Assembly: GCA_020351995.1 (NCBI GenBank)
Contig: CP070674.1
Coordinates: 1,261,145 to 1,325,144 of the forward strand
Direction: 5' to 3'
DNA length: 64,000 bases
From: Candidatus Zixiibacteriota bacterium
GTDB lineage: Bacteria; Zixibacteria; MSB-5A5; GN15; FEB-12
This document shows positions 1 through 64,000 of the stretch, piece by piece (within the stretch, counting starts at the first letter, position 1; each line of letters starts with the position of its first letter). The translations under genes were made by a program, and so were the position numbers. Below the pieces are notes generated by a model. It was given only the letters and a program-made list of their open reading frames with translations, had not been told where the DNA came from and did not search any database.

Positions 1-186
1 ATTACTGATATGAACAGAATACTTAGAACTAGCGGTTTTAACACGGGATACCTCCCATTAGCAATTTGCTAACTGACACTGGTGTGGGATCAAGAAGTAG
101 GAATAGATATGGCTTAATATACATTAATGCCCACTTTTGGTCAAGGGCTCCGGCATACTGCCAATCCTCCGCGGAACCGGCAAATA

Positions 187-213
187 AAAGGCCGGAGCCT
201 TACGGCCCCGGCC
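187..213 (-). terminator. Rho-independent terminator after the first C1A protease
   Basis: Read on the minus strand, a GC-rich 10-bp stem (one G-U pair) with a four-base loop is followed by TTTTATTT. It lies about 27 bp beyond the stop of the 240-1976 gene. The remaining 186 bp to the window edge hold nothing I can recognise. Confidence 0.7.
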
Positions 214-239
214 GGAATATTTAATACTATACTGTCGAT

Positions 240-1976
240 TTACTTGAGCAGCACCAGCTTCTTGGAGTCGACAAACTCCCCGGTCTTCAGCTGATAGAGA
301 TAAACACCCGAAGCTACCACCTTGCCGGCAAAGTCGGTGCCGTTCCAGGCCACTGAATGCTGACCGGCTGGCATGATGTCACTGACCAGAGTCTTTACTC
401 TTTGACCCATGAGGTTATAAATGGACAACTCCACGTATCCCCTGCGTTCCAGCGAGTATGCAATAGTCGTGTTCAAGTTGAATGGGTTGGGGTAGGCGTG
501 GGACAGGCTGTATCCACTCGGAACCGGCCCCTCAACATCGGTCACCGCCACCGGCAAATCCACACTGGTGCGGACCCTTATACCGACATCAACACCGTTA
601 TTATCACCCATTTCAAACCAGCTCCCCGGGGTGCCGTATTCACTCAGGTAGGTTTTGTTCGATTCGGAGGGACCGGCATAATCTCCCACCACCGGATAAC
701 CGTAGGTGACATTGGTAACTTTGATGACAACGTAGAAATCTTCCCCGATCGTGACTTCAGGTGGAGAGTCCAGCATTACCGAGTGATACCCGGCCTCGGT
801 ATACGAGAGATTCAGTTTGCTGGCCAGCAGATTACTCACCGTACTCCCATTGAAATCGTCATAGATATAGATATCTACATCAGTCGTTACGTCATTGGTC
901 CAGAACTCAACCTGGGCCAGATACGATGTCGCCGGCTGGATAAACGAACATAATCCCCACCCGTCAGCGGCGGCGTAACCCCACGAAGACGTGAAACCGC
1001 CTTCGTCATAATACAGCAGGTTGCCGTCAGAATCGTAATCCTGCCAGTCGTGCATATAGGATGACCACATGCCGATGCTGGCGGAGCCATAGGCTATCGT
1101 GAAGTACCCACTTTCCGCACCGTAGCCGCAGGTGCCGCCCCAGCTGGTGCCCCAACTGTTCTTAACAATCCATCCTCCGTTGGTGGGTCCCGCATGCACC
1201 AGATCATCATCCCAGCCAACGATCAATACGGCGTGATCGGGTTCCGTAGATCCGGTATAATATAGTGTATAAGAACCATCGTAGCCGCTGAACTCAGCCT
1301 GCCAGGCGGGGTCACCACCATCGCCTCCAGTGTACATGGTGGTAAAGACCGGGCCATGATCGTAAATATATTGCTTAATGACGGCCGGGTCGGCGATGGT
1401 TTCATCGCAGATGATTCTCCAATCGAGAAGGGTTTTCTGATAAGGATTGCCGCCGTCGCAGGAGACATCGGCGGAAACATAGGGGTCGTCAGTTTCCAGA
1501 ACCGTTCCCGTTTTTGAGAACCAGTTGGCCATTTGATAATTGCTACCGCCGCTGCAACTGGTGCCACCGCCCCAGCCGGTGATTTCGTACCAGTTGCATT
1601 CTTTGGCGTTGTTTTCCGAAAAATCGTAGGTTGCTTCCCCGTCGATCAGCAGTTTAGCCTCGATATTACCCAGTGACGCGAAGGCATAGCAGGAGCCACA
1701 GGAACCCTGGTTCTTAACCGATGTTACCATTCCCGATTCGCGCCAGTCGAATCTGGTCGGCAACGCCGAGAGTTGTACGGGCGTGGAACTCACCTTACCT
1801 GTCAAATGAGACAGTATTACCGGAGGCGGCACAAATCCGCGTCCCGGCAGAACATCCCTTTCCACCTGCGGTCGCGTTGGCCCCTGAGACGGTGCTTGCG
1901 AATAACCCGTGGAAGCTAAGCATATAATCAACGCTAATAACATCACGGCCGGCGACACTCTGATACTTGAGTTCAT
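240..1976 (-). CDS. Secreted papain-like (C1A) cysteine protease with C-terminal sorting domain
   Basis: This 578-residue protein begins with a signal peptide (hydrophobic stretch about residues 9-24, ending near GYSQA). A propeptide-like segment follows. The peptidase domain starts near LPTRFDWRE and has the catalytic Cys at residue 96 in GSCGSCYAFA, the catalytic His in DHAVLIVGWDD and the catalytic Asn in KNSWGTSWGG. A beta-sandwich region follows. The last about 85 residues form a FlgD-like/type A sorting tail with YPNPFN and a Lys-rich end. It is therefore a protease exported and probably anchored outside the outer membrane. It is the most diverged of three tandem paralogs (others at 3342 and 5165). 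Substrate is unknown. Confidence 0.93.
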   Translation of the reverse strand: MNSSIRVSPAVMLLALIICLASTGYSQAPSQGPTRPQVERDVLPGRGFVPPPVILSHLTGKVSSTPVQLSALPTRFDWRESGMVTSVKNQGSCGSCYAFASLGNIEAKLLIDGEATYDFSENNAKECNWYEITGWGGGTSCSGGSNYQMANWFSKTGTVLETDDPYVSADVSCDGGNPYQKTLLDWRIICDETIADPAVIKQYIYDHGPVFTTMYTGGDGGDPAWQAEFSGYDGSYTLYYTGSTEPDHAVLIVGWDDDLVHAGPTNGGWIVKNSWGTSWGGTCGYGAESGYFTIAYGSASIGMWSSYMHDWQDYDSDGNLLYYDEGGFTSSWGYAAADGWGLCSFIQPATSYLAQVEFWTNDVTTDVDIYIYDDFNGSTVSNLLASKLNLSYTEAGYHSVMLDSPPEVTIGEDFYVVIKVTNVTYGYPVVGDYAGPSESNKTYLSEYGTPGSWFEMGDNNGVDVGIRVRTSVDLPVAVTDVEGPVPSGYSLSHAYPNPFNLNTTIAYSLERRGYVELSIYNLMGQRVKTLVSDIMPAGQHSVAWNGTDFAGKVVASGVYLYQLKTGEFVDSKKLVLLK

Positions 1977-2229
1977 GTCATTTCCCCCTATGAACGGAGT
2001 GGGTTGCTTTTAATATCCATCTGATATTATTACTTTTCGTCGTCGCCGGCCCTAATTTTAGGATTATCGGATTATTATTGAGCGAAGAGGCGTCCGTCAG
2101 AAAGCCTGCCACATAGCGTGACTGGGGCTAACCTGCTAGTAATTCTGGACTTAGCGGAAGGATATAACTTATTGGCCACTCCGGGGCGAGTCCCGAAGCC
2201 CAATTGTACTATAATCGTCGCCGTGAAGG

Positions 2230-3084
2230 CTATTTCAACAGAACCATCTTTCTCGATTCGGAAAAACCATCGCCCTTCAGACGATAGTAATAAACTCCAC
2301 CGGCAACTGGATTTCCTTTAAAATCGGTGCCATCCCACTCCGTGGCATAATGACCGACGGAAAGATTCCCTTTAAACAGGGTCACCACTCTCTGACCGAG
2401 AATGTTAAACACTGCCAGATCCACGTTTGAGTGTTGCGGTATTGAAAACTCAATTACAGTGTTTGGATTGAACGGATTCGGATAGTTTTGCCGCAGGGCT
2501 ATCCCATCGGGCAATTCGTCAAGCTCGATCTCCTCTACATCGGTGGAAAGCAAAGTGTGAGTAGTTGAATAAACATTGTCGCCGGACGAACTGTGGTTCC
2601 AATTGGCGGCCACACCGGCGACATAAAACGTCACACCCCCGACATCGGACGCCGGGGCCGTCCATTGAAAGCTCCAGCTGGTGCCATCGGCAACCCCGGG
2701 GTCACTACCAGCCAGGGTGTGTCTTACGTATTCTCGACCGCTGCCTTCCGTCTCCGAAAAAGTCCGGGCAGCGTCGGTGATAACCATTTGCCCGACCGGC
2801 TGATCGCTGCCGTCAAGGGCCGTCACCGTAAATCCCCAGCGCGACATTCCTGCTTCCGCAACCGTAACCGTAATATCAAGCGTCTGACTCGGCAGGTAAC
2901 CGCCGGGGGCGATGATACTCACCGAACCAGGGCCAGTGTTAAGATTGTTGTGACATGAGCACGTGGTTTCACCCGGTGCCCCCGAATTAGCGGTTATATT
3001 AACCCCATTGGGAAAAGCAAGCACCAGCGCAGCCGTTCCCATGACAACCGCCCCGAATCCCAGCGCAACTAAACGTCCTCTCAT
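2230..3084 (-). CDS. Secreted Reeler-like (choice-of-anchor V type) protein with sorting tail
   Basis: The 284-residue product starts with a signal peptide (VALGFGAVVMGTAALVLAF). The mature part opens with a GAPGETTCSCH motif like that at the start of bacterial Reeler/choice-of-anchor V domains, followed by an all-beta domain to about residue 190. A YPNPFNPNT sorting tail ends the protein. I chose the ATG at 3084 because AAGGAGG lies five bases upstream; an in-frame ATG at 3099 sits upstream of that Shine-Dalgarno sequence and is unlikely. The gene lies inside the row of C1A proteases, all on the same strand, so it may belong to the same secretome cluster. A CxCH sequence is present but a single such motif does not show heme binding. 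Function is unknown. Confidence 0.85.
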   Translation of the reverse strand: MRGRLVALGFGAVVMGTAALVLAFPNGVNITANSGAPGETTCSCHNNLNTGPGSVSIIAPGGYLPSQTLDITVTVAEAGMSRWGFTVTALDGSDQPVGQMVITDAARTFSETEGSGREYVRHTLAGSDPGVADGTSWSFQWTAPASDVGGVTFYVAGVAANWNHSSSGDNVYSTTHTLLSTDVEEIELDELPDGIALRQNYPNPFNPNTVIEFSIPQHSNVDLAVFNILGQRVVTLFKGNLSVGHYATEWDGTDFKGNPVAGGVYYYRLKGDGFSESRKMVLLK

Positions 3085-3341
3085 GAAACCTCCTTCCATA
3101 GTTTACCTTTCTATTCATCGTGCATGTATCCCCGAATCGGGACAGGGTCCCATTTCTGATGGTGCTTTCGTTTATGTGTAAAATTTGCTTCTCGGACATC
3201 AATCGCTCGAAGCTCGTCGCTGGAGACGTGGAGTATATAGCCCCATGGAGTACTCAAAGTCGATTCTAATATAAATACGGTAGCCTGAGGGCTTTCGTGG
3301 AAAATATCTTGCGGGAAAGCAGGCGGGCGCAAAGGCCCGAA

Positions 3342-5063
3342 TTACTTCAACAACAACATCTTTCTGGAATTGGTATAATCGCCGGCTCTGAGTCGATACA
3401 GATAAATCCCTGAGGAAACCGGCTCGCCCTTGCTGTCGGTTCCGTCCCAACTGATCATATGTTCCCCGGCCGGCTTTGAGCCGCTAACCAGGGTCTTAAC
3501 TTTCTGACCAAGCAGATTGTAAACGGACAGGTCGACGCGCGCCGGGTTCTCCAGAGAATACGGAATCGTGGTATGCGAATTAAATGGATTGGGGTAGGCA
3601 TAAGACAAGCTATAGTAGCTGGGAACCGGCTGCGGGGGTTCCGGCGGGGTCAGGTCAACGATGGCGCGCACCCTGATGGCAACATCGCCCGGGGTTCGGT
3701 CAGGTGGATCATCCCCCATATCAATCCAGGTTCCCGGTTCACCGTTCGGACTGATAAACGTTTTGCCAATCTCGACGGGACCCTGCCAATCAAGGCGGAA
3801 CGGGTACCCATAACTCTCGTCGGTGATTTTGACGACGGCGTAAAAATCGTCGCCGGCTTCCACTCTAACCAAAGAATCGAGGGCTACCGAGTGGTACCCG
3901 GCTTCGGTATAGGCAGCATCGAGCTTGCTCGTCAAAAGGTTACTCAGAGTGGTGCCGTCGAAATCATCGTATATGTAAATATCGATATCGGTTGTAATGT
4001 CGCGGGTCCAGAATTCGACCCTCGACAGAGAGCACGCTCTGGTATGCTCAAAAGCGCACATTCCCCAGGCAGTCACATCATCAAAGCCACACCCCCCCAT
4101 GGGATAAGCTTCGTCGTACAGAAATACCTTCTCACCCGGGTCAAGTTCCTTCCAATCCTGAATAAAGGACGAGTAGCTTGCCATCTGGGCTGAGCCGTAG
4201 GCAATCGTAAAATAGCCGCCTCGGTAGCCGAACCCGCAGGGACCGCCCCATTCTGTTCCCCAGCTGTTCTTGACGATCCAACCGCCGGTGCCACCGGCAT
4301 GTTCCAGGTCATCATCCCAGCCAACTATGAGTACGCCGTGATTGAGAAAACAATCGTCGGAGGGATAATAAAGCGTATAAGAGCCATCATAATCGGCAAA
4401 CTCGTCACGCCAATCGGGCACAGCGGGCTCACCGGCGCAGAGGCCCGACTGGACCGGGCCATATTCATAAATGTACTGCTTAAGTATGGCAGGGACAGGC
4501 ACAATTCCCTGGCTAATCTTTCGCCAATCGAGAAGCGCATGCTGGTATGGTACGCTATCAGCGCATTCTACGTCAGCGTCAATATACGGGTCATCGACCT
4601 CAAGAACGGTGCCGGCTCCGCCGAGGTAACCGGCGACCTCGCCGGGACTGCCGCCCCCACAACTCGGGTCGTGCCAAATACATTCCTTAACGTTGTTTTC
4701 CGAAAGATCATAGGCTATGCCCCCGCGAATCATTATTGCGGACTCAAAATTGCCGATCGCGGCAAAAGCGTAACAACTGCCGCACGCCCCCTGATTCTTT
4801 ACCGGGGTAACGCAGCCCTGTTCACGCCAGTCCCATCGCGCTGGCAGGTCCTCGGCTTGGATCAGGTCGGGTCGTGGCTTGCGGCCAAGATGCGGAAGTA
4901 TTTCCTCGGGCGGAATGAATCCCGTATGATACTTGATTCCCTCTTGCGCAGCCGGCTGGTCAGAATTTTTTGTTGGCGCCTGCGCATAAACCGCGAGGCC
5001 AACCACGACGGTAAGTGCGAGAGCCTTTAGATACAGCAGAACCTTTTTTGTCTTCATCCCCAT
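3342..5063 (-). CDS. Secreted papain-like (C1A) cysteine protease, paralog 2
   Basis: This 573-residue protein has a signal peptide (LALTVVVGLAVYAQA), a short pro-region and a C1A domain. The catalytic Cys is in GACGSCYAFAAIG, the His in LNHGVLIVGWDDD and the Asn in VKNSWGTEWGG. A beta domain and a sorting tail (AYPNPFNSHTTIPYSLEN) follow. It matches its downstream neighbour at 5165-6895 over nearly the whole length. Long DNA stretches are almost identical (for example around 3540-3620 and 5340-5420), so this is a recent tandem duplication. The 278-bp gap after the stop shows no clear terminator beyond a weak CGGGC/GCCCG hairpin. Confidence 0.93.
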   Translation of the reverse strand: MGMKTKKVLLYLKALALTVVVGLAVYAQAPTKNSDQPAAQEGIKYHTGFIPPEEILPHLGRKPRPDLIQAEDLPARWDWREQGCVTPVKNQGACGSCYAFAAIGNFESAIMIRGGIAYDLSENNVKECIWHDPSCGGGSPGEVAGYLGGAGTVLEVDDPYIDADVECADSVPYQHALLDWRKISQGIVPVPAILKQYIYEYGPVQSGLCAGEPAVPDWRDEFADYDGSYTLYYPSDDCFLNHGVLIVGWDDDLEHAGGTGGWIVKNSWGTEWGGPCGFGYRGGYFTIAYGSAQMASYSSFIQDWKELDPGEKVFLYDEAYPMGGCGFDDVTAWGMCAFEHTRACSLSRVEFWTRDITTDIDIYIYDDFDGTTLSNLLTSKLDAAYTEAGYHSVALDSLVRVEAGDDFYAVVKITDESYGYPFRLDWQGPVEIGKTFISPNGEPGTWIDMGDDPPDRTPGDVAIRVRAIVDLTPPEPPQPVPSYYSLSYAYPNPFNSHTTIPYSLENPARVDLSVYNLLGQKVKTLVSGSKPAGEHMISWDGTDSKGEPVSSGIYLYRLRAGDYTNSRKMLLLK

Positions 5064-5164
5064 AGCCTGTCCCCGTACAAAAGTGCCAATATATTAATAC
5101 GGAACTAAACGCCGTTGGTCACATTTTTTATACGTGGCTGTGTCGAGTTCCAGGTAGATAATCG

Positions 5165-6895
5165 TTACTTCAACAGAATCAGCTTTTTCGAGTCGACATA
5201 CTCGTTGGTCTCAAGCTGATAGAGATAGACGCCCGAAGCGACGCTTTCACCGTTGTCATCTGTTCCGTCCCAATTGATCACATGTTCCCCTGCCGGCTTT
5301 GAGCCACTGACAAGAGTCTTCACCTTCTGACCAAGCAGATTGTAAACGGACAGGTCGACACGAGCCGGGTTCTCCAGAGAATACGGAATCGTGGTATGCG
5401 AATTAAATGGATTGGGGTATGCATAAGACAAGCTATAATAGCTGGGAACCGGTTCCGGGGGCGGCGGGGGTTCCGGCGGGGTCTGGTCAACGATGGCGCG
5501 CACTCTAATAGCGACATCACCAGGGCTCCGGTCAGGTGGATCATCCCCCATATCAATCCAGGTTCCCGGTTCGGCGTTCGGACTGATAAATGTTTTGCCG
5601 ATCTCGATTGGACCCTGCTGATCAAGCCGGAACGGGTGCACATAACTCTCGTCGGTGACCTTGAGGGCAACGTAAAAATCGTCGCCGGCTTCGATTCGCA
5701 GCAACGAATCGAGCGCTACCGAGTGGTACCCGGCTTCGGTATAGGCAGCATCGAGCTTACTCGTCAAAAGGTTACTCAGAGTGGTGCCGTCGAAATCATC
5801 GTATATATAGATATCGATATCGGTCGTAACGTCAAGGGTCCAGAATTCGACCCTGAACAAAGAGCACGCTCTGGTATGCTCAAAAGCGCACATTCCCCAG
5901 GCAGTCACGTCATCAAAGCCACACCCTCCCATGGGATAAGCTTCGTCGTACAGAAATACCTTCTCATTCGGGTCAAGCTCCTTCCAATCCTGAACAAAGT
6001 ACGTGTGGCTTCCCATCTTGGCTGAGCCGTAGGCAATCGTGAAATAACCGCCTCTGTAGCCGTACCCGCAGGGACCGCCCCAGTCTGTCCCCCAGCTGTT
6101 CTTGACGATCCAACCGCCGGTGCCGCCGGCATGTTCCAGATTATCATCCCAGCCAACTATGAGCACCGCGTGATTGAGAAAGCAATCATCAGTGGGGAAA
6201 TAGAGCGTATAAGAGCCATCATAATTGGTGAACTCGTTTCGCCAATCGGGTACACCGGGGTCACCTGCGCACAGGGACGACTCGACCGGGCCATATTCAT
6301 AAATGTACTGCTTAAGTATGAATGGGTCAGGCCCAATTCCCCCGCTAACAATTCGCCAATCCAGAAGGGCATGTTGGTATACTACGCTATCAGCGCATTC
6401 TACATCAGCATCAACATACGGGTCATCGGCCTCAAGAACGCTGCCGGACCCGGCCAGGTAACCGGCGACCGAGGCGGAACTGCCGCCCCCACAACTTGGG
6501 TCGCCCCAGATACACTCCTTGACATTATTTTCCGAAAGATCATAGGCTAAACCCCAGCGAACCATTATTGCCGACTCAAAACTGCCAATCGCGGCAAAGG
6601 CGTAACAACTCCCGCACCCCCCCTGGTTCTTTACCGGGGTCACGCAGCCCTGTTCACGCCAGTCCCACTTAGCCGGAAGATCGGCCGCCTGGACAAGGTC
6701 AGGCCGAGGCTTGCGGCCAAGGTGCGGAAGTATTTCGGCCGGAGGAATGAAACCCGTGTGATACTTGATTTCCTTTAGCGGAGCGGGTGGCTCAAGCTCT
6801 TTGTCCGATGTTTGGGCATAGGTTGAAAGCACTATACCAAGAGCCACCATCAGAGTCCCAGTGCTCACGAGTGCCTTCTTCTTACTCAACAGCAT
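5165..6895 (-). CDS. Secreted papain-like (C1A) cysteine protease, paralog 3
   Basis: A 576-residue protein with a signal peptide (TGTLMVALGIVLSTYAQT) and a C1A peptidase domain. The catalytic Cys is in GGCGSCYAFAAIG, the His in LNHAVLIVGWDD and the Asn in VKNSWGTDWGG. A proline-rich linker (PPEPPPPPEPVP) precedes the YPNPFN sorting tail; this linker is longer than in paralog 2. It is first in transcription order of the minus-strand protease row and lies 101 bp upstream of paralog 2, so the two may be co-transcribed. The enzyme is predicted to act outside the cell; its substrate cannot be told from sequence. Confidence 0.93.
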   Translation of the reverse strand: MLLSKKKALVSTGTLMVALGIVLSTYAQTSDKELEPPAPLKEIKYHTGFIPPAEILPHLGRKPRPDLVQAADLPAKWDWREQGCVTPVKNQGGCGSCYAFAAIGSFESAIMVRWGLAYDLSENNVKECIWGDPSCGGGSSASVAGYLAGSGSVLEADDPYVDADVECADSVVYQHALLDWRIVSGGIGPDPFILKQYIYEYGPVESSLCAGDPGVPDWRNEFTNYDGSYTLYFPTDDCFLNHAVLIVGWDDNLEHAGGTGGWIVKNSWGTDWGGPCGYGYRGGYFTIAYGSAKMGSHTYFVQDWKELDPNEKVFLYDEAYPMGGCGFDDVTAWGMCAFEHTRACSLFRVEFWTLDVTTDIDIYIYDDFDGTTLSNLLTSKLDAAYTEAGYHSVALDSLLRIEAGDDFYVALKVTDESYVHPFRLDQQGPIEIGKTFISPNAEPGTWIDMGDDPPDRSPGDVAIRVRAIVDQTPPEPPPPPEPVPSYYSLSYAYPNPFNSHTTIPYSLENPARVDLSVYNLLGQKVKTLVSGSKPAGEHVINWDGTDDNGESVASGVYLYQLETNEYVDSKKLILLK

Positions 6896-7302
6896 TGTAT
6901 GTCTCCGCGTATAAGAGACGTCAAGCGTCCGGGCTCAGTGGTATTTTGAATCACATACCAACCGGTACCGGTGAACCCATTTTGTACCTTCAAGGGCCGT
7001 AACCGCTTGCCTTCCATGTCACTTCACAATTACCGGGCCACAACCGTTTCGCGTACGGCCTGTTTGCTGTCGATCTCGTTTTTCAACAGGTTAACGCGTA
7101 ACAACTTCCGGCCGTCCCCCCCGTATAATATACGGTCAAAACCGTTTTGGGCAACCGGTTGGGGCAGAAATTCGCGCTATTTACAGCCGCTTGCCGGTTC
7201 TGAGGTCAAAGAAACACCTCAATTCAGACGACATGCCGTCCGACCTTAAGGGTATAAGTAGTATGCTAACCCTCGAAATCGCCCTCGAGTACGGAGGATA
7301 AC
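6896..7302. other. Divergent intergenic region with a palindrome over a -10-like sequence
   Basis: This 407-bp stretch separates the minus-strand protease row from a plus-strand gene. It contains several scattered AACCGTTT/AACCGG words and a perfect palindrome CCGTAT-AAT-ATACGG at 7121-7135, whose centre reads TATAAT. No convincing -35 box lies 16-18 bp upstream of it, so promoter function is uncertain. No gene is evident. Confidence 0.4.
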
Positions 7303-7932
7303 ATGGTACACGTTAAGTTCTTTGGATGTTTGCTGCTTGCCTGCCTGCTGGTCGTGGGAAGTTCAGCCAAAGCTGATCTCAGGGCCGCCCTGTCAATAAC
7401 TGACGGGAGAGTCAGCAGCTTCTATCTGGCTATCGGGGATCATTACCAGGTCCCGGAGAAGCAGATCATACTGGTCAAGAAAAAGGAGATACCGGACGAT
7501 CAACTGGCGGTAGTCTTTTACCTCGCTCGCCGGGCCAATGTCACACCAGCGGTGATACTTGATCTTCGCCTGGATGGCAAGACCTGGATGGAGATTACTA
7601 CCCATTTTCGGCTCACCGCCGAGATTTTCTACGTGGACATCCAGAAAGTGTCAGGGCCCCCTTACGGCAAGGCGCACGGTTATTTTAAGAACAAGAAGCG
7701 CAAAGAATGGGCGAGTATTCGCCTGGCCGACGTCGATATCGTCAATCTGGTTAATCTTAGATTCGTTTCCGAACATTGGGGTTATTCACCTGATGAAATC
7801 GTGAAAATGCGCGAGCAGGGCCAGAGCTTCATCGCCATAAGTGACAAGGTTAAGAAGGAAAAGGCCGCGAAAAAGGATAAGAAGACCAATAATTCGGACA
7901 AAACCGGTTCAAAAGGGAAAGGAAAGAAATAA
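7303..7932 (+). CDS. Exported protein of unknown function with Lys-rich tail
   Basis: The 209-residue product has a signal peptide (FFGCLLLACLLVVGSSAKA) and no further membrane segment. The body (about residues 25-175) is a mixed alpha/beta sequence I do not recognise. It includes two helix-turn-like repeats (AVVFYLARRANVTPAVILDL and YSPDEIVKMREQGQSFIAI) typical of small periplasmic proteins. The last 30 residues are almost entirely Lys, Ser, Gly and Asn and are probably disordered and strongly basic, which could bind polyanions. The start is supported by GGAGGATAAC directly upstream. It stands alone on its strand, followed 166 bp later by a hairpin terminator. Confidence 0.75.
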   Translation: MVHVKFFGCLLLACLLVVGSSAKADLRAALSITDGRVSSFYLAIGDHYQVPEKQIILVKKKEIPDDQLAVVFYLARRANVTPAVILDLRLDGKTWMEITTHFRLTAEIFYVDIQKVSGPPYGKAHGYFKNKKRKEWASIRLADVDIVNLVNLRFVSEHWGYSPDEIVKMREQGQSFIAISDKVKKEKAAKKDKKTNNSDKTGSKGKGKK

Positions 7933-8097
7933 CCAACTTTCGCCGTGTTAGCCAATCCTGTTATCCGTCAATTAGATACCTAAACCATAATTTATCTTCA
8001 TTTTTTCGGCAGAACCGCGATATTTGGCGGAACCTTATGGGGCTAACAGACGTTATTAGATTTGCTTGATCATCTATAATGATTGACACTCTGGTTA

Positions 8098-8140
8098 GGC
8101 CAGGCCTGTTTCCCTCCCCGCAGGTCTGGCCGTCTTTTTT
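8098..8140 (+). terminator. Terminator hairpin with C-rich loop (copy 1)
   Basis: An 11-bp stem (GGCCAGGCCTG with CAGGTCTGGCC, one G-U pair) closes a 12-base loop rich in C (TTTCCCTCCCCG) and is followed by GTCTTTTTT. It could end transcripts of the 7303-7932 gene. A perfect TATAAT lies at 8075-8080, so a very short independent RNA is also possible. The loop is almost identical to that of the second hairpin at 8285-8337. Confidence 0.7.
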
Positions 8141-8215
8141 CTTCCGGGAATCTAAGTATTAAAAAATCGCCCATTTTTCACTTACATTATGATTTTCGGT
8201 TGCGTATATTTTTGA

Positions 8216-8337
8216 TAACTACACGGGGGCAGGTGTGTCTCCGAGGAAAATGTCACCGGGTTTGTCGGCTTCGGTCAACATTCTCGGGCGGGCCAAGTCT
8301 GTTTCCCCTCCCCGCAGGCTTGGTCCCGTTTTTTTTG
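8216..8337 (+). ncRNA. Candidate small RNA ending in a C-rich-loop terminator (copy 2)
   Basis: A promoter-like pair TTACAT (8182-8187), 17 bp, TATATT (8205-8210) would start an RNA near 8217. A terminator hairpin (stem CCAAGTCTG/CAGGCTTGG plus GGG/CCC, loop TTTCCCCTCCCCG) followed by eight Ts would end it near 8337. No plausible coding sequence lies between. UCCC-rich loops are known in small RNAs that pair with Shine-Dalgarno sequences; that role here is inference. Confidence 0.4.
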
Positions 8338-8348
8338 CGGGAGAAGCG

Positions 8349-9122
8349 TCAGGGGCGTCTGGCCTTGTGGACGAGTATGCACTCTTTCGCCGATTCCCCA
8401 ATCTTGCCGGCGATATCTTCCGATAGGTGAACCGCCTCCAGCAACCGCCGGTCCTTTCCGTGGCTGTTCAGGTAGGTAGCTTCAATTATGGCCAGATCGG
8501 CATCTTTGACCAGGGCTCGTAGCGATTCGCAGTCACCGGTATCGCCGGTAACGGCCACGGTTTCGTCGCCGAGAGTGATCCGGTAGCCAAAGGCGGGGAT
8601 CGGGTCGAGAACCTCCGAGCCAACTATGCTTCCGCAGTGAACAACGGGGTAGGAAACGACTGAAAGTTCGCACACTGATACTCGCTGGTTTGGGGCTAGC
8701 TCGACGAGATCTATTTTGAACGGGACAGTGTCGGCGTAGCACTTCACAAAAGACTCGACGCACTCGATTACCTCCCGGCAGCCGGCCGGTACGTAAACGG
8801 GTAGTGTCGTTTCACGGCCCACCATGCGCATGAATCCAAGCAGCGAATGCACCCCTCCCATATGGTCGAAGTGGCCGTGAGTGATAAAAACAGCGTCGAT
8901 CTCTTCGGGAGGGATGTCGCGTTCCAGCAAATCCCGAAGTACGCCGTCACCGGCGTCTATCAACACAGATATATCGCCGCCACCGATCCAAACATGGTGA
9001 GCCACTCCCGCCCGACTGAATGGAATTTTAACCCGAAGGCGGCGGCCCTGCCACGAGTGACTTATGTCGGTATGCCAATTCAATTGAATGCGTCCTCTGG
9101 CTAAATAAGACAAATGATGCAC
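8349..9122 (-). CDS. Metallo-beta-lactamase-fold hydrolase, RNase Z/phosphodiesterase-like
   Basis: The 257-residue protein has the metal-binding motif HGHFDH (in VFITHGHFDHMGG), a central His in VVHCGS and an Asp in VTGDTGDC. A C-terminal His lies near CILVHKARRP. This arrangement and the length fit the RNase Z/arylsulfatase-like branch of the MBL fold. The substrate (RNA 3' end, cyclic nucleotide or other) cannot be assigned. The frame opens with GTG at 9122, but the GGAG there is only one base away; a TTG at 9113 would have better spacing, so the first three residues are uncertain. It is transcribed alone, divergent from a small lipoprotein gene. Confidence 0.82.
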   Translation of the reverse strand: MHHLSYLARGRIQLNWHTDISHSWQGRRLRVKIPFSRAGVAHHVWIGGGDISVLIDAGDGVLRDLLERDIPPEEIDAVFITHGHFDHMGGVHSLLGFMRMVGRETTLPVYVPAGCREVIECVESFVKCYADTVPFKIDLVELAPNQRVSVCELSVVSYPVVHCGSIVGSEVLDPIPAFGYRITLGDETVAVTGDTGDCESLRALVKDADLAIIEATYLNSHGKDRRLLEAVHLSEDIAGKIGESAKECILVHKARRP

Positions 9123-9187
9123 GCTCCTTTCAACCTGTACAAGTGAAAGTTGCAGTTTCTTGCGCGGCGCGGAGAATTTGATTTGCT

Positions 9188-9238
9188 TTGACAGGTAGGA
9201 GTATGTCCATTATATTGTAAGTGTTCCCCTCGGAACAC
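9188..9238 (+). promoter_or_regulatory. Sigma70-type promoter followed by a 7-4-7 inverted repeat
   Basis: TTGACA (9188-9193), exactly 17 bp, TATATT (9211-9216) forms a near-consensus housekeeping promoter. A perfect inverted repeat GTGTTCC-CCTC-GGAACAC (9221-9238) falls at the expected transcription start, so it may be an operator or a 5'-end stem-loop in the mRNA of the following lipoprotein. Confidence 0.7.
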
Positions 9239-9279
9239 CCTCACGATAGCTGCTGGAATTCTAAGGGAGGCATACATAT

Positions 9280-9591
9280 ATGAAGCGATTTCTATTTCTG
9301 CTGGTATTGCTGCTACTGGTATCATTACTGAGTTGCGGCAACAACAGCGACAGTGTTCTTGGCCCTGACAGTGATAATCAGGTTCAGGCCGACCAGGAAC
9401 AAAGCGCGCCGTCCGGAGCGCCGCAGGCCGATGTCGTCCTGACCGACGACGGTGGTGATGGCGACCCATGGGAAGACAATGGACCCGAAGGTGGTGGTGG
9501 CCCAGGTGACCCGCAAAAACCGCCGATCATAGGTCCCCCTGAAGGTGGTGGCGGTAAAGACACTTTGCCTGAGCCGGACATTGAACCATAG
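9280..9591 (+). CDS. Small acidic Gly/Pro-rich lipoprotein
   Basis: A 103-residue protein with a lipoprotein signal (MKRFLFLLVLLLLVSLLSC; lipobox LLSC, acylated Cys at residue 19). The mature part is low-complexity: Asp, Gly and Pro dominate, with GGGG runs and no Cys, and it is probably disordered. AGGGAGG stands before the ATG. The first seven residues match those of the lipoprotein at 45174-45719. It has a strong promoter of its own and a hairpin after it, so it is monocistronic and likely well expressed. No function can be assigned. Confidence 0.75.
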   Translation: MKRFLFLLVLLLLVSLLSCGNNSDSVLGPDSDNQVQADQEQSAPSGAPQADVVLTDDGGDGDPWEDNGPEGGGGPGDPQKPPIIGPPEGGGGKDTLPEPDIEP

Positions 9592-9618
9592 CAGAATCCG
9601 GCTGGCATGCAAAAGCAT

Positions 9619-9648
9619 TCGGGCTGCTTTCTTGCGAAGGCAGCCCGA
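9619..9648 (+). terminator. Hairpin after the small lipoprotein gene
   Basis: A 9-bp stem TCGGGCTGC/GCAGCCCGA closes a 12-base loop 27 bp after the stop. The following sequence is only moderately T-rich (CTCTCTTTC), so termination efficiency is uncertain. Confidence 0.55.
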
Positions 9649-9695
9649 GCAATCTCCCTCTCTTTCATCGGAAAGTGACGACCCCGGTGAGCCTG

Positions 9696-11078
9696 CTATT
9701 TGTGAACCCGCTTGAGAAACTCCTCTATCTCAGGGATCCCACCCTGGAAGACAAGATACCCGTTATACGGTTCGCGCTCGGTGATTTCGTCACAGACAGG
9801 CGTTAGCATAATCTTCTTAATTTCCTCGAGGTCGCTCGTCTGGCCAAAGGCCCAGCCCAGCTTTATGTAAGCCACTTCGGGAAGCATGTTCTCAGCCGGG
9901 ATAATTCCCTTGCTCATGAGGTCACGCCCGGTATCATACACGAACATATGTACATAACCCCATAATGTCTGCACAGTCATGTATATGGCCACACCTGCTT
10001 TTGTGGCCCTTTCAATAGCCGGGTAAACCGGTTTATTGACGTGGCCCAGCCCGGTACCGGCGATTACTATGCCTTTGTACCCGTTGTCGACGAGAGCATC
10101 AATAATGTCGGGCATCATGTTCGGGTAATAGTACACCAGGGCCACTTTTTCTTCGAAATAGGGCAGGATGGTAACTTCCCTGTCATTGCGGCGTCTATTG
10201 TAGTTGTCTCGAAGGGGTGTGATCTTCTGGCGGTCGATCATCGCCAGCGGAATGTCCCCGAGTGTGCGGAAAGTAGAGCGGTAGGACGAGTGCATTTTGC
10301 GTACCCGGCATCCCGAATGAAGCAGACCGTATTCGTCCGACGTAGGACCGAACATGCACACCATTACCTCGGCGATATCCGATTCCGCAGCAGCCTTGGT
10401 GGCGTGCATCAGGTTGAGGGCGGCGTCCGACGAAGGGCGATCCGAAGAACGCTGAGAACCGACCATAACGATCGGCACCGGTGAATTTTGAACCATGAAG
10501 GCCAGGGCCGAAGCCGTGTGGTGCATGGTGTCGGTCCCGTGACCGATGACGATACCGTCGATGCCCTTTTCTATCTCCTTGCCTATCGAGATTGCCAGTT
10601 TGATATACTGTTGCGGGCCCATGTTCTCGCTGAAGACCGCGAACAGTTTTTCTGTCGTCAGGTTACAGATGTCAGCCAGCTCCGGCACCGCGCCGTACAG
10701 CTCACCCGGCGAAAAGGCCGGTATCACAGCACCGGTCCGATAATCAAGTCTCGAAGCAATCGTACCTCCGGTGCCAAGCAGTTTTACGTTGGGCTTATCG
10801 GCCGAGAAGGGGAACTCTTTCTCAGGAATCTTATAGTGGGCTTCCTTATAGCCCTCTTCCCGCATATCAAGGACGGTGTCGACAGCGATGCCGACATTAT
10901 ATCCTGTCGCCAGCTTCAGGACAATGTGCCGGTCATCGTCGTTTTCACTGCGCGGAAGCACGATACCACGAAAATCCCCCCGGGTTGTCTTAACCGAGGC
11001 TTCGCTCCATACTCTGATGTTATAATCCTTCAGTAATCCGAGAGCCTTGCCCTTGTATCCTTTGAACAGATCAGCCAT
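9696..11078 (-). CDS. gatD: Glutamyl-tRNA(Gln) amidotransferase subunit D, archaeal type
   Basis: GatD releases ammonia from glutamine (or asparagine) for the GatE-catalysed conversion of Glu-tRNA(Gln) to Gln-tRNA(Gln). The 460-residue protein has the GatD-specific N-terminal beta-barrel domain (about residues 1-75) followed by a type I asparaginase domain. The nucleophile motif is LLGTGGTIASR and the second catalytic block is GIVIGHGTDTMHHT. ATG at 11078 was chosen because AAGGAA lies seven bases upstream and the frame overlaps the end of gatE by eight bases, implying translational coupling; a longer frame opening at 11114 is unlikely. GatDE is classically archaeal, so its presence in this bacterial context is notable. 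Confidence 0.93.
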   Translation of the reverse strand: MADLFKGYKGKALGLLKDYNIRVWSEASVKTTRGDFRGIVLPRSENDDDRHIVLKLATGYNVGIAVDTVLDMREEGYKEAHYKIPEKEFPFSADKPNVKLLGTGGTIASRLDYRTGAVIPAFSPGELYGAVPELADICNLTTEKLFAVFSENMGPQQYIKLAISIGKEIEKGIDGIVIGHGTDTMHHTASALAFMVQNSPVPIVMVGSQRSSDRPSSDAALNLMHATKAAAESDIAEVMVCMFGPTSDEYGLLHSGCRVRKMHSSYRSTFRTLGDIPLAMIDRQKITPLRDNYNRRRNDREVTILPYFEEKVALVYYYPNMMPDIIDALVDNGYKGIVIAGTGLGHVNKPVYPAIERATKAGVAIYMTVQTLWGYVHMFVYDTGRDLMSKGIIPAENMLPEVAYIKLGWAFGQTSDLEEIKKIMLTPVCDEITEREPYNGYLVFQGGIPEIEEFLKRVHK

Positions 11079-13056
11079 CTTGGATTTCCTTCTCGACAAT
11101 CGCGCGCAGCTCACTGAGAGGTATGTTCCCCAGGGCCCACTTTCTCAGATAACCCATTAACCAGCGCGTCAGGGCCTCGGGATCGGTTGAGTTACCCCTG
11201 CTTTTGAATTTGGCTTTGAGCATGGGGATATATGATATAACCTTATCCCTGCTGTTGCGGGTGTACTCGATAAGTGAAAGAACGGAATCAAAGAGGATAT
11301 TGGGATGGCTGTACACCACCGGCAACATCTCTCTGATTATCTCCTTTTCAAGCCGATTATCGCGAACCCATTTGAACAACCCGTATACTTTGTTGAAGGT
11401 GAAACCATCCGCGGGAGCGGTCTTGCCGCTAATGTGCTTGAGAGTATGACCGAAGGTCGTAGCCGCATAGACCGGCTCGTATTTGCATTCGTCAACAATG
11501 CGTCGTATCGTCGGCATAAGGTTGTTGCGGAGAATATAGTGATAAGTATCCTCCGGTACTCCCCATTCTTTGAGCTGCCCGAGCTGCTCGTGGACCTCGA
11601 GCGGCAATGACTGGCGATTCTTCTCGATAAGCTCCTCGCTGACCGGAATCGGTGCCGAATCCGTATCGGGATACATGCGGTCAGGACCGGGCAATACTCG
11701 CTCGAAAATGGTGGTACCATCGGCGAGCGATTTGCGTGTTTCGTTCGGCACACCGTCAAAGGCCAGACGACATCGTTCCTCAATAGTCTCCACGGCCGTA
11801 AGCAGGTCCTCTGAGCCCGACCAGAAGAGAATCTGGGCGTCGTTATCACCGGCCTTAAGCAGCTTTTTGAGAGCGGCAAAATCTATGACTTCAGCGTCAC
11901 TATTATCGAATAATTCAGAATGGAGCATGTTGGGCTGCTCCAGGCAGGCAATAACTTTCAATCGGCCGCTCAATTCGTCGACGAAGGTCTTGCCCGGCTG
12001 GAGGAAAAACGACAGCAGCCCCCTGAACTGCGGCAAGTTGACCGCAACTAATCGTAAGCCCGACGACTTGGCCTTCTTAACGACTTCCGATTGACCTTTG
12101 AGCAGATCATATTCGATTTCTTTATAGGCGATTTTCCAGCCGGTAGCATCTTTCACCCTCGCCTTCAACTCTTTTTTTATCTCAATCAGGCCTCTCTGTC
12201 GATAAGCTTCATTGTGAGTCAACCTCGGTATTCGGCTTATGTAGGACACGCCTTTGATTTCCACCCTCTGTCCACCTGTGACGCTCACATTTACATCCTC
12301 TCGCGCTGAGCCGCTACCCGTTCGCACCTTGCCGGTACTTCGGGCCAGAAATCGCAGATAGTGACCGGCTTCGGCGGCCTCAAAGGGAGTGGTCATATCC
12401 GGGTACGTTACCGTCTCAATAAGCGGCATGCCGAGTCGGTCGGTCGTGTAGGTTCGAAAATGGCCGACATCCGATACTTCGCGGCACGCGTCCTCCTCCA
12501 GGCTCAACTGGATGAGGCGAACCTTCTTATTCGTGAGCGGGATTTCGCCCTCAATGCCCACAATGGCGGTACGCTGAAACCCGGTTGGAATACTTCCATC
12601 CAGGTACTGCTTACGCGTGATATGCAGCTCGCCGACAATATTCAATTTGGACAAAAGAGCGATTTCGATGGCGATGTCGAGTGCCTCGCGGTCTATAACA
12701 AACGGTGGAGTATCGTCAATATCATAGGTGCAGGCAGTAATATTCTCGATGTGATAGATGATGTTCTTCCTGGTCTTGAACTCCATCAGAGCGGTACCAT
12801 CGTATTCGCCCAATTCGCTCAGGGTGGGGCGCATATGCCTGATCAACTCGGCGTCATAGGCACCGTCCTTCTGATATACTCCGGCGGGGCATCGACAGAA
12901 CAGTTTTTTCTTTGTCAGAAGCTGCTGATGAATTTCCAACCCGCACTTGAAGCCGATGGCCTGATAATCGGACGGTTTAGCTTTGCCGAACTCGATATAA
13001 CCGACGCGTTTTCTCGTTTCCTGATAATTTTTCCGGGGGTTGAAGGGCTCGCTCAT
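11071..13056 (-). CDS. gatE: Glutamyl-tRNA(Gln) amidotransferase subunit E, archaeal type
   Basis: The 661-residue protein is the tRNA-binding, phosphorylating and amidating subunit of the GatDE complex. The GatB/GatE kinase motif appears at the N-terminus (GFKCGLEIHQQL, then CRCPAG). A GAD-type insertion domain (about residues 280-410) distinguishes GatE from bacterial GatB and is consistent with the extra length. A helical YqeY-like tail forms the C-terminus. It is immediately upstream of, and overlaps, gatD. No gatCAB genes occur in the window, so whether this organism uses GatDE alone cannot be judged here. The Shine-Dalgarno sequence before ATG 13056 is weak. Confidence 0.93.
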   Translation of the reverse strand: MSEPFNPRKNYQETRKRVGYIEFGKAKPSDYQAIGFKCGLEIHQQLLTKKKLFCRCPAGVYQKDGAYDAELIRHMRPTLSELGEYDGTALMEFKTRKNIIYHIENITACTYDIDDTPPFVIDREALDIAIEIALLSKLNIVGELHITRKQYLDGSIPTGFQRTAIVGIEGEIPLTNKKVRLIQLSLEEDACREVSDVGHFRTYTTDRLGMPLIETVTYPDMTTPFEAAEAGHYLRFLARSTGKVRTGSGSAREDVNVSVTGGQRVEIKGVSYISRIPRLTHNEAYRQRGLIEIKKELKARVKDATGWKIAYKEIEYDLLKGQSEVVKKAKSSGLRLVAVNLPQFRGLLSFFLQPGKTFVDELSGRLKVIACLEQPNMLHSELFDNSDAEVIDFAALKKLLKAGDNDAQILFWSGSEDLLTAVETIEERCRLAFDGVPNETRKSLADGTTIFERVLPGPDRMYPDTDSAPIPVSEELIEKNRQSLPLEVHEQLGQLKEWGVPEDTYHYILRNNLMPTIRRIVDECKYEPVYAATTFGHTLKHISGKTAPADGFTFNKVYGLFKWVRDNRLEKEIIREMLPVVYSHPNILFDSVLSLIEYTRNSRDKVISYIPMLKAKFKSRGNSTDPEALTRWLMGYLRKWALGNIPLSELRAIVEKEIQDG

Positions 13057-13167
13057 ATCGACGAATCTCTAAGGACTAAATTCAATTTGGGGAACATAAT
13101 CAACATTGAGGATTTTGGCAATTCTTTTGCGTTTTTATCCGGTTCGGCGATAATTCCTGCGGGTTTT

Positions 13168-14007
13168 TCAGAAGGTCATTTCACCGGGCAGCGGATTATA
13201 GGTGAAAAACAGCTTAATCCTGCGGTCCTGCCCATCACCGGCGATTTCAAGCACGTTGACCACGGCATTAGTACCTTCCGGGGTGCGCAAAAGCAGCCAG
13301 TCACCTTTCCCGACGGAAATTTTCTGCTCATCCGGGCTCTCGGTAACTTGCGAAATCTTCCCGCGAATATCCCTGAAAGTTCCTTTCAGCGAGAGCTTCG
13401 CCATCAGGTTTTCCTTCAAGAATCCGGTCAGCTTGGCCGGAGAATTGAGGTAGTCACCATCGCTGTCAGAGAAGAAATAAACATCGTTATCCACGGCGTC
13501 GGCCCTAACGTATTCGCCGCGCTCGAAAGAAAAACCGTCATGTTCAGATCTATATCGAACAGAAAGCTCGATTTCACCGCTGGGTCCGCACACCGCCATG
13601 ACTTCGTTGGACGGCTTCGACACTGTCAGGTCGGGGTTTACGACCCTGACCGACACATAATACTTCTTACCGTTTTCCAGACCTTCGGCGATGAAGTGCT
13701 CTAAGCCATCATCAGGGTTAGTATCACCGCTGTATGGCTGATGGTTAAACGGCCTTACCGCCCGGGGCAGTCTCGAGCCAGGGTACTCCTTCACCAACGG
13801 GTTTTCAGCTATATAAATGTTGTAACCGCTGATCAATCGGTCGCAGTTGCTCTTCCAGTAGACATCCATAGTACCGCTGTTAACATCCACCTGTAAGTCC
13901 CGGGGCCGACAGCCCGAAGATGTCTCGTCTCCAGTCTTTTTCGGACCGCAACCACCGGAAAACACCATCGCCAGAGCGGCTATGACAACCAGACCACGTT
14001 TTGTCAT
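13168..14007 (-). CDS. Lipoprotein with fibronectin type III-like domain
   Basis: The 279-residue product carries a lipoprotein signal (VVIAALAMVFSGGC, acylated Cys near residue 20). Residues about 32-130 look like a fibronectin type III domain (DVYWKSNCDRLISGYNIYI ... YYVSVRVVNPD). The C-terminal half is beta-rich and unrecognised. Its ATG overlaps the stop of the M24 peptidase gene in an ATGA arrangement, so the two are translationally coupled. It probably sits on the inner face of the outer membrane or on the cell surface. Function unknown. Confidence 0.8.
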   Translation of the reverse strand: MTKRGLVVIAALAMVFSGGCGPKKTGDETSSGCRPRDLQVDVNSGTMDVYWKSNCDRLISGYNIYIAENPLVKEYPGSRLPRAVRPFNHQPYSGDTNPDDGLEHFIAEGLENGKKYYVSVRVVNPDLTVSKPSNEVMAVCGPSGEIELSVRYRSEHDGFSFERGEYVRADAVDNDVYFFSDSDGDYLNSPAKLTGFLKENLMAKLSLKGTFRDIRGKISQVTESPDEQKISVGKGDWLLLRTPEGTNAVVNVLEIAGDGQDRRIKLFFTYNPLPGEMTF

Positions 14008-15173
14008 TTTACTGTAAGCTCCATTTGTCGCGGGCTAAGGAATTTCGCACCGTCATTAGTTATACACACGTCCTCCTCCAATCCCACACATCCGATTCCC
14101 GGAAGCATTATTTCCAGCTCAAGGGTGAAGAGATTGTTCTCTTCAAGCGGAATGGAGGGGGTTATACCGTACCGCTCCCAGCGAGGACCGATCAGGGCCC
14201 CGCCATCGTGCACAGCCCTGCCCAGCTGATGCCCGAGAGCATGTTGATATTCGGGGTAGCCGTTATCGACAAGCATCGCCCTGGCCCTGGCGTCTATTTC
14301 GAAACCCTTAACACCGGGCCTGCTGAGCGTCGCCGTCTCAGTAATTATCTCGTTCACTGTATGAAATGCTTCAATCAATTCCGGTGGCGGCTCTTTCTCC
14401 GCCGGTCTCTGCAGGTACAGAAGCCGCTGAATATCGGAGCAATAGTTGTCACATTGGACGCCGAAATCAACGTGGAGTAAATCACCCGGCGACAGTTTCG
14501 CATCGGTTGGGTCAGCATGACCCGCAGGTGTTTTGCTTCCGGCATTGACGGTAGTAGGAAATGAATGCGTATTACCCGTTTCAGCAATCAGTCTTTCGAT
14601 CAGCCGGGCTATTTCTATCTCTGTCATTTTCGGTACGATCTTTTCCACTGCCTGTTGCCAGACCTGATCGGCGATAACCGCCGCTTTTTCTACGGCAGCG
14701 ATCTCTGACGGAAGTTTACGGCAGCGAAGCTTGCCGATCAGTTCCTCGGCGGAGACCAGCCGGTCAACGAAAGGGGTTTTCTTGAGATGATCTAACAAAA
14801 GGAGATACATTCCGTGCGATAACCCATCGGCAGCGACATTGTTCAGGGAGTAGTCGATAGCAATGCGCTGTGGATCCAGGCGATTGAGAACCTTCCGAAC
14901 ATCCTGACTGACCCCTTCGGTGTAGGAGATTACCTCGGTGAAACGACCCGAGCGTTTGAAATTCTCTTGATCAAAGTTTCCCACCAGCGCTATGGCGTCA
15001 CCCCGTGGCGTGAACAGAAAGAACGATTCCCAGACAACCTCAAGTCCAACCACAAGCGGTAAGACCGGGTCGGCCATTACCGGTGTCTCTCGAACAAAGA
15101 TTAGCCAGCAATCCAGTTTCAGTTCCTCAAGAATGCCGGCTGCCTGAACTATCTTTTCTTTAACGATATCCAT
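14004..15173 (-). CDS. M24 family metallopeptidase (Xaa-Pro aminopeptidase/creatinase-like)
   Basis: A 389-residue cytoplasmic protein with an N-terminal creatinase-type domain (about 1-150) and a pita-bread M24 domain. Metal ligands are visible as the Asp in LLHVDFGVQ, the Asp in CSDIQRL, the His in HALGHQLGRAVHDGG, the Glu in TLELEI and the Glu in GLEEDV. This fits dipeptidases and aminopeptidases acting on X-Pro bonds. The downstream lipoprotein starts within its stop codon. Substrate specificity (PepP or PepQ type) cannot be decided from the sequence. Confidence 0.88.
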   Translation of the reverse strand: MDIVKEKIVQAAGILEELKLDCWLIFVRETPVMADPVLPLVVGLEVVWESFFLFTPRGDAIALVGNFDQENFKRSGRFTEVISYTEGVSQDVRKVLNRLDPQRIAIDYSLNNVAADGLSHGMYLLLLDHLKKTPFVDRLVSAEELIGKLRCRKLPSEIAAVEKAAVIADQVWQQAVEKIVPKMTEIEIARLIERLIAETGNTHSFPTTVNAGSKTPAGHADPTDAKLSPGDLLHVDFGVQCDNYCSDIQRLLYLQRPAEKEPPPELIEAFHTVNEIITETATLSRPGVKGFEIDARARAMLVDNGYPEYQHALGHQLGRAVHDGGALIGPRWERYGITPSIPLEENNLFTLELEIMLPGIGCVGLEEDVCITNDGAKFLSPRQMELTVK

Positions 15174-15341
15174 GGCGGGGAAAATAAGGGAAGCCGATCG
15201 ATATCACAAGGCATTTTCCAGACGTTTCGCCGCCGGTATCTCTAAGGTGCCGGTCCAAAATAGACGATAATGTAAATAATAAACCGTGCTCAGGCAGATT
15301 CTGTACGCTATCCGAAGCTATTCAATCAGGAAGACGCAGTC

Positions 15342-15773
15342 ATGATAGAAAACCTGCACGCCTGGATAATGACGATGATCAATAGCCAATTCTTCTGGAT
15401 TAGTACCGGGATAACGTATCTGTATGCCTCTGTTTGTCTCTATAGAACGGCTCGTAATTGCGCGGAGCACCGAGACGCCTGGTGGGCGTTTGTACCTATT
15501 CTCCAGCTTCTGCTGACCCTGAGATTGGCAACCATGCCCGCCTGGAGCGTACTGATCTTTTTTGTCCCACTGGTCAATATGTTAGCATTCGCTGTTGTCT
15601 CCGTCCGCATCGCCAGACGCTGCGGCCTTTCGACTGCCTGGGGAGTTCTGACAATTATACCGGTTCTCAATTTACTGGCTATGTTCAAGCTGGCCGTCGG
15701 CAAACCAGGCTGGTCATTCTTTACGGCTCCTTCGGAAATTACGCAAACAAGAACACCACTAAACGTGGGGTGA
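15342..15773 (+). CDS. Small multipass membrane protein (DUF5684-like)
   Basis: The 143-residue protein has about four hydrophobic segments, near residues 15-32, 43-60, 65-87 and 95-115. It also has the pattern AWWAFVPILQLLL and GVLTIIPVLNLLAMFKLA, in which two similar halves carry VP/IP-x-L-x-x-L. This pattern resembles DUF5684-type inner-membrane proteins. The gene is monocistronic and ends just before a strong hairpin. Function is unknown. Confidence 0.7.
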   Translation: MIENLHAWIMTMINSQFFWISTGITYLYASVCLYRTARNCAEHRDAWWAFVPILQLLLTLRLATMPAWSVLIFFVPLVNMLAFAVVSVRIARRCGLSTAWGVLTIIPVLNLLAMFKLAVGKPGWSFFTAPSEITQTRTPLNVG

Positions 15774-15790
15774 TTCAGAAGCACTTTTGC

Positions 15791-15824
15791 GACAAACGGC
15801 GGGCCCGAAGGTCCGCCGTTTGTC
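15791..15824. terminator. Bidirectional hairpin between convergent genes
   Basis: A perfect 12-bp stem GACAAACGGCGG/CCGCCGTTTGTC closes a ten-base loop. It sits between the plus-strand membrane protein gene and the minus-strand citryl-CoA lyase-like gene and could serve both, although the flanking T tracts are short. Confidence 0.75.
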
Positions 15825-15859
15825 TTATATAGCTGGAAGACCAGCTATGGGGAATGTTT

Positions 15860-16624
15860 TCAAATATTCCTGTCGCCCGGCCCGTCATACGCAAACGGCA
15901 TAGGGCCAAGCTTCCTCAATGGCTTTTCGCGGATCATCTCCTCGTAGGCGTGCGCTAACAGCCCCGGAACACGAGAGATAACAAACAACCCTTTTCCTAA
16001 ACGCCAGTCAAAGCCCATATCAGAAATGACCGCGCCTACAGCTCCATTCACGTTAATCGGCAATTTTTTGTCAAGTTTTTCTTCCAGAGCTTTTTCAATT
16101 GCTCGACACAATTCAATATGCTTTCCGCTATACCCATGACGTTCAGCGATATCAAACAGTTTAGCGGTCCGCGGGTCAACCTGGTGCAGCGTATGGCCGA
16201 AGCCCGGCATACGTTTTCCCGTTTCTTTAAGCCATTCAACAAGATCCGCGGCTATGGCCGATACTTCGCCGCCCTTTTTTGCCCATTCCTGCATAATTTT
16301 TGCGCTTTGCTCGATTGCCCCGCCGTGACTGTCTCCAATGACCAGCACTCCCCCCGCAATCGCGGCGTTGAGCGAGTTACCCCCCGATATAACCGACCTC
16401 GTTGCCAGAACCGACGGCGGCAGCGGACCGTGATCAACCGTGGACACCAGAATGGCGTTCATAAGTTCGGCCTCGGCTTTCGAGGGTAACTCGCCTCTAA
16501 GCACCAGATAGACCACCTCCGCATAGGTGAGCTTCTCCATGATCTCGGCGATATCATAGCCCCTGATACGGATCCTGCCCGGGCTTACATCAGAAATACC
16601 CGTTTTCCAGGTCTTGTTCCCCAA
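15860..16624 (-). CDS. Citrate synthase-fold protein, citryl-CoA lyase-like
   Basis: At 254 residues this is much shorter than citrate synthase (about 370-430) and matches the size of stand-alone citryl-CoA lyases. Conserved His residues are visible in GDSHGGAIEQ and in PGFGHTLHQVDPR, the latter corresponding to the GxGH active-site segment. NVNGAVGAVISDMGFDW matches the family core. Citryl-CoA lyase splits citryl-CoA to acetyl-CoA and oxaloacetate. In Hydrogenobacter-type reductive TCA cycles it follows citryl-CoA synthetase; that partner is not in the window. A C-C lyase on another CoA ester is an alternative. It is followed on the same strand by no other gene. Confidence 0.78.
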   Translation of the reverse strand: MGNKTWKTGISDVSPGRIRIRGYDIAEIMEKLTYAEVVYLVLRGELPSKAEAELMNAILVSTVDHGPLPPSVLATRSVISGGNSLNAAIAGGVLVIGDSHGGAIEQSAKIMQEWAKKGGEVSAIAADLVEWLKETGKRMPGFGHTLHQVDPRTAKLFDIAERHGYSGKHIELCRAIEKALEEKLDKKLPINVNGAVGAVISDMGFDWRLGKGLFVISRVPGLLAHAYEEMIREKPLRKLGPMPFAYDGPGDRNI

Positions 16625-16652
16625 TAGTGCACCCTTTGCGAAAGCTTAGCTA

Positions 16653-17546
16653 CTACTCCGATTCCTCGAGAATTTTAACGGCCTGCTCCAACGTGGCCAC
16701 CCATTGCGCCTGTAAGCTGTCAGTGGTTATATCAAATACGTTTTCAACAGCATTGTCGAACGGTTCTGGTGACTGGTAAAGCCTTGCCAGAGCATCGATT
16801 CCATAACCGTAGACGACAAAATCCACAAATGAGGCCGCGAAGGCGGCCTCTTTCGCCACGTGATTGCAGTTTACATTTGTATCTACCGCAAGCCGGGACA
16901 ACGGGATGAAATTGTTGTGCTCATAACTGTTGAGAGTCCACCTGTGAAAGTTCTTCCCGGAGCCATCCAGAAGGGTTATTAACCCGTGAGCAAGGAACTC
17001 ATGTCTTGTCCCCCCTTGTTGCCATTTGGCAATGAGATATTTCATTACCGGCAAACCCAGATGCCTTGGTGGCCAGTAATGAAGAGTATCACCGGTGTAG
17101 AAAGGATAGTTCATACCGGTGACCTCCTTGGCCTGACCGGGACCGGTATAGTAAATGATGACAATTTCCTGCGAAGGCATATCGATCGCCAGAAAGCGGC
17201 AGGCATTCTCCATCCCCCGATGCATCGCCCTGACTAAACCGTCCACGCTTGTGGCATGGGCGTGATCCTGAGGACACAGCAGCTTGAAATTTTCGTGGGT
17301 CGCGCTCTTCCAATCACGGAACATGGCCGGATCGATAGGAAGCAGGTTCTCCGGTCCTTCCGGCTCGATTCCACCTACGACCATCCTGATAGTCTGGACG
17401 CTTTTACCAGAATCTGCACTTGCCGTGATCGTATCCTCCGGAGCAGTATCACTGGTTTCGGCCTGTTTGTCTGAGCAGGAGATTAGGATAAGCATCATGG
17501 ACAATACCGACAGAACAACGACTTTTCGACGTACAGATATTAGCAT
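16653..17546 (-). CDS. Lipoprotein with HExxxH-like motif, unknown function
   Basis: From ATG 17546 the protein is 297 residues with a lipoprotein signal (VVVLSVLSMMLILISC). An in-frame ATG at 17591 would add 15 residues before the signal; neither start has a good Shine-Dalgarno sequence. The mature protein contains GGTRHEFLAHGLITLLDG and helical segments around it. The HEFLAH spacing (three residues between E and H) is one residue longer than the canonical HExxH of zinc peptidases, so enzymatic function is unproven, though peptidase-like folds with a similar layout exist. It lies 28 bp upstream of the citryl-CoA lyase-like gene on the same strand, a chance or operon neighbour. Confidence 0.7.
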   Translation of the reverse strand: MLISVRRKVVVLSVLSMMLILISCSDKQAETSDTAPEDTITASADSGKSVQTIRMVVGGIEPEGPENLLPIDPAMFRDWKSATHENFKLLCPQDHAHATSVDGLVRAMHRGMENACRFLAIDMPSQEIVIIYYTGPGQAKEVTGMNYPFYTGDTLHYWPPRHLGLPVMKYLIAKWQQGGTRHEFLAHGLITLLDGSGKNFHRWTLNSYEHNNFIPLSRLAVDTNVNCNHVAKEAAFAASFVDFVVYGYGIDALARLYQSPEPFDNAVENVFDITTDSLQAQWVATLEQAVKILEESE

Positions 17547-17598
17547 TTCTATAAAAACCCTTAAAATGGCTTGATTTTTCGACACCTTCATAATTTAT

Positions 17599-17622
17599 TA
17601 TTGTCTAAGATATTGGACAATA
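17599..17622. promoter_or_regulatory. Inverted repeat in divergent intergenic region (candidate operator)
   Basis: TATTGTC and GACAATA are arranged as a perfect 7-10-7 inverted repeat. It sits just upstream of the minus-strand lipoprotein gene and about 175 bp from the plus-strand ketoacid oxidoreductase operon. The spacing fits a dimeric repressor site; the regulator is unknown. Confidence 0.4.
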
Positions 17623-17796
17623 TAAGCCCGGTTAAGGCTGGTGTCAAACGGATTGGAATAGTTATTTTTTTCACAAATTAAGTCAATTGACGACAACAGC
17701 CAAGCCGTAGGCAAGATAGGACAGAAATTAACCGCTTTGGCCCCTTTTGAGCGCAGTTGATATGCGACCTTAAATTGCTTATCCTGCGATGGCTAC

Positions 17797-18564
17797 ATGG
17801 AAAGTTCTCAACCGCTGACAATGGAAACGGCCGTGCCAAGATTTAAACCTCCGGAAATCCCCAGGGATATTATTATCATCGTTGGGGGATACGGGAGTGG
17901 CAAGTCAGAAGTAGCTGTTAACCTGGTCCGCTTCCTCGTCGAGCAACGACCGGAGTCGAAGCAGCCGATTTCCATCGTCGATCTTGATATAGTCAACCCG
18001 TATTTTCGTTCGCGGGAGGCCAGCGAGGAGTTGGAGCGAATAGGTATTCGCGCCATTCATCCCAGGGGAGGCGAACGCTATGCCGATCTGCCTATAATCC
18101 TGCCCGACATAAAGGCCGGTATAGTCCAGAACAGCGGAACCATGGTGCTCGATGTGGGAGGGGATGATGTTGGGGCCCGGGTATTAAGCTCGCTGGCTGA
18201 CTCCTTTAGCGAGGTCGATTACGATTTATTGTTTGTTCTCAACGCCAATCGCCCTTTCACGGCCGATGTTGAGGGTTGCCTTAAGATGATGGGAGAAATC
18301 GAAAACGCTTGCGGGTTGAAATTCACGGGTATCATTTCCAATACCCATCTACTGGAGCACACCTCGGAGGACACCGTTCTGACCGGCCTCAAACTTGCCC
18401 GCGAGGTCGGCAGGCAAACCGGATTGCCAGTGGCGTTCGTAAGCGCGCTGGCGGAGGTTCTCGACGGAATAGACGGAGAGAAGATAAAGGTGCCGGTGTT
18501 GCCTCTTTCCCGCTCGCTACTGAAGCCGTGGGAGAAGAAGAGCCGACACGGGAATACGAAATAG
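17797..18564 (+). CDS. P-loop ATPase of the MinD/CobQ type heading the 2-oxoacid oxidoreductase operon
   Basis: The 255-residue protein has a Walker A motif GGYGSGKSE near residue 30, a Walker B-like DVGGDDVG and a switch-like DLDIVNPYFRSRE. It looks like a soluble SIMIBI-class ATPase. It precedes the ferredoxin and 2-oxoacid oxidoreductase genes by 16 bp and is probably co-transcribed, which suggests a role in assembly or regulation of the complex; that role is inference. ATG 17797 and ATG 17821 are both possible starts because neither has a strong Shine-Dalgarno sequence. Confidence 0.78.
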   Translation: MESSQPLTMETAVPRFKPPEIPRDIIIIVGGYGSGKSEVAVNLVRFLVEQRPESKQPISIVDLDIVNPYFRSREASEELERIGIRAIHPRGGERYADLPIILPDIKAGIVQNSGTMVLDVGGDDVGARVLSSLADSFSEVDYDLLFVLNANRPFTADVEGCLKMMGEIENACGLKFTGIISNTHLLEHTSEDTVLTGLKLAREVGRQTGLPVAFVSALAEVLDGIDGEKIKVPVLPLSRSLLKPWEKKSRHGNTK

Positions 18565-18580
18565 ATAAAGGAAGCTATTG

Positions 18581-18814
18581 ATGCCCGGTGTAACCATAGA
18601 CAAGAATCACTGCAAGGGTTGCGAATTGTGTGTAAAGGCCTGCCCCCAGCAGGTTCTGGGTATGTCCAAGCAGATAGGAGTGAAGGGCTATTTCTATGCC
18701 GAACTGATCGACGCTTCTCGCTGCATCGGCTGCAAGATTTGTGCTATAACCTGTCCCGATGTGGCTATTGAGGTACATACTCACGGAACATCATTCGCGC
18801 TGTTTGAATACTGA
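18581..18814 (+). CDS. 2[4Fe-4S] ferredoxin subunit of 2-oxoacid:ferredoxin oxidoreductase
   Basis: A 77-residue protein with two complete CxxCxxCxxxC motifs (CKGCELCVKACP and CIGCKICAITCP). It matches delta subunits (KorD/VorD type) that carry electrons from the thiamine-diphosphate site. The ATG at 18581 follows AAGGAAG; a TTG directly before it is not needed. It lies between the ATPase gene and the alpha subunit gene on the same strand. Confidence 0.9.
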   Translation: MPGVTIDKNHCKGCELCVKACPQQVLGMSKQIGVKGYFYAELIDASRCIGCKICAITCPDVAIEVHTHGTSFALFEY

Positions 18815-18839
18815 TGGATCGGGATGAAAGAGGATACAG

Positions 18840-19934
18840 ATGGCGAAAATATTGATGAAAGGTAACGAAGCGATAGCCGAGGCCGCCATCAAGGCGGGTG
18901 CGACAAACTATTTCTGTTACCCAATTACCCCCCAGAATGAGGTAGCCGAGTACATGTCAAAGCGGATGCCCGAGATAGACGGCGTTTTTCTCCAGGGCGA
19001 GAGTGAGCTGGCGGTGGCCAATATGCTCTTCGGTGCTTCCTCAACCGGTAAGCGCGTCTTTACAACATCCTCGAGCCCCGGTATCAGTCTCATGCAGGAA
19101 GCTATATCGTATATGGCCGGGGCACAACTGCCAGTGGTGATTGTGAACATTATGCGTGGCGGACCCGGCCTGGGCGGCATTTTACCCGCTCAATCAGACT
19201 ACTTTCAAGCCACCAAAGGCGGCGGACACGGCGATTACCGGGTGCTGGTCCTGGCACCATCGACGATTCAGGAAGCCGTGGACCTCATGATGCTCTCTTT
19301 CCACCTGGCTGACAAGTACCGCAACCCGGTCATGATGATCGGTGATGGCATGATTGGCCAGATGATGGAATCAGTGGAGATTCCGGAGAAGTACACCGAA
19401 CCCGAGCTACCTCCCAAGACGTGGGCGGCAACAGGCGCCAGAGGGCGGGACCCGATCATAATCAAATCGCTTTACCTTGATCCGAATCTGCTTGAAGACA
19501 ATTGCTCGATACTCGAGGAAAAGTATGACCGTATGAAAAAAGAGGAAGTTCGTTTCGAGCTCTACAAGATAGCACCGAAGAACAAGCTGCTCATTATAGC
19601 TTACGGTACCATGGCTCGCATTTGTCAGACCGCGATCGATGAACTCGAAAAGGAAGGTATTTCCGCCGGCCTGTTCAGACCGATCAGCCTCTTCCCGTTC
19701 CCGGAAGACGCAATCTACAAGGAAGTCACCAAAAAGAACATTAGCGACGTTCTCGTCATCGAGATGAGCACCGCCCAGATGTGCGAGGATGTTGAGCGGG
19801 CAGCCGTGGGTAAGAAACCCATTACCTTCTTTGGCAGAACCGGTGGCATCGTCCCCTCCCCCGAGGAAGTTATGGAGCAGGCAAGAAAGCTGACGGACAA
19901 AAGAAAACCCAAACCGGGCAAGAAAAAGGCGTGA
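18840..19934 (+). CDS. 2-oxoacid:ferredoxin oxidoreductase alpha subunit (KorA/VorB type)
   Basis: The 364-residue protein has the N-terminal pyrimidine-binding domain of the pyruvate:ferredoxin oxidoreductase family (AGATNYFCYPITPQNEV) and TSSSPGISLMQEA. The GGGHGDY and MIGDGMIGQMMES segments and a C-terminal transketolase-like domain follow. The enzyme oxidatively decarboxylates a 2-oxoacid to the acyl-CoA with reduction of ferredoxin. Gene order (ferredoxin, alpha, beta, gamma) matches four-subunit 2-oxoglutarate or branched-chain 2-oxoacid enzymes; sequence alone does not decide the substrate. Confidence 0.92.
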   Translation: MAKILMKGNEAIAEAAIKAGATNYFCYPITPQNEVAEYMSKRMPEIDGVFLQGESELAVANMLFGASSTGKRVFTTSSSPGISLMQEAISYMAGAQLPVVIVNIMRGGPGLGGILPAQSDYFQATKGGGHGDYRVLVLAPSTIQEAVDLMMLSFHLADKYRNPVMMIGDGMIGQMMESVEIPEKYTEPELPPKTWAATGARGRDPIIIKSLYLDPNLLEDNCSILEEKYDRMKKEEVRFELYKIAPKNKLLIIAYGTMARICQTAIDELEKEGISAGLFRPISLFPFPEDAIYKEVTKKNISDVLVIEMSTAQMCEDVERAAVGKKPITFFGRTGGIVPSPEEVMEQARKLTDKRKPKPGKKKA

Positions 19935-19942
19935 GGTCTGCT

Positions 19943-20719
19943 ATGGAATCGAAAGAAAAGATTATTTTCACCAGGCCGGAATCACTCACCGATCGAATTA
20001 CGCACTACTGTCCGGGATGTACCCATGGGGTTATCCACCGCCTGGTTGCCGAGGCTCTCGATAATCTTGGTGTTCGTGAGAAGGCTCTCGGTGTCGCGCC
20101 GGTAGGATGCTCTGTACTGGCTTACAATTATTTCAATTGTGACTTTCTCGAGGCACCCCATGGCCGGGCCCCCGCCCTGGCCACCGGGTTCAAGCGATTA
20201 CGGCCCGATATGATTGTCTTTACCTATCAGGGAGATGGCGACCTGGCCTCGATAGGTATGAGCGAGATTATACATTCCGCCAACCGGGGTGAGAAGTTCA
20301 CTACAATCTTCGTCAACAATGCTGTTTACGGCATGACCGGCGGCCAGATGGCGCCCACGACGCTCGAAGGGCAGATAACCACAACCTGTCCGCAGGGCAG
20401 GAACGTGGCTCAAACTGGTCAACCTATCAGAATGGTGGAATTGCTCGCGGCCCTGGTCACTCCCGCCTATTTAGAGCGAGTCGCAGTTCACACTCCGCAA
20501 CATATAATCAAGGCCAAGCGAGCCATTCAGAAGGCTTTCAAATACCAGATGGAGGCACGGTGCTTTACGCTAATAGAGGTTCTTTCCACCTGCCCGACCA
20601 ACTGGGGGAAGACACCCGAGGAGGCAATCAACTGGCTGGAAGATGATTTGATTCCGTACTATCCCTTAGGCTGCAAGAAGGACCCGGAAAGTTTGGAGCG
20701 GGACGATGGAGCAGTTTGA
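19943..20719 (+). CDS. 2-oxoacid:ferredoxin oxidoreductase beta (thiamine diphosphate) subunit
   Basis: The 258-residue protein contains the thiamine diphosphate-binding block GDGDLASIGMSEIIHSANRG ending in NNAVYGMTGGQM. Its N-terminal CPGCTHG motif is typical of KorB/VorA. A GTG at 19931 overlapping the alpha gene would extend the frame, but GAGG spaced seven bases before ATG 19943 favours the latter. The end overlaps the gamma subunit by 14 bp. Confidence 0.92.
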   Translation: MESKEKIIFTRPESLTDRITHYCPGCTHGVIHRLVAEALDNLGVREKALGVAPVGCSVLAYNYFNCDFLEAPHGRAPALATGFKRLRPDMIVFTYQGDGDLASIGMSEIIHSANRGEKFTTIFVNNAVYGMTGGQMAPTTLEGQITTTCPQGRNVAQTGQPIRMVELLAALVTPAYLERVAVHTPQHIIKAKRAIQKAFKYQMEARCFTLIEVLSTCPTNWGKTPEEAINWLEDDLIPYYPLGCKKDPESLERDDGAV

Positions 20720-21269
20720 GGTTACCTTCGCCGGTTTCGGCGGTCAGGGAATCATGACGGCCGGTCAGCTACTTGCTTACGCCGCTATGGCGGAAGGCAA
20801 GAAAGTTATCTGGTTGCCTTCTTACGGACCGGAAATGCGCGGTGGGACGGCTTACTGTACCGTGGTAATTTCCGATGAGCGCATAGGCTCACCGATTATC
20901 AACAATCCTAAAGCCCTGTGTGTTTTCAATCGGCCCTCGTTTGACAAATTCGCGTCGCGCGTCAAACCGGGCGGAATACTCATCGTTAACAGCTCGCTGA
21001 TTAACGTCAGTTCGGATCGCAAGGACCTGACGCAACTTCTGGTCCCGGCTAACGATATAGCACTTAAGGCAGGCACGCCCAAGACCGCCAACATCGTGGT
21101 TCTGGGGGCTTTTATTGGTGCCTCCGATGTAATTCCGTTCGATACCGTCCGGAAAACAGTAAAGCAGAAAATGGGCGCCAAGAAAGAACTGCTCGAGATA
21201 AATCTAACGGTTCTAAAGCAGGGGTACGACCTCGCCCGCAAGATGCTGGCCAAGAAGGAAAAGGTATGA
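20706..21269 (+). CDS. 2-oxoacid:ferredoxin oxidoreductase gamma subunit
   Basis: A 187-residue protein with the gamma-domain signature GFGGQGIMTAGQLLA and PSYGPEMRGGTAYC, which binds CoA and closes the active site. It overlaps the beta gene by 14 bp and its stop overlaps the NuoE-like gene by four bases (ATGA). The oxidoreductase and NAD-linked subunits are therefore translationally coupled. Confidence 0.92.
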   Translation: MEQFEVTFAGFGGQGIMTAGQLLAYAAMAEGKKVIWLPSYGPEMRGGTAYCTVVISDERIGSPIINNPKALCVFNRPSFDKFASRVKPGGILIVNSSLINVSSDRKDLTQLLVPANDIALKAGTPKTANIVVLGAFIGASDVIPFDTVRKTVKQKMGAKKELLEINLTVLKQGYDLARKMLAKKEKV

Positions 21270-21721
21270 ATCACGACTTGAGCAAACTACAGGGAATTTT
21301 TGATCGTTACCCCAGGCAGCAGGAGTCATTGATTTCAGTCCTGCAGGATATCCAGAAGGAATACCAGTTCCTCCCCTGTGAGGCTCTTCAGGAGACAGCG
21401 AAGGTGCTCGATGTTCCTCTGAGCAAGGTCTTCTCGGTATCAACGTTTTATAATGCCTTCAGCCTCCACCCTCGTGGCGACAAGGTCATTCGCATATGTG
21501 TAGGAACAACTTGCCACATAAGGGGCGCCGCCCTGATACAGGAACAGCTCGAAAACGAACTTAAGATCAAGTCCGGTGAGACAACTCCTGATATGAAGTT
21601 CTCTATTGAGACCGTCAGTTGCGTCGGCGCCTGCGCCAAGGCGCCAGTGGTGATCGTTAACGAGCGATATTTCGGCCCGGCCAAGGTGTCGGACTACAAG
21701 AAACTGCTGAAGGGGAAATAA
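21266..21721 (+). CDS. NuoE/HndA-like [2Fe-2S] thioredoxin-fold subunit
   Basis: The 151-residue protein has an N-terminal helical bundle and a thioredoxin-like domain with the four cluster ligands in CVGTTC and SCVGACAKAP. This is the 24-kDa-type subunit of NAD(H)-linked enzymes such as complex I, HndA and bifurcating hydrogenases. Here it follows a 2-oxoacid oxidoreductase and is separate from the true nuoE at 63388. Confidence 0.9.
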   Translation: MNHDLSKLQGIFDRYPRQQESLISVLQDIQKEYQFLPCEALQETAKVLDVPLSKVFSVSTFYNAFSLHPRGDKVIRICVGTTCHIRGAALIQEQLENELKIKSGETTPDMKFSIETVSCVGACAKAPVVIVNERYFGPAKVSDYKKLLKGK

Positions 21722-21722
21722 T

Positions 21723-23576
21723 ATGCGGCTCGAAAATATAAGACAACTCAAAGACCTTCAGAAGAAATATCAGGCCGCAGAAAAACGGTTCCAAAAGAAG
21801 GTCCTCGTTTGCTGCGGTCCGGGATGCCTTGCCAGCGGGGCACAAAAAATCAGCGACCAGTTCAAAAAAGTACTCAAGGAAAAACGAATTCAGGGCTTTT
21901 CGGTCGAGGCTCTCAAGGAAACCGGTTGCCACGGATTCTGCGAGCAGGGACCCCTCGTTATAATTGAACCTGAAGGGACCTTTTATACCAAAGTCAAAAC
22001 GAAAGATGTCGAGGAGATTATCGAAAAGTCCGTCAGGCATGACGAGACTGTCACAAGACTCCTCTACTCTCCTAACGGCAACGGGAAGAAGATAAAGCGC
22101 TACGCCGATATTGATTTCTACCGTCACCAGACACGCATCGCGCTGGCCAGGCTGGGAAAGATCAACCAGTGTGACATCAAGGACTACGTTGCCGACGGCG
22201 GTTATCAGTCACTGGCGAAAGCGATCACGAAGATGTCCGGCGACGAAATCATCGACGAGATAACCAAATCCGGACTCCGGGGTCGCGGCGGGGCTGGTTT
22301 TTCGGCCGGCCGCAAGTGGGCCACGTGCAAGAAAATCCAATCCGATATCCGCTACGTTATCTGCAACGGTGACGAAGGTGACCCGGGGGCATTCATGGAC
22401 CGGGCCATTATGGAAGGTGACCCACACGCAGTCCTCGAAGGGTTGGCGATCGCCGCTTACGCGGTGGGTTCCTCGCGGGGATATATCTACGTTCGCGAAG
22501 AATACCCGCTGGCAGTGGTGAATCTTCAGAAAGCCATCGAGCAGGCCGAACAGCTTGGCCTTCTGGGTGACAATATACTCGGCAGCGATTTTTCCTTCAA
22601 GATCAGCATCAGTCGGGGCGCCGGCGCTTTCGTATGCGGTGAATCTTCGGCTCTCATGAAATCCGTAGCCGGTGAAGTCGGCGAGCCAAGAGCCAAGTAT
22701 ATTCGCTCCGTCGTCAAGGGACTGCACGATCAACCTACTGTCCTCAATAATGTGGAGACACTGGCCACGGTACCGGTCATCCTCGACAAGGGCGCCGACT
22801 GGTTCTGTAAAACGGGCACCAAGAAAAACACCGGTACAAAAGCTTTCTCCCTTGTCGGCAAGATTCGTAACACCGGTTTGATCGAAGTAGCCATGGGAAC
22901 TACCCTCCGCCAGATAATCTACGATATCGGTGGAGGTATCATCGACGACCGGCCCTTCAAAGCTGTTCAGACCGGCGGGCCATCGGGAGGATGTCTACCG
23001 GACTCACAGCTTGACTTATCGGTCGACTTCGACTCGCTGACCGAAGCGGGTTCGATGATGGGTTCGGGCGGCATGATCGTAATGGACGACAAGACGTGCA
23101 TGGTTGATGTGGCCAAGTACTTCCTCGGTTTCCTCGTCGACGAATCGTGCGGTAAATGCGTACCTTGCCGGGAGGGACTGTACCAGCTTCATGCGCTGAC
23201 GGTGAAGGTTTCCGAAGGTCGTGCCACCGAGGCCGATCTGGAGAAGATGGAGAAGCTGTCCGAAATGGTCATCATCGGTTCGCTTTGCGGTCTGGGTAAG
23301 TCGGGGCCCAATCCACTGTTGAGCACGCTCAGGTATTTCCGTGATGAATATCTCGCTCATATACGTGACAAGCGCTGCCCCGCCGGCGTGTGCCGCGAGT
23401 TAATCACCTACGAGATAAATGAAAAGTGTACCGGATGTATGGCCTGTATCGCTGTTTGCGCCACCCACGCCATAACCGGCAAGAAAGGTGAGATCCATAT
23501 TCTCGATCAGGATAAGTGCACCAAGTGCGGCGCCTGCTATGCTGTCTGCCGTTACGATGCGATTGACGTCAGTTAG
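21723..23576 (+). CDS. NuoF/HndC-like NAD(H)-FMN subunit with extra ferredoxin domains
   Basis: The 617-residue protein starts with a thioredoxin-like [2Fe-2S] domain (CCGPGC near residue 38, then GCHGFC). The NAD/FMN core follows (GLRGRGGAGFSAGRKWA and the acidic FMN-binding segment NGDEGDPGAF). A SLBB-type segment and a [4Fe-4S] site SCGKCVPCREG come next. Two C-terminal [4Fe-4S] motifs are CTGCMACIAVCA and CTKCGACYAVC. This layout equals the diaphorase subunit of NAD-dependent bifurcating hydrogenases and formate dehydrogenases. With no hydrogenase in the operon, the expected partner is the adjacent 2-oxoacid oxidoreductase. Confidence 0.92.
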   Translation: MRLENIRQLKDLQKKYQAAEKRFQKKVLVCCGPGCLASGAQKISDQFKKVLKEKRIQGFSVEALKETGCHGFCEQGPLVIIEPEGTFYTKVKTKDVEEIIEKSVRHDETVTRLLYSPNGNGKKIKRYADIDFYRHQTRIALARLGKINQCDIKDYVADGGYQSLAKAITKMSGDEIIDEITKSGLRGRGGAGFSAGRKWATCKKIQSDIRYVICNGDEGDPGAFMDRAIMEGDPHAVLEGLAIAAYAVGSSRGYIYVREEYPLAVVNLQKAIEQAEQLGLLGDNILGSDFSFKISISRGAGAFVCGESSALMKSVAGEVGEPRAKYIRSVVKGLHDQPTVLNNVETLATVPVILDKGADWFCKTGTKKNTGTKAFSLVGKIRNTGLIEVAMGTTLRQIIYDIGGGIIDDRPFKAVQTGGPSGGCLPDSQLDLSVDFDSLTEAGSMMGSGGMIVMDDKTCMVDVAKYFLGFLVDESCGKCVPCREGLYQLHALTVKVSEGRATEADLEKMEKLSEMVIIGSLCGLGKSGPNPLLSTLRYFRDEYLAHIRDKRCPAGVCRELITYEINEKCTGCMACIAVCATHAITGKKGEIHILDQDKCTKCGACYAVCRYDAIDVS

Positions 23577-23584
23577 GAGAAAAC

Positions 23585-24361
23585 GTGGTCAGACTTACTA
23601 TAAATGGAAGAGTTGTTCAGGCATCCGAGGGTGAGATGCTTTTGTCGGTGATTCGTCGGGAGAACATCGACGTACCGGCGATGTGCCACCATGAAGCGGT
23701 GGAGCCTTTCGGGGCATGCCGTCTCTGCGTGGTGGAGATCACACGACAGGAATGGGACGGGTGGTGCGACTATGTTACCTCGTGTCTCTACCCGGTTGCC
23801 GACGGCCTGATAGTCAATACTCACGCCCCCAAAGTCAATGAACTCAGGAAGACAATTCTCGATCTCTTCCTGGCCCGACACCCAAAATGCACCGAGATAA
23901 TCGAACTGGCCGGCGAGTACGGTGTCACCCGCACGAGGTATGAGACGGTTGTCGATGGCGACAATTGTATTCTCTGTGGATTGTGCGCCCGCATTTGCGA
24001 TCGCATGGGCTTCCATGCCATATCAACTGTGGGCCGCGGCCATGGCAAGGAGATCGCCCCACCCCTCCGGCAGGCCCCGCCTGACTGTACCGGGTGCCTG
24101 TCGTGCGCCATGAATTGTCCAACCAACTTTATCGAGTATAAAGTCAAGAAGGGCCTTCTGACTATCTGGGACAAGAAGTTCGAATTGCTGACCTGTAATA
24201 AGTGCGGCAAGGAGACCATAACCAGAGAATTCGCTGTTCATCTCTCCGAACAGCGTAACATACCGCCAAATTACTTCGACACCTGTGATGCCTGTCACCG
24301 CAATGAACTGGCTGCGGCCATGGGACGTATCGCGGCGTGGGATCGGGAGGTTCAGTTATGA
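23585..24361 (+). CDS. NuoG N-terminal-like iron-sulfur subunit lacking any catalytic domain
   Basis: A 258-residue protein beginning at GTG 23585 after GGAGAAAAC. It has a [2Fe-2S] ferredoxin domain (CHHEAVEPFGACRLC), a degenerate His/Cys region (HPKCTEII) lacking the usual Cys triplet, and two [4Fe-4S] motifs (CILCGLCARIC and CTGCLSCAMNC). A C-terminal zinc-ribbon-like pair (CNKCGK, CDACHR) ends it. Unlike HndD or NuoG it stops before a hydrogenase or molybdopterin domain, so it is an electron-wiring subunit. Its stop overlaps the next gene by ATGA. Confidence 0.88.
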   Translation: MVRLTINGRVVQASEGEMLLSVIRRENIDVPAMCHHEAVEPFGACRLCVVEITRQEWDGWCDYVTSCLYPVADGLIVNTHAPKVNELRKTILDLFLARHPKCTEIIELAGEYGVTRTRYETVVDGDNCILCGLCARICDRMGFHAISTVGRGHGKEIAPPLRQAPPDCTGCLSCAMNCPTNFIEYKVKKGLLTIWDKKFELLTCNKCGKETITREFAVHLSEQRNIPPNYFDTCDACHRNELAAAMGRIAAWDREVQL

Positions 24362-24795
24362 ACCATCGCTTTATCGTCACACCCAACCTCTGTACCGGCT
24401 GCCGAACCTGCGAATTAGCCTGTTCATTCACTCATGCGGTTGACAATGTCCGGGGACAGACCCGGATCTTTCCGCTCGATGGCGGCTCCAAGGACCTCTG
24501 GATTCCGGTGGTATGTCTGCAGTGTGATGACGCCGCCTGCGTAAAATCGTGCCTTGTCGATGCCCTGCGGCGTAATCCCGGGACAGGGGCCATCGAGTTG
24601 AACCAGGAAGTGTGTGTCAAATGCATGGCCTGTGTCGCGGCATGCCCCTTCGGTTGTTCTCTGCTCGATCAGCAACACAACATAGTAGTCAAATGCGATC
24701 TCTGCGGCGGCGACCCGGCCTGCGCCCACTTCTGCCCCACCAAGGCCTTACAGTGGCTACCGATAGCCCCTGCCAGAGCCAGGGCAGCCAGTTAA
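24358..24795 (+). CDS. Four-cluster ferredoxin (HycB/DmsB-like electron-transfer subunit)
   Basis: The 145-residue protein carries four groups of Cys ligands: CTGCRTCELAC, CLQCDDAACVKSC, CVKCMACVAAC and CDLCGGDPACAHFC. These are typical of DmsB/HycB/CooF-like subunits. ATG 24358 was chosen because it overlaps the previous stop in ATGA; an in-frame earlier start would lie wholly inside the previous gene. It is the last gene of the operon that begins at 17797 and may exchange electrons with an outside partner. Confidence 0.9.
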   Translation: MNHRFIVTPNLCTGCRTCELACSFTHAVDNVRGQTRIFPLDGGSKDLWIPVVCLQCDDAACVKSCLVDALRRNPGTGAIELNQEVCVKCMACVAACPFGCSLLDQQHNIVVKCDLCGGDPACAHFCPTKALQWLPIAPARARAAS

Positions 24796-24991
24796 CGCTG
24801 CCCATTCGATAAAGCTGAGCAATATCACGTGCTCTACGCCAATGAGTCAGGGTGTGTTACGCCCGGCCCAGGGGGGGCCAAAATTAGTCTTGACACGATT
24901 GGCAATAATAAGCTAATTAAGGACTTAGACTGTTCCGTGGGTAAGCCGGAGACGCTCTGGTGCCGAGGCAAGCACCTCTGTGTCCCGCTCA

Positions 24992-25017
24992 GGAACCCTG
25001 TCGTCGGAAAAAACGTA
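24992..25017 (+). promoter_or_regulatory. Candidate ECF-type promoter before the STAS gene
   Basis: GGAACC, exactly 16 bp, CGTA resembles promoters read by ECF sigma factors (for example the sigma-W type). It ends 29 bp before the STAS gene start. Upstream in the same 251-bp gap a lone TTGACA has no clear -10. The call rests on pattern only. Confidence 0.35.
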
Positions 25018-25046
25018 TTATAAATATCTCGTTTCTGGAGGATAAA

Positions 25047-25385
25047 ATGAGGCTTAGTGACCGCGAACAAGATGGCGTGGTGGTTTTGGAGCCTAAGGGA
25101 AAGATAATGGGTGGACCCGATGCGAGCCTGTTACACGATAAACTTTACGAGTTCATCGAGCAGGACAAAAAGAAAGTGGTCATTGACCTGTCACAGGTTG
25201 ACTGGATGAACTCCACCGGACTGGGCATCCTCATATCGGGATACACCACACTCCGCAACACTAACGGCGAACTCAAGCTGGCCAACGTGACCGAGAAGAT
25301 TCAATCTCTGTTGACTATAACCAAGCTTGTAACCGTGTTTGAGGCCTATGACACCGTGGACGAGGCCGTGAAATCATTCAAATAA
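25047..25385 (+). CDS. STAS-domain anti-sigma factor antagonist (RsbV/SpoIIAA-like)
   Basis: A 112-residue single STAS domain with the phosphoacceptor region DWMNSTGLGILISG, where the Ser after MN is the likely phosphorylation site. Unphosphorylated antagonists bind anti-sigma kinases and free a sigma factor or other target. The ATG follows TGGAGGATAAA. A hairpin terminator separates it from the kinase gene 85 bp downstream. It is the first member of a partner-switching set with the two genes that follow. Confidence 0.92.
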   Translation: MRLSDREQDGVVVLEPKGKIMGGPDASLLHDKLYEFIEQDKKKVVIDLSQVDWMNSTGLGILISGYTTLRNTNGELKLANVTEKIQSLLTITKLVTVFEAYDTVDEAVKSFK

Positions 25386-25421
25386 CGATGCTTCTCAAAT
25401 AGCAGACAATATGCATTCTCG

Positions 25422-25454
25422 CAGGTAGGCACCACGTGTCCTGCCTGTTTTTTT
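25422..25454 (+). terminator. Terminator between the STAS gene and the kinase gene
   Basis: The stem CAGGTAGG/CCTGCCTG (one G-U pair) is followed by seven Ts. It would end or attenuate transcripts from the STAS gene, giving more antagonist than kinase, and leaves 17 bp before the kinase ATG. Confidence 0.7.
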
Positions 25455-25470
25455 GGGAGAACCTGCCGTA

Positions 25471-25893
25471 ATGAAAAAACCTATGATATCGGGGGACACC
25501 ATAACCATACCCTCCAGCCAGGAGTACCTGATGGACGTAGATATTTTCATCGAGGGAATCCTGCGCGGGTATGGAGCCGATGAATCAACCATTGCCGATA
25601 TTGCCATCTCTGTCTCGGAACTGGTCAATAACGCCATCTGCCATGGGAACAAGTCCTCCGGTGAAAAAGACGTGAGAATTAGTATACATAGAAGTGGAAA
25701 AAAGATCTCCATTACTATTCTGGATGAAGGGGAAGGGTTCAATCCGGACGAAATCGACGATCCGCTCGCCGATGAGAATCTCCTCAAAGAGGCCGGGCGG
25801 GGCATTTTTATCGTCCGATCGCTGATGGACAGCGTAAAGATTAGTGAGGATAACAGCGGAACCGCTATCACGATCACCAAGTCGCTTAGTTGA
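25471..25893 (+). CDS. Anti-sigma serine kinase-like ATPase (RsbW/SpoIIAB family)
   Basis: A 140-residue GHKL ATPase with the N-box ELVNNAICHG, the G1 box DEGEGFNPDE and the G2 region EAGRGIFIVRSLMD. Such proteins phosphorylate the STAS antagonist and sequester a sigma factor or another regulator. ATG 25471 was preferred over an in-frame TTG at 25453, which lies in the T tract of the preceding terminator. No sigma factor gene is nearby, so the target is unknown. Confidence 0.9.
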   Translation: MKKPMISGDTITIPSSQEYLMDVDIFIEGILRGYGADESTIADIAISVSELVNNAICHGNKSSGEKDVRISIHRSGKKISITILDEGEGFNPDEIDDPLADENLLKEAGRGIFIVRSLMDSVKISEDNSGTAITITKSLS

Positions 25894-25919
25894 ATATTGA
25901 ACACTGACACGCAGGTCGT

Positions 25920-28187
25920 ATGACTCTGGAGCTATTTAAAACTCTATTATTTTTCTTAACCGGTGCCTTCCTGGTGTTTCTGGCAATTACCATTACCAGG
26001 GATAATTTCGCCAACCGGCTCAATCGCGTTACCGGCGCGATGCTCCTTTTTGCCGGACTTGGCCCGGTCTTTATAGCCCTGGGCAAGATGGTCGACCCCA
26101 TCACCACTTCCCCGGTCGCCTTCGAAGACACCACTCTCTACGCCCTGCACTATGCCTGGGAATTCTTCTTCCCGCTGCTGCTGTTGTTCTCATGGATCTT
26201 CCCCGTTGACCGTCTCAGCGGCTTCAGGCGTCCCAGACTGCGCTACATAATCTTCCTGCCGTATGTAATGCACCTCATTATCGTGCTGTTTTTTGACGAC
26301 CTGATTGATTTCTTCGGCAACCTGAGCATAGAGACCTCCGAGGAAGGTTTTGCCAGCATAGTAACTCAACCTTTTGCCAGGTTGATCTCGTGGCTTCACC
26401 TTCTGCTCAGTTTCGTGCGTTCCTACGATATCAACATCTTCGGCGCCATAAGTATTGTATACGTTATCACAGCCTCATACTTCCTCGAGACCGGCAGGAA
26501 GTTCGTAACCAACCCGAGGCTGATAACTCAGACAAAAGTGGTTCTGTGGGGTACCCGGGTCGGACTCGGGCTGCTGCTGATCGCCCATCTCGGCAGCACG
26601 GTTTTGCCGTACACGTTGCCTGAAACCCTGAAATCGGCCCTCATGATTCTGTCGGTGGCGGCCGCCGCCGGACTGTTGATCTTCGCCACTATCCGCTATC
26701 AGTTTCTGGATGTCCGACTGATCTTCCGGCAGTCATTTATCTATTCGATCACCTCGGCCATACTAGTAGGTCTCTATATTATCATTGTCATAAAGTCGAA
26801 ACAACTCCTGGAACCGGTATTTGGCGAACAGGCTGAGATTGTCAGTTACGCCTTCATCATTCTTGTCTTGCTGTTCTTCCAGCCCATCAATCACTGGGTT
26901 GACGAGTTTATACGGTCCCTGTTCATCCGTACCCGTACCGACCACCGCAATGTATTAGAGCGTTTTTCGCGGCAGGTTATCTCACTGTTTGACCCGTCCA
27001 AGTTGCGCAACATCATCAACGAGACACTCAAAACCACTCTTCTGGTCGAGAAAGTGTTCTTCGTGCTATATGACGATAAGGTCAAGGAATACGCCCTGCT
27101 GATCAGCGAAGACAATGCGCGTCGCGTCGTGATCTCCCGCAGTGACCTGATGCTAAGAGGCATTAACCTGCTCGATACCCCGACGTATTTCTACTCCCTT
27201 GCCGACTACCGGGAGGGCTCCAATCTCGCCGGCTTGCTCGAAGAAAGGTTGGTGAAATTGATTCTTCCCATGAAAGACGCCGACCACCTGCTGGGGTTTG
27301 TCGCCCTTACCGACAAGGCAGCCGGATACTCCTACTCGTCCGAGGACCTGAATCTGCTGGGCGTCCTCTCGAATCAGATGGTAACAGCACTGATCAACGC
27401 CCGGCTGTATGTAGAATCGCTCGAGAGAATCCGCCTGCAGGAAGAGGTCACCATGGCCAGGCAGATTCAGCTCGACCTGTTGCCATCAAAGCCGCCGGAG
27501 CTGGTCTGCGCGAAGATCTCAGCCCATTCAACCCCTTCCCGCACGGTTGGAGGAGACTTTTTTGATTTTCTCACCATCGATAACAACCGAGTGGGTATCG
27601 TTATCGCGGACGCATCGGGTAAAGGAATGCCCGCCGCGCTGATGATCGCCCAGACCCAGGCCATCCTGAGAAGCGAGGTGTGCAACGGCAACCCCATTGA
27701 TATTGTGCTGAAGAATATGAACCAGCTCATTGCTGATTCATCGTCGGCCGAGAAATACGTGACTCTTTTCTACGGCGAATTCGACACCGTCAGCGGCCGC
27801 TTCTGCTACTCCAATGCGGGACATAATTATCCCATTCTCGCCCGGGCCAATGGCAGCCTGGAGCTCCTCACCGCCGGCGGTCCGGTCATCGGTGCTCTGC
27901 CCCAGATGGTTTATCAGTCGGCCACTGTTCAACTTGAAAAGGATGACGTTTTGTTCTTCTTCACCGACGGACTGTCCGAGGCCATGAACGAAATCGAAGA
28001 AGAGTATACCGAAGAGAGAGTCAGGCGATATGTCCAGGATCATCGCTCCGAAGAACCTCAGGCGTTGATTGATATGATCCTCAAAGATATGCGTGATTTC
28101 GATCCGACCTATCCGCCGCGCGATGATACGACAATCGTAGCTCTCAAGATACACAACGGATTCAAGGTTTATGATGGACAAGCATAA
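25920..28187 (+). CDS. Membrane sensor with GAF-like and SpoIIE/RsbU-type PP2C phosphatase domains
   Basis: The 755-residue protein opens with seven or eight membrane segments (about residues 1-310), then a GAF-like region (about 340-500), a short coiled coil (EEVTMARQIQLDLLP) and a PP2C/SpoIIE domain (about 525-745). Metal-binding signatures are TVGGDFFDFL, DASGKGMPAAL, FCYSNAGHNYP and FTDGLSEAMN. It would dephosphorylate the STAS protein in response to a membrane signal and completes the partner switch. It overlaps the Nudix gene by 17 bp. Confidence 0.92.
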   Translation: MTLELFKTLLFFLTGAFLVFLAITITRDNFANRLNRVTGAMLLFAGLGPVFIALGKMVDPITTSPVAFEDTTLYALHYAWEFFFPLLLLFSWIFPVDRLSGFRRPRLRYIIFLPYVMHLIIVLFFDDLIDFFGNLSIETSEEGFASIVTQPFARLISWLHLLLSFVRSYDINIFGAISIVYVITASYFLETGRKFVTNPRLITQTKVVLWGTRVGLGLLLIAHLGSTVLPYTLPETLKSALMILSVAAAAGLLIFATIRYQFLDVRLIFRQSFIYSITSAILVGLYIIIVIKSKQLLEPVFGEQAEIVSYAFIILVLLFFQPINHWVDEFIRSLFIRTRTDHRNVLERFSRQVISLFDPSKLRNIINETLKTTLLVEKVFFVLYDDKVKEYALLISEDNARRVVISRSDLMLRGINLLDTPTYFYSLADYREGSNLAGLLEERLVKLILPMKDADHLLGFVALTDKAAGYSYSSEDLNLLGVLSNQMVTALINARLYVESLERIRLQEEVTMARQIQLDLLPSKPPELVCAKISAHSTPSRTVGGDFFDFLTIDNNRVGIVIADASGKGMPAALMIAQTQAILRSEVCNGNPIDIVLKNMNQLIADSSSAEKYVTLFYGEFDTVSGRFCYSNAGHNYPILARANGSLELLTAGGPVIGALPQMVYQSATVQLEKDDVLFFFTDGLSEAMNEIEEEYTEERVRRYVQDHRSEEPQALIDMILKDMRDFDPTYPPRDDTTIVALKIHNGFKVYDGQA

Positions 28188-28737
28188 GAACTTTGACGCC
28201 GACGCCCTGTTCAAACGCAAAGATCAGATGAGCGGCTACAGATTTTGCCCGCTGTGCGGTTCCAATTTGAACAGGGAAAAATTCGACGGAAGACCGCGAA
28301 TGGTCTGCACCGACGCCAATTGTGATTTCGTTTTTTATCAGAATCCGATCCCGGCCGCGGGAGCTATTATAGTAAAAGACGACAGCGTCCTCTTGGTAAA
28401 GAGGGCCCACCCTCCGAAAGTGAACTGGTGGTGTATACCCGCCGGGTTCATGGAATGGAGCGAACATCCGACAGATACTGCCATACGTGAGGTCGAAGAA
28501 GAAACCGGGTTGAAAATAAAGCTGACGTCGTTCTTCGAAGTATATTCAGGGCAGGATGACCCCCGAAACAATGCTGTGTTGATGCTTTATCTGGCCGATA
28601 TTGTCGGGGGGAAAATGCGCGCTTCCGATGACGCTCTGGAGGTAAGATATTTCAAGTTCGACGATCTCCCCGAAAAGATCGCCTTTATTTCACATCGGCA
28701 GGCTCTCGCGGACTATGTAGCACGCTACCGCAAGTAA
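28171..28737 (+). CDS. Nudix hydrolase with N-terminal zinc ribbon
   Basis: The 188-residue protein has a zinc ribbon (CPLCGSNL ... CTDANC) and a complete Nudix box, with G at the start of GFMEWSEHPTDT and the catalytic REVEEETGL. The zinc ribbon resembles NADH pyrophosphatase (NudC)-like proteins, but the fold is shorter and the substrate cannot be fixed. It overlaps the phosphatase gene and ends three bases before the next kinase gene. Confidence 0.9.
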   Translation: MMDKHKNFDADALFKRKDQMSGYRFCPLCGSNLNREKFDGRPRMVCTDANCDFVFYQNPIPAAGAIIVKDDSVLLVKRAHPPKVNWWCIPAGFMEWSEHPTDTAIREVEEETGLKIKLTSFFEVYSGQDDPRNNAVLMLYLADIVGGKMRASDDALEVRYFKFDDLPEKIAFISHRQALADYVARYRK

Positions 28738-28740
28738 GCC

Positions 28741-30189
28741 ATGAAATCGTCTTTCGGAAAGAAACTATTCAGATTCTTCTTGCTTTTCGCACTCTTGCCA
28801 TCAATCATCCTCGCCCTGGCCGGTTATTATATCGCATCACAGGAAAGTCCCGGGGCACGCGGCCCTGAGCCGCGCGGAATCCCCCAACTCGCTGAATACT
28901 ATAACAACTACCTTTTCGGCAAAATCGAAACGAGCATGAGAACCTGGAGTGTCTATCGTGATTCCGATCCGGGGACAATCGACTTTCTTATTTCATTTCG
29001 CGGAGACACTCACACTATTATCGGAACAAGCCTTGACCTGCCCGCAGGGGCCGTAACGCTGATAGCCCAGGCAATCCAATCGAAACCGCGCGGGTTCATA
29101 CGCCTGGACACAACCTACTACCAGTACGCAACGTTCCCGGACAGCAACAAGGCAACCCTTGTCGGCGGCCTGGTACATGGCCCGGCATACGTAGAGTTGA
29201 CAGAGTACATTCAGACGGACATCGGTGCCGCCTCTTCGCGGAAAGAACTCATTTCGAACTACCTGCTCTTTTTAGCCGTCCTTTTTATTGCTCTGGCGGG
29301 GTTGACGGCGATTCTGGCGTATCATTTCTCGGCACGAATATCGAAGAACCTTGCCTCACCCCTCACCAGCTTGAGTGAGGCCTCGAAAAGAATCGCCGAC
29401 GGTGACTTCGAGCAGCGCGTTGATGTCAGTGGCTTCGGCGAAATAAAGACCCTCATAGAAAATTTCAACCGGATGGCCCAACAGCTCCGTGTCACCACCT
29501 CCCGTCTGGCCCAGACAGAGCGCGTCGCCGCCTGGCGAAATGTCGCCCGGCGGTTCGCCCACGAACTCAAAAACCCGCTTCAGCCGATTCTGGTATCCGT
29601 CTTTCGGCTCGAAAACGCCCTCAAGAATACCGACCAGTACGAGGTCGTCCGCCAGCCTCTGCAGGCGGCAACCGAAGAACTGAAACACCTGACAGAGCTC
29701 GCGGAAAGATTCTCTCAACTGGCAAAACTGCCCGAGCCGAAAATAGAATCAGTCAATCTCAACGAATTTCTGAGTTCGATAGCTGGCCTGTATTCCGACC
29801 GGTTGGCGCCTTACAAGTTCGCCCTCAAAGTTCCCGGTGAAACCGTAACCGCCGATATCGACATCACTTATTTCAGAGAGGCGATTCACAACCTGCTGCA
29901 GAACGCTATCGAGGCTTGCGATGAAGGTGGCCGGATAGAGCTTACCCTCCGTCGTGAAAATGCCGCTGCCGTCATCGAAATCAAAGACAACGGGCGCGGA
30001 ATGAGCCACGACGTGGTTGCTTCCGCCCGGATCCCCTATTTCACCACCAAGACTGGCGGAAGCGGCATTGGCCTGGCGGTCGTGGATAAAGTCGTAAGCG
30101 AGATCAATGGAAGCATACTCATTGATAGTGCCGTGGGGCAGGGGACATCGATAACCATCAGCATCCCTGCGAGGTCGCCCGGTGAGTAA
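28741..30189 (+). CDS. NtrY-like membrane histidine kinase
   Basis: The 482-residue kinase has two membrane segments (about 11-29 and 172-193) around a periplasmic sensing region. A HAMP domain follows (about 195-245), then the phosphoacceptor helix with His in RRFAHELKNPLQP. The ATPase domain has N-box NLLQNAIEACDEG, G1 DNGRGMS and G2 GGSGIGLAVV. It overlaps the response regulator gene by eight bases, so the pair is cognate. Confidence 0.93.
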   Translation: MKSSFGKKLFRFFLLFALLPSIILALAGYYIASQESPGARGPEPRGIPQLAEYYNNYLFGKIETSMRTWSVYRDSDPGTIDFLISFRGDTHTIIGTSLDLPAGAVTLIAQAIQSKPRGFIRLDTTYYQYATFPDSNKATLVGGLVHGPAYVELTEYIQTDIGAASSRKELISNYLLFLAVLFIALAGLTAILAYHFSARISKNLASPLTSLSEASKRIADGDFEQRVDVSGFGEIKTLIENFNRMAQQLRVTTSRLAQTERVAAWRNVARRFAHELKNPLQPILVSVFRLENALKNTDQYEVVRQPLQAATEELKHLTELAERFSQLAKLPEPKIESVNLNEFLSSIAGLYSDRLAPYKFALKVPGETVTADIDITYFREAIHNLLQNAIEACDEGGRIELTLRRENAAAVIEIKDNGRGMSHDVVASARIPYFTTKTGGSGIGLAVVDKVVSEINGSILIDSAVGQGTSITISIPARSPGE

Positions 30190-31522
30190 CCGAATACTGA
30201 TTGTAGATGACGAGCCGAATATTGTCCTTTCGTTTTCTTCATTGCTCCAAGACAGCGGTTATCCGACCGACTCAGCCGGTTCGTTCGACGAAGCTGTTCG
30301 GAAACTGCGCGCGGGTGAGATAAGCCTGGTGCTTCTTGACCTGAACCTGCCCGACCGGTCCGGCATTGAATTTCTCAAGCTATTAAAAGAGGAACCGTCT
30401 CCCCCACTGGTGCTGGTGATTTCCGGCCAGTCGGAAATCTCGACAGCTCTCGAGGCCGTTAAGTCGGGAGCCCTCGACTACCTTGAAAAGCCGGTTCCTC
30501 CTGAAAAACTGCTCGCAAGTGTCAGGACCGCTCTGATGCTAAGGGATGCGAACCGTCAGCGGAGCCTTCTGGTGGATGATCTGGACACTCAATCGCGATT
30601 AGTGGGTTCATCCCGGGCCATGAAGACTCTCTTAAGGTCAATCGAGAAAGTGGCTCCATCGGATGCCACCGTGCTCATAACCGGTGCCAACGGTACCGGT
30701 AAAGAGCTGGTCGCGACCAGGATTTATTTGCAGAGCAACCGGCGGGATAAACCGTTCATCAAAGTGAATTGCCCGGGGATACCGGAAACACTTTTCGAAT
30801 CCGAACTATTCGGCCATAAGCGAGGCGCTTTTACCGGGGCTGTCAAAGACTACCCGGGGAAATTCATCCTGGCCGATAGCGGCACGATATTCCTCGACGA
30901 GATCGGCGACCTACCAATCGAATGCCAGGCTAAGTTGCTACGCGTGCTGGAAACGGGGGAAGTAGAAACGCTGGGCGCCGTCGACCGAACCCATGTCAAT
31001 GTCCGCGTGATATGCGCCAGCAACAGAGAACTTCTCGGGCTGGTGGATGAAGGGAAATTTCGCGAAGATCTGTACTATCGCGTTTCCGTGCTCGTGGTAA
31101 ACGTCCCTCCTCTCAGGCACAGACCCGACGACATTCCACTTCTGGTGGGAGAATTTCTCAGAAGGTTTGACCCTGCCGGTGTTACCAGGTTAGCTCCCGA
31201 GGCGATGGAAGTACTCACGGCATACGATTATCCGGGGAATGTTCGACAGCTTAAAAATATCGTGGAAAGGCTAACTATTCTCCATCCCGAGACTACTATC
31301 GGTTCAAGCGAAGTGGCCATTCAACTAGCCCAAGGAGCGCCGTCAGTTCCTGAAGCAGGTTCAAAGGCGCTTTCCGAGAGACTGCGGCAATATGAAAAAG
31401 AGATAATCAGGCAGGTTCTCGTTGAGCATGCCGGCAATATCGCGGCCGCGGCTCGCAGTCTGAAGATGGATCGAGGCAACCTGTCGCGTAAGATAAGGGA
31501 ACTGGGGCTCAAGGACGAGTGA
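30182..31522 (+). CDS. Sigma54-dependent response regulator, NtrC family
   Basis: A 446-residue protein from GTG 30182. The receiver domain (about 1-120) has its phosphoacceptor Asp in LLDLNLP. The AAA+ domain has Walker A GANGTGKE, the sigma54-contacting GAFTGA loop and Walker B IFLDEIGDLP. A Fis-type helix-turn-helix ends the protein (NIAAAARSLKMDRGNLSRKI). It activates sigma54 promoters when phosphorylated by the upstream kinase. Its targets are unknown; neighbouring envelope genes are candidates. Confidence 0.95.
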   Translation: MSNRILIVDDEPNIVLSFSSLLQDSGYPTDSAGSFDEAVRKLRAGEISLVLLDLNLPDRSGIEFLKLLKEEPSPPLVLVISGQSEISTALEAVKSGALDYLEKPVPPEKLLASVRTALMLRDANRQRSLLVDDLDTQSRLVGSSRAMKTLLRSIEKVAPSDATVLITGANGTGKELVATRIYLQSNRRDKPFIKVNCPGIPETLFESELFGHKRGAFTGAVKDYPGKFILADSGTIFLDEIGDLPIECQAKLLRVLETGEVETLGAVDRTHVNVRVICASNRELLGLVDEGKFREDLYYRVSVLVVNVPPLRHRPDDIPLLVGEFLRRFDPAGVTRLAPEAMEVLTAYDYPGNVRQLKNIVERLTILHPETTIGSSEVAIQLAQGAPSVPEAGSKALSERLRQYEKEIIRQVLVEHAGNIAAAARSLKMDRGNLSRKIRELGLKDE

Positions 31523-31533
31523 ATCAGAATCGT

Positions 31534-31563
31534 GCTGGGCCGTGTATTTTTGACACGCCCAGC
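31534..31563 (+). terminator. Stem-loop after the response regulator gene
   Basis: GCTGGGC-C-GTGT pairs with ACAC-GCCCAGC (11 bp, one bulged base) around an ATTTTTG loop, 12 bp after the stop. No T tract follows, so it may be a processing or stability element rather than an intrinsic terminator. Confidence 0.4.
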
Positions 31564-31652
31564 TGCTAGATGATTTAGTAACCTGTTGAAATTTCATAAC
31601 TTGACTTATTGGCACAGCATATGTTTTATAATCTTGAAAAACGGAGGATTCT

Positions 31653-33395
31653 ATGACTGCGAAAAGCTGTGTCACCACCCTTGCGGTTGCTGTCAGCCTG
31701 CTATTTGCCGGCAGCTCGCTCGCTATTGAATACGAAGATTACAAAGCCAACCGTCTCGAAACCGAGTACTTCGAGATCGCTTATAGCAAGAGTCAGATTC
31801 AATTTTCAACGTTTGAAGACGGTGATATTATTACGAGAACTTATCCCAAGGGTTCTCTGTCGAAAAAGAACGGAAGCCTATATATCGATGGCGATCTTCT
31901 CTTCGACGAAACGGGATTGTTGCTGAACGGCCAGCGATACTACTACGACAGCATCTATAGTACCGCCATCTCAGAGGCCGAAAGAACCGTCAGCATCACG
32001 TTCTATACCAGAAAGCCGTCGGCCACTAAAACTTCCAGGTTCAAAAGGGGAAACATGGTGGCAGTCGGTGAAACCGTCACCGTTGGGAAGGATGATTTTG
32101 TTCGCGGTATGATACTCGCTGTCGGTTCCGACATAGAAGTCTATGGCGAGGTCAACCGCGACATCATCGCCATTCTCGGCGAAGTATATGTGGGTCCGGA
32201 AGCAGTCGCCCGGGGAGATGTCGCGGCTGTCGACGGAAGTGTCGAAGTAGCTGACGACGCCTCGATTTACGGCGAAATCTACGACGTCACCAAACGAAGA
32301 ATCAGGCTGCGATATCGCTTCGTGCGCGACCTGACCGACTGGGATTTTCTCGACAAGATTACCTACGATCGGGTGGATGGTCTTAGTCTCTATGCGGGTG
32401 TGGCCTACCGGGACTCGGATTCCTTGTTGCCCTCCTTTTCAGTAAGGGCAGGCTACGGGTTCAATTCAGAAAGATGGCGCTACCACATCGGGATCGAGCA
32501 GACTTTAATCCGACAGCCTTCGATAGTGGTCGGGGCGGGTTTCCAGCGTCGCCTGGTCAGCGAATACGAGTGGCTGATCGGTGACGCGGAAAATACCACC
32601 TTCGCCTTATTGGCCACCGAGGATTTCAGGGACTATTATGAGGCCGAGGGCGGATATCTTTGCGCTCGAACCAGACCAATCGAGAATCTGACAGTCGAGG
32701 CGGGTTATCGACTGGAGGAAACCCATTGGCTCGAGGCCAGACGGCACCTGTGGTCACTGTTTGGCGGCAATAAGCTGTTTCCGAAGAATTTCAACACTGT
32801 CGAGGATAGATTCCGTGCCGTGGGTGTCGCCGAGTTGGACACTACACAAAACGGCACGCTGTACGCGCGGACGGCTTACGACACTCGCGACGAAGATGAT
32901 CCTTTCGATCGAACGGCATGGTTCGCCACCTTAGACTTTGAATGGTCCAGCAACGGCTTGAACTCAGATTTCGACTACCGTCGATATGTTCTGGCGGTAA
33001 GGCGATACCAGAAAGTCCACCGGCGTGCTACGGTAATCGTTCGAGCAATGTTCGGCGGCAGTGACGGCTATCTTCCCATGTACAAAAGATTCTTCTTAGG
33101 CGGCCTGGGAACTCTACAGGGTTACGATCACAAGGAATTCATGGGAACCCGTTTCTGGATGACCAATGCTGAGTACCGGATACAGTTCCCGAAGGTGGAA
33201 TCAGCCGTATCTTTGTTCTGGGATGCCGGGCAGATCGCCAACGACCGCAAACTTGATAGTTCGGTCGAGATCAAACACGATCTCGGCATTGCCCTGTATT
33301 TTGAGGATGATTTCAGGATAAGTCTGGCCAAACGGCTCGACCGCTCATTTGATGATAATCCGATTTTCTATGTGCGACTCGACCACGTATTCTGA
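31653..33395 (+). CDS. Outer-membrane beta-barrel with bactofilin-like N-terminal region
   Basis: The 580-residue protein has a signal peptide (VTTLAVAVSLLFAGSSLA). A beta-helical segment (about 135-215) carries the alternating pattern of polymer-forming bactofilins (VYGEVNRDIIAILGEVYVG). A C-terminal barrel (about 220-580) includes the BamA/surface-antigen-like motif FLGGLGTLQGYDHKEF and ends in an aromatic residue (LDHVF). It may insert in the outer membrane with a periplasmic scaffold. CGGAGG stands 8 bp before the ATG. The substrate or cargo is unknown. Confidence 0.83.
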   Translation: MTAKSCVTTLAVAVSLLFAGSSLAIEYEDYKANRLETEYFEIAYSKSQIQFSTFEDGDIITRTYPKGSLSKKNGSLYIDGDLLFDETGLLLNGQRYYYDSIYSTAISEAERTVSITFYTRKPSATKTSRFKRGNMVAVGETVTVGKDDFVRGMILAVGSDIEVYGEVNRDIIAILGEVYVGPEAVARGDVAAVDGSVEVADDASIYGEIYDVTKRRIRLRYRFVRDLTDWDFLDKITYDRVDGLSLYAGVAYRDSDSLLPSFSVRAGYGFNSERWRYHIGIEQTLIRQPSIVVGAGFQRRLVSEYEWLIGDAENTTFALLATEDFRDYYEAEGGYLCARTRPIENLTVEAGYRLEETHWLEARRHLWSLFGGNKLFPKNFNTVEDRFRAVGVAELDTTQNGTLYARTAYDTRDEDDPFDRTAWFATLDFEWSSNGLNSDFDYRRYVLAVRRYQKVHRRATVIVRAMFGGSDGYLPMYKRFFLGGLGTLQGYDHKEFMGTRFWMTNAEYRIQFPKVESAVSLFWDAGQIANDRKLDSSVEIKHDLGIALYFEDDFRISLAKRLDRSFDDNPIFYVRLDHVF

Positions 33396-33422
33396 TATTG
33401 CCCGGGGGCGGCAGCTACTGTC

Positions 33423-34058
33423 ATGAAGAAGATTAATCTCCTGATGGTTGCCGCGCTGTCTCTCGTGATTGCTCCGGGAGCGCTCGCGGCGAACGATGGC
33501 GAGCAGATTGATTTCGATATCTACACCCAGGATGGTTTCGTGACCGTGTGGGTGGACATGTCATCTCTTATTACCTCCAAACGCGTAAATCAGATGGAAG
33601 ACGGAATAGATATTGCCGTTGAATACCGCCTTTCCCTGTTGCGACCCAGGAAGCTATGGGGAGCGGAAAAACTCGCCGAATCCAAAGGAGTTTTTCAGGT
33701 AGGATTTCGCGTCATTACCGAGAACTTCTTCGTATCTAACCTCTCGTCCGATAGCTCTTCGAGTAAGCACTTTTTGTCGCTGGCGCAGTTTCACAAATTC
33801 CTGGCCGATTCCATGTCCCTGAAACTGGCCGAAATCGACTCTTTAGCCGGTGATAAACGATACTACATTGAGCTTACTCTGACCTGTGTCTCACTGACGG
33901 CCTTTAATATCGCCGATACCGACGAAAGCCCGGAAGACGACAAATCGGCAGTTAAATGGCTTTTCAAAGAGTTCCTCAACCTGACCAATTTCGGCCGGCA
34001 GGACTATAAGGTTGAGTCCCGCCTGTTTTCCCTTCGGGAACTTTCGGCTGGCCGCTGA
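33423..34058 (+). CDS. DUF4390-like exported protein
   Basis: The 211-residue product has a signal peptide (LLMVAALSLVIAPGALA). Its mature region has the DUF4390 pattern of a short strand plus IAVEYRLSLLRPRKLWG and a long helix. It sits 27 bp after the barrel gene, so the two are probably co-transcribed. DUF4390 proteins are often found near NtrY/NtrX genes, as here, but their role is not known. Confidence 0.75.
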   Translation: MKKINLLMVAALSLVIAPGALAANDGEQIDFDIYTQDGFVTVWVDMSSLITSKRVNQMEDGIDIAVEYRLSLLRPRKLWGAEKLAESKGVFQVGFRVITENFFVSNLSSDSSSSKHFLSLAQFHKFLADSMSLKLAEIDSLAGDKRYYIELTLTCVSLTAFNIADTDESPEDDKSAVKWLFKEFLNLTNFGRQDYKVESRLFSLRELSAGR

Positions 34059-34161
34059 TTCAGCCGTTTCAAACCCCGGCGCCTATCAATCTTGCCGTTA
34101 ATTCCCCGCTCCTTTTTTCCGATAATAAAGGTAAGCATTTAGGGCAATGTGACTTTCGACC

Positions 34162-35370
34162 ATGAAGAACGCAGCCAAGAAAAAACCCCGACCGCGCAAG
34201 AGTAGCGCCCCTCGAGAGGTCAAGCGGGTTAAGGCAAGGGCCGCCTCAACCGATACCGGGCTCGATGCCACGGTGATTGATGCTTCTCCCGTCGGCATCG
34301 TGGCAATAGGGCACTCCGGCCAGCTCACCAGAATAAACCCGGCCGCTCTCGAAGTTTTCGACATCAACCGGGACAGCATTCCCTCACTCGGTTCGAGCCG
34401 AAAAGCAGTTATGTTTCTCGATTTGCTGCCGGAAAGGGAACAGGCGCGGTGGCAGTATATGATTAACCTGGTGATGTCGACCAGAGACAGTTATTGCAAT
34501 GACCGTTTCTTCCACAATACCGGCTATGTCGAAAAAGTGCTCTCAGTGAGGATATCACCGGTAACCACCGGTCAGGATTCGGGCCCGGGACTGGTGATCA
34601 CCGTTGAGGATGTCACCAACAGCGTCCTGATGGAAAAATATCTGATCCTGTCAGAGAAGTTGGTCGCCAAGGGGGAACTGGCTACGTCGATAGCTCATGA
34701 ACTTAACACCCACCTTGACGCGGCCCTGCGCCACGCCGACCTGCTTCCCCTTCAGATCGAGCAAAACCAGTCCGACAAGGTCAAAACAAGTTGCGGCACG
34801 ATTTCCCAGAGCGTCTCCAAAATGAGACATTTTGTCGATAATCTGGTGGATTTCTCCAAGCCACAAACGGAATACATAAGCTACGATATCAAACACCTGA
34901 TCGAAGACCTGCTGTTCTCCCTGCGAATTCAGCCCAGGTTCAGACAAACCCATTTCACTATCGATCTTAGTTCCGACATTCCCAACCTCGATATCGATGT
35001 TGGACAGATTCAGCAAGTATTTACAAACGTGCTCAATAATGCCGCCGACGCGATTGAAGAAAGAGCCATCGAGCACCAGAAAGAGGGCTGTGAACTCAAA
35101 CGGGAGATCGAGATCCAGGCCTCTTATGACAGGATATCAGATACTGTCATGGTCGACATCAGCGATAATGGCGTTGGTATGCCCGAGGGAACAATCGAGC
35201 AGATCTTCGATATGTACTTCTCCACCAAAAAGAGCGGCCACGGGCTGGGACTGTATAACTGCCGTAAGATCGTCGAGCAACACAATGGGGATATCTCGGC
35301 CCAGTCAACCTACGGCGAGGGATCGACTTTCCGAATCACTCTCCCCCGTACTCAGCCTCACACCAACTAA
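34162..35370 (+). CDS. PAS-domain histidine kinase, soluble
   Basis: The 402-residue protein has a basic N-terminal tail (KKKPRPRKS) and a PAS domain (about 35-150). The phosphoacceptor His is in SIAHELNTHLDAALRH, and the ATPase domain has N-box NVLNNAADAIEE, G1 DNGVGMPEG and G2 KSGHGLGLYNC. No membrane segments are seen, so it senses a cytoplasmic signal. No response regulator is adjacent downstream; the NtrC-like protein upstream could be a partner. Confidence 0.92.
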   Translation: MKNAAKKKPRPRKSSAPREVKRVKARAASTDTGLDATVIDASPVGIVAIGHSGQLTRINPAALEVFDINRDSIPSLGSSRKAVMFLDLLPEREQARWQYMINLVMSTRDSYCNDRFFHNTGYVEKVLSVRISPVTTGQDSGPGLVITVEDVTNSVLMEKYLILSEKLVAKGELATSIAHELNTHLDAALRHADLLPLQIEQNQSDKVKTSCGTISQSVSKMRHFVDNLVDFSKPQTEYISYDIKHLIEDLLFSLRIQPRFRQTHFTIDLSSDIPNLDIDVGQIQQVFTNVLNNAADAIEERAIEHQKEGCELKREIEIQASYDRISDTVMVDISDNGVGMPEGTIEQIFDMYFSTKKSGHGLGLYNCRKIVEQHNGDISAQSTYGEGSTFRITLPRTQPHTN

Positions 35371-35396
35371 CTCTTGCCGGCAAAAATCCGCGAACG

Positions 35397-35424
35397 AAAA
35401 AGGCAGGCCACATGGCCTGCCTTT
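35397..35424. terminator. Bidirectional terminator: PAS kinase (+) and peptide cassette 7 (-)
   Basis: A perfect 8-bp stem GGCAGGCC/GGCCTGCC with loop ACAT is flanked by five A on the left (a T tract for minus-strand transcripts) and TTTACTT on the right. It closes the peptide array and the convergent kinase gene. Confidence 0.8.
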
Positions 35425-35460
35425 ACTTAACCGGAGGTCGTCAGACTAACTGCTGTGATC

Positions 35461-35532
35461 TTACCCTTCGGCCCCATAACGCGACGGGGCGATACGGGCC
35501 TCAAGCTGCTCGATTTTAAGTTTGTAATCCAT
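35461..35532 (-). CDS. Microprotein of the LEARIAPS family, copy 7
   Basis: A 23-residue peptide starting MDYKL, with core LEARIAPS at residues 10-17 and tail RYGAEG. It is the last unit of the array in transcription direction. Its leader lacks the clear Shine-Dalgarno sequence seen in most other copies (only TTTGGA 11 bp upstream), so translation may be weak. It has the shared promoter motif at 35595-35622 and its own terminator. No Cys is present, so disulfide or lanthionine chemistry is excluded. Confidence 0.75.
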   Translation of the reverse strand: MDYKLKIEQLEARIAPSRYGAEG

Positions 35533-35594
35533 TTTGTATTTCCAAATTTGTGAGTCTCATCATATTTTCAAAGAGCTTCTCCGTTCTCACTTCC

Positions 35595-35623
35595 CTTATT
35601 TGAACTGTCCGGGGTTTCTTACA
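35595..35623 (-). promoter_or_regulatory. Array promoter motif, copy 7
   Basis: TGTAAGA, 14 bp, CAAATAAG on the minus strand. The -10-like part ends 62 bp before the start of copy 7. The spacing is identical in all seven copies. Confidence 0.8.
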
Positions 35624-35682
35624 CCATGTCTATCGTATTCTCTGAGGAACAATGGCTGAAACTACACAACTCTGTTACCCAT

Positions 35683-35711
35683 AAAAAAGGGCAGGTAGCA
35701 TCCACCTGCCC
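35683..35711 (-). terminator. Terminator of peptide cassette 6
   Basis: Stem GGGCAGGT/ACCTGCCC (8 bp) with a seven-base loop, followed by six Ts on the minus strand. Confidence 0.85.
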
Positions 35712-35734
35712 AGCTACTTCGCGATTTCGCTTGA

Positions 35735-35806
35735 TTAGCGGCTCGAGCCGTACTTCGACGGGGCGATGCGGGCTTCAAGCTCTTCGATTCTCAGTTCGTA
35801 GTTCAT
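35735..35806 (-). CDS. Microprotein of the LEARIAPS family, copy 6
   Basis: A 23-residue peptide starting MNYELRIEE, with core LEARIAPS and tail KYGSSR, the only copy ending in Arg. GGAG lies seven bases before the ATG. In the core codons it differs from copies 4 and 5 mainly at third positions. It is likely a precursor for the upstream PqqD-M50-HlyD protein; that link is inferred from position. Confidence 0.85.
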   Translation of the reverse strand: MNYELRIEELEARIAPSKYGSSR

Positions 35807-35861
35807 TTTAAATCTCCATTACTGCTTTAAAAGAACCTTCTGTTACTGCTTCCACATACTA

Positions 35862-35888
35862 TATTTGGCATTCCCGGGAGTTCTTACA
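35862..35888 (-). promoter_or_regulatory. Array promoter motif, copy 6
   Basis: TGTAAGA, 14 bp, CAAATA on the minus strand, about 55 bp before the start of copy 6. Confidence 0.8.
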
Positions 35889-35943
35889 GATCGTGTCAGG
35901 TTCTTCCTATCTGTTCATCACGGTAAACGTGAATAACAGATAC

Positions 35944-35970
35944 AAAAAAGGCAGGTAGTGTTTACCTGCC
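35944..35970 (-). terminator. Terminator of peptide cassette 5
   Basis: Stem GGCAGGTA/TACCTGCC (8 bp) with a five-base loop and six following Ts on the minus strand. Confidence 0.85.
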
Positions 35971-36012
35971 CAGCTGCTTGCTGTGGTCATTTGACCTTAC
36001 TGTCTTCCCGGA

Positions 36013-36081
36013 TCAGCCGATGCCGTACTTCGACGGAGCGATACGGGCCTCCAGATGCTCAACTTTCAGTTCGTAGTTCAT
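36013..36081 (-). CDS. Microprotein of the LEARIAPS family, copy 5
   Basis: A 22-residue peptide starting MNYELKVEH, with core LEARIAPS and tail KYGIG. The leader is the shortest of the array (31 bp from the -10-like element), with TGGAGG seven bases before the ATG. It is the one copy in which the residue after YG is Ile rather than Ala or Ser. Confidence 0.85.
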   Translation of the reverse strand: MNYELKVEHLEARIAPSKYGIG

Positions 36082-36111
36082 TTCAAAACCTCCATTACTG
36101 CTTTCATAAAT

Positions 36112-36140
36112 CTTATTTGGAGAGTTCAACCTTTCTTACA
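36112..36140 (-). promoter_or_regulatory. Array promoter motif, copy 5
   Basis: TGTAAGA, 14 bp, CAAATAAG on the minus strand, 31 bp before the start of copy 5. This close placement favours a core promoter rather than a distant activator site. Confidence 0.8.
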
Positions 36141-36164
36141 GCTGGTTAACGACCCTGGAGGGCA

Positions 36165-36195
36165 TAAAAAAAGGGCAGGTATCATTAGCCTGCCC
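36165..36195 (-). terminator. Terminator of peptide cassette 4
   Basis: Stem GGGCAGG/CCTGCCC (7 bp) followed by eight Ts on the minus strand. Confidence 0.8.
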
Positions 36196-36235
36196 AGCTG
36201 CTTTATGTGGCCTCCTGGCCTTTCTGGAACCCTGC

Positions 36236-36304
36236 TTATTCCGCGCCGTAGCGGGAAGGAGCGATGCGGGCTTCCAACTGCTCGATTCTCAGTTCGTAGT
36301 TCAT
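36236..36304 (-). CDS. Microprotein of the LEARIAPS family, copy 4
   Basis: A 22-residue peptide starting MNYELRIEQ, with core LEARIAPS and tail RYGAE. It matches the array consensus at every position. CGGAGG lies seven bases before the ATG. Confidence 0.88.
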   Translation of the reverse strand: MNYELRIEQLEARIAPSRYGAE

Positions 36305-36370
36305 CTCAAAACCTCCGGCCTTCGTTAAGTTTAAGTTTTTTAAGAGCGTTTAATTGCTGCGTTCACATAG

Positions 36371-36399
36371 CTTATTTGGCCAGGGATCGATATCTTACA
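36371..36399 (-). promoter_or_regulatory. Array promoter motif, copy 4
   Basis: TGTAAGA, 14 bp, CAAATAAG on the minus strand, 66 bp before the start of copy 4. Confidence 0.8.
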
Positions 36400-36505
36400 G
36401 GTTGGTACAAAGAAATCCTTAAAACGGGGCTGGCGAGGCCAAAAACTACCCCCGGCCCGGGCTATCATAGTGTATCACAAGAGATTACGCGCAGACCGCC
36501 CCGAG

Positions 36506-36538
36506 AAAAAGCGGAGGGCAGGAGCGCACCTGCCCTCC
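36506..36538 (-). terminator. Terminator of peptide cassette 3
   Basis: The longest stem of the array, GGAGGGCAGG/CCTGCCCTCC (10 bp), keeps the shared GGGCAGG core. On the minus strand it is followed by GC and then five Ts. Confidence 0.8.
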
Positions 36539-36576
36539 TGTTGTCCAGATATGGTGTCTAAACCATGGGCAGCTTG

Positions 36577-36645
36577 TTATTCGGCGCCGTACCTGGAAGG
36601 AGCGACGCGGGCTTCCAGCTGCTCGACCTTCAGTTCATAGGTCAT
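36577..36645 (-). CDS. Microprotein of the LEARIAPS family, copy 3
   Basis: A 22-residue peptide starting MTYELKVEQ, with core LEARVAPS (Val replacing Ile) and tail RYGAE. AAGGAGG lies seven bases before the ATG, the best ribosome site among the copies. A longer leader contains a GC-rich inverted stretch. Confidence 0.87.
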   Translation of the reverse strand: MTYELKVEQLEARVAPSRYGAE

Positions 36646-36720
36646 CTCAAAACCTCCTTACAATGTTTACACTCAAAGCAAATAGCCGCCCTGTCGGGCA
36701 GTTCTGCTCTGCCTAATGAG

Positions 36721-36749
36721 CTTATTTGTCCGGGACCGGATTTCTTACT
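36721..36749 (-). promoter_or_regulatory. Array promoter motif, copy 3
   Basis: AGTAAGA, 14 bp, CAAATAAG on the minus strand, about 75 bp before the start of copy 3. Confidence 0.8.
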
Positions 36750-36761
36750 GTCCCAGACAAG

Positions 36762-36788
36762 AAAAAGGGCAGGTACTTTGACCTGCCC
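36762..36788 (-). terminator. Terminator of peptide cassette 2
   Basis: Stem GGGCAGGT/ACCTGCCC (8 bp) with a six-base loop, followed by five Ts on the minus strand. It ends only 13 bp before the next promoter motif. Confidence 0.85.
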
Positions 36789-36828
36789 AACTGCTTTGCG
36801 GGTCGTAAGACCTAACTGATGACCGGGA

Positions 36829-36897
36829 TCAGTCCGCGCCCCAACGGGACGGAGCGATACGGGCCTCCAGGTGCTCGACTTTGAGTTCGTAGTTCAT
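36829..36897 (-). CDS. Microprotein of the LEARIAPS family, copy 2
   Basis: A 22-residue peptide starting MNYELKVEH, with core LEARIAPS and tail RWGAD, where Trp replaces the usual Tyr. TGGAG lies nearby (GGAG, seven bases before the ATG). Aromatic exchange at this position supports a selected peptide rather than a random frame. Confidence 0.86.
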   Translation of the reverse strand: MNYELKVEHLEARIAPSRWGAD

Positions 36898-36953
36898 TTC
36901 AAAATCTCCATTACTGTTTTAAAAGAACCTTTAGTTACTGCGTCCACTAAACA

Positions 36954-36980
36954 TATTTGGCGGAATGTGAAAACCTTACA
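36954..36980 (-). promoter_or_regulatory. Array promoter motif, copy 2
   Basis: TGTAAGG, 14 bp, CAAATA on the minus strand, about 56 bp before the start of copy 2. It is the only copy with G at the last -35-like position. Confidence 0.75.
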
Positions 36981-37021
36981 GCACCCGGAATATTTTTCCA
37001 GTCTTACCTCCTTTCCTGCAC

Positions 37022-37048
37022 AAAAAAAGCAGGCACCAGGGCCTGCTT
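37022..37048 (-). terminator. Terminator of peptide cassette 1
   Basis: Stem AGCAGGC/GCCTGCT (7 bp) with a six-base loop, followed by seven Ts on the minus strand. The stem keeps the GCAGG core of the other cassettes. Confidence 0.85.
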
Positions 37049-37083
37049 CCGAGTTTTCGCAGTTTTTTTAAGCAGCTGGGCAT

Positions 37084-37170
37084 CTAGGCCATTCCGTTTG
37101 GCGCGTCCGCACCATAACGGGATGGCGCGATCCGCGACTCCAGCTGTTCGAGCCGCAACTCGTAGTACAT
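37084..37170 (-). CDS. Microprotein of the LEARIAPS family, copy 1
   Basis: The 28-residue first member starts MYYELRLEQ, has core LESRIAPS and tail RYGADAPNGMA, six residues longer than the other copies. AGGAGG lies six bases before the ATG. It is closest to the PqqD-M50-HlyD gene and is the most divergent copy in both protein and DNA. Confidence 0.83.
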   Translation of the reverse strand: MYYELRLEQLESRIAPSRYGADAPNGMA

Positions 37171-37230
37171 TAAGAACCTCCTGTTAACGTAATTCCATTT
37201 ACATCATACCCCTCAACGGGTCTGAAAGGT

Positions 37231-37258
37231 TTATTTGACCTCACAGCAGATTCTTACA
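37231..37258 (-). promoter_or_regulatory. Array promoter motif, copy 1
   Basis: TGTAAGA, 14 bp, CAAATAAA on the minus strand, 61 bp before the start of copy 1 and inside the 151-bp gap after the fusion gene. Confidence 0.8.
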
Positions 37259-37321
37259 ATAAAACTGCCAGGAATTGTCAGTGAGACTCTAAAGAACGTT
37301 TTAAGCGGCTCAAGCAGGTAA

Positions 37322-39631
37322 TCACCACCAGGACCAGAACTCGACCCTGATTATTGAGGCCAGCTTTCTGAGAAACAACCCAAACAATGACTTGCTGCCT
37401 ATCTCGATTTTGGCATAGCCGGTCATCCCTTTGTGAAGCAATTCATTGTCATTATTGATTATCGCCGACACGTAGAACCGGGCATCCCCCCCGCGCATCG
37501 TGGCATCTTTGGGAACGTGAATCACGTTACCTTCAAAGACCTTATCGGTAAACGTGCGCACCTTTACCTTAACACCCTGCCCCTTCTTTACCAGGTTGAT
37601 ATTGAAATCCGAAACCGGCACCAGAACTTCGATCTGCGAATACTCCGCAATACCAAGAACATGATCCTCAAGTTGATTAATGAAAACCGTCCCGGAAATC
37701 GGGGCCAGAATTGATTGATTGTCCAACTGCGTTTGCAGGAATTCAATATTCGCCGTCTGCTTCTGAATCTCAGATTTTATCACGGCCTCTTCCTCGGGTT
37801 TCGGTGGCGATTTTAACAGGCGCACTTTTGCTTGTTTATTCTCAACCTCGGCCTTAGCCACTGCCAGGGACGCCTGAGCCTCCTCCAACTCTTCCCTGGA
37901 CGCCAAATTCCTGTCGACCAGTTCCTGCATGCGGCTCTCATCATTTACCTTTTGCCTGTACACGGCCCGCGCCGCGGCCACTTCAGCCTCGGCTTCGTCG
38001 ATCTCCTCGCGCTTCGGCGGGGCTTTAAGCAACTCCAGGCTGCGCTCAAACCGGTCAAGCACCGACTTAGCGGCCTCCAGTTCCGTCGAAACCTGATTCG
38101 ATACCAGCACCGCCACCGTATCGGTAGCTACAACCCGCTCACCATCCCTCACGTAGGGGACCAGATCCAGCGAGGCCATATCGGTCGAGGTCATCTGAAG
38201 ATAACTCGATTTTATCTGGGAATTTTCCCCCGCCCGCCGGAGCTTCTTTTCGAGTAATCCAAACTCATTGATGAGAAGATTGAATTCGGCCACCGGCCTG
38301 ACCGCGATCTCGCCGCTCACCCGGTGAGGAAACCTTATCACGAAGATCACCAGAATAAAAGCCACGAACAATATGATATAGGTGATCAGGCGAGCCGGTC
38401 TTTTGAGGATATCTTTCATATAGATAATATGCTGGACGGTTCCTTTACCAAGTCGGACGATGTTCGTGCGTAAGGTAAAGAATAATAAAACGAACAACAA
38501 GATTAATCCCGCGCTGCCCATTTTCGAATGAAGGAAACCGGCTAGAATCCAGAAGAAATAAATCAGAAGCGATACCGAATATATGAGGGCCGCGGTGGCG
38601 TAAATCAGAAAGATTTTCTTCTCTCGCGCGGTTGTTTTGATTTTCTCAACCGGCCACCCCAGCACCCTCCGTTTAAGAACATTTCCAAAATATTCGAATG
38701 ACTTGCTCCTCAAGTTGGGAACTTCCAGCCAATCAGAAAGCAGATAATAACCGTCGAGTTTTATCAGCGGATTGAAATTGAACATCTGGGTCACCCAGAT
38801 AATAATACCGATCAAGCGAGACAACTCGTTAATGAATGTCCCCGGGACCGTTACCCGCCACGCCAGGACCGCCAGGGCCATGAGGATGAAGCTGAAATAC
38901 GGCCCGGCGAAGGTTACCGCCAGACGGTGCCGCTTCTCTTTGAACAGCCAGGCGTCAGAGACATCGCAATAGAAACACGGCTGGAAATACATCAGCAGGA
39001 TACCGATTTCCTTGACCTCTCCCCCGTAATAGCGGCATATCAATCCGTGAGCGAACTCATGCAATACTATCAAAATGAAGAAGGCCAGGACAATCGTAAC
39101 AATAGAACCGATATTGAATATCTCCGAAAATCTGACCGCGAAATAACTCGAGTTATCCAGGAGAACCGCCGTGCCGAACAGGAAAATCAGAATTTCGATC
39201 ACGAACCAGAACGGCCGGTGAAACGGCCGGTAGATTTTCAGAACCACATCGAGAGCACGGGTCGGGTCAAAAGCCTTCAACTTCACGAATAGCAGTTTGG
39301 AAAAGAGCGAATCCCTTTCTTCGAATCCCAGGCTCTTGCGCGAGGTTACCTGTTCAGCCCGCTGATTCTCGAGGAAGTACTTGGTCTCGAGGAGGTTTAC
39401 AAACTGAAGGACGTTGTCTGCGGTTATCTGCATGTTGAATTTGGCCTGGAAGCGTTCGGCGATTTCGGAGTAGGATGTTTCCCCGTCAAGCTGGTTAACC
39501 AGCCAGAATTCCGGCTCACGAAGCCGAAAATAGCTGCCGGTGATAGGATCCTTGATATTATAGACGGTCTGACCGTCGATCTCAGCTGGAACCGAGACTA
39601 AGTCGGTGCGAAGTTTGGCGTATGCGGCCAT
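37322..39631 (-). CDS. PqqD-like / M50 intramembrane protease / HlyD adaptor fusion
   Basis: The 769-residue protein joins three modules. Residues about 1-90 resemble a PqqD-type winged-helix peptide-recognition domain (VYNIKDPITGSYFRL, then LVNQLDGETSYSEIAERF). Residues about 135-430 form a multipass M50 site-2-protease-like domain with zinc ligands HEFAH at 191-195 and the second motif NPLIKLDGYY at 287-296. Residues about 435-769 form an HlyD-type periplasmic adaptor with a long coiled coil and a lipoyl-like hairpin (QSILAPISGTVFI). Related proteins process and export peptides in RiPP systems such as YydH-type loci. The seven microprotein genes follow on the same strand, so they are the likely substrates. 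No ABC ATPase or outer-membrane factor is present here. Confidence 0.9.
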   Translation of the reverse strand: MAAYAKLRTDLVSVPAEIDGQTVYNIKDPITGSYFRLREPEFWLVNQLDGETSYSEIAERFQAKFNMQITADNVLQFVNLLETKYFLENQRAEQVTSRKSLGFEERDSLFSKLLFVKLKAFDPTRALDVVLKIYRPFHRPFWFVIEILIFLFGTAVLLDNSSYFAVRFSEIFNIGSIVTIVLAFFILIVLHEFAHGLICRYYGGEVKEIGILLMYFQPCFYCDVSDAWLFKEKRHRLAVTFAGPYFSFILMALAVLAWRVTVPGTFINELSRLIGIIIWVTQMFNFNPLIKLDGYYLLSDWLEVPNLRSKSFEYFGNVLKRRVLGWPVEKIKTTAREKKIFLIYATAALIYSVSLLIYFFWILAGFLHSKMGSAGLILLFVLLFFTLRTNIVRLGKGTVQHIIYMKDILKRPARLITYIILFVAFILVIFVIRFPHRVSGEIAVRPVAEFNLLINEFGLLEKKLRRAGENSQIKSSYLQMTSTDMASLDLVPYVRDGERVVATDTVAVLVSNQVSTELEAAKSVLDRFERSLELLKAPPKREEIDEAEAEVAAARAVYRQKVNDESRMQELVDRNLASREELEEAQASLAVAKAEVENKQAKVRLLKSPPKPEEEAVIKSEIQKQTANIEFLQTQLDNQSILAPISGTVFINQLEDHVLGIAEYSQIEVLVPVSDFNINLVKKGQGVKVKVRTFTDKVFEGNVIHVPKDATMRGGDARFYVSAIINNDNELLHKGMTGYAKIEIGSKSLFGLFLRKLASIIRVEFWSWW

Positions 39632-39692
39632 AGTTCATTTATGTTGACTCGACCTCTGGGGTCGCGATCGGGAATCATGCGGCGTTTCGGTA

Positions 39693-41447
39693 TCACACCC
39701 GCCGCAAGGTATCGATAAGTCGTTTATTATAATAGTCAATCAACTCGTCCCGGCGGACCACACCAATCACTCGCTTGCGGTCAGGCATGTTGACCACCGG
39801 GATTAGACTGAGGTCCTTAATGCCGAAAAACTTGTATGCTTTTTCCAGATCGTCATCGAAGTTGAGCACCTCGGTATCTTCCTTGACAAGGTCCTGCGCG
39901 ATCACCAGGTAGTCCAGGCTGTGCTGGCTGAGAACGGAGCGAATATCCTGAAACGATATCACGCCCTTGAAGTGTCCTTGCTTATCGTTGACGATGAAAT
40001 ATGATTCGCTCGAATGCTCGATTGTGCGAAATATCTGGGCCAGGGGTGTCGAGGCGTCAATTGTCTCGAAGTCGGAGTCCATGATCTCCCTGACCTGATG
40101 TGACTTGAGCACGTTCATATCTTTACCGCCTTTTATCTCAATCCCGCGCTTGGCCAGTTTGGCGGTATAAATCGAGTGTTTGAACAACCGCCCGGCAACC
40201 AGGGCCGAGAATACCACCGTTACCATCAGCGGCAGGATAATACGATAATCCGAGGTCATCTCGAAAATAATCAGCAGGGCTGTTATCGGCGCATGGGTGG
40301 TCGCGGCCACCATACCGGCCATCCCGACCAGGGCATACGCACCCGGCGTCGCGGTGACATCGGGAAAAAGATAGTTCATCAGAAACCCGAAGGAACCGCC
40401 AGCCACAGCTCCCATGAACAGCGAGGGAGCGAATATGCCGCCCGAGTTGCCCGAACCCAAAGTAAGCGAGGTCGCAACCAGCTTCATAAAAATCAGCAAC
40501 AGTAAAATCTCCACACCCATGTTGCCGTAAATGGTCAGTTTGATGGTCTCGTAACCGTCGGCTAAAACCTGTGGATAGAACAGGGCGATAATGCCCAGCA
40601 AAAGTCCCCCGAGAGCCGGTTTGAACATCGGCGACATCTTGAGCTTCTCAAAGAACTCTTCGAAAGCGTCGAGAGTCTTCGTGAAAAACACTCCATATCC
40701 CCCGAGGACCGCCCCCATGGTTATATACAGCGGAATCTCCCAGGCGGAAACCAGCGAATAGCTCGGGACAGCGAAAGCCGGATGGTTCCCCATGACGCTC
40801 CGGGTCACCACCGATGCCACCACTGAAGAGAGAATCACCGGGGAGAAGGTCTTGATGGCGAAATCACCCAGAATAATCTCCAGTGAGAATATCACTCCTG
40901 CGATTGGAGCGTTGAAGACCGAGGAAATCCCGGCTGCGGCACCGCACCCCACCAGAATCTTAACCCGTTCGCCTGACATCCGAAACATCTGGCCGATAGT
41001 CGAGCCTATGGCCGAGCCGATTTGTACGATAGGACCTTCACGCCCGGCCGAACCACCGGATCCTATACAAATGGCCGAAGCTACTGTTTTTGCGGCGGCT
41101 ACCCGGGGCCTGATAATACCACCGAGACGAGCCACCGCGTTCATCACCTCCGGTACGCCGTGTCCTTTGGCTTCGGAGGCGTATTTAAAAACAATAGGGC
41201 CGACTAACAACCCGCCCAGCATGGGGATTGCCGGGAGCCAGAATTTGAATCCGCGCTCACCGATCGTCTCAGTGAGAATCTGGTCGGTCAGACCGAAAAA
41301 CAGGTCATTGAAAGTCCTGATAAGTTTCACAAAGCCGATAGCGCCGAGGGCGGTAGTCAGACCGACGAATACTGACATGATAATAAGAACATTTGTCCCT
41401 GAGATATGAACGCGCTTGAGCAGACTATCGAGATACGGCACATGCAT
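39693..41447 (-). CDS. ClC-family chloride channel/transporter with CBS pair
   Basis: The 584-residue protein has the ClC membrane core (about 15-440). Selectivity-filter motifs are GSGGSAGREGPIVQIGS, GSGNSGGIFAPSLFMGA and a later helix. Glu in GREGP corresponds to the gating glutamate. Two CBS domains follow (about 455-575), which usually bind nucleotides and regulate the channel. Transport direction (channel or Cl-/H+ antiporter) cannot be assigned. It ends 61 bp before the PqqD-M50-HlyD gene on the same strand; a shared transcript is possible but a functional link is unproven. Confidence 0.92.
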   Translation of the reverse strand: MHVPYLDSLLKRVHISGTNVLIIMSVFVGLTTALGAIGFVKLIRTFNDLFFGLTDQILTETIGERGFKFWLPAIPMLGGLLVGPIVFKYASEAKGHGVPEVMNAVARLGGIIRPRVAAAKTVASAICIGSGGSAGREGPIVQIGSAIGSTIGQMFRMSGERVKILVGCGAAAGISSVFNAPIAGVIFSLEIILGDFAIKTFSPVILSSVVASVVTRSVMGNHPAFAVPSYSLVSAWEIPLYITMGAVLGGYGVFFTKTLDAFEEFFEKLKMSPMFKPALGGLLLGIIALFYPQVLADGYETIKLTIYGNMGVEILLLLIFMKLVATSLTLGSGNSGGIFAPSLFMGAVAGGSFGFLMNYLFPDVTATPGAYALVGMAGMVAATTHAPITALLIIFEMTSDYRIILPLMVTVVFSALVAGRLFKHSIYTAKLAKRGIEIKGGKDMNVLKSHQVREIMDSDFETIDASTPLAQIFRTIEHSSESYFIVNDKQGHFKGVISFQDIRSVLSQHSLDYLVIAQDLVKEDTEVLNFDDDLEKAYKFFGIKDLSLIPVVNMPDRKRVIGVVRRDELIDYYNKRLIDTLRRV

Positions 41448-41787
41448 GACGGATTACAATCTATTGGGTTTTTGGAATTTGTTCAAGGCTTTATTGGGAG
41501 GGGCAATCAGGCTATCATTTGGGGCCTGGCGAAGCTGCCCGGAACCATCTCGCCGTGAAACCCCTTGTCCCTCAGGCCGTATGTATTATATTAAGAAGGT
41601 CAGCTATTAGCTCCGATCAGTAGCAGCAGATACTTCGATGCCCGCCCCTATCGGGCGTGGCACAGCATGTTTTTTCAGGAAACGCGCCTCAACCGCCCGC
41701 CATTACCGGGAAAACATGATTTCATACAGTATGGTAGTATTCAAATTAACAACGCTGATTCCAGCAGTTCTATCGAGGAGATATTCG
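41448..41787. other. Divergent intergenic region without recognised genes
   Basis: The 340 bp separate the ClC gene from the FG-GAP gene. In-frame codons run upstream of the latter to 41638, but a good ribosome site only precedes 41788, so the upstream part is taken as leader. A GCCCG-CCCCTAT-CGGGC hairpin lies near 41642-41658. No clear promoter or other gene was seen. Confidence 0.5.
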
Positions 41788-44136
41788 ATGTGGAAGATTA
41801 TTGTTCCCGCCGCTATTTTAGCCATGCTTCTTTCAGCATCCAGTGCTTTCCCTCTGGAACCTCTCTTTGAGGCCGGCATCAATTATGCCGCGAATGACGG
41901 CCCACGCTCGGTTTGTGCCGCGGATCTCAATGGCGATGCAATCGTCGACTTCGCCGTGGCTAACCAGCTTTCCTGCGACGTATCAATTCTTATTGCCAAT
42001 GGCGATGGCACCTACCAGGCCCCGGTAAATTACCCTAGCGGTGATTGGTCACAGTCGGTCGCGGCCGTTGATTTCGACGGCGATGGTGATAACGATCTGG
42101 CGGTCGCCAGCTCTGCTCTCGGGGTATCAATCCTCACCAATAACGGTGACGGTACCTTCGCCCCTATGGTTGCGTATGCCGCCGGACTGGGGTCACGCTG
42201 GTTATGCGCGGCTGATTTCGACGGAGATTCAGACTTCGACCTGGCCGTGGCCAATATGGGCTCGGCCGACTTTTCCATATTACTTAATAACGGAGATGCC
42301 ACCTTCTCCACGGCGGTCAATTATCCAGTCGGCACTGAGCCCTTTTTCGTGGCCACCGCTGACTTCGACAAGGATGATGATTATGACATCGTGGTCGTGA
42401 ATGGCTACTCCGACGATGTTTCGGTTCTGCTAAATAACGGTGACGCCACTTACCAGCCCGCCGTCAATTATGCCGCCGGGAGCGGCCCGCGAGCGGTTTC
42501 ATGCACCGACTTCGACTTAGACGGTAACCTCGATATGGCCATCGCCAACTTCGAATCCGACGACGTTACCGTTCTCATGGGCGCCGGCGACGGCTCGTTT
42601 TCGGGCTCGACAGCTTACGGCGCGGCTCATGGCCCATTCGGCATCACTAGCGCCGACATCGATAACGACGGCAACGCCGATATTGTCGTGGCGGCTGAAT
42701 ACTTGTCTATTCTAAGAAACAACGGTGACGGAACGTTCACGCACAGTGCGGACCATGGCGGACCCGGCGGTATAAGTTGCGTAATTTGCTACGATCTTGA
42801 TGATGACGGTTACCCGGACGTGATTATGTCCGGCCAGGGCAGTGATAATGTCGGTGTCCTGATGAATAATGGTGACGGTACCTTCCCGGCCCTGTACCGA
42901 TGCGCAGCCGGTAACGGAGCCATAGATGTCTGCGCCGCGGACTTCAACGGGGACGGGCATATCGACCTGGCCAGCGCGAATTACCTCAGCGACGATTTTA
43001 CCGTCGTCCTTAACAATGGCGACTCCACTTTTGTTGACTTTGAATATTACCGGACAGGAAAGGGCCCGAGCGGAATCACCGCCGCGGATTTTGACAGCGA
43101 CGGTGATTATGACGTTGTTACGGCCAACAGAAATTCCAATAGTTTTTCCTACCTGCAAAACAACGGTGATGCTACTTTCGAGCCCGGGGTCAGGTACCAG
43201 ACGCAGGATCATCCTTTCTCCGTTGAGTCGGCCTACCTTGATGGCGACAGCCATCACGACATCGTGGTGGTAAATCGGAGCAGCAACAGTATCTCGGTTT
43301 TCATCAACAATGGCGACGGAACCTTCCAGCCCGGCGTTAGTTACTATGCCGGAACCCAGCCGCAATTTGTGGCGGTAGCTGATTTCGACAACGACAGCGA
43401 TCTTGACGTAGCCGTAAGCTGCGAAACCAATCTGGCCGCCTTGCTGTCCAACAACGGTGACGGAACCTTCCAGTTTCTGGATTTTATTCAGGCCGGAGGT
43501 GATCAGGCAATCGGCGCCGCCGATATGGACGATGATGGTGATATCGATCTGATCACGGGGAGCTACGTTAGTCCCAATCCTCACCAGGCCTGCGTCGTGC
43601 TCAACAACGGCGACGGAACCTTTCAGGCACCGGTTTGCTATCCCGCCGGTCAGGTCCCGAATGGTATTGTCGCAGCCGATTTTGACGGTGATGGTGCCAA
43701 TGACCTGGCCGTCGTCAACAGGGATTCCCGGGATGCTTCAATATTATTGAACTACGGTGACGCTACTTTTGGACCTGCCACCAATTATCAAGTAAGGTAT
43801 AGCCCGGATGCGGTCATAGCGGTCGACATCGACAACGATAGCGATCTTGACCTCGCCGTAGCTAACAGTGGCTCTGACGATTTATGTATCCTTCTCAACT
43901 TTGGTGGCGGATCCGGCGGTACTTGCTGTGTTCTCCGTGGTGACATTGACCGCAGTGGTCAGTTCAACGTGCTTGATATCGATATGTTTATTAGCTGGCT
44001 TTACCGCTCCGGCGCGGAACCGGAGTGCCTGGAGGAAGCCGACGCAGACGGTAACGGCCAGGCCGATATCCTCGATATCGACTACATGATAGACTACCTG
44101 TATCGAGGGGGCCCGCCGCTGGTCCCGTGTCCATAG
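41788..44136 (+). CDS. Large secreted FG-GAP/VCBS-repeat protein with C-terminal dockerin-like domain
   Basis: From ATG 41788 (GAGGAG eight bases upstream) the protein is 782 residues. A signal peptide (IIVPAAILAMLLSASSAFPL) is followed by some fifteen repeats of about 45-50 residues. They share the pattern of an acidic calcium loop (ADFDGDGDNDLAVAN) and LLNNGDGTF, as in FG-GAP/VCBS beta-propellers. The last about 65 residues form a dockerin type I-like pair of calcium loops (DIDRSGQFNVLDID and DADGNGQADILDIDYM). It is probably a surface or secreted adhesin-like protein. No catalytic domain is seen. Confidence 0.88.
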   Translation: MWKIIVPAAILAMLLSASSAFPLEPLFEAGINYAANDGPRSVCAADLNGDAIVDFAVANQLSCDVSILIANGDGTYQAPVNYPSGDWSQSVAAVDFDGDGDNDLAVASSALGVSILTNNGDGTFAPMVAYAAGLGSRWLCAADFDGDSDFDLAVANMGSADFSILLNNGDATFSTAVNYPVGTEPFFVATADFDKDDDYDIVVVNGYSDDVSVLLNNGDATYQPAVNYAAGSGPRAVSCTDFDLDGNLDMAIANFESDDVTVLMGAGDGSFSGSTAYGAAHGPFGITSADIDNDGNADIVVAAEYLSILRNNGDGTFTHSADHGGPGGISCVICYDLDDDGYPDVIMSGQGSDNVGVLMNNGDGTFPALYRCAAGNGAIDVCAADFNGDGHIDLASANYLSDDFTVVLNNGDSTFVDFEYYRTGKGPSGITAADFDSDGDYDVVTANRNSNSFSYLQNNGDATFEPGVRYQTQDHPFSVESAYLDGDSHHDIVVVNRSSNSISVFINNGDGTFQPGVSYYAGTQPQFVAVADFDNDSDLDVAVSCETNLAALLSNNGDGTFQFLDFIQAGGDQAIGAADMDDDGDIDLITGSYVSPNPHQACVVLNNGDGTFQAPVCYPAGQVPNGIVAADFDGDGANDLAVVNRDSRDASILLNYGDATFGPATNYQVRYSPDAVIAVDIDNDSDLDLAVANSGSDDLCILLNFGGGSGGTCCVLRGDIDRSGQFNVLDIDMFISWLYRSGAEPECLEEADADGNGQADILDIDYMIDYLYRGGPPLVPCP

Positions 44137-44242
44137 AGTATCCTATTCGTTCCGTCAGGTCTTGATTCCCCCGGGAATTGTGACCTGATGGATACCCAGG
44201 CGGGCATTTGCCAGCTATTTCTTCCGCAACGGGTAATCAGCC

Positions 44243-44270
44243 CGTCATTCCTGCGAAGGCAGGAATCCGT
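44243..44270. repeat. REP-like palindrome between convergent genes
   Basis: CGTCATTCCTGC-GAAG-GCAGGAAT is a perfect 8-bp inverted repeat around GAAG, in the form of the CGTCATTCC/GGAATC elements common in bacterial genomes. It lies between the FG-GAP gene and the minus-strand membrane protein gene and may act as a terminator. Only one copy occurs in the window. Confidence 0.5.
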
Positions 44271-44291
44271 CTTGCCCCGCGTCGTCTCGAG

Positions 44292-44741
44292 CTACGGACC
44301 GATTCGCAACTGATCTTTCGGCACCAACTGTATCCGATTGACCCTGACCTCGGTGCTGTCGAGCGCTTTGGACACTGTGGGATTGAGCATCTGGTTCTGG
44401 GTCAGCGCAGCCCTGAGGGAAACGAGACTTGCCTTTACAGCATCCCTCTCCGACATAACCTTACTCAATTGCTTCTGGTATCCCGCCTCTACTTGCTTCG
44501 TTCTGGTTTCAGCCTTCACAATCTTACCCCGATTGAAATAGGCGTTGACCCCACCGGAGATGGCGCAGGTAATCGCGATGACGACGCATGCACTAATGAA
44601 TTTGGACATCAATTTCGATTTCCATTCAGGCGCGTCATTGGGCAGCCGCGCGATATTGAACCCGATATAGAAAATAGCCAGCACACTCACCCCGGCCGTG
44701 CCAAAGCTGGCCAGTTTAACCAGAAAGTCTAGATTCTCCAC
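44292..44741 (-). CDS. Small two-helix membrane protein with coiled-coil tail
   Basis: The 149-residue protein has two membrane segments (about 8-30 and 45-68) joined by a short charged loop, then a coiled coil (KAETRTKQVEAGYQKQLSKV) and a polar tail. It has no recognisable domain. Its 5' leader of about 105 bp is preceded by a promoter overlapped by a palindrome, so expression is probably regulated. Confidence 0.6.
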   Translation of the reverse strand: MENLDFLVKLASFGTAGVSVLAIFYIGFNIARLPNDAPEWKSKLMSKFISACVVIAITCAISGGVNAYFNRGKIVKAETRTKQVEAGYQKQLSKVMSERDAVKASLVSLRAALTQNQMLNPTVSKALDSTEVRVNRIQLVPKDQLRIGP

Positions 44742-44854
44742 GATATAAATCCTCCCTTACAACATGACTTATTAGACAGTTTTCTCCCGCCTTCTGATTG
44801 CCCCCAGAATGCGTGATCATGGAAAAGGTGTCGTTGCTGTTAATGGACAACAAT

Positions 44855-44883
44855 AAGATAAACTTGTCACGATGACAAGTCAA
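44855..44883 (-). promoter_or_regulatory. Promoter with overlapping palindromic operator
   Basis: On the minus strand TTGACT, exactly 17 bp, TATCTT forms a promoter for the small membrane protein. The palindrome ACTTGTCA-TCG-TGACAAGT fills the spacer and overlaps the -35, the usual placement for a repressor site. The remaining 230 bp up to 45114 hold nothing I recognise. Confidence 0.6.
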
Positions 44884-45114
44884 TCAGCCCCCCATTGCAC
44901 TTTTGCTACAGACCCCGTGGTGTTAGCGAGTTTTGATGTATGTAGAGACCCTGAGGTATCCAGGTCCTTGGAAGGCACCGCAAAAACCAGGAACCCTAAA
45001 AATGACAAAACGAACCCAAATCCCCGTAACCTCAAAGGAGACAAGAGAATGGGTGCCGACCTGATCCGCTGGGTTCTCACGTGGTCGGGGTTTGTAGCCG
45101 GACGCGCAAAAGAA

Positions 45115-45141
45115 GCGGGCCGCCCATGTTGAGCGGCCCGC
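45115..45141 (-). terminator. Terminator of the OmpA-like/lipoprotein operon
   Basis: Perfect 9-bp stem GCGGGCCGC/GCGGCCCGC with a nine-base loop. On the minus strand it is followed by TTCTTTTG, 33 bp after the lipoprotein stop. Confidence 0.75.
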
Positions 45142-45173
45142 GAATTAGCGTCACTACTAAGCCAATTGTCAGC

Positions 45174-45719
45174 TTAGAGTTTTTCCAAGCCCAGACAAAC
45201 CTTTACCTCGTCACCCATGTGCATTGGCACGTTCGGCCAGATCCGAATCGTGGCCCCTTCTGCAAGATCCACTCTGATGGTGCGCGTCGTGCTGGTCAGG
45301 ATCGGCAAGTAGTAAGTGTCATGGCCGTCAATGTCGATTATCAACTCGTGGCCATTGCATTCGCGGTGGACCGTGACATCAAAATGCAAGTCGTAGGTTC
45401 CGGCCGGGTTGCCGAATATCCAGACAAGTTCGTTAATATTGTACTGAAGGTAGCTGCAAATAGAGTAGGGCTCATAGATATAGATCGTATCATAGATGGT
45501 GTCATAAACCGTATCCCAAACCGTGTCGTAGACCGTATCCCAGACCGTGTCGTAGATGGTTTCGGGTACATAAATGGTATCCCAACAGGTATCCCAACAG
45601 GTATCCCAGACTGTGTCGCGGGGCTGTGGATCAGGGCCGCCTGACTCCAGCGGATTGGAGCAACTCACCCAGGCGATGATAGTGGCGCCGAGGACGACTA
45701 AGAACAAGAAGCGTTTCAC
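45174..45719 (-). CDS. Lipoprotein with DT-W/Y tetrapeptide repeats
   Basis: The 181-residue product has a lipoprotein signal (FLVVLGATIIAWVSC) and a short linker. About twelve tandem tetrapeptides of the form Asp-Thr-(Val/Ile/Cys)-(Trp/Tyr) follow, roughly residues 38-85. Two CWDT units contribute the only Cys pair of the repeat. A beta-rich C-terminal domain (about 90-180) ends the protein. The alternating aromatic repeat should form an extended or beta-like stalk. Its ATG overlaps the stop of the upstream barrel gene (ATGA), so the two work together or are at least co-expressed. Confidence 0.8.
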   Translation of the reverse strand: MKRFLFLVVLGATIIAWVSCSNPLESGGPDPQPRDTVWDTCWDTCWDTIYVPETIYDTVWDTVYDTVWDTVYDTIYDTIYIYEPYSICSYLQYNINELVWIFGNPAGTYDLHFDVTVHRECNGHELIIDIDGHDTYYLPILTSTTRTIRVDLAEGATIRIWPNVPMHMGDEVKVCLGLEKL

Positions 45720-46726
45720 CGGGCACCTCCTATTCCCACGTGAGCCGTAAGGTAGAGCAGGAACTGGTCAGTCTCGGACGTTGATGATGGCTCGGTAACG
45801 ATGCGGTGCCGGGAAGGATTGTAAGCGGCTGTTACAGACAGGTGCGGCACCGGTGTTCCCCTCACCCCAAGTACCAGACCCTCCGAGAGTTTGGTGTATT
45901 CATACGGATCCTGAGCTACCTCTTCCACTCGCAGCCAGCCACCGACGAAGCCCAGGGGCAGGTCTTCGAACGGGTATATGATGGCGTGGCCGCCGATCTG
46001 GCGACGGCGAGTGCTCAATATTAGCGGCTCGCCTTCATCGTCGAACCATGCGAAATCGGGTCCCCACCAGGTATGGCCGACAAGACCCTCGACATAGACC
46101 ACCCGTTTGTAGGTAAAGGCCGCCGTGACAATCGGCATGCCGCCAAAAGGCGAAGATGAGAACCCGGCACCGAAGGATATCCCTAAATCGCTTTCCTCCG
46201 CCTCTTCCATCATCGGAACTTCCTTCACCTCGGTGAAATGCTTTTCAACCGGCGGGCGCGCTTCCAGGGTGTCCATACGAGCCATCAACAGATCCAGGCG
46301 ATTGTTGATGTCGGCCTCTTCCTTGCCGAGTTCCGGTTCGAGCCGGAGACTGACAAAGCGATACTGAGGCCCAATCTCTTTGGCCTCTTCGGTGCGGAGC
46401 AATATCTGGGTCGAGTCCACCCCGAACTGCTCCATCAGCAGAGACCGAAGGATATGGGCTCGGCCAAGAGCAAGGCTGGGGTTCTTTGCGTCGTGGCTGC
46501 TCCGATAGCGTTGACCATCGGCACCGCCCGTAACGATCGCGCGGGCAATCGGGCTGCTATTCAGAGAATCGGCAATCGCCTTGATCTGCGGGAGATATGG
46601 TTCGAATATTTTCTGATCCACACTGCCTCCGACCCCCAGTGGGAAGTCACTGATAACCACCTCTTGAGCGGAAACAGAGGCAACAAGTGCGAAGCAGCCA
46701 ATGATTAGTGCTGTGAACCTGAGCAT
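45716..46726 (-). CDS. Outer-membrane protein with OmpA-like domain and beta-barrel
   Basis: A 336-residue protein with a signal peptide (LIIGCFALVASVSAQ). A periplasmic region (about 20-130) resembles OmpA-C peptidoglycan-binding domains (IVTGGADG ... ALGRAHILRSLL), although the order is reversed compared with OmpA. A coiled-coil linker (about 130-175) and a C-terminal barrel (about 180-336) follow, ending in alternating hydrophobic strands. It probably anchors the outer membrane to the wall. Confidence 0.78.
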   Translation of the reverse strand: MLRFTALIIGCFALVASVSAQEVVISDFPLGVGGSVDQKIFEPYLPQIKAIADSLNSSPIARAIVTGGADGQRYRSSHDAKNPSLALGRAHILRSLLMEQFGVDSTQILLRTEEAKEIGPQYRFVSLRLEPELGKEEADINNRLDLLMARMDTLEARPPVEKHFTEVKEVPMMEEAEESDLGISFGAGFSSSPFGGMPIVTAAFTYKRVVYVEGLVGHTWWGPDFAWFDDEGEPLILSTRRRQIGGHAIIYPFEDLPLGFVGGWLRVEEVAQDPYEYTKLSEGLVLGVRGTPVPHLSVTAAYNPSRHRIVTEPSSTSETDQFLLYLTAHVGIGGAR

Positions 46727-47174
46727 GAGGTCCTCCGTTAATTATTGAACTTAACACCCCGAACGGGTGTACAGTCCGGATTCGGCTCTAGCCCCCCGAT
46801 TTATCAAAAAATCAGTTTTCTCGTGATGCCGCGTAAATCCGAATTGCTGTCGAGTTCTCTGTCAGCGGCCAGGACGATCCTTGTCCGCTAAGAGTAGCTG
46901 CGTTTTCATTTTCAGAGGAAGCTACAGGCCACAGGACATGTGCGCTTATGTATTCTCAATATACCATAATTCGCAGCGAAGTCAATGCGAAATTCCGGGT
47001 AAGATAGGCCGAGACGGTCTGTGACACGACCATCACCGGGTCTTCAGAAATAAAGACTGGTGCCAGTGGCCGGCTACAAAAGCGGCCAATCTGCTTGACT
47101 TTAGCCCCGTTTTGCGTACCTTCTGAAAGTGAAAAAGTTCACTTATTTAAGGTCTTTGGCGCGAGGCTCACGGT
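46727..47174. other. Divergent intergenic region with inverted repeat before the FAD oxidoreductase gene
   Basis: This 448-bp gap has an inverted repeat AAGTGAA-AAAG-TTCACTT at 47127-47144 and a possible -35 (TTGACT, 47095-47100) without a good -10. The repeat lies 30 bp before the start codon and may be an operator or a 5' hairpin. No other gene was seen. Confidence 0.45.
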
Positions 47175-48323
47175 ATGAAAAATACAGCTAACGCAGTCAT
47201 CGTGGGCGGTGGAATTATTGGTGTGGCCGTGGCCTTTTACCTCGCAAAAGCGAGATTCGGTGATATTGTACTGGTCGAGAAAGAACCTTTCCTCGGCGCC
47301 GGCGCTACTTCCAAAGCCGCCGGTGGCATACGGGCCCAGTTCGCTACCAAAGATAATGTCGAAATGTCGATGCTTTCAGAAAAGATCTTCGCCTCGTTCA
47401 AAGAAGAAACCGGTCACGACGCTCTCTTCGATCAGGTTGGATATCTCTTCCTCCTGCGGAGCGATGACGAGGTCCGGAGTTTTAAGGAAAGTTACGAAAT
47501 ATGGAAATCGGCAGGGTTGCCGGTGGATCTTCTCAAACCCGAAGACATCCCGCAATACGCACCACACGTGTCCCTGGACGAGGTTCAGCTGGCCACTTTC
47601 TGCAAAAAGGACGGTCTTGGCGATCCGCACGAGTTTCTCTCGGGTTACGAACACGCCGCCCGCGAAATGGGCGTTGAGATTGTTCTGGAGGCTGAAGTAA
47701 AAGGTATTACAACCTCGAATGGTCAGATAACGGAGGTTCAGACCGCGAAAGGAAACATCAGTACTCCGATGGTTGTCAACTGCGCCGGGCCGCATGCCAA
47801 ACTGATAGGTGCCATGGTCGGTGCCGATGTCCGGGTGGAACCGATTCGCCGCCAGATAGTCACCACCGGCGAACTTGATTTCGTCAAGCCCTTTTTCCCG
47901 ATGGTGGTTGATGTTCGCTCCGGGCTCTACTGTCACAAAGAGTCAAAAGGGATGCTTCTTGGGTGGGCCGACAAAGATGTGCAGCCGTCGTTCGATGTAT
48001 CGATCGATCCCGATTATACCGATGCCATCCTCGAACGCGCCCTGGAACTGATGCCCCAGCTCGAGACGGCCGAGGTGGCCAATCAATGGGCGGGCCTGTA
48101 TGAAACCACTCCCGACCACAAGGCGATTATTGGTTACGAACCAAAAGTGAAGGGCATGTTTCACGTAACCGGTTTTTCCGGGCATGGCTTCATGCACGCC
48201 CCGGCAGCAGGAGTCGTGACGGCGGAAGTCCTCACCGGAAAGAAACCGTCAGTGGATATATCCAATTTCGCGCCAAACCGGTTTACCAGTGACAAACTGA
48301 TCGAGGAAACGAACGTAATTTGA
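47175..48323 (+). CDS. FAD-dependent oxidoreductase (DAO family; glycine/sarcosine oxidase-like)
   Basis: A 382-residue protein with an N-terminal Rossmann FAD motif (VIVGGGIIGVAVAFYLA) followed by the covalent-type GAGATSKAAGGIRAQF segment. The C-terminal GFSGHGFMHAPAAG completes the flavin pocket. This is the layout of SoxB/ThiO/DadA-like amine oxidases, which remove amino groups from N-methyl or D-amino acids. Subunits of heteromeric sarcosine oxidase are not adjacent, so the substrate is uncertain. It ends just before a terminator. Confidence 0.88.
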   Translation: MKNTANAVIVGGGIIGVAVAFYLAKARFGDIVLVEKEPFLGAGATSKAAGGIRAQFATKDNVEMSMLSEKIFASFKEETGHDALFDQVGYLFLLRSDDEVRSFKESYEIWKSAGLPVDLLKPEDIPQYAPHVSLDEVQLATFCKKDGLGDPHEFLSGYEHAAREMGVEIVLEAEVKGITTSNGQITEVQTAKGNISTPMVVNCAGPHAKLIGAMVGADVRVEPIRRQIVTTGELDFVKPFFPMVVDVRSGLYCHKESKGMLLGWADKDVQPSFDVSIDPDYTDAILERALELMPQLETAEVANQWAGLYETTPDHKAIIGYEPKVKGMFHVTGFSGHGFMHAPAAGVVTAEVLTGKKPSVDISNFAPNRFTSDKLIEETNVI

Positions 48324-48400
48324 CATTTTTTGCCCGGCCGGCATAACGGGGTAGGTGAATTCATATAGCGACGGACAGTTTAACGGACAACGATTACTGA

Positions 48401-48424
48401 AAGCGGCCCCGGGCCGCTTTTTTC
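48401..48424 (+). terminator. Terminator after the FAD oxidoreductase gene
   Basis: GC-rich stem AGCGGCC/GGCCGCT followed by six Ts. It closes the transcript 78 bp after the stop. Confidence 0.8.
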
Positions 48425-48475
48425 GTATAGGATTTCTGGAATTTTCGCGTACCATCTTGAACAAAGGAGGTTGAT

Positions 48476-49264
48476 ATGAAAAGCACCCTCATTTCAATTA
48501 CAGTCTTCCTGTTTGCATTTTCATCAATCGCGGTCAGTCAGAAAACGGTGGTGACGACAAAGATTCATGGGCAAGAGTACAGTCTAGCCACGGCCGACGG
48601 TCTCAAGCTCTATGCCTGGCTGACACCGTCGCCACATGAGAACGCCCCACTGGTTGTTCTTCTGCCGATGATGGGCAACACTCACCACAGTTACAGCCCA
48701 TTCATAAAGGCAGTGTTTGAGCGGTTTAAGACTCCGGACTCGACCCGTACCATGCAGGCTATACCTCATTTTCTGAGTCTCGATTTACGCGGGCACGGCC
48801 AATCTACCCAGATGGGTGAGAAGACTCTCAATTACAGGATGATGGAACCCGAGGATTTCGCGCCGTATCCGTCCGACGTAAAAGCGATGATCGAGAAAGT
48901 CCTTGGTGATAAGAAGGTCTCGATAGATCGCCAGAATATCATTATCATCGGGGCTTCAATCGGCGCCAATTCATCGGTGATGGCTGCCGAGACACTGACC
49001 AGCGTGAAGAAAGTGGTCATGCTCTCCCCCGGCGAGAGTTACCGCCAACTCGAGCCCGGCCCGTCCCTGGCCAAATTCGCCGGAGAGGTGCTTATACTGG
49101 CAGGAATGGACGACGCCTACTCAAAAACTTCATCGGAGAAACTGGCCGCCCTGAAAAAAAGCGGGTGTACGCTCAAGACATACCCGGGCCCATACCACGG
49201 TACTGATTTGATAGACAACAGCCCCGAGGCTATGAAACTATTGATTGACTGGCTGGTGAATTAA
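48476..49264 (+). CDS. Exported alpha/beta hydrolase
   Basis: The 262-residue protein has a signal peptide (ITVFLFAFSSIAVSQ). Its alpha/beta hydrolase fold has the nucleophile elbow GASIGANSS (Ser catalytic), a DMRGHG-like LDLRGHG motif, the acid in AGMDDAY and the His in PYHGTDL. It is probably periplasmic. The substrate class (esterase or dienelactone hydrolase-like) is unclear. GGAGG lies seven bases before the ATG. Confidence 0.88.
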   Translation: MKSTLISITVFLFAFSSIAVSQKTVVTTKIHGQEYSLATADGLKLYAWLTPSPHENAPLVVLLPMMGNTHHSYSPFIKAVFERFKTPDSTRTMQAIPHFLSLDLRGHGQSTQMGEKTLNYRMMEPEDFAPYPSDVKAMIEKVLGDKKVSIDRQNIIIIGASIGANSSVMAAETLTSVKKVVMLSPGESYRQLEPGPSLAKFAGEVLILAGMDDAYSKTSSEKLAALKKSGCTLKTYPGPYHGTDLIDNSPEAMKLLIDWLVN

Positions 49265-49284
49265 CAGACTGGAGACGAGCAGGT

Positions 49285-50055
49285 TTATTCTTGCTCTTTC
49301 TCTTCTTCAGAGATATCGACCATCTTGGTGCCGTCGCTGTACTCGACACTTCGCGGCGTGGTCAACCGCATCAAGCGCTGGGTAACATCTTTGATTTTCA
49401 TAGCCGAAGTCTCAATGACTTTGAGCTTCTCTCTGAGTTCTTCATCGAGATCTTGATGCTTCAGCAGAAGCAACTGGACATTACCCAGGATAGCGGTGAG
49501 AGGGTTGTTGACCTCGTGATTGACGGTAACGGCGGTTTCGACGATGGCGGCGAGTCGTTCCTTGTCGAGCATATCCTGCCCCAGGTCGACACCATCGGTC
49601 GAACGCTGGGCGGAGAAACTGACGGCCATAGCTGAAGCCAGAGCCTCGAGGAAGACATCCTCGGCCACAACCGACTTCTCGCCTTCCTGAATGCCTATCA
49701 CGGCCCCAAAAGGTTTTTCTCCGCGCAATAGCGGAAGGGTAAAAGAGTGAATTGGGACCTGACCGCCGAACGACATGTAGGCCGAGAGGAGTTGGCGTTC
49801 TTTGCGCAACTTCGCAAAGAGCTCTTTTTCCAACTCCGCCGCCTTTTCTTTGCTTCTGTCAGACTTTGCCTGCGCCACTGTTAGGGTCGTGTTGTATTCG
49901 TCATCCCAGAGGTAAAGCGCGGCCGCCGTGAGACCAACATACTCGACGGCTGCGGCGAGGGCAGTTTCAGCGGCTTTGCCAAGGTCGGCACCGCTGGCGC
50001 CCGCTACAGCTATCACCCTCAGGATGTCATATTTAAGAGCATTTTTATCCTGCAT
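49285..50055 (-). CDS. GAF-HisKA protein lacking a kinase ATPase domain
   Basis: The 256-residue protein has a GAF-like region (about 10-155) and a dimerisation/phosphoacceptor helix with His in VNHEVNNPLTAILGN (about 180-235). It then stops in an acidic tail, with no N, G1 or G2 box. The stop is a normal in-frame codon, not an obvious frameshift, so the protein may act as a phosphotransfer or decoy partner. Whether a separate ATPase domain exists elsewhere is unknown. Confidence 0.8.
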   Translation of the reverse strand: MQDKNALKYDILRVIAVAGASGADLGKAAETALAAAVEYVGLTAAALYLWDDEYNTTLTVAQAKSDRSKEKAAELEKELFAKLRKERQLLSAYMSFGGQVPIHSFTLPLLRGEKPFGAVIGIQEGEKSVVAEDVFLEALASAMAVSFSAQRSTDGVDLGQDMLDKERLAAIVETAVTVNHEVNNPLTAILGNVQLLLLKHQDLDEELREKLKVIETSAMKIKDVTQRLMRLTTPRSVEYSDGTKMVDISEEEKEQE

Positions 50056-50271
50056 AAGTACGACCTCTATCTGCCGACTATTTGAGCAAATGCAGTGCCC
50101 TTGGTGGAAAAACAGGTAAGTACAGTCATACCGGAAAATTTTTCCATAAAATACTTAAGTTTCAACGTGTTGTACAATAATTTTTTTGCTCAAAATTCGA
50201 ACAGGCATCAGTCGGTTTGTCTTTCTGCACGCCGATTCACAAGAGAGGTGCAACCGGTGGTTTATTTGGGT

Positions 50272-50300
50272 TTGACAAATGCCATCTAACTCAATACATT
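50272..50300 (+). promoter_or_regulatory. Sigma70-type promoter of purF
   Basis: TTGACA, exactly 17 bp, TACATT. The expected start is about 25 bp before the TTG start codon of purF. Confidence 0.7.
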
Positions 50301-50330
50301 TGGGCTTTCTTTTTAGACCAGGAGGATTCT

Positions 50331-51731
50331 TTGCTCGACCCGATGGTTAACGATAAATGCGGCGTTTTCGGCATCTTCGGCAACGCCAAGGCAGCCGAGT
50401 TAACGTACTTCGGGCTTTACGCGTTGCAGCACAGGGGCCAGGAATCGGCCGGAATTGTCACCACCAACCGCGACAAGATTCATCTCCACAAAGGAATGGG
50501 GCAGGTATCGGAGGTCTTCGCCGAGCAGGAAATCATGTCCAGGCTCACCGGCAAGATTGCAATTGGCCACACCCGATACAGCACAACCGGAGCGTCATCA
50601 CTGATAAATATCCAGCCGTTTATTATCACCAATCGCTCGCGTTATCTGGCAATTGCCCATAACGGTAATCTAACCAACGCACTCGAGCTTCGAACCAGAT
50701 TGGACGCTTCAGGCTCAATCTTTCAGACAACGTCGGATACCGAGATAATTCTTCATCTGGCGGCCAAATCGAAAAAGCGAACGCGAATAGAGCGCATCTG
50801 CGACGCGTTATCGACAATCAGGGGCGCTTTTTCTCTGCTATTTCTGACAGAGGATTCGATCATCGCCGCTCGCGACCCGCTCGGTTTCCGGCCGCTCTGC
50901 CTAGGCAAGTTTCGAAGCGCTTACGTAGTCGCATCGGAAACTTGCGCTTTTGACCTGATTGGAGCCCGCTATGTGCGGGACATTGAACCGGGTGAGGTGC
51001 TGGAAATATCCGAAAAGGGTTTGAAATCATATTTTCCGGTGAAGCCCAGGAAACACGCCTTTTGCATTTTCGAATATATCTACTTTTCCCGACCGGACTC
51101 AAAAGTATTCGGTGAGAACGTTGACAAGATTCGGCGAAGGCTCGGACGCCAACTGGCCCGCGAACATCCTGTCGAGGCCGACATCGTAATCGGCATTCCC
51201 GATTCAGCTAACACAGCAACACTGGGCTACGCCGAGGAATCCGGTATCAGATTTGAGATCGGGCTGATACGTAATCATTATGTAGGGCGTACCTTTATCG
51301 ACCCGCAGCAGAAAATCCGCGATCTGGACGTCAAAGTAAAATTCAACCCCGTCAAGGGTGTCCTCAAAGGGCGGCGAATTATAGTCGTCGACGACTCTAT
51401 AGTACGAGGTACGACCTCCAAGAAGCTGGTCAGTCTCATTCGCGATGCAGGCGCCAAGGAAATTCACTTCCGGGTCTCCTCGCCTCCTATCATCTCACCG
51501 TGCTTTTTCGGAATCGACATGCCCACCCGCCAGGAGCTGATCGCCTCAACGATGTCCGTGGAGAAGATAGAAAAGTATCTCGAGGTTGATTCGCTGCGTT
51601 ACCTGTCATTGGAAGGGATGCTTTCAATTTCTTCCCTTCCGGATACGAGCTTCTGTGCCAGCTGTTTCTCCGGCAAGTATCCGATAAAGACGCCCGAGGT
51701 TAACAGGAAGCTCCGACTGCACGACCGCTGA
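50331..51731 (+). CDS. purF: Amidophosphoribosyltransferase, first enzyme of purine synthesis
   Basis: The enzyme makes phosphoribosylamine from PRPP and glutamine. From TTG 50331 it has 466 residues: a nine-residue propeptide, the catalytic Cys (CGVFGIFG) and the glutaminase domain with QHRGQESAGI. The PRPP-binding motif VVDDSIVRGTTSKK lies in the C-terminal phosphoribosyltransferase domain. Near the end CIFEYIYFSRPDS and SFCASCFSG supply the iron-sulfur cluster ligands seen in Bacillus-type enzymes. TTG 50331 is preferred because GGAGG lies five bases upstream; ATG 50343 would be too far. Other pur genes are not adjacent. Confidence 0.94.
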   Translation: MLDPMVNDKCGVFGIFGNAKAAELTYFGLYALQHRGQESAGIVTTNRDKIHLHKGMGQVSEVFAEQEIMSRLTGKIAIGHTRYSTTGASSLINIQPFIITNRSRYLAIAHNGNLTNALELRTRLDASGSIFQTTSDTEIILHLAAKSKKRTRIERICDALSTIRGAFSLLFLTEDSIIAARDPLGFRPLCLGKFRSAYVVASETCAFDLIGARYVRDIEPGEVLEISEKGLKSYFPVKPRKHAFCIFEYIYFSRPDSKVFGENVDKIRRRLGRQLAREHPVEADIVIGIPDSANTATLGYAEESGIRFEIGLIRNHYVGRTFIDPQQKIRDLDVKVKFNPVKGVLKGRRIIVVDDSIVRGTTSKKLVSLIRDAGAKEIHFRVSSPPIISPCFFGIDMPTRQELIASTMSVEKIEKYLEVDSLRYLSLEGMLSISSLPDTSFCASCFSGKYPIKTPEVNRKLRLHDR

Positions 51732-51784
51732 GCCCGGCGGGTAGGGACTACCGAATACTACCTTACAAACTGAATCAGATACGT

Positions 51785-53230
51785 TTACAGGAAAGCGAAC
51801 AGAGCCGCCCGGGAGAACTCTACCAGTTGCTGGGGAAATAAACCAAGTCCAAGAGTACCAATGACGGTTACCGTCAGAACCAGAACAACCGCCGGTGTAT
51901 ACTTAACGGGGGCAAATTCTTTATCGGTTTCGTCGAAGTAGCTGGTTTTGACTACACGCAGATAGTAGTAAACAGACAAGAATGAATTCATAACGCCGAC
52001 TACCGCCAGCGGTATGTACCCGGCCTTCACCGCCGCGGCGAAGATATAGAATTTTCCGAAAAAGCCGACAGTCGGCGGAAACCCGGCAAGCGCGAACATA
52101 AACAGGGCCAGGATAGCAGAGAGATAAGGGTGGACCCTGGCCAGTCCGGCCAGTTCGCTGAAATCTGATTTGCACCCCGAACGAGTCTCCATGAGAACGA
52201 CTACAGCAAATCCGCCAAGGTTGAACAGGGCATAGGCAACAAGATAGAACACGGCCGCGGCAAGGCCCTCACTGCCACCGGCTACCACGGCAACCAGGAC
52301 GTAGCCAGCGTGCGCGATTGACGAGTAGGCCAGCAGGCGTTTAACATTATTCTGCCTCAAGGCAAAGATATTACCGACGGTCATTGTCAGAATGGCGAGC
52401 ATCTGGAAAACAGTCACCATAATAGTCACATCAGCAAAACCAAAGGCAAAGACCCTGAGCAGCGCGGCGAATCCGGCCGCCTTTGGGCCAACCGAGAAGA
52501 AGGCGGTTACCGGCGTTGGTGCTCCCTGATAAACATCGGGGACCCAACTATGGAAAGGCACCGCGGCAATTTTGAATCCAAATCCAACCACCAGCAGGCC
52601 GACACCCGTAAGCATGAAGGGTTGAGCGTTGGACATTATAAAATTGAAATCGGCAACAATGCGGCGCAAGTCGGTGGTTCCGGCGGCTCCAAAGACAAAA
52701 GCGATTCCCATTAGCAGGAAAGCACTGGCAAAAGCTCCCATAATGAAGTACTTAATCCCCGCTTCGTTCGATTCCAGCGACCGGCGAGCCATGCCGGCCA
52801 TGATGTAAAGCGGGACCGACATTACCTCGAGTCCAAGGAAGATTACGACCAGGTCGGTGGAGTTGGCCATGACCATCATGCCGACAGTGGCAATCAGAAG
52901 CAGGCCGTAGTACTCGGGACGGTTTATACCCTTCACAACCAGGTAGCGATAACCCATGAACAACGCGATTGCGGACGTCAGGATAAAAATGTGCTTGAAG
53001 GCGACGCCGAAATTGTCACAACTGACCATCCCAAAAAATCCGGACTGCTGACTGCCCCACTGTCCGGCGGCGAATATAGCCGCGGCGAGAAGGCCGGCGA
53101 ACGCAATAAACGGTGCGAATCTTGTCGGACCCCTGAAGAAAGGCATGACGAATATTACAAACGAGGCTACCAGGAGAGCCAATTCCGGATAGATGATACT
53201 AAGATCTATTGTTGCTGACGTAATGTCCAT
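51785..53230 (-). CDS. nuoN: NADH-quinone oxidoreductase subunit N
   Basis: A proton-pumping antiporter-like subunit of complex I. The 481-residue protein has about 14 membrane helices, with conserved Glu in FLGLEVMSVPLY and Lys residues in the central helices (KYFIMGAF, GFKIAAVPFHSWVPDVYQGAPT). The start at ATG 53230 was chosen over an in-frame start at 53266 because the extra residues are polar and lie before the first helix. It is last in the operon, after the glutaredoxin-like gene. Confidence 0.95.
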   Translation of the reverse strand: MDITSATIDLSIIYPELALLVASFVIFVMPFFRGPTRFAPFIAFAGLLAAAIFAAGQWGSQQSGFFGMVSCDNFGVAFKHIFILTSAIALFMGYRYLVVKGINRPEYYGLLLIATVGMMVMANSTDLVVIFLGLEVMSVPLYIMAGMARRSLESNEAGIKYFIMGAFASAFLLMGIAFVFGAAGTTDLRRIVADFNFIMSNAQPFMLTGVGLLVVGFGFKIAAVPFHSWVPDVYQGAPTPVTAFFSVGPKAAGFAALLRVFAFGFADVTIMVTVFQMLAILTMTVGNIFALRQNNVKRLLAYSSIAHAGYVLVAVVAGGSEGLAAAVFYLVAYALFNLGGFAVVVLMETRSGCKSDFSELAGLARVHPYLSAILALFMFALAGFPPTVGFFGKFYIFAAAVKAGYIPLAVVGVMNSFLSVYYYLRVVKTSYFDETDKEFAPVKYTPAVVLVLTVTVIGTLGLGLFPQQLVEFSRAALFAFL

Positions 53231-53281
53231 TGTGTTGTCCAGTTCGTTCTGCGGCGACCGCCGCACATAACACTAAAACCC

Positions 53282-53491
53282 TCAACCTCCGCCGAAACCG
53301 GCCTGTACTTTGCCATTCTCGACGATAACCGGTACAATTCTCTGTCCCCCGGTAAGTTCGATGACCTTTTCTTTGGCGCCGGGAGTGGAGATGTCTATCT
53401 CCGTGAAGGCTATACCCTGATCAGCGTAATGCTGCATGGCGGCTGCGCAATAAGGACATCCTTCTTTTGTATAGATGGTGACATCACTCAT
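53282..53491 (-). CDS. Small glutaredoxin-like protein inside the nuo operon
   Basis: A 69-residue thioredoxin-fold protein with active-site motif EGCPYCAAA and the cis-Pro region RIVPVIV. GGAGGAG stands seven bases before ATG 53491, which overlaps the nuoM end by eight bases, so translation is coupled to nuoM. Mini-glutaredoxins reduce disulfides; a role in complex I maturation or redox sensing is possible but not shown. Its C-terminus GFGGG is unusually Gly-rich. Confidence 0.88.
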   Translation of the reverse strand: MSDVTIYTKEGCPYCAAAMQHYADQGIAFTEIDISTPGAKEKVIELTGGQRIVPVIVENGKVQAGFGGG

Positions 53492-55076
53492 CGGACTGCT
53501 CCTCCGTATCAAATGAAAGTTCATTATTCCCAACTTCAACGGTGGTCAGTTTCTCCTCTACCCGATAATCGTCATCGAGCCTCACGGCCTCGGCCCTTTC
53601 CATCTGCTCAACGACGAGGTTCACCGACGGCTTGAGAATCTCGAAGAGCGGCTTGGGGTAGACGCCGATCCAGAAAACGAGCAATACCAGCGGAACCAGT
53701 ATAACCTTTTCGCGCCAGCTGAGATCAAGCAGTTTCTTATTTTCGTCGTTCGTGACCTTGCCGAAGAACACACGCTGGTACATCCAGAGCATATAGCACG
53801 CGGCAAACACGACTCCGGTAGCACCGATTATACCATAAACGTTGTTCTTATGGAAAGCGCCGAGCAGTATAAGGAATTCTCCCACAAAGCCGTTGGTGAA
53901 CGGCAACCCAATCGATGACAGTGTTATGATCATAAAGAAGGCTGCGTAGGCGGGCATGACCCTGGCGATACCTCCAAAATCTTCTATCAGGCGGGTGTGT
54001 CGTCTCTCATATAACATACCCACCAGTAAGAACAGGCCACCGGTGGAAATGCCGTGGTTTATCATCTGAATAATTGATCCCTGTATACCCTGTGTGTTCA
54101 GGGCAAACATGCCCAGCATGACAAAGCCCATATGTGAAACCGAAGAAAACGCGACCAGCGATTTCACGTCTCTCTGCACCATGGCCACCAGCGCGCCATA
54201 TATAATAGCAATCAGCGACAGTATACATATGTAGGGCAGATAAGTGATGGTTGCATCCGGGAAGAGAGGCAGACATATGCGAATGAAACCATAGGTTCCC
54301 ATTTTCAGCAGAACCCCGGCCAGGATGACGGAACCAGCCGTAGGCGCCTGCACGTGAGCGTCGGGAAGCCACGTGTGGAACGGGAACAAGGGTACTTTTA
54401 TGGCAAAAGCAAGAGCGAAGGCTCCGAACAACCAGAGCTGAGCCTGATACGAAAGCGGCAACTCACCGATAATCTTGAGCATGTCAAAGGAGAACACGCC
54501 GGAATATTTCTGGTACTCGAAGAGAATGTAGATGATACCGACCAGCATCAGCAGCGAGCCGAACATAGTAAACAGAACGAACTTGATAGCCGCGTAGATC
54601 TTTCGCGGGCCGCCCCAGAGCCCGATGATGAAATACATCGGCACCAGCATCACTTCCCAGAAGACATAGAACATAAACAGGTCAAGGGCGCAGAAGACAC
54701 CGATCATACCGGTTTCGAGCAGCAGCATGGAGATATAATAGCCTTTGACGCCGGTCTTTATAGAGTTCCACGAAGCCAGAATAGACAGGAAAGTCAGAAT
54801 CGTGGTGAGCATAATAAGAAGCAGGGAGATACCGTCCACCCCCATATGATAGCTAATTCCCAGCGAGGTTATCCACGGTATATTTACCTCCATCTGCATC
54901 CCGTTGCCCAGCGGATCAAACATGTAGTAAAGCCAGGTCGAGAACAGGAATGTCACGAAGGATATAATTAAGGCGAAACCTTTTATACTGTCATGCCTGT
55001 CCCGTGGCAGGATGGTCAGCAGTACCACACCTACGAGAGGAAAGAATGTCACCAGTGTCAAAATCTCTTTTTCCAT
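53484..55076 (-). CDS. nuoM: NADH-quinone oxidoreductase subunit M
   Basis: A 530-residue antiporter-like complex I subunit with about 14 helices. It has the conserved Glu in FYVFWEVMLVPMYFIIG and the Lys/His pattern KVPLFPFHTWLPDAHVQAPTAGS. An acidic, polar cytosolic tail of about 50 residues extends beyond the last helix, longer than usual. Confidence 0.96.
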   Translation of the reverse strand: MEKEILTLVTFFPLVGVVLLTILPRDRHDSIKGFALIISFVTFLFSTWLYYMFDPLGNGMQMEVNIPWITSLGISYHMGVDGISLLLIMLTTILTFLSILASWNSIKTGVKGYYISMLLLETGMIGVFCALDLFMFYVFWEVMLVPMYFIIGLWGGPRKIYAAIKFVLFTMFGSLLMLVGIIYILFEYQKYSGVFSFDMLKIIGELPLSYQAQLWLFGAFALAFAIKVPLFPFHTWLPDAHVQAPTAGSVILAGVLLKMGTYGFIRICLPLFPDATITYLPYICILSLIAIIYGALVAMVQRDVKSLVAFSSVSHMGFVMLGMFALNTQGIQGSIIQMINHGISTGGLFLLVGMLYERRHTRLIEDFGGIARVMPAYAAFFMIITLSSIGLPFTNGFVGEFLILLGAFHKNNVYGIIGATGVVFAACYMLWMYQRVFFGKVTNDENKKLLDLSWREKVILVPLVLLVFWIGVYPKPLFEILKPSVNLVVEQMERAEAVRLDDDYRVEEKLTTVEVGNNELSFDTEEQSDE

Positions 55077-55079
55077 ATT

Positions 55080-57017
55080 CTAATCCATCAGCATATAGGC
55101 CACAACAAGGACTACCCCAAAGATAAAAACGGTGGCATAGGTTCGCACTCGCCCGGTCTGACCGAAACGGAGGAACTCTGAGACTTCATGGTATCGCGAT
55201 GCCAGCCCATTCAGAAAGCCGTCGATAACGACTACATCGAATACTTTCCATAAGAACAGTGACAGATACACAACAGGTCGAACCACAACAGCTCCGTAGA
55301 ATTCGTCTACATAGTATTTGTTCAAGAGCGTCCTGTGCAGTCCCGAAAATCTTTCTCTAAGGGAAGTGGCAAGTTCGGTGCGCTTCTTATAAAGCAAGTG
55401 CGCAAAGTAAATGGAAACCGCCACCAGGACCACCGACAGCAACATGAGAGTCCACTCCATTCCCGTATCGCCACCGCCGGCCGCCAGGACATGGGATTCG
55501 GCGGCGCCCGCACTCGTCGCCATAACCGGTTCGAGCCAGTGCTCGAATTGATTGGTGACACCGAATATATGCGGAATTCCCACGAAGCCGCCGATGACCG
55601 AGAACACGGCCAGAATGATTAGCGGTATTGTCATAGTCTTCGGAGACTCGTGAATGTGAGTTCGGGTTTTGTCGTCCATGCGTTCCTTGCCATAGAAAGT
55701 CATAAAGACCAGCCGGAACATATAGAATGCCGTTAGACCGGCTGTCACGAATCCCAGAATCCAGAACAGGGGGTGACCAAAGTCAGAGGAAAAGGACTTC
55801 CAGAGAATCTCGTCCTTGGAAAAGAAGCCGGATAGAGGCGGAATTCCAGCTATAGCCAGAGTGGCAATAAACATGGTTGAAAACGTGATGGGCAGGTATT
55901 TTTTAAGGCCACCCATGTTGCGCATATCCTGCTCATCGGACATGGCGTGTATAACCGAGCCGGCACCGAGAAACAGCAGGGCTTTGAAGAAGGCATGCGT
56001 CATGAGATGGAAAATGCCGGCCGCAAAGGAGGCCACACCACAGGCAAGAAACATATAACCGAGCTGACTTACAGTCGAATACGCCAGGACACGTTTGATG
56101 TCATTCTGAGCCAACCCAATTGTAGCGGCAAAAAAGGCCGTAACCACACCTATAATGGCAACGACCAGTAAAGCATCGGGTGTCAGAATGAACAGCGCGT
56201 TGGTTCGGGCAACCATATAGACACCAGCGGTAACCATCGTCGCGGCATGAATCAGGGCCGATACCGGGGTCGGGCCTTCCATCGCATCGGGAAGCCACAC
56301 ATACAGGGGAATCTGCGCGGACTTTCCCACAGCACCCACAAAAAGCAAGATGCAGGTAGTCGTTATCAGCGCTCCACCGTAAGTAAATACCTCGGGGGCC
56401 TTCTCAGAGACAGTGAGGAAATCCAGCGATCCGACAGTCCAGAAGACAAGAAACATACCGAGAAGGAATCCGAAATCTCCGATGCGGTTGACGATGAAGG
56501 CCTTTTTGCCAGCATCGGAGGCGGATTTCTTTTCGAACCAAAAACCTATCAGCAGATACGAACACAACCCGACGCCTTCCCAGCCCACGAACATAAGAAG
56601 GAAGTTGTCAGCCAGGACCAGGGTCAGCATGGCAAAAGTAAACAGATTCAGATAAGTAAAGTAGCGACCGTATCCCGGGTCATTGTGCATGTACCCAACG
56701 GAATAGACATGAATGAGAAAACCCACCCCGCTAACGACAAGGATCATCACTGCCGACAACGGGTCAAGCAACAGGCCGATGTTGACATGGAACGAGCCTG
56801 ATGGAATCCAGGTGAAAAGAACCTGCTCAATCACTCTCAAACCCGCAGGCATGGCCTTGAGCTCGAAAAAGACCATAACGGACAGGGCAAACGAGAGAAA
56901 GACGGTCGAACAGCCAACGAAAGATATTACCGGTTTTGGGAGACGACCGATGAGCAGGCCATTGGTTATAAACCCGATCAGCGGAAAGAGTGGAATGAGA
57001 AACAGATAGTCAGACAT
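55080..57017 (-). CDS. nuoL: NADH-quinone oxidoreductase subunit L
   Basis: The 645-residue distal antiporter subunit of complex I has 16 or so helices. It includes the motif FVGWEGVGLCSYLLIGFWF with the key Glu and a conserved KSAQIPLYVWLPDAMEGPTPVSAL segment. The C-terminal lateral helix and final transmembrane helix are intact. It starts 23 bp after nuoK and ends three bases before nuoM. Confidence 0.96.
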   Translation of the reverse strand: MSDYLFLIPLFPLIGFITNGLLIGRLPKPVISFVGCSTVFLSFALSVMVFFELKAMPAGLRVIEQVLFTWIPSGSFHVNIGLLLDPLSAVMILVVSGVGFLIHVYSVGYMHNDPGYGRYFTYLNLFTFAMLTLVLADNFLLMFVGWEGVGLCSYLLIGFWFEKKSASDAGKKAFIVNRIGDFGFLLGMFLVFWTVGSLDFLTVSEKAPEVFTYGGALITTTCILLFVGAVGKSAQIPLYVWLPDAMEGPTPVSALIHAATMVTAGVYMVARTNALFILTPDALLVVAIIGVVTAFFAATIGLAQNDIKRVLAYSTVSQLGYMFLACGVASFAAGIFHLMTHAFFKALLFLGAGSVIHAMSDEQDMRNMGGLKKYLPITFSTMFIATLAIAGIPPLSGFFSKDEILWKSFSSDFGHPLFWILGFVTAGLTAFYMFRLVFMTFYGKERMDDKTRTHIHESPKTMTIPLIILAVFSVIGGFVGIPHIFGVTNQFEHWLEPVMATSAGAAESHVLAAGGGDTGMEWTLMLLSVVLVAVSIYFAHLLYKKRTELATSLRERFSGLHRTLLNKYYVDEFYGAVVVRPVVYLSLFLWKVFDVVVIDGFLNGLASRYHEVSEFLRFGQTGRVRTYATVFIFGVVLVVAYMLMD

Positions 57018-57040
57018 CGCTTTAATTATTTCCTCTCAGG

Positions 57041-57343
57041 CTACCATTTGAGCAGATCGTACCGATCGATATTAATCGTTTCTCGATTGCGGAAAAGCGT
57101 AATGACCATCGCAAGGCCGACGGCCGCTTCCGCCGCCGCAATCGTTAGAACCAAAAACACAAAAACGTGACCATCGAGAACATTCATAGCGCGCGAGAAA
57201 GCGATCAGAGTCAAGTTGGCCGCGTTCAGCATGAGCTCAACCGACATGAAGAGGATAATTAGATTCCTGGATATAAGCACTCCGATGGTTCCGATTCCGA
57301 ACAAGACAATTGCCACTATTACATAAGCCGATAGCGTAATCAT
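57041..57343 (-). CDS. nuoK: NADH-quinone oxidoreductase subunit K
   Basis: The 100-residue subunit has three helices with the two membrane Glu residues in MSVELMLNAANL and TIAAAEAAVGLAM. Its start overlaps the nuoJ end by four bases (ATGA). Confidence 0.96.
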   Translation of the reverse strand: MITLSAYVIVAIVLFGIGTIGVLISRNLIILFMSVELMLNAANLTLIAFSRAMNVLDGHVFVFLVLTIAAAEAAVGLAMVITLFRNRETINIDRYDLLKW

Positions 57344-57939
57344 TGTTCTCCCCCAGTTTCCTGCTCAATGTCGGGCGCCTGGGAATCCGGCGCCGAGCCG
57401 ATCCTAAGTGAATCACCTCTCTGGGAATCCCTGGTCATGACCACCGCCCCGACAATCGCCGCCAGCAGGAGTATACCGGCCAGTTCAAAAGGATACACAT
57501 ACTTGGTGAACAGCAGGGTTGCCACTGCTTTCACCGAACCGAAATCTTCAGCCACCGTGGTCATCATACCGATAGGTGACTCGGACCGGATAAAACCAGT
57601 TTTTACGACCGCGATGAGCTCGAAAACGAACAGAATAGAAAGTACAAACTTAGTAAAACGGCTAATCGGTTGCGAACCATGACCGAGATCCTCCGTCCCG
57701 CGCAGGTTCAACAGCATAATCACGAACAGGAAAAGGACCAGAATAGCGCCGGAATAGACGATGATCAGAATAGCCCCCAGGAAGAGGGCGCCCAACTGGA
57801 CATAAAGAACAGCCTGAGCTACCAGAGACAGAATCAGATACATCACCGAGAGCACCGGGTTACGCTGAGCAATCATCATGGTGCCCCCGAAAACGGCCAC
57901 GACGGCCGAAATTATGAATATCAAGGTATCAAGATTCAT
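57340..57939 (-). CDS. nuoJ: NADH-quinone oxidoreductase subunit J
   Basis: A 199-residue subunit with five helices and the proton-path Tyr in YSGAILVLFLFVIMLL. A hydrophilic tail of about 30 residues rich in Asp, Gln and Glu follows the last helix. Both ends overlap neighbours by four bases. Confidence 0.95.
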   Translation of the reverse strand: MNLDTLIFIISAVVAVFGGTMMIAQRNPVLSVMYLILSLVAQAVLYVQLGALFLGAILIIVYSGAILVLFLFVIMLLNLRGTEDLGHGSQPISRFTKFVLSILFVFELIAVVKTGFIRSESPIGMMTTVAEDFGSVKAVATLLFTKYVYPFELAGILLLAAIVGAVVMTRDSQRGDSLRIGSAPDSQAPDIEQETGGEQ

Positions 57940-58442
57940 TTCGATTTATCCGTCACTCCGTAGACTCGTCTCACTCTCCGATAGATTCGTTTCAAGGGAT
58001 TATCTTTGCGCGGGTGCGGCACGAGCATATCATCTTTTCCGACGATGAACGAATTGCGGTTATCCTCCGAGAATTCGTAAACCTGTCCCAGGAAGATGGC
58101 TTCTTCAGGGCAGGCTTCTTCACAGAACCCACAAAAGATGCACCTGAGCAAATTAATCTCATACATTTTCGCTCGTCGTTCACCCTTCTCATTTTCCTCC
58201 GGTTCCATGTAGATAGCATCAGCGGGGCAGGCGGCAGCGCACAGACCACAGCACACGCAGCGCTCGGTGCCATCGTCATACCGCTCGAGATAGTGTTTCC
58301 CCCGATAGCGAGCCGTCATGGGATTCTTCTTACGGGGATAGTCGAGCGTTATCGGCTTCTTAAACAGATGCTTGAACGTGACCACGAATCCCTTGGGCAT
58401 TTTCAGAAAAATATTGCCGACCGCTTTGAGTACTTCATTCAT
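57936..58442 (-). CDS. nuoI: NADH-quinone oxidoreductase subunit I
   Basis: A 168-residue peripheral ferredoxin of complex I with two [4Fe-4S] motifs (CVCCGLCAAACPADA and CIFCGFCEEACPEEA). These carry electrons toward the quinone site. A C-terminal basic tail follows. It overlaps nuoJ by four bases and lies 11 bp after nuoH. Confidence 0.96.
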   Translation of the reverse strand: MNEVLKAVGNIFLKMPKGFVVTFKHLFKKPITLDYPRKKNPMTARYRGKHYLERYDDGTERCVCCGLCAAACPADAIYMEPEENEKGERRAKMYEINLLRCIFCGFCEEACPEEAIFLGQVYEFSEDNRNSFIVGKDDMLVPHPRKDNPLKRIYRRVRRVYGVTDKSK

Positions 58443-58453
58443 ATCCAGTTACC

Positions 58454-59488
58454 TCAAAACCACCCCATAACTACGAACAATCCGGTTACCATTGTATTTA
58501 AAAGCGCCAGAGGCAGCAACACTTTCCATCCAAAATTCATCAACTGGTCGTATCTGAAGCGCGGCAGCGTGCCTCTCAGCCAGATATACACGAACATAAA
58601 CACGAACACCTTCAAGGCAAGCCAGAAGATTCCGATAAATGGTATTTCATTAACAAAGGGACCCTGCCATCCGCCGCAGAACAGGGTCGCGCCAACGGCG
58701 GACACGGCGATCATATTGGCATACTCGCCGATGAAGAACATGGCGAAGCGCATTGAGGAGTATTCGGTGTGATACCCGGCTACGAGTTCCGACTCGGCCT
58801 CGGGCAGGTCAAACGGGAGCCGATTGGTTTCCGCTATGGCGCACGTCACGTACAGGAGACATCCAAGCGGTTGCTTGAAGATAAACCAGTTGGAAAAGAA
58901 CCATATTGAGTCAGACGCCTGCTGCTCGACCAGTTCCCTGAGCGAAAGTGTATTCGCTATCAGCAGAACACCGATGATGGAGAGGCCGTAGCTTACCTCA
59001 TAGGAAATCATCTGGGCCGACGACCTGATGCCGCCCATTAAAGAGTACTTGGATCCCGAAGACCATCCGGCAAGGACGATACCGTAAACTCCCAGTGAGG
59101 TTATGGCGAATACGAAGAGGATACCGATATTAAGGTCCGACAGAACCATTTTTACGTCGTAGCCAAAAACGGTATTGTCTTTTCCGAAAGGTACGACCGC
59201 AAAAGTCAGCAGCGCGGGAATGAAAGAAACCAGTGGGGCCAGGGCGAAAGTAGCTCTTTCGACCTTATCCGGCACGATATCCTCTTTGAACATGAGCTTG
59301 ACCGCGTCGGCAATGGGTTGCAGAAGGCCATAGGGGCCTGCGTACGAAGGTCCGATACGGTGTTGCAGATGGCCGACTACTTTGCGCTCCATGTAGGTCG
59401 CGTAGGCACAGCCAGTCAAAACTGCCGCCAAGACAAAGATCACTTTGATACCGGCTGCGATTATTATCTCGACCATGATATCACTCAT
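58454..59488 (-). CDS. nuoH: NADH-quinone oxidoreductase subunit H
   Basis: The 344-residue quinone-site membrane subunit has eight helices. It contains the motif YMERKVVGHLQHRIGPSYAGPYGLLQ and the loop AETNRLPFDLPEAESELVAG, both diagnostic. It overlaps nuoG by eight bases. Confidence 0.96.
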   Translation of the reverse strand: MSDIMVEIIIAAGIKVIFVLAAVLTGCAYATYMERKVVGHLQHRIGPSYAGPYGLLQPIADAVKLMFKEDIVPDKVERATFALAPLVSFIPALLTFAVVPFGKDNTVFGYDVKMVLSDLNIGILFVFAITSLGVYGIVLAGWSSGSKYSLMGGIRSSAQMISYEVSYGLSIIGVLLIANTLSLRELVEQQASDSIWFFSNWFIFKQPLGCLLYVTCAIAETNRLPFDLPEAESELVAGYHTEYSSMRFAMFFIGEYANMIAVSAVGATLFCGGWQGPFVNEIPFIGIFWLALKVFVFMFVYIWLRGTLPRFRYDQLMNFGWKVLLPLALLNTMVTGLFVVMGWF

Positions 59489-62048
59489 CTACCTTCGATA
59501 TCTTCACCCTGTCCACTCGCTTCTTGCGCATCAGCAGAGAAGTAACGTTGGATGAAGAAAAGTTGCGCGGAACCAGCACGACATTGTTTTGCGTGTGCTC
59601 CGATATTCTGGCCGGCAAAATGACTTTGCCAACCTCAGACTCTACCCGCACTGAATCTCCATGAGCGATCTTAAGCTCCGACGCCAGTTGCGGCGGAATT
59701 TCAATATAAGGTTCGCTGGCGAAGTTCGCAAGCGACGGGGCTTTCTCCGTAAGATGTCCTGAGTGATGCCAATCATCAATAATGTACAGTGGAAGATTAT
59801 AGTCACCCTGACTGCCGTCAGTATCGGCCTTGACCTCGAGAAAATCATCCGGATAGGCAATCACGGAATCGAGTTCGAGCAACTGCCGCACTTCGCTGTG
59901 AATCTGCTGCTCGTTCTGGAACATCTCCGGGTCCAAAGCCTCGCCGATCAGGGAGGCAATTTCATAGCCGGGTTTGGCCTGACCGATTGGCTTAACCGCC
60001 CGAGCGGCCTTCTGGGTGCGACCTTCCAGATTCACGTAGTAGCCCTCATACTCGGCCCAACTGGCCAGGGGAAGAACCACGTCCGCCAGTTCCGTGGTCT
60101 CCGTTTCAAAGAGGTCTGCCACAACCAGGAAATCCAGCTTCTCGATGCCTTCCTTGACGAATTCACGGTCAGGGTAAAGCATCACAGGGTTGGAACCGAG
60201 TATCAGGAAGCCTTTAATTTCTTCTTTCTTTATCAGCGCCATCATAGCATCGGTATTGCGGGCCGGGGACTCGGGATATTCTCCCCACAGGCCTCTCAGC
60301 TTATCGACGACAACAGTTCTCGGATTAGGCAACAGGCCCAGCTTTTCGGCGCCCTTGGAATTGGCATATCTTGCCAATGCCGACATCTGAGCTCTGCCTT
60401 TCAACCCGAATAATCTGTGGAGATTGATGAGAGCCGAAGCAATAAGATCCCGCTGCCGTGACCGGGTTATTATCTCGCCGGTGAAGAAAGTTATCTTCTT
60501 CCCTTCCGCGAGAGCCTCAGCTACGGTCCTCAGGCTCTCTCTATCCACTCCAGACACTTTGGCGGCTTCAGCGGAAGATTTCGTTGGCGTTTTAAGCTTG
60601 AACTTTTCTCCCCGTTTTGCATCCACAAGGTTATCTTCGATTGCGGCCAGACAGATTCCATTTACAACCGACTCTTCCGTCCCCGGCAGATAAACCAGCT
60701 CCAGCGACGAGACATCAGCGGATTTCGTCTGGTAAGGGTTGACAGCGAATATACGGGCGTTTCCGAAATTAAACGCCTTTCTTATACGAAGGTACTCATT
60801 GGCGTGTTCTCTTATCAGATCCGAACCGAAAGTTACGATTACATCAGAGTCATCGATATCAGCAATCTTAAAGGGACGTGAACATAGTCTCATGAACGGG
60901 GATTCTGAGCTTTCCGGCAGGTATCGATAGTCACCACGGAAATCGATGTTGTTCGATTTGAAACCGACCCTCATAAGTCGTGACGCCGCGTGAAGACTGG
61001 CATTGTCGAGGCCCGGGGAAACCAGAGCTCCGACACATACTCCCCCGAGCCGTTCCTTGATTTCGCCGAACCGTTTCCCGATGATTTCAAGAGCCTCTTC
61101 CCAGGTTGCTTCAACCTGCTTGCCTTCTTTCTTCACCAGCGGTGTTGTGAGCCGGTCAGGCGAATTGACAATCTGGTAACCATAGCGAGTAACATCAGGC
61201 AGCCAGCCATCATCGATATCATCGCTGGGTCGGGAGGTCACCCGATATATTTTATTGTGATGATTCTCTTTGAAGAAGAGAGTGTTAATCCCTGAGCTGG
61301 TATAATTGCAGATCGACGGCGTAGTTGATGTCAGCCACACCCGTATTTTATAACGCCAGTCACTGTTGGTCAGGGCACCGACCGGGCAAATCTCGACCAG
61401 GTTTCCCGAGAAGGGGTTATCGACCTGTTCACCGGGGGCGGCGTTGATTTCGGCGATACTGCCCCGCTCATAAACTCCGAGGTCGTACTCACCAAAAGCC
61501 TCTTTATTGGCACGAACACATTTGTAACACAGGATGCATCTATTACGATTCAAGATTATCTCCGGGCCAATGCGCCTGTCGTCGAAGGTCGTGGTCATTC
61601 CCTCATCGACAAAGCGATATTTCTGGAATTCGAAACGGCTGTCATCGACGCCATGAGCGAAGGTGAGATTCTGCAGATCACACTCACCGCCCTTATCGCA
61701 GGTTGGACAGTCCAGAGGATGGTTGAGCAGAATGAATTCGATGATGGCTTTACGGCCTTGCTTGACCGTATCGGAATCCGTGTGGACCACCATTCCGTCC
61801 ATTACCTCGAGCGCACACGACACCTGAAGCTTGGGCATTTTCTCGACCTCGACATAACACATGCGGCAAGCCCCAACCGGTTTCAGCTTGGGATGCCAGC
61901 AAAAAGTCGGTATGTGAACACCCAGTTCCTTAGCCGCCTGAAGGACAGTCGTTCCTTTCGGGACGGTTGTCTCTCGACCGTTGATCGTCAGAGTAACCAT
62001 ATTTTCGGCGGTCTCAGTCGGCATATCCTTTTTAGTAGCTTCGGCCAT
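59481..62048 (-). CDS. nuoG: NADH-quinone oxidoreductase subunit G
   Basis: The 855-residue electron-input arm subunit begins with a [2Fe-2S] ferredoxin domain (CWHPKLKPVGACRMCYVE). A His-Cys cluster follows (HPLDCPTCDKGGECDLQ), then [4Fe-4S] ligands (CILCYKCVRANKEAFG). A long molybdopterin oxidoreductase-like domain occupies about 250-750. In the NuoG family this domain is normally without cofactor. It lies five bases after nuoF. Confidence 0.95.
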   Translation of the reverse strand: MAEATKKDMPTETAENMVTLTINGRETTVPKGTTVLQAAKELGVHIPTFCWHPKLKPVGACRMCYVEVEKMPKLQVSCALEVMDGMVVHTDSDTVKQGRKAIIEFILLNHPLDCPTCDKGGECDLQNLTFAHGVDDSRFEFQKYRFVDEGMTTTFDDRRIGPEIILNRNRCILCYKCVRANKEAFGEYDLGVYERGSIAEINAAPGEQVDNPFSGNLVEICPVGALTNSDWRYKIRVWLTSTTPSICNYTSSGINTLFFKENHHNKIYRVTSRPSDDIDDGWLPDVTRYGYQIVNSPDRLTTPLVKKEGKQVEATWEEALEIIGKRFGEIKERLGGVCVGALVSPGLDNASLHAASRLMRVGFKSNNIDFRGDYRYLPESSESPFMRLCSRPFKIADIDDSDVIVTFGSDLIREHANEYLRIRKAFNFGNARIFAVNPYQTKSADVSSLELVYLPGTEESVVNGICLAAIEDNLVDAKRGEKFKLKTPTKSSAEAAKVSGVDRESLRTVAEALAEGKKITFFTGEIITRSRQRDLIASALINLHRLFGLKGRAQMSALARYANSKGAEKLGLLPNPRTVVVDKLRGLWGEYPESPARNTDAMMALIKKEEIKGFLILGSNPVMLYPDREFVKEGIEKLDFLVVADLFETETTELADVVLPLASWAEYEGYYVNLEGRTQKAARAVKPIGQAKPGYEIASLIGEALDPEMFQNEQQIHSEVRQLLELDSVIAYPDDFLEVKADTDGSQGDYNLPLYIIDDWHHSGHLTEKAPSLANFASEPYIEIPPQLASELKIAHGDSVRVESEVGKVILPARISEHTQNNVVLVPRNFSSSNVTSLLMRKKRVDRVKISKVDE

Positions 62049-62053
62049 GCGTT

Positions 62054-63388
62054 CTACTTAAAGTCGAAATTCGTTTTTACCATACACTGTTTCTGGTCAA
62101 TGTGATATTGCCACTCGTCACGCCAGTGTTTGATGGCGGACTGGATGGGCATCACGGCGGCGTCACCAAGCGGGCAGATGGTCCGGCCGAGAATATTGCC
62201 GCATACATCCTCGATTTTCTCAATATCGCCCGGTTGGCCTTCCCCGCTTTCAATTCGATTAATCATCTGTTCGAGCCAGCTCGTACCCTCACGGCATGGT
62301 GTGCACTTTCCGCACGATTCGTGTCGGAAGAAGTGAATCAGTTTCTTGATGACCCAGACGATACAGGCATCTTCGTTAAACACTATAACGGCGCCGGAAC
62401 CAAGCATGGAGCCGACCGTTTGTAACGACTCGTAATCGAGGCCAACGTCAATCATGTCGGGTGTCAAGAACGGGGTTGAAGCCCCACCGGGTATCACGCC
62501 TTTGAGCTTCTTGTCCTCAAGCATGCCATTACCGTAAGCGGGATCGTAGATGAGCTTCTTGAGGTTGAAACCCATCTCGACTTCGTAGTTTCCCGGGCGT
62601 TTGACGTGACCTGAGAGGGAGAATATTTTTGTCCCTTTGGATTTTTCAGTTCCGAGCGAACCATACCAGTCGGCTCCCCTGTTAATTATGTGCGGCACAC
62701 TGGCCAGGGACTCGACATTGTTGACAATGGTCGGGCAGGCATAGAGCCCCTCTATAGCCGGAAAGGGCGGACGCATGCGCGACATACCGCGCTCACCTTC
62801 AACAGAATTGAGCAGGGCTGTTTCCTCGCCGCAGATATATGCTCCACCACCGGTGTGAACGATCATCTCAAGGTCGTAGCCGCTGCCGTGAATGTTCTTG
62901 CCCAGATGGCCGTGCTGGTAGGCCTCGTTCATGGCCTGTTCCATGCGCTCACGACAGTGGTTGAATTCCCCGCGTATGTAGATGAACATCAGGTGACAGC
63001 CGATAGCATAGGCAGCGATGGCCATGCCCTCGATAACGCCGTGCGGATCACGCTCCATCAGAACACGGTCCTTGCAGGTACCCGGCTCGGATTCGTCGGC
63101 ATTGCAGCAGAGGTAGCGCGGCTTGGGGGATGCCTTAGGCACAAATCCCCATTTCATGCCGGTTGGGAACCCGGCGCCACCGCGGCCCCTCAGACCCGAT
63201 TTCTTGACTTCTTCGGTTACCTGATCAGCGGTCATGCCGTTGAGCACTTTTTTCCAGGCTTTGTATCCGCCGTGAGCTTGATAAGTACCGATCTCGTGCT
63301 GCTTGGGGTCTTCCACATACTTAAACAGATGCAGGTCTTTATGGCTGGCCACCTCGGCGGCGTTTGTTATGACCGGTGAATAAAACAT
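62054..63388 (-). CDS. nuoF: NADH-quinone oxidoreductase subunit F
   Basis: The 444-residue NADH/FMN subunit has GLRGRGGAGFPTGMKWGF for NADH, an acidic FMN segment (CNADESEPGT) and the [4Fe-4S] site ESCGKCTPCREG. It overlaps the nuoE stop by a single base. Confidence 0.96.
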   Translation of the reverse strand: MFYSPVITNAAEVASHKDLHLFKYVEDPKQHEIGTYQAHGGYKAWKKVLNGMTADQVTEEVKKSGLRGRGGAGFPTGMKWGFVPKASPKPRYLCCNADESEPGTCKDRVLMERDPHGVIEGMAIAAYAIGCHLMFIYIRGEFNHCRERMEQAMNEAYQHGHLGKNIHGSGYDLEMIVHTGGGAYICGEETALLNSVEGERGMSRMRPPFPAIEGLYACPTIVNNVESLASVPHIINRGADWYGSLGTEKSKGTKIFSLSGHVKRPGNYEVEMGFNLKKLIYDPAYGNGMLEDKKLKGVIPGGASTPFLTPDMIDVGLDYESLQTVGSMLGSGAVIVFNEDACIVWVIKKLIHFFRHESCGKCTPCREGTSWLEQMINRIESGEGQPGDIEKIEDVCGNILGRTICPLGDAAVMPIQSAIKHWRDEWQYHIDQKQCMVKTNFDFK

Positions 63389-63864
63389 CAGGCTTCCGAC
63401 CTCAATGTCTCGAGTATACCGTCTACTTTCTCCCGCGTCAAATTCTCGTGGAAGTCATGATTGATTTGCATCATGGGCGCGGTCGAACACGAACCCAGAC
63501 ATTCCACAGAAATAAGGGTGAACAGGTTGTCCGCGGTGGTCTCCCCTTTCTTGATTCCCAGCTTGTCCTCCAGGTACGAGATCAGAGAATCGGCTCCAAG
63601 CAAGGCGCACGAGATGTTATGGCAAACCTGGATGAGGTACTTGCCCCTCGATTTCTTGGGGAACATAGTATAGAAAGTAGCCGCCTCGGCGATTTCCACG
63701 TACGGAACTTTGATCACTTTCGAAATCTCGTGATAAATCTCATCGTCGACATAGCCGAGTTGCCGGTAAGCCACTGTCAGAGCCGGCAGGATCCCCGATT
63801 TCTTACGAGGGTATTTCGCAGTCTTTTCTTTGATTTCCTGTATTGATTCTTGCGTCAGAATCAT
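63388..63864 (-). CDS. nuoE: NADH-quinone oxidoreductase subunit E
   Basis: The 158-residue [2Fe-2S] subunit has an N-terminal helical bundle and cluster ligands in QVCHNISC and [10 protein letters not shown]. It starts four bases inside the nuoD stop (ATGA). Confidence 0.95.
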
Positions 63865-64000
63865 CTGTCAACCTCGCCCAGTACAATGTCAACCGAGCCG
63901 ATGGCACACACAACGTCCGAAAACAGCCCACCTTCAACCAGTTTTGGCAGAGAGGCCAGGTTGATGAACGACGGCGGGCGTACCCGTACCCGGTTAGGTT
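63861..64000 (-). CDS. nuoD: NADH-quinone oxidoreductase subunit D, C-terminal end (cut by window)
   Basis: The last 45 codons and stop read [18 protein letters not shown], then [20 protein letters not shown], the characteristic 49-kDa subunit end with its terminal Arg. The start lies beyond the window edge. It shares ATGA with nuoE, making it the first visible gene of the minus-strand nuo operon. Confidence 0.92.

Follow-up and report, generated by a model that had tools for sequence, protein, structure and literature searches.

A short-peptide family linked to a predicted RRE-M50-HlyD protease-exporter across most of the Zixibacteria, with a seven-gene array in one genus: a candidate precursor-peptide system

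The closest described relatives of the system analyzed here are the daptides, for which a motif, ELExMEAP, was reported near RRE-fused site-2 proteases and numbered to P(-1), and in which leader removal is assigned to MpaP, an RRE-dependent peptidase (PMC10036551). The same study found daptides to be bioactive and showed that the MpaB-dependent step is lost in the mutants L(-7)A and M(-4)A, this mutagenesis concerning the RRE of MpaB and not that of MpaP (PMC10036551); a leader supplied in trans also works for daptide enzymes (PMC12338566). M50 proteases act in the pearlin and epipeptide pathways as well, and one of them, EpeP, is believed both to cleave its peptide and to export it (PMC10885120).

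The locus described here lies in a 64,000-nucleotide stretch of Candidatus Zixiibacteriota bacterium DNA (GCA_020351995.1, CP070674.1:1261145-1325144; hereafter the window) and combines an array of seven minus-strand genes (35461-37170) encoding peptides of 22-28 aa with a gene for a 769-aa fusion protein, predicted to be a leader-binding protease and exporter (Table 1). It shares with daptide loci the short precursors (often several per locus) and the adjacent RRE-M50 protease, and ELExMEAP stands in register with xLEx[RK][IV]AP of the Zixibacteria leader. On two Streptomyces plasmids, the daptide precursors encoded beside MpaP have the sequence ELEMQELEALEAP/GW, and hhalign placed 15 columns of the array family and the daptide leaders in register (P=0.0009) with a probability of 23%, a value that can be expected for 15 columns. 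Nevertheless, we reject a daptide identity, because the C-terminal Thr of daptide precursors and all daptide tailoring enzymes (MpaB/C/D/M) are missing from the array peptides and their neighbours, respectively. Further differences are the lack of a hydrophobic core, the tail of only 6-8 aa, the HlyD domain of the Zixibacteria protease, and the fact that genomes of this Gram-negative phylum normally carry a single conserved copy. The epipeptide systems (YydF/EpeX with EpeP/YydH/LiaK) likewise pair a short peptide with an M50 protease (a weak protease model match of 39 bits), but their peptide sequence is unrelated, no radical SAM epimerase was found in the array locus, and the Zixibacteria protease has RRE and HlyD domains. 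PqqA/PqqD resembles the locus in its tiny precursor peptide and PqqD-like (RRE) domain; however, the array peptides lack the conserved E-x3-Y, the RRE is fused to protease and adaptor, and neither PqqE nor another radical SAM enzyme was recognized among the array neighbours.

Among curated models, the daptide intramembrane protease model NF041824 fits the 769-aa protein best (222 bits against a cut-off of 300), which marks the protein as related but below the cut-off. Pfam recognizes M50 plus a weak HlyD match, the site-2 motifs are HEFAH (residues 191-195) and NPLIKLDG (287-294), and the C-terminal half matches MacA/EmrA adaptors. The N-terminus is predicted to be an RRE domain: an AF2 model of residues 1-90 yields a three-strand, three-helix domain (pLDDT 87, pTM 0.72) whose top Foldseek hits (5V1U, 5V1V, 6JX3) stand clearly apart from the remaining ones in probability and are all lasso-peptide RREs with leader peptides in the solved structure. 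The full-length AF2 model has a low pTM of 0.46, and we therefore lean only on the separately modelled RRE. The array locus contains no dedicated outer-membrane or ATPase partner.

The seven array peptides (22, 22, 22, 22, 23, 23 and 28 aa) each start with ATG, in most copies behind a GGAGG-like ribosome site, and agree in all seven at M1, Y3, L5, E8, L10, E11, R13, A15, P16, S17 and G20. The common sequence of the seven frames, the single LEARVAPS and LESRIAPS variants of the core and the absence of Cys from every copy are all present as a sequence-only reading of this DNA had described them. In peptide MNYELRIEQLEARIAPSRYGAE, residues L10, E11, R13 and P16 fall within the leader, L10 corresponding to L(-7) and R13 to R(-4). 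Because the peptides carry charges and do not resemble membrane peptides, we set aside a type I toxin reading. A profile search confined the family to the array locus in its own 3.6-Mb genome and found no other LExRIAP-type protein there; Rfam gave sub-threshold chance matches only. The reading that no described family has this exact core still stands, as neither Pfam (searched with one peptide) nor NCBIfam (all seven, up to E=1) returned a match, and searches of the open PMC literature brought up no description of the peptide/PqqD-M50-HlyD system, which is weak evidence of absence. The module, probably one for peptide processing, is real and apparently without earlier description.

Purifying selection on the array peptides is clear. 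Synonymous change predominates among the copies, and pN/pS over codons 2-20 is 0.21, a value as low as which was reached in 0 of 500 neutral simulations; the ratio is 0.12 over the E..LEARIAP motif vs. 0.49 in the tail. The comparison across copies thus lies far below neutral, rather than near one, and bears out the earlier proposal that selection acts on the peptide.

The pattern TGTAAG-N15-CAAATA precedes all seven genes at a fixed spacing, one copy reading AGTAAG. Within the 3.6-Mb genome, six exact matches lie in the array and a single one outside it, there with a different spacing. This promoter-like motif is not due to chance, since it recurs, with identical spacing, before the arrays of two congeners. 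It does not fit the sigma-70 consensus, for which no hit was obtained. A hairpin with a T-run follows each of the seven genes, and a strict terminator scan returned 9 terminator-like sites vs. 1.9 expected. As read from these sequence signals (7/7 for both motif and terminator), each gene is a putative full transcription unit.

Table 1. Positions of the array genes, their flanking signals and adjoining genes, counted from the first nucleotide of the window (here and in the text, a slash in a peptide marks the predicted cut or the matching position).
Feature	Position	Strand	Sequence and basis
Precursor peptide gene 1	37084..37170	-	MYYELRLEQLESRIAP/SRYGADAPNGMA; profile match
Precursor peptide gene 2	36829..36897	-	MNYELKVEHLEARIAP/SRWGAD; profile match
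Precursor peptide gene 3	36577..36645	-	MTYELKVEQLEARVAP/SRYGAE; profile match
Precursor peptide gene 4	36236..36304	-	MNYELRIEQLEARIAP/SRYGAE; profile match
Precursor peptide gene 5	36013..36081	-	MNYELKVEHLEARIAP/SKYGIG; profile match
Precursor peptide gene 6	35735..35806	-	MNYELRIEELEARIAP/SKYGSSR; profile match
Precursor peptide gene 7	35461..35532	-	MDYKLKIEQLEARIAP/SRYGAEG; profile match
Promoter-like motif, gene 1	37232..37258	-	TGTAAG-N15-CAAATA; motif scan
Promoter-like motif, gene 2	36954..36980	-	motif scan
Promoter-like motif, gene 3	36723..36749	-	AGTAAG variant; motif scan
Promoter-like motif, gene 4	36373..36399	-	motif scan
Promoter-like motif, gene 5	36114..36140	-	motif scan
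Promoter-like motif, gene 6	35862..35888	-	motif scan
Promoter-like motif, gene 7	35597..35623	-	motif scan
Terminator, gene 1	37025..37050	-	hairpin + T-run
Terminator, gene 2	36767..36788	-	hairpin + T-run; also strict scan
Terminator, gene 3	36513..36538	-	hairpin + T-run; also strict scan
Terminator, gene 4	36173..36195	-	hairpin + T-run
Terminator, gene 5	35949..35971	-	hairpin + T-run; also strict scan
Terminator, gene 6	35689..35711	-	hairpin + T-run; also strict scan
Terminator, gene 7	35399..35424	-	hairpin + T-run
Predicted RRE (1-90) - M50 site-2 protease - HlyD/adaptor fusion, 769 aa	37322..39631	-	domain, model and fold matches
PAS-histidine kinase adjoining array	34162..35370	+	conserved neighbour; putative link

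A search with the 769-aa protein retrieved one distant Armatimonadetes locus and 13 close loci of 47-56% identity, most of them with Zixibacteria or GN15 in the title; in 12 of the 13, the gene directly downstream of the protease gene is a short one of the peptide family. Of 132 Zixibacteria genomes, 97 gave a peptide match in a profile search and 101 a match to the protease fusion (106 under a looser threshold that admits adaptor-only matches). Both occur together in 91 genomes, the protease alone in 10, the peptide alone in 6 and neither in 25 (Fisher p=1e-13 over the 132 genomes, relatedness ignored), the unpaired cases being partly due to incomplete genomes. In all 58 close pairs, the peptide gene is downstream of the RRE-M50-HlyD gene on the same strand, at a median gap of 265 bp. 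This search of same-phylum genomes confirms that similar short genes accompany PqqD-M50-HlyD genes in relatives of the window. The peptide gene is normally single-copy across the phylum; a few genomes outside the window's genus have two copies, and large arrays are restricted to that genus (7, 4 and 5 copies, with a fourth, partly masked genome showing 1). The array is, thus, a genus-level expansion of a phylum-wide, normally single-copy gene, and dosage or combinatorial expression, which the sequence-only reading had suggested, is for this reason not the core of the system. The 5' UTRs of relatives appear hairpin-rich by eye, yet yielded no common fold.

Across some 109 distinct variants (extracted with a pattern that used part of the motif, whereby one profile hit, LEEIIAP, was lost), the peptides consist of a near-invariant leader, Y-x-L-x-[IV]-E-x-LE-x-[RK]-[IV]-A-P, and a faster-evolving tail. 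The leader shows a Y-x-L-x-[IV] alternation and is nearly invariant at L(-12), E(-9), L(-7), E(-6), [KR](-4), A(-2) and P(-1). The tail has 6-8 (mostly 7-8) residues and usually reads xGxSxGGQ, with preferred G(+2), S(+4), G(+6), G(+7) and Q(+8); GGQ is found in 64 and Ser(+4) in 65 of 92 variants. Tails in the window's genus read S[RK][YWF]G, continued in most cases by [AT][DE]. The family hence combines the features by which RiPP precursors are recognized, namely a short gene, a conserved leader, a distinct C-terminal part and an adjacent protein with a predicted RRE. Since LEARIAP lines up, position for position, with motifs of leaders that RRE-M50 proteases remove, it is probably a leader motif and not the business end of the peptide, the short tail being the probable product.

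A third setting for the same pairing is provided by giant surface proteins. RRE-M50-HlyD homologues on proteobacterial plasmids share their operons with TolC, RND-type adaptors, HlyD and the gene of a giant surface protein, which in two cases carries the LEPR-XLL annotation already. A motif [LMIFY]E[PAS]R occurs shortly after the start in 10 of 11 readable giant N-termini (two of the ten, from Cupriavidus and Pseudohalocynthiibacter, having been fetched after the rule was formed) vs. 2 of 423 other ORFs; the lone exception, a 1.5-kb ELWxxDGT gene of Magnetospirillum, looks truncated. A passing mention of LExR motifs in the sequence-only reading thereby proved a good lead. The register LEPRxLL/S of the giants matches LEARIAP/S of the array peptides, but the former heads proteins of thousands of residues, while the latter belongs to free 22-28-aa peptides with A-P in place of L-L. 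The LEPR-XLL model NF012209 does not match the array peptides, and its best hit in their own genome stays below the cut-off (12.7 bits vs. 17). The putative RRE-leader recognition draws its main support from this recurrence, one protein kind being tied to one motif kind in each of three settings, although it does not prove the cut position. The pairing also suggests that the N-terminal LEPR-XLL motif of giant surface proteins may be a recognition and processing signal for RRE-M50-HlyD proteins.

The remaining conserved partner is a Ser/Thr-kinase-TPR gene, which stands tail-to-tail with the peptide gene in 81 of the 87 genomes having both (median gap 56 bp), including lineages where the protease is ~22 kb away or on another contig. 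Peptide, protease and kinase form a three-gene module across most of an uncultured phylum. None of the four genomes of the window's genus has the kinase-TPR gene anywhere, the kinase-domain matches there reaching at most 89 bits vs. 640-720 for the kinase-TPR gene. This genus has lost the gene, its peptide copies have risen to 4-7, and the tail has become S[RK][YW]G. Non-GGQ tails are found in 9 of 10 genomes without the kinase-TPR gene vs. 17 of 86 with it (Fisher 2e-5, the clades not being independent). The linkage points to the kinase-TPR protein as a putative sensor or modifier of the tail.

On balance, we consider it likely that the array peptides are precursors whose leader is docked by the RRE, whose M50-catalyzed cut falls after Ala-Pro and whose tail is exported, plausibly as a signal. 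The seven genes would be translated into RiPP-style precursor peptides; the ~16-aa leader, ending in L(-7)E(-6)x(-5)[RK](-4)[IV](-3)A(-2)P(-1), would dock on the RRE at the inner membrane; the M50 site-2 metalloprotease would then cut, and the fused HlyD/adaptor domain would move the freed tail of 6-8 residues, which is xGxSxGGQ in most relatives and of the SRYGAE type here, across the envelope; an outer-membrane channel whose gene lies elsewhere would presumably complete export. In the window's genus, the kinase was lost, the peptide gene multiplied up to sevenfold, a promoter-like motif preceding every copy, and the tail changed. A house-keeping signal is more likely than a weapon, because leader and tail are conserved phylum-wide, in one copy and next to the kinase-TPR gene; it is this conservation and linkage that suggest a signalling role. 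With no modifying enzyme recognized nearby, the term "RiPP" may not apply should the tail carry no modification. The system would offer an uncultured phylum a candidate conserved peptide signal or product, along with the protein that probably cuts and exports it and with the kinase-TPR protein as candidate receptor or modifier.

Several other readings were weighed against processing and export of an unmodified tail. The product might be modified or serve as a scaffold, through tailoring enzymes encoded elsewhere, through the kinase-TPR protein as a modifier (e.g., phosphorylating Ser(+4)) or as a pearlin-like scaffold trimmed by M50. The conserved Ser(+4), the tail-to-tail kinase gene, the different tails where the kinase is missing and the M50 proteases of the pearlin and epipeptide pathways (PMC10885120) all agree with this. 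We still judge it rather unlikely: the array persists without the kinase in the window's genus, clade membership confounds the relation of tail type to kinase presence, and no PEARL, radical SAM, YcaO, LanM-type or other tailoring gene was recognized in the conserved neighbourhood of the peptide gene, to which this search was confined. Alternatively, the peptides might not be precursors at all but free-standing leader mimics that, once bound to the RRE, would regulate the M50-HlyD exporter or prime it for other LExR-bearing substrates, as could be suspected from the leader being their most conserved part, from LExR motifs heading giant proteins next to homologous exporters and from the in-trans activity of daptide leaders (PMC12338566). 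Such a role is distinctly unlikely given that searches of their own genome gave neither another LExRIAP-type protein nor a LEPR-XLL match over the cut-off, and that the tail itself is conserved over most of the phylum.

A bacteriocin or immunity array of seven related short antimicrobial peptides would account for multiple copies with their own promoters in the window's genus and would accord with the bioactivity of daptides (PMC10036551). It is very improbable in view of the one conserved copy over most of the phylum, the lack of a hydrophobic core, the absence of any immunity gene seen at the locus and a tail under purifying, not diversifying, change. Duplication of flanking motifs and terminators along with the frames could, finally, make the latter a chance by-product of a duplicated non-coding element, for which we see practically no room. 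This explanation is refuted by pN/pS far below neutral and by conservation of frame, start and motif in ~109 variants from 97 genomes with unrelated flanks.

Returning to the favoured precursor reading, we tentatively raise the possibility, doubtful as it may be, that LExR-x-A-P, LEPR-x-LL and daptide ELExMEAP represent one RRE-M50 substrate code joining leader removal to giant-protein export. In Zixibacteria, it might serve a phylum-wide signal, the secreted oligopeptide xGxSxGGQ, with the kinase-TPR protein as its receptor; in the window's genus, this receptor would have been lost and a changed peptide multiplied. The PAS-histidine kinase adjoining the array is a conserved neighbour, and its orthologues in relatives are longer and carry a GAF domain.

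The promoter-like motif TGTAAG-N15-CAAATA is specific to the array and common to the genus and, given its ECF-like spacing, may represent a site for an alternative sigma factor or else that of a dedicated regulator. Single peptide genes in relatives (loci L010-L013, L015, L016, L018 and L019) are preceded by a TTGAC-type promoter, a very strong AGGAGGTG site and 5' UTRs of unrelated sequence that look hairpin-rich, among which a common fold was sought and not found.

Coordinates of the array motif and of other features
Feature	Location	Strand	Remark
TGTAAG-N15-CAAATA	window 35597-37258		seven sites
Histidine kinase	window 34162-35370		beside array
Protein with many NNGDGTF-type repeated segments	window 41638-44136		dockerin-like segment at end
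Ser/Thr-kinase-TPR protein, about 990 aa	L012:10643-13597	-	orthologues across phylum
Small ORF containing YVEELETRVVP	L023:15097-15381	-	Armatimonadetes locus

The histidine kinase lacks the GAF domain found in relatives' orthologues. The Ser/Thr-kinase-TPR gene of relative L012 and its orthologues lie tail-to-tail with the peptide gene phylum-wide, and the window's genus is devoid of this gene. Judged by eye, the NNGDGTF-type segments appear FG-GAP-like.

The Armatimonadetes ORF is possibly a distant relative (E=0.2); an RRE-M50-HlyD gene is present in the same locus. RRE-M50-HlyD homologues also occur within TolC-adaptor-HlyD operons of plasmid records (L083, L084, L089, L090, L091, L092, L094, L095, L099, L106, L164 and L165), which look like an uncharacterised secretion route. 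The giant surface-protein genes of these operons reach 49 kb and encode LExR N-termini; Escherichia coli plasmids are among the carriers.

Follow-up and report, generated by a model that had tools for sequence, protein, structure and literature searches.

A 64,000-nucleotide stretch of the genome of a Candidatus Zixiibacteriota bacterium (the window) encodes a protein in which an RRE/PqqD-like domain, an M50 site-2 protease and a HlyD/MacA-type adaptor are joined in one chain, and seven short peptide genes lie directly downstream of it on the same strand. We consider it fairly probable that this is a peptide-release system, in which the leader of each peptide is bound by the fusion protein and cleaved off behind IAP, and the C-terminal peptide released in this way likely acts as a signal. 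A preliminary description of the locus had put forward the three-part chain, its intact zinc site with the second motif NPLIKLDGYY and its position directly upstream of a peptide array, and all of these are borne out by the results below.

Domain architecture of the fusion protein and the peptide array

The features of the locus are listed in Table 1. The model of the N-terminal domain shows a three-stranded sheet and three helices, as in the PqqD fold, and its best matches among solved structures are lasso-peptide RREs bound to leader peptide (residues 3-89 against the lasso B1 RRE structures 6jx3_B, Z 10.9, rmsd 2.5, and 5v1v_A, Z 10.2, rmsd 2.6, with 83 residues aligned in each case), followed by TigE (Z 9.5) and PqqD (5sxy, Z 8.6). 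The Pfam model PF05402 scored below its cut-off for the window protein (19.4 versus 23.4) and was matched at E<=0.1 by 33 of the 56 N-termini scanned, the window protein included, and a search of the PDB sequences with the RRE profile returned weak matches only (best E 0.05). The identity of this domain as PqqD/RRE is settled by the modelled fold. In RREs, the leader sits between alpha3 and beta3 (PMC7470986).

Peptidase_M50 (PF02163) exceeds its Pfam cut-off in the fusion protein (39.8 versus 27.2 bits), and an HExxH motif and a distal Asp are found in the membrane domain of all 65 relatives aligned. The HlyD families of Pfam and TIGR01730 (3e-15) score below their cut-offs, and it is the structure, with its alpha-hairpin, lipoyl and barrel fold, that identifies the adaptor. 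Residues 433-754 of the model matched MacA (9qgy_G) with Z 15.4 and an rmsd of 13.1 over 253 aligned residues, a value which indicates that the parts of the adaptor are angled differently, and a MacA-MexA chimera (4dk1_C) with Z 14.6 and an rmsd of 3.9 over 217. In the AlphaFold model of the whole protein (mean pLDDT 84, pTM 0.53, from an alignment of 65 sequences), the N-terminal domain is followed by membrane helices and then by the long adaptor. Clear helices were predicted from hydropathy at residues 140-158, 171-189, 237-255, 349-367, 374-392 and 414-432, and the model contains an additional one near 266-285; with a total of seven, the RRE would face the cytosol and the adaptor the periplasm.

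The seven peptide genes code for LE(A/S)R(I/V)APS peptides of 22-28 amino acids between positions 35461 and 37170, and a search of the 3.6-Mb genome for the E.LE.R.AP-type DNA pattern found these seven and no others. None of the seven peptides matched Pfam or NCBIfam at E<=10. Pairwise base differences among the copies fall on codon position 3 in 195 of 309 cases and on position 2 in 34, the bias that selection on coding sequence would produce. A promoter-like element, GTAAG-N15-CAAATA, stands ahead of each copy (starts at 35597, 35862, 36114, 36373, 36723, 36954 and 37232). With a looser form of the pattern, eight matches were found in the window where 0.11 were expected, seven at the array and the eighth, with a longer spacer, off it. 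Seven of the ten exact matches in the genome are in the array; the remaining three are at G000:C1:2188944, 2207322 and 2503947 (loci L245-L247). The element was present in 34 of 247 fetched loci, and those that could be placed belong to the genus of the window. Terminator-like hairpins were found after four of the copies, and similar sequences were seen by eye behind the remaining ones. No sigma-70-like promoters were found in the array, and Rfam gave no match across 34000-42000.

Table 1. Features of the locus (positions in the window; peptides are written as predicted leader + C-terminal part)
Feature	Position	Strand	Basis or remark
RRE(PqqD-like)-M50-HlyD fusion protein	37322..39631	-	single ORF, 769 aa, ATG start
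RRE/PqqD-like domain, residues 1-89	39365..39631	-	model of residues 1-111, pTM 0.71; fold matches
HEFAH zinc site, residues 191-195	39047..39061	-	H191, E192, H195 identical in 65/65 aligned rows
NPLIKLDGYY, second conserved M50 motif with D293, residues 287-296	38744..38773	-	D293 in 65/65 rows
MacA/HlyD-type adaptor, residues 433-748	37388..38335	-	MacA structure match; TIGR01730 (below cut-off)
Peptide 1	37084..37170	-	MYYELRLEQLESRIAP + SRYGADAPNGMA
Peptide 2	36829..36897	-	MNYELKVEHLEARIAP + SRWGAD
Peptide 3	36577..36645	-	MTYELKVEQLEARVAP + SRYGAE
Peptide 4	36236..36304	-	MNYELRIEQLEARIAP + SRYGAE
Peptide 5	36013..36081	-	MNYELKVEHLEARIAP + SKYGIG
Peptide 6	35735..35806	-	MNYELRIEELEARIAP + SKYGSSR
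Peptide 7	35461..35532	-	MDYKLKIEQLEARIAP + SRYGAEG
Promoter-like elements GTAAG-N15-CAAATA (x7), one ahead of each peptide	35597..37257	-	pattern search
Terminator-like hairpins after peptides 2, 3, 5, 6	35689..36788	-	hairpin search
PAS histidine kinase, tail-to-tail with the array	34162..35370	+	TPR protein stands between in relatives
ClC chloride channel with CBS domain	39693..41447	-	upstream neighbour, conserved in part of the phylum

The block kept in the window consists of genes for a histidine kinase, NtrC, Omp85, DUF4390 and a second histidine kinase, followed by the peptides, the fusion and ClC. The kinase next to the array (402 aa) is made up of PAS, HisKA and HATPase domains alone; a relative in locus L003 is longer, at about 600 aa, and has a GAF domain in addition. 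No modification enzyme was found among the nearest annotated genes or, by eye, in the list of open reading frames of the 64 kb. The same holds for the daptide decarboxylase, aminotransferase and methyltransferase, the genes beyond the nearest annotated ones again being judged by eye. No pump or outer-membrane channel adjoins the fusion gene, and neither these nor an importer were identified for the peptide system.

Leader motif and relationship to daptides

Across the phylum, the peptides follow the consensus Y-x-L-x-[IV]-E-x-L-E-x-[RK]-[IV]-A-P, so that their conserved part ends in LExxxAP with the spacing of the daptide leader ELExMEAP; when aligned on the Pro, both share L(-7), E(-6), A(-2) and P(-1). 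In daptides, an RRE is fused to the N-terminus of a site-2 protease, as in our fusion, the precursors are likewise short and encoded in several copies, with the Pro of ELExMEAP at -1, and the RRE-S2P protease (MpaP/DapP) is said to remove the leader (PMC10036551). Residues 28-387 of the fusion match the daptide leader protease model NF041824 at 1e-65, although below its cut-off (222 versus 300 bits), and the first half of the fusion is, as judged from its sequence, homologous to this protease. A leader profile built from 76 phylum peptides ranked the precursors of two daptide loci, assigned as such by NF041824 matches above cut-off, at 1-3 of 7624 sequence windows (L220) and 1-2 of 11066 (L221). 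The background contained no windows ending in LExxx[AVST]P and the score of the full leader is therefore flattered. With the upstream half (-14 to -7), one of four daptide leaders scores well, at a score which 161 of 1,470,448 background windows reach. The likeness upstream of position -7 is not convincing, and our claim is therefore that of a shared LExxxAP and a homologous protease; a common origin of the phylum and daptide precursors is not proven. The window system also differs from daptides, as the fusion carries an adaptor in addition, its cores of 6-12 amino acids lack a C-terminal Thr, which is found in none of the 76 phylum peptides, and no daptide enzymes were seen beside it.

The border between leader and core can be placed by a locus of another lineage, L206, in which an RRE-M50-HlyD protein is preceded by FTLSVETLEERIAP. 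This peptide has the same kind of leader, followed by a wholly different Val/Gly-rich tail, which argues for a border after IAP. The resulting phylum cores are 6-19 amino acids long (median 8) and mostly of the type ..S.GGQ; those of the window genus start with S[RK][YWF]G. In a further locus (L222:5576-5875, minus strand), a peptide behind an RRE-M50 protein ends in ELEDRLAASSLPLAGNTIPM and has a high leader-profile score; its long N-terminal part resembles, by eye, a nitrile-hydratase-type leader.

Other M50 and related proteases also act on small peptides. YydH/LiaK, which matures epipeptides, is likewise an M50 protease for short peptides, and its model NF058609 is weakly homologous to the protease part of the fusion only; its precursors differ from the window peptides. 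TmcP of the TMcins is also an S2P-clan protease that removes a leader in the membrane, but it belongs to the DUF3267 family and its substrate contains a transmembrane helix (PMC13252029).

Alternatively, the peptide might not be a substrate but a docking or regulatory element that switches the protease of the fusion onto another target. The conserved part makes up nearly the whole peptide, and a published title speaks of peptidase activation by a leader-bound RRE, both of which would agree with such a role; the quite different long tail behind the same leader in L206 and the homology of the fusion to a leader-removing protease speak against it, and we judge it unlikely.

Distribution across the phylum and the convergent TPR gene

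Named relatives belong mostly to Zixibacteria or candidate division GN15. Of 132 genomes of the phylum, 101 carry the fusion at E<=1e-30; among the 78 of good quality, the number is 63. The co-occurrence of fusion and peptide, a check proposed in the preliminary description, was evident: the peptide is present in 92 of the 101 genomes with the fusion and in 6 of the 31 without it (Fisher p about 4e-14, kinship not corrected for). In this table, which was compiled by hand, G066, G072, G089, G093 and G054 were entered by pattern match alone, and G059, where the HMM did not confirm a pattern match, was scored as negative; scoring it as positive gives p = 4e-13. An HMM search of fetched loci detected the peptide, a short open reading frame wherever it was found, in 93 genomes, and pattern matching alone added 5; mostly there is one copy per genome. 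Six genomes have the peptide without the fusion and nine the fusion without the peptide, many of them drafts; a 100-N gap beside the peptide in G016 means that its missing fusion says little. In the family of the window, 38 of the 39 genomes with the fusion have the peptide, and the exception (G039) stops at a contig edge.

A wide occurrence of the fusion without LEARIAPS peptides nearby, which by the preliminary description would speak against its reading, was seen only in part. Among the 93 genomes with a placed peptide, the fusion gene stands next to it, on its upstream side and in the same orientation, in 56 and was not found there in 37, in a few owing to contig ends; in families f4, f7, f10 and f12-f16, the peptide lies elsewhere in the genome. 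No leader-like peptide was found beside the full or partial fusions of other lineages in L207-L213, so that outside the phylum the pairing is seen in one fusion locus, L206, besides the daptide loci. A reading ELETRVVP in an Armatimonadetes relative (L016), about 4.5 kb away on the opposite strand (HMM E 0.05), was not counted. Some genomes of the phylum, such as G106 (L103) and G037 (contig C22, L087), contain an additional RRE-M50 reading that lacks the HlyD part (frames of 383 and 449 aa). L146 (G013) has the peptide and a TPR gene, but no fusion was found; its peptide ends in ..SNGRP instead of ..GGQ, possibly through decay following loss of the fusion.

Beyond what the preliminary description contained, the peptide has a further partner in relatives. 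Of 88 assessable genomes (the 93 peptide genomes minus 5 with too little flank), 80 have a gene for a large TPR protein convergent with it, stop to stop and within 400 bp (median gap 50 bp), and this pair, together with its breaking up in the genus of the window, is what is new here. The TPR proteins are about 950-1240 amino acids long where complete, with the TPRs in the C-terminal half; Pfam scans of six showed a protein kinase domain ahead of the TPRs in four (L003, L145, L160, L137), an AAA domain in L173 and neither of these in L185. The gene is not found at this place in G000, G015 and G016, all of the window genus, nor in G044, G063, G071, where it is 2.3 kb off, G104 and G107. It is missing from the block in the window, and the best matches elsewhere in that genome are kinase domains with about 26-32% identity, besides a few weak TPR matches. 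In the same genus, the peptide is present in 7 (G000), 4 (G015) and at least 5 (G017) copies. The loss of the TPR gene, the multiplication of the peptides and the change of their C-terminal part suggest a signal rather than an antibiotic; a core that changes where the partner is missing fits this reading, within a single clade. In RRNPP quorum sensing, a short propeptide gene stands beside a TPR protein and the C-terminal end of the propeptide may be the ligand. The relatives resemble this arrangement but differ by a kinase or AAA N-terminus in most proteins tested, convergent genes and a different protease, and the window itself has no TPR partner, so that the idea of a signal cannot be derived from it alone.

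One might instead regard the peptides as RiPP antibiotics or bacteriocins aimed at competitors, with cores modified by enzymes encoded elsewhere, given that daptides combine RRE-S2P proteases with multi-copy precursors and that the window has seven copies. We think this improbable, as the system is near-universal in the phylum, mostly with a single copy and a core of one type, none of the 76 peptides ends in Thr and no modification enzyme was found among the nearest annotated genes or, by eye, in the 64 kb. That fusion, peptide and TPR genes are neighbours merely through inherited gene order, as ClC, the histidine kinase and other genes likewise stay put in many loci, is more improbable still, since families whose fusion gene has moved away keep the peptide-TPR pair, and their genomes still contain both fusion and peptide.

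Proposed mechanism and biological role

We propose that the cytosolic RRE domain binds the leader of each peptide and that the attached site-2 protease, with its active site in the membrane, cuts after the Pro of IAP. In the window, cleavage would free C-terminal peptides of 6-12 amino acids, such as SRYGAE, SRWGAD and SKYGIG, and the periplasmic adaptor domain might couple their release to an outer-membrane route. The small and probably unmodified product would most likely act as a signal, a role suggested by the near-universality of the system, the lack of modifying genes nearby and the TPR protein found in relatives. That protein, whose gene is convergent with the peptide gene, is the likely partner of the signal in most of the phylum; the window genus lacks it, and there the peptide has been duplicated and altered. 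The preliminary description had read the fusion as a machine for recognition, cleavage and export in one protein. The homology to the daptide protease and the LExxxAP motif further support recognition and cutting, beside the RRE fold, the intact protease site and the co-occurrence with the peptide; HlyD/MacA adaptors function together with an energised pump and a channel in the outer membrane, and as such partners are not encoded next to the fusion, export by one protein is not supported.

LExR N-terminal motifs are known from Planctomycetes, and a literature search on these gave nothing of use. No matching description of the system was found in the open-access literature on PqqD with M50 and HlyD, intramembrane proteases in RiPPs, daptides, RREs with site-2 proteases and adaptors, or Zixibacteria peptides, nor were M50 or HlyD terms matched in the RRE papers PMC12710340 and PMC7470986.

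As the fusion-peptide pair recurs phylum-wide, it may serve permanently to make very short peptides, which are perhaps signals. A more far-reaching proposal, which we put forward tentatively, is that of a signalling system of diderms across the phylum, in which one RRE-protease-adaptor chain matures a tiny unmodified pheromone with a daptide-type leader motif, which is read by the convergent TPR (kinase/AAA) protein, and that the window genus dropped the reader and diversified the message. To our knowledge, the phylum has few cultured members, if any. For each genome, there is now a prediction of the leader, the cut site, the product and, in relatives, also the partner, which makes the function directly testable. 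Our findings suggest that the pair of RRE and site-2 protease, known from antibiotic-like RiPPs, also serves an apparently housekeeping peptide system throughout this phylum.
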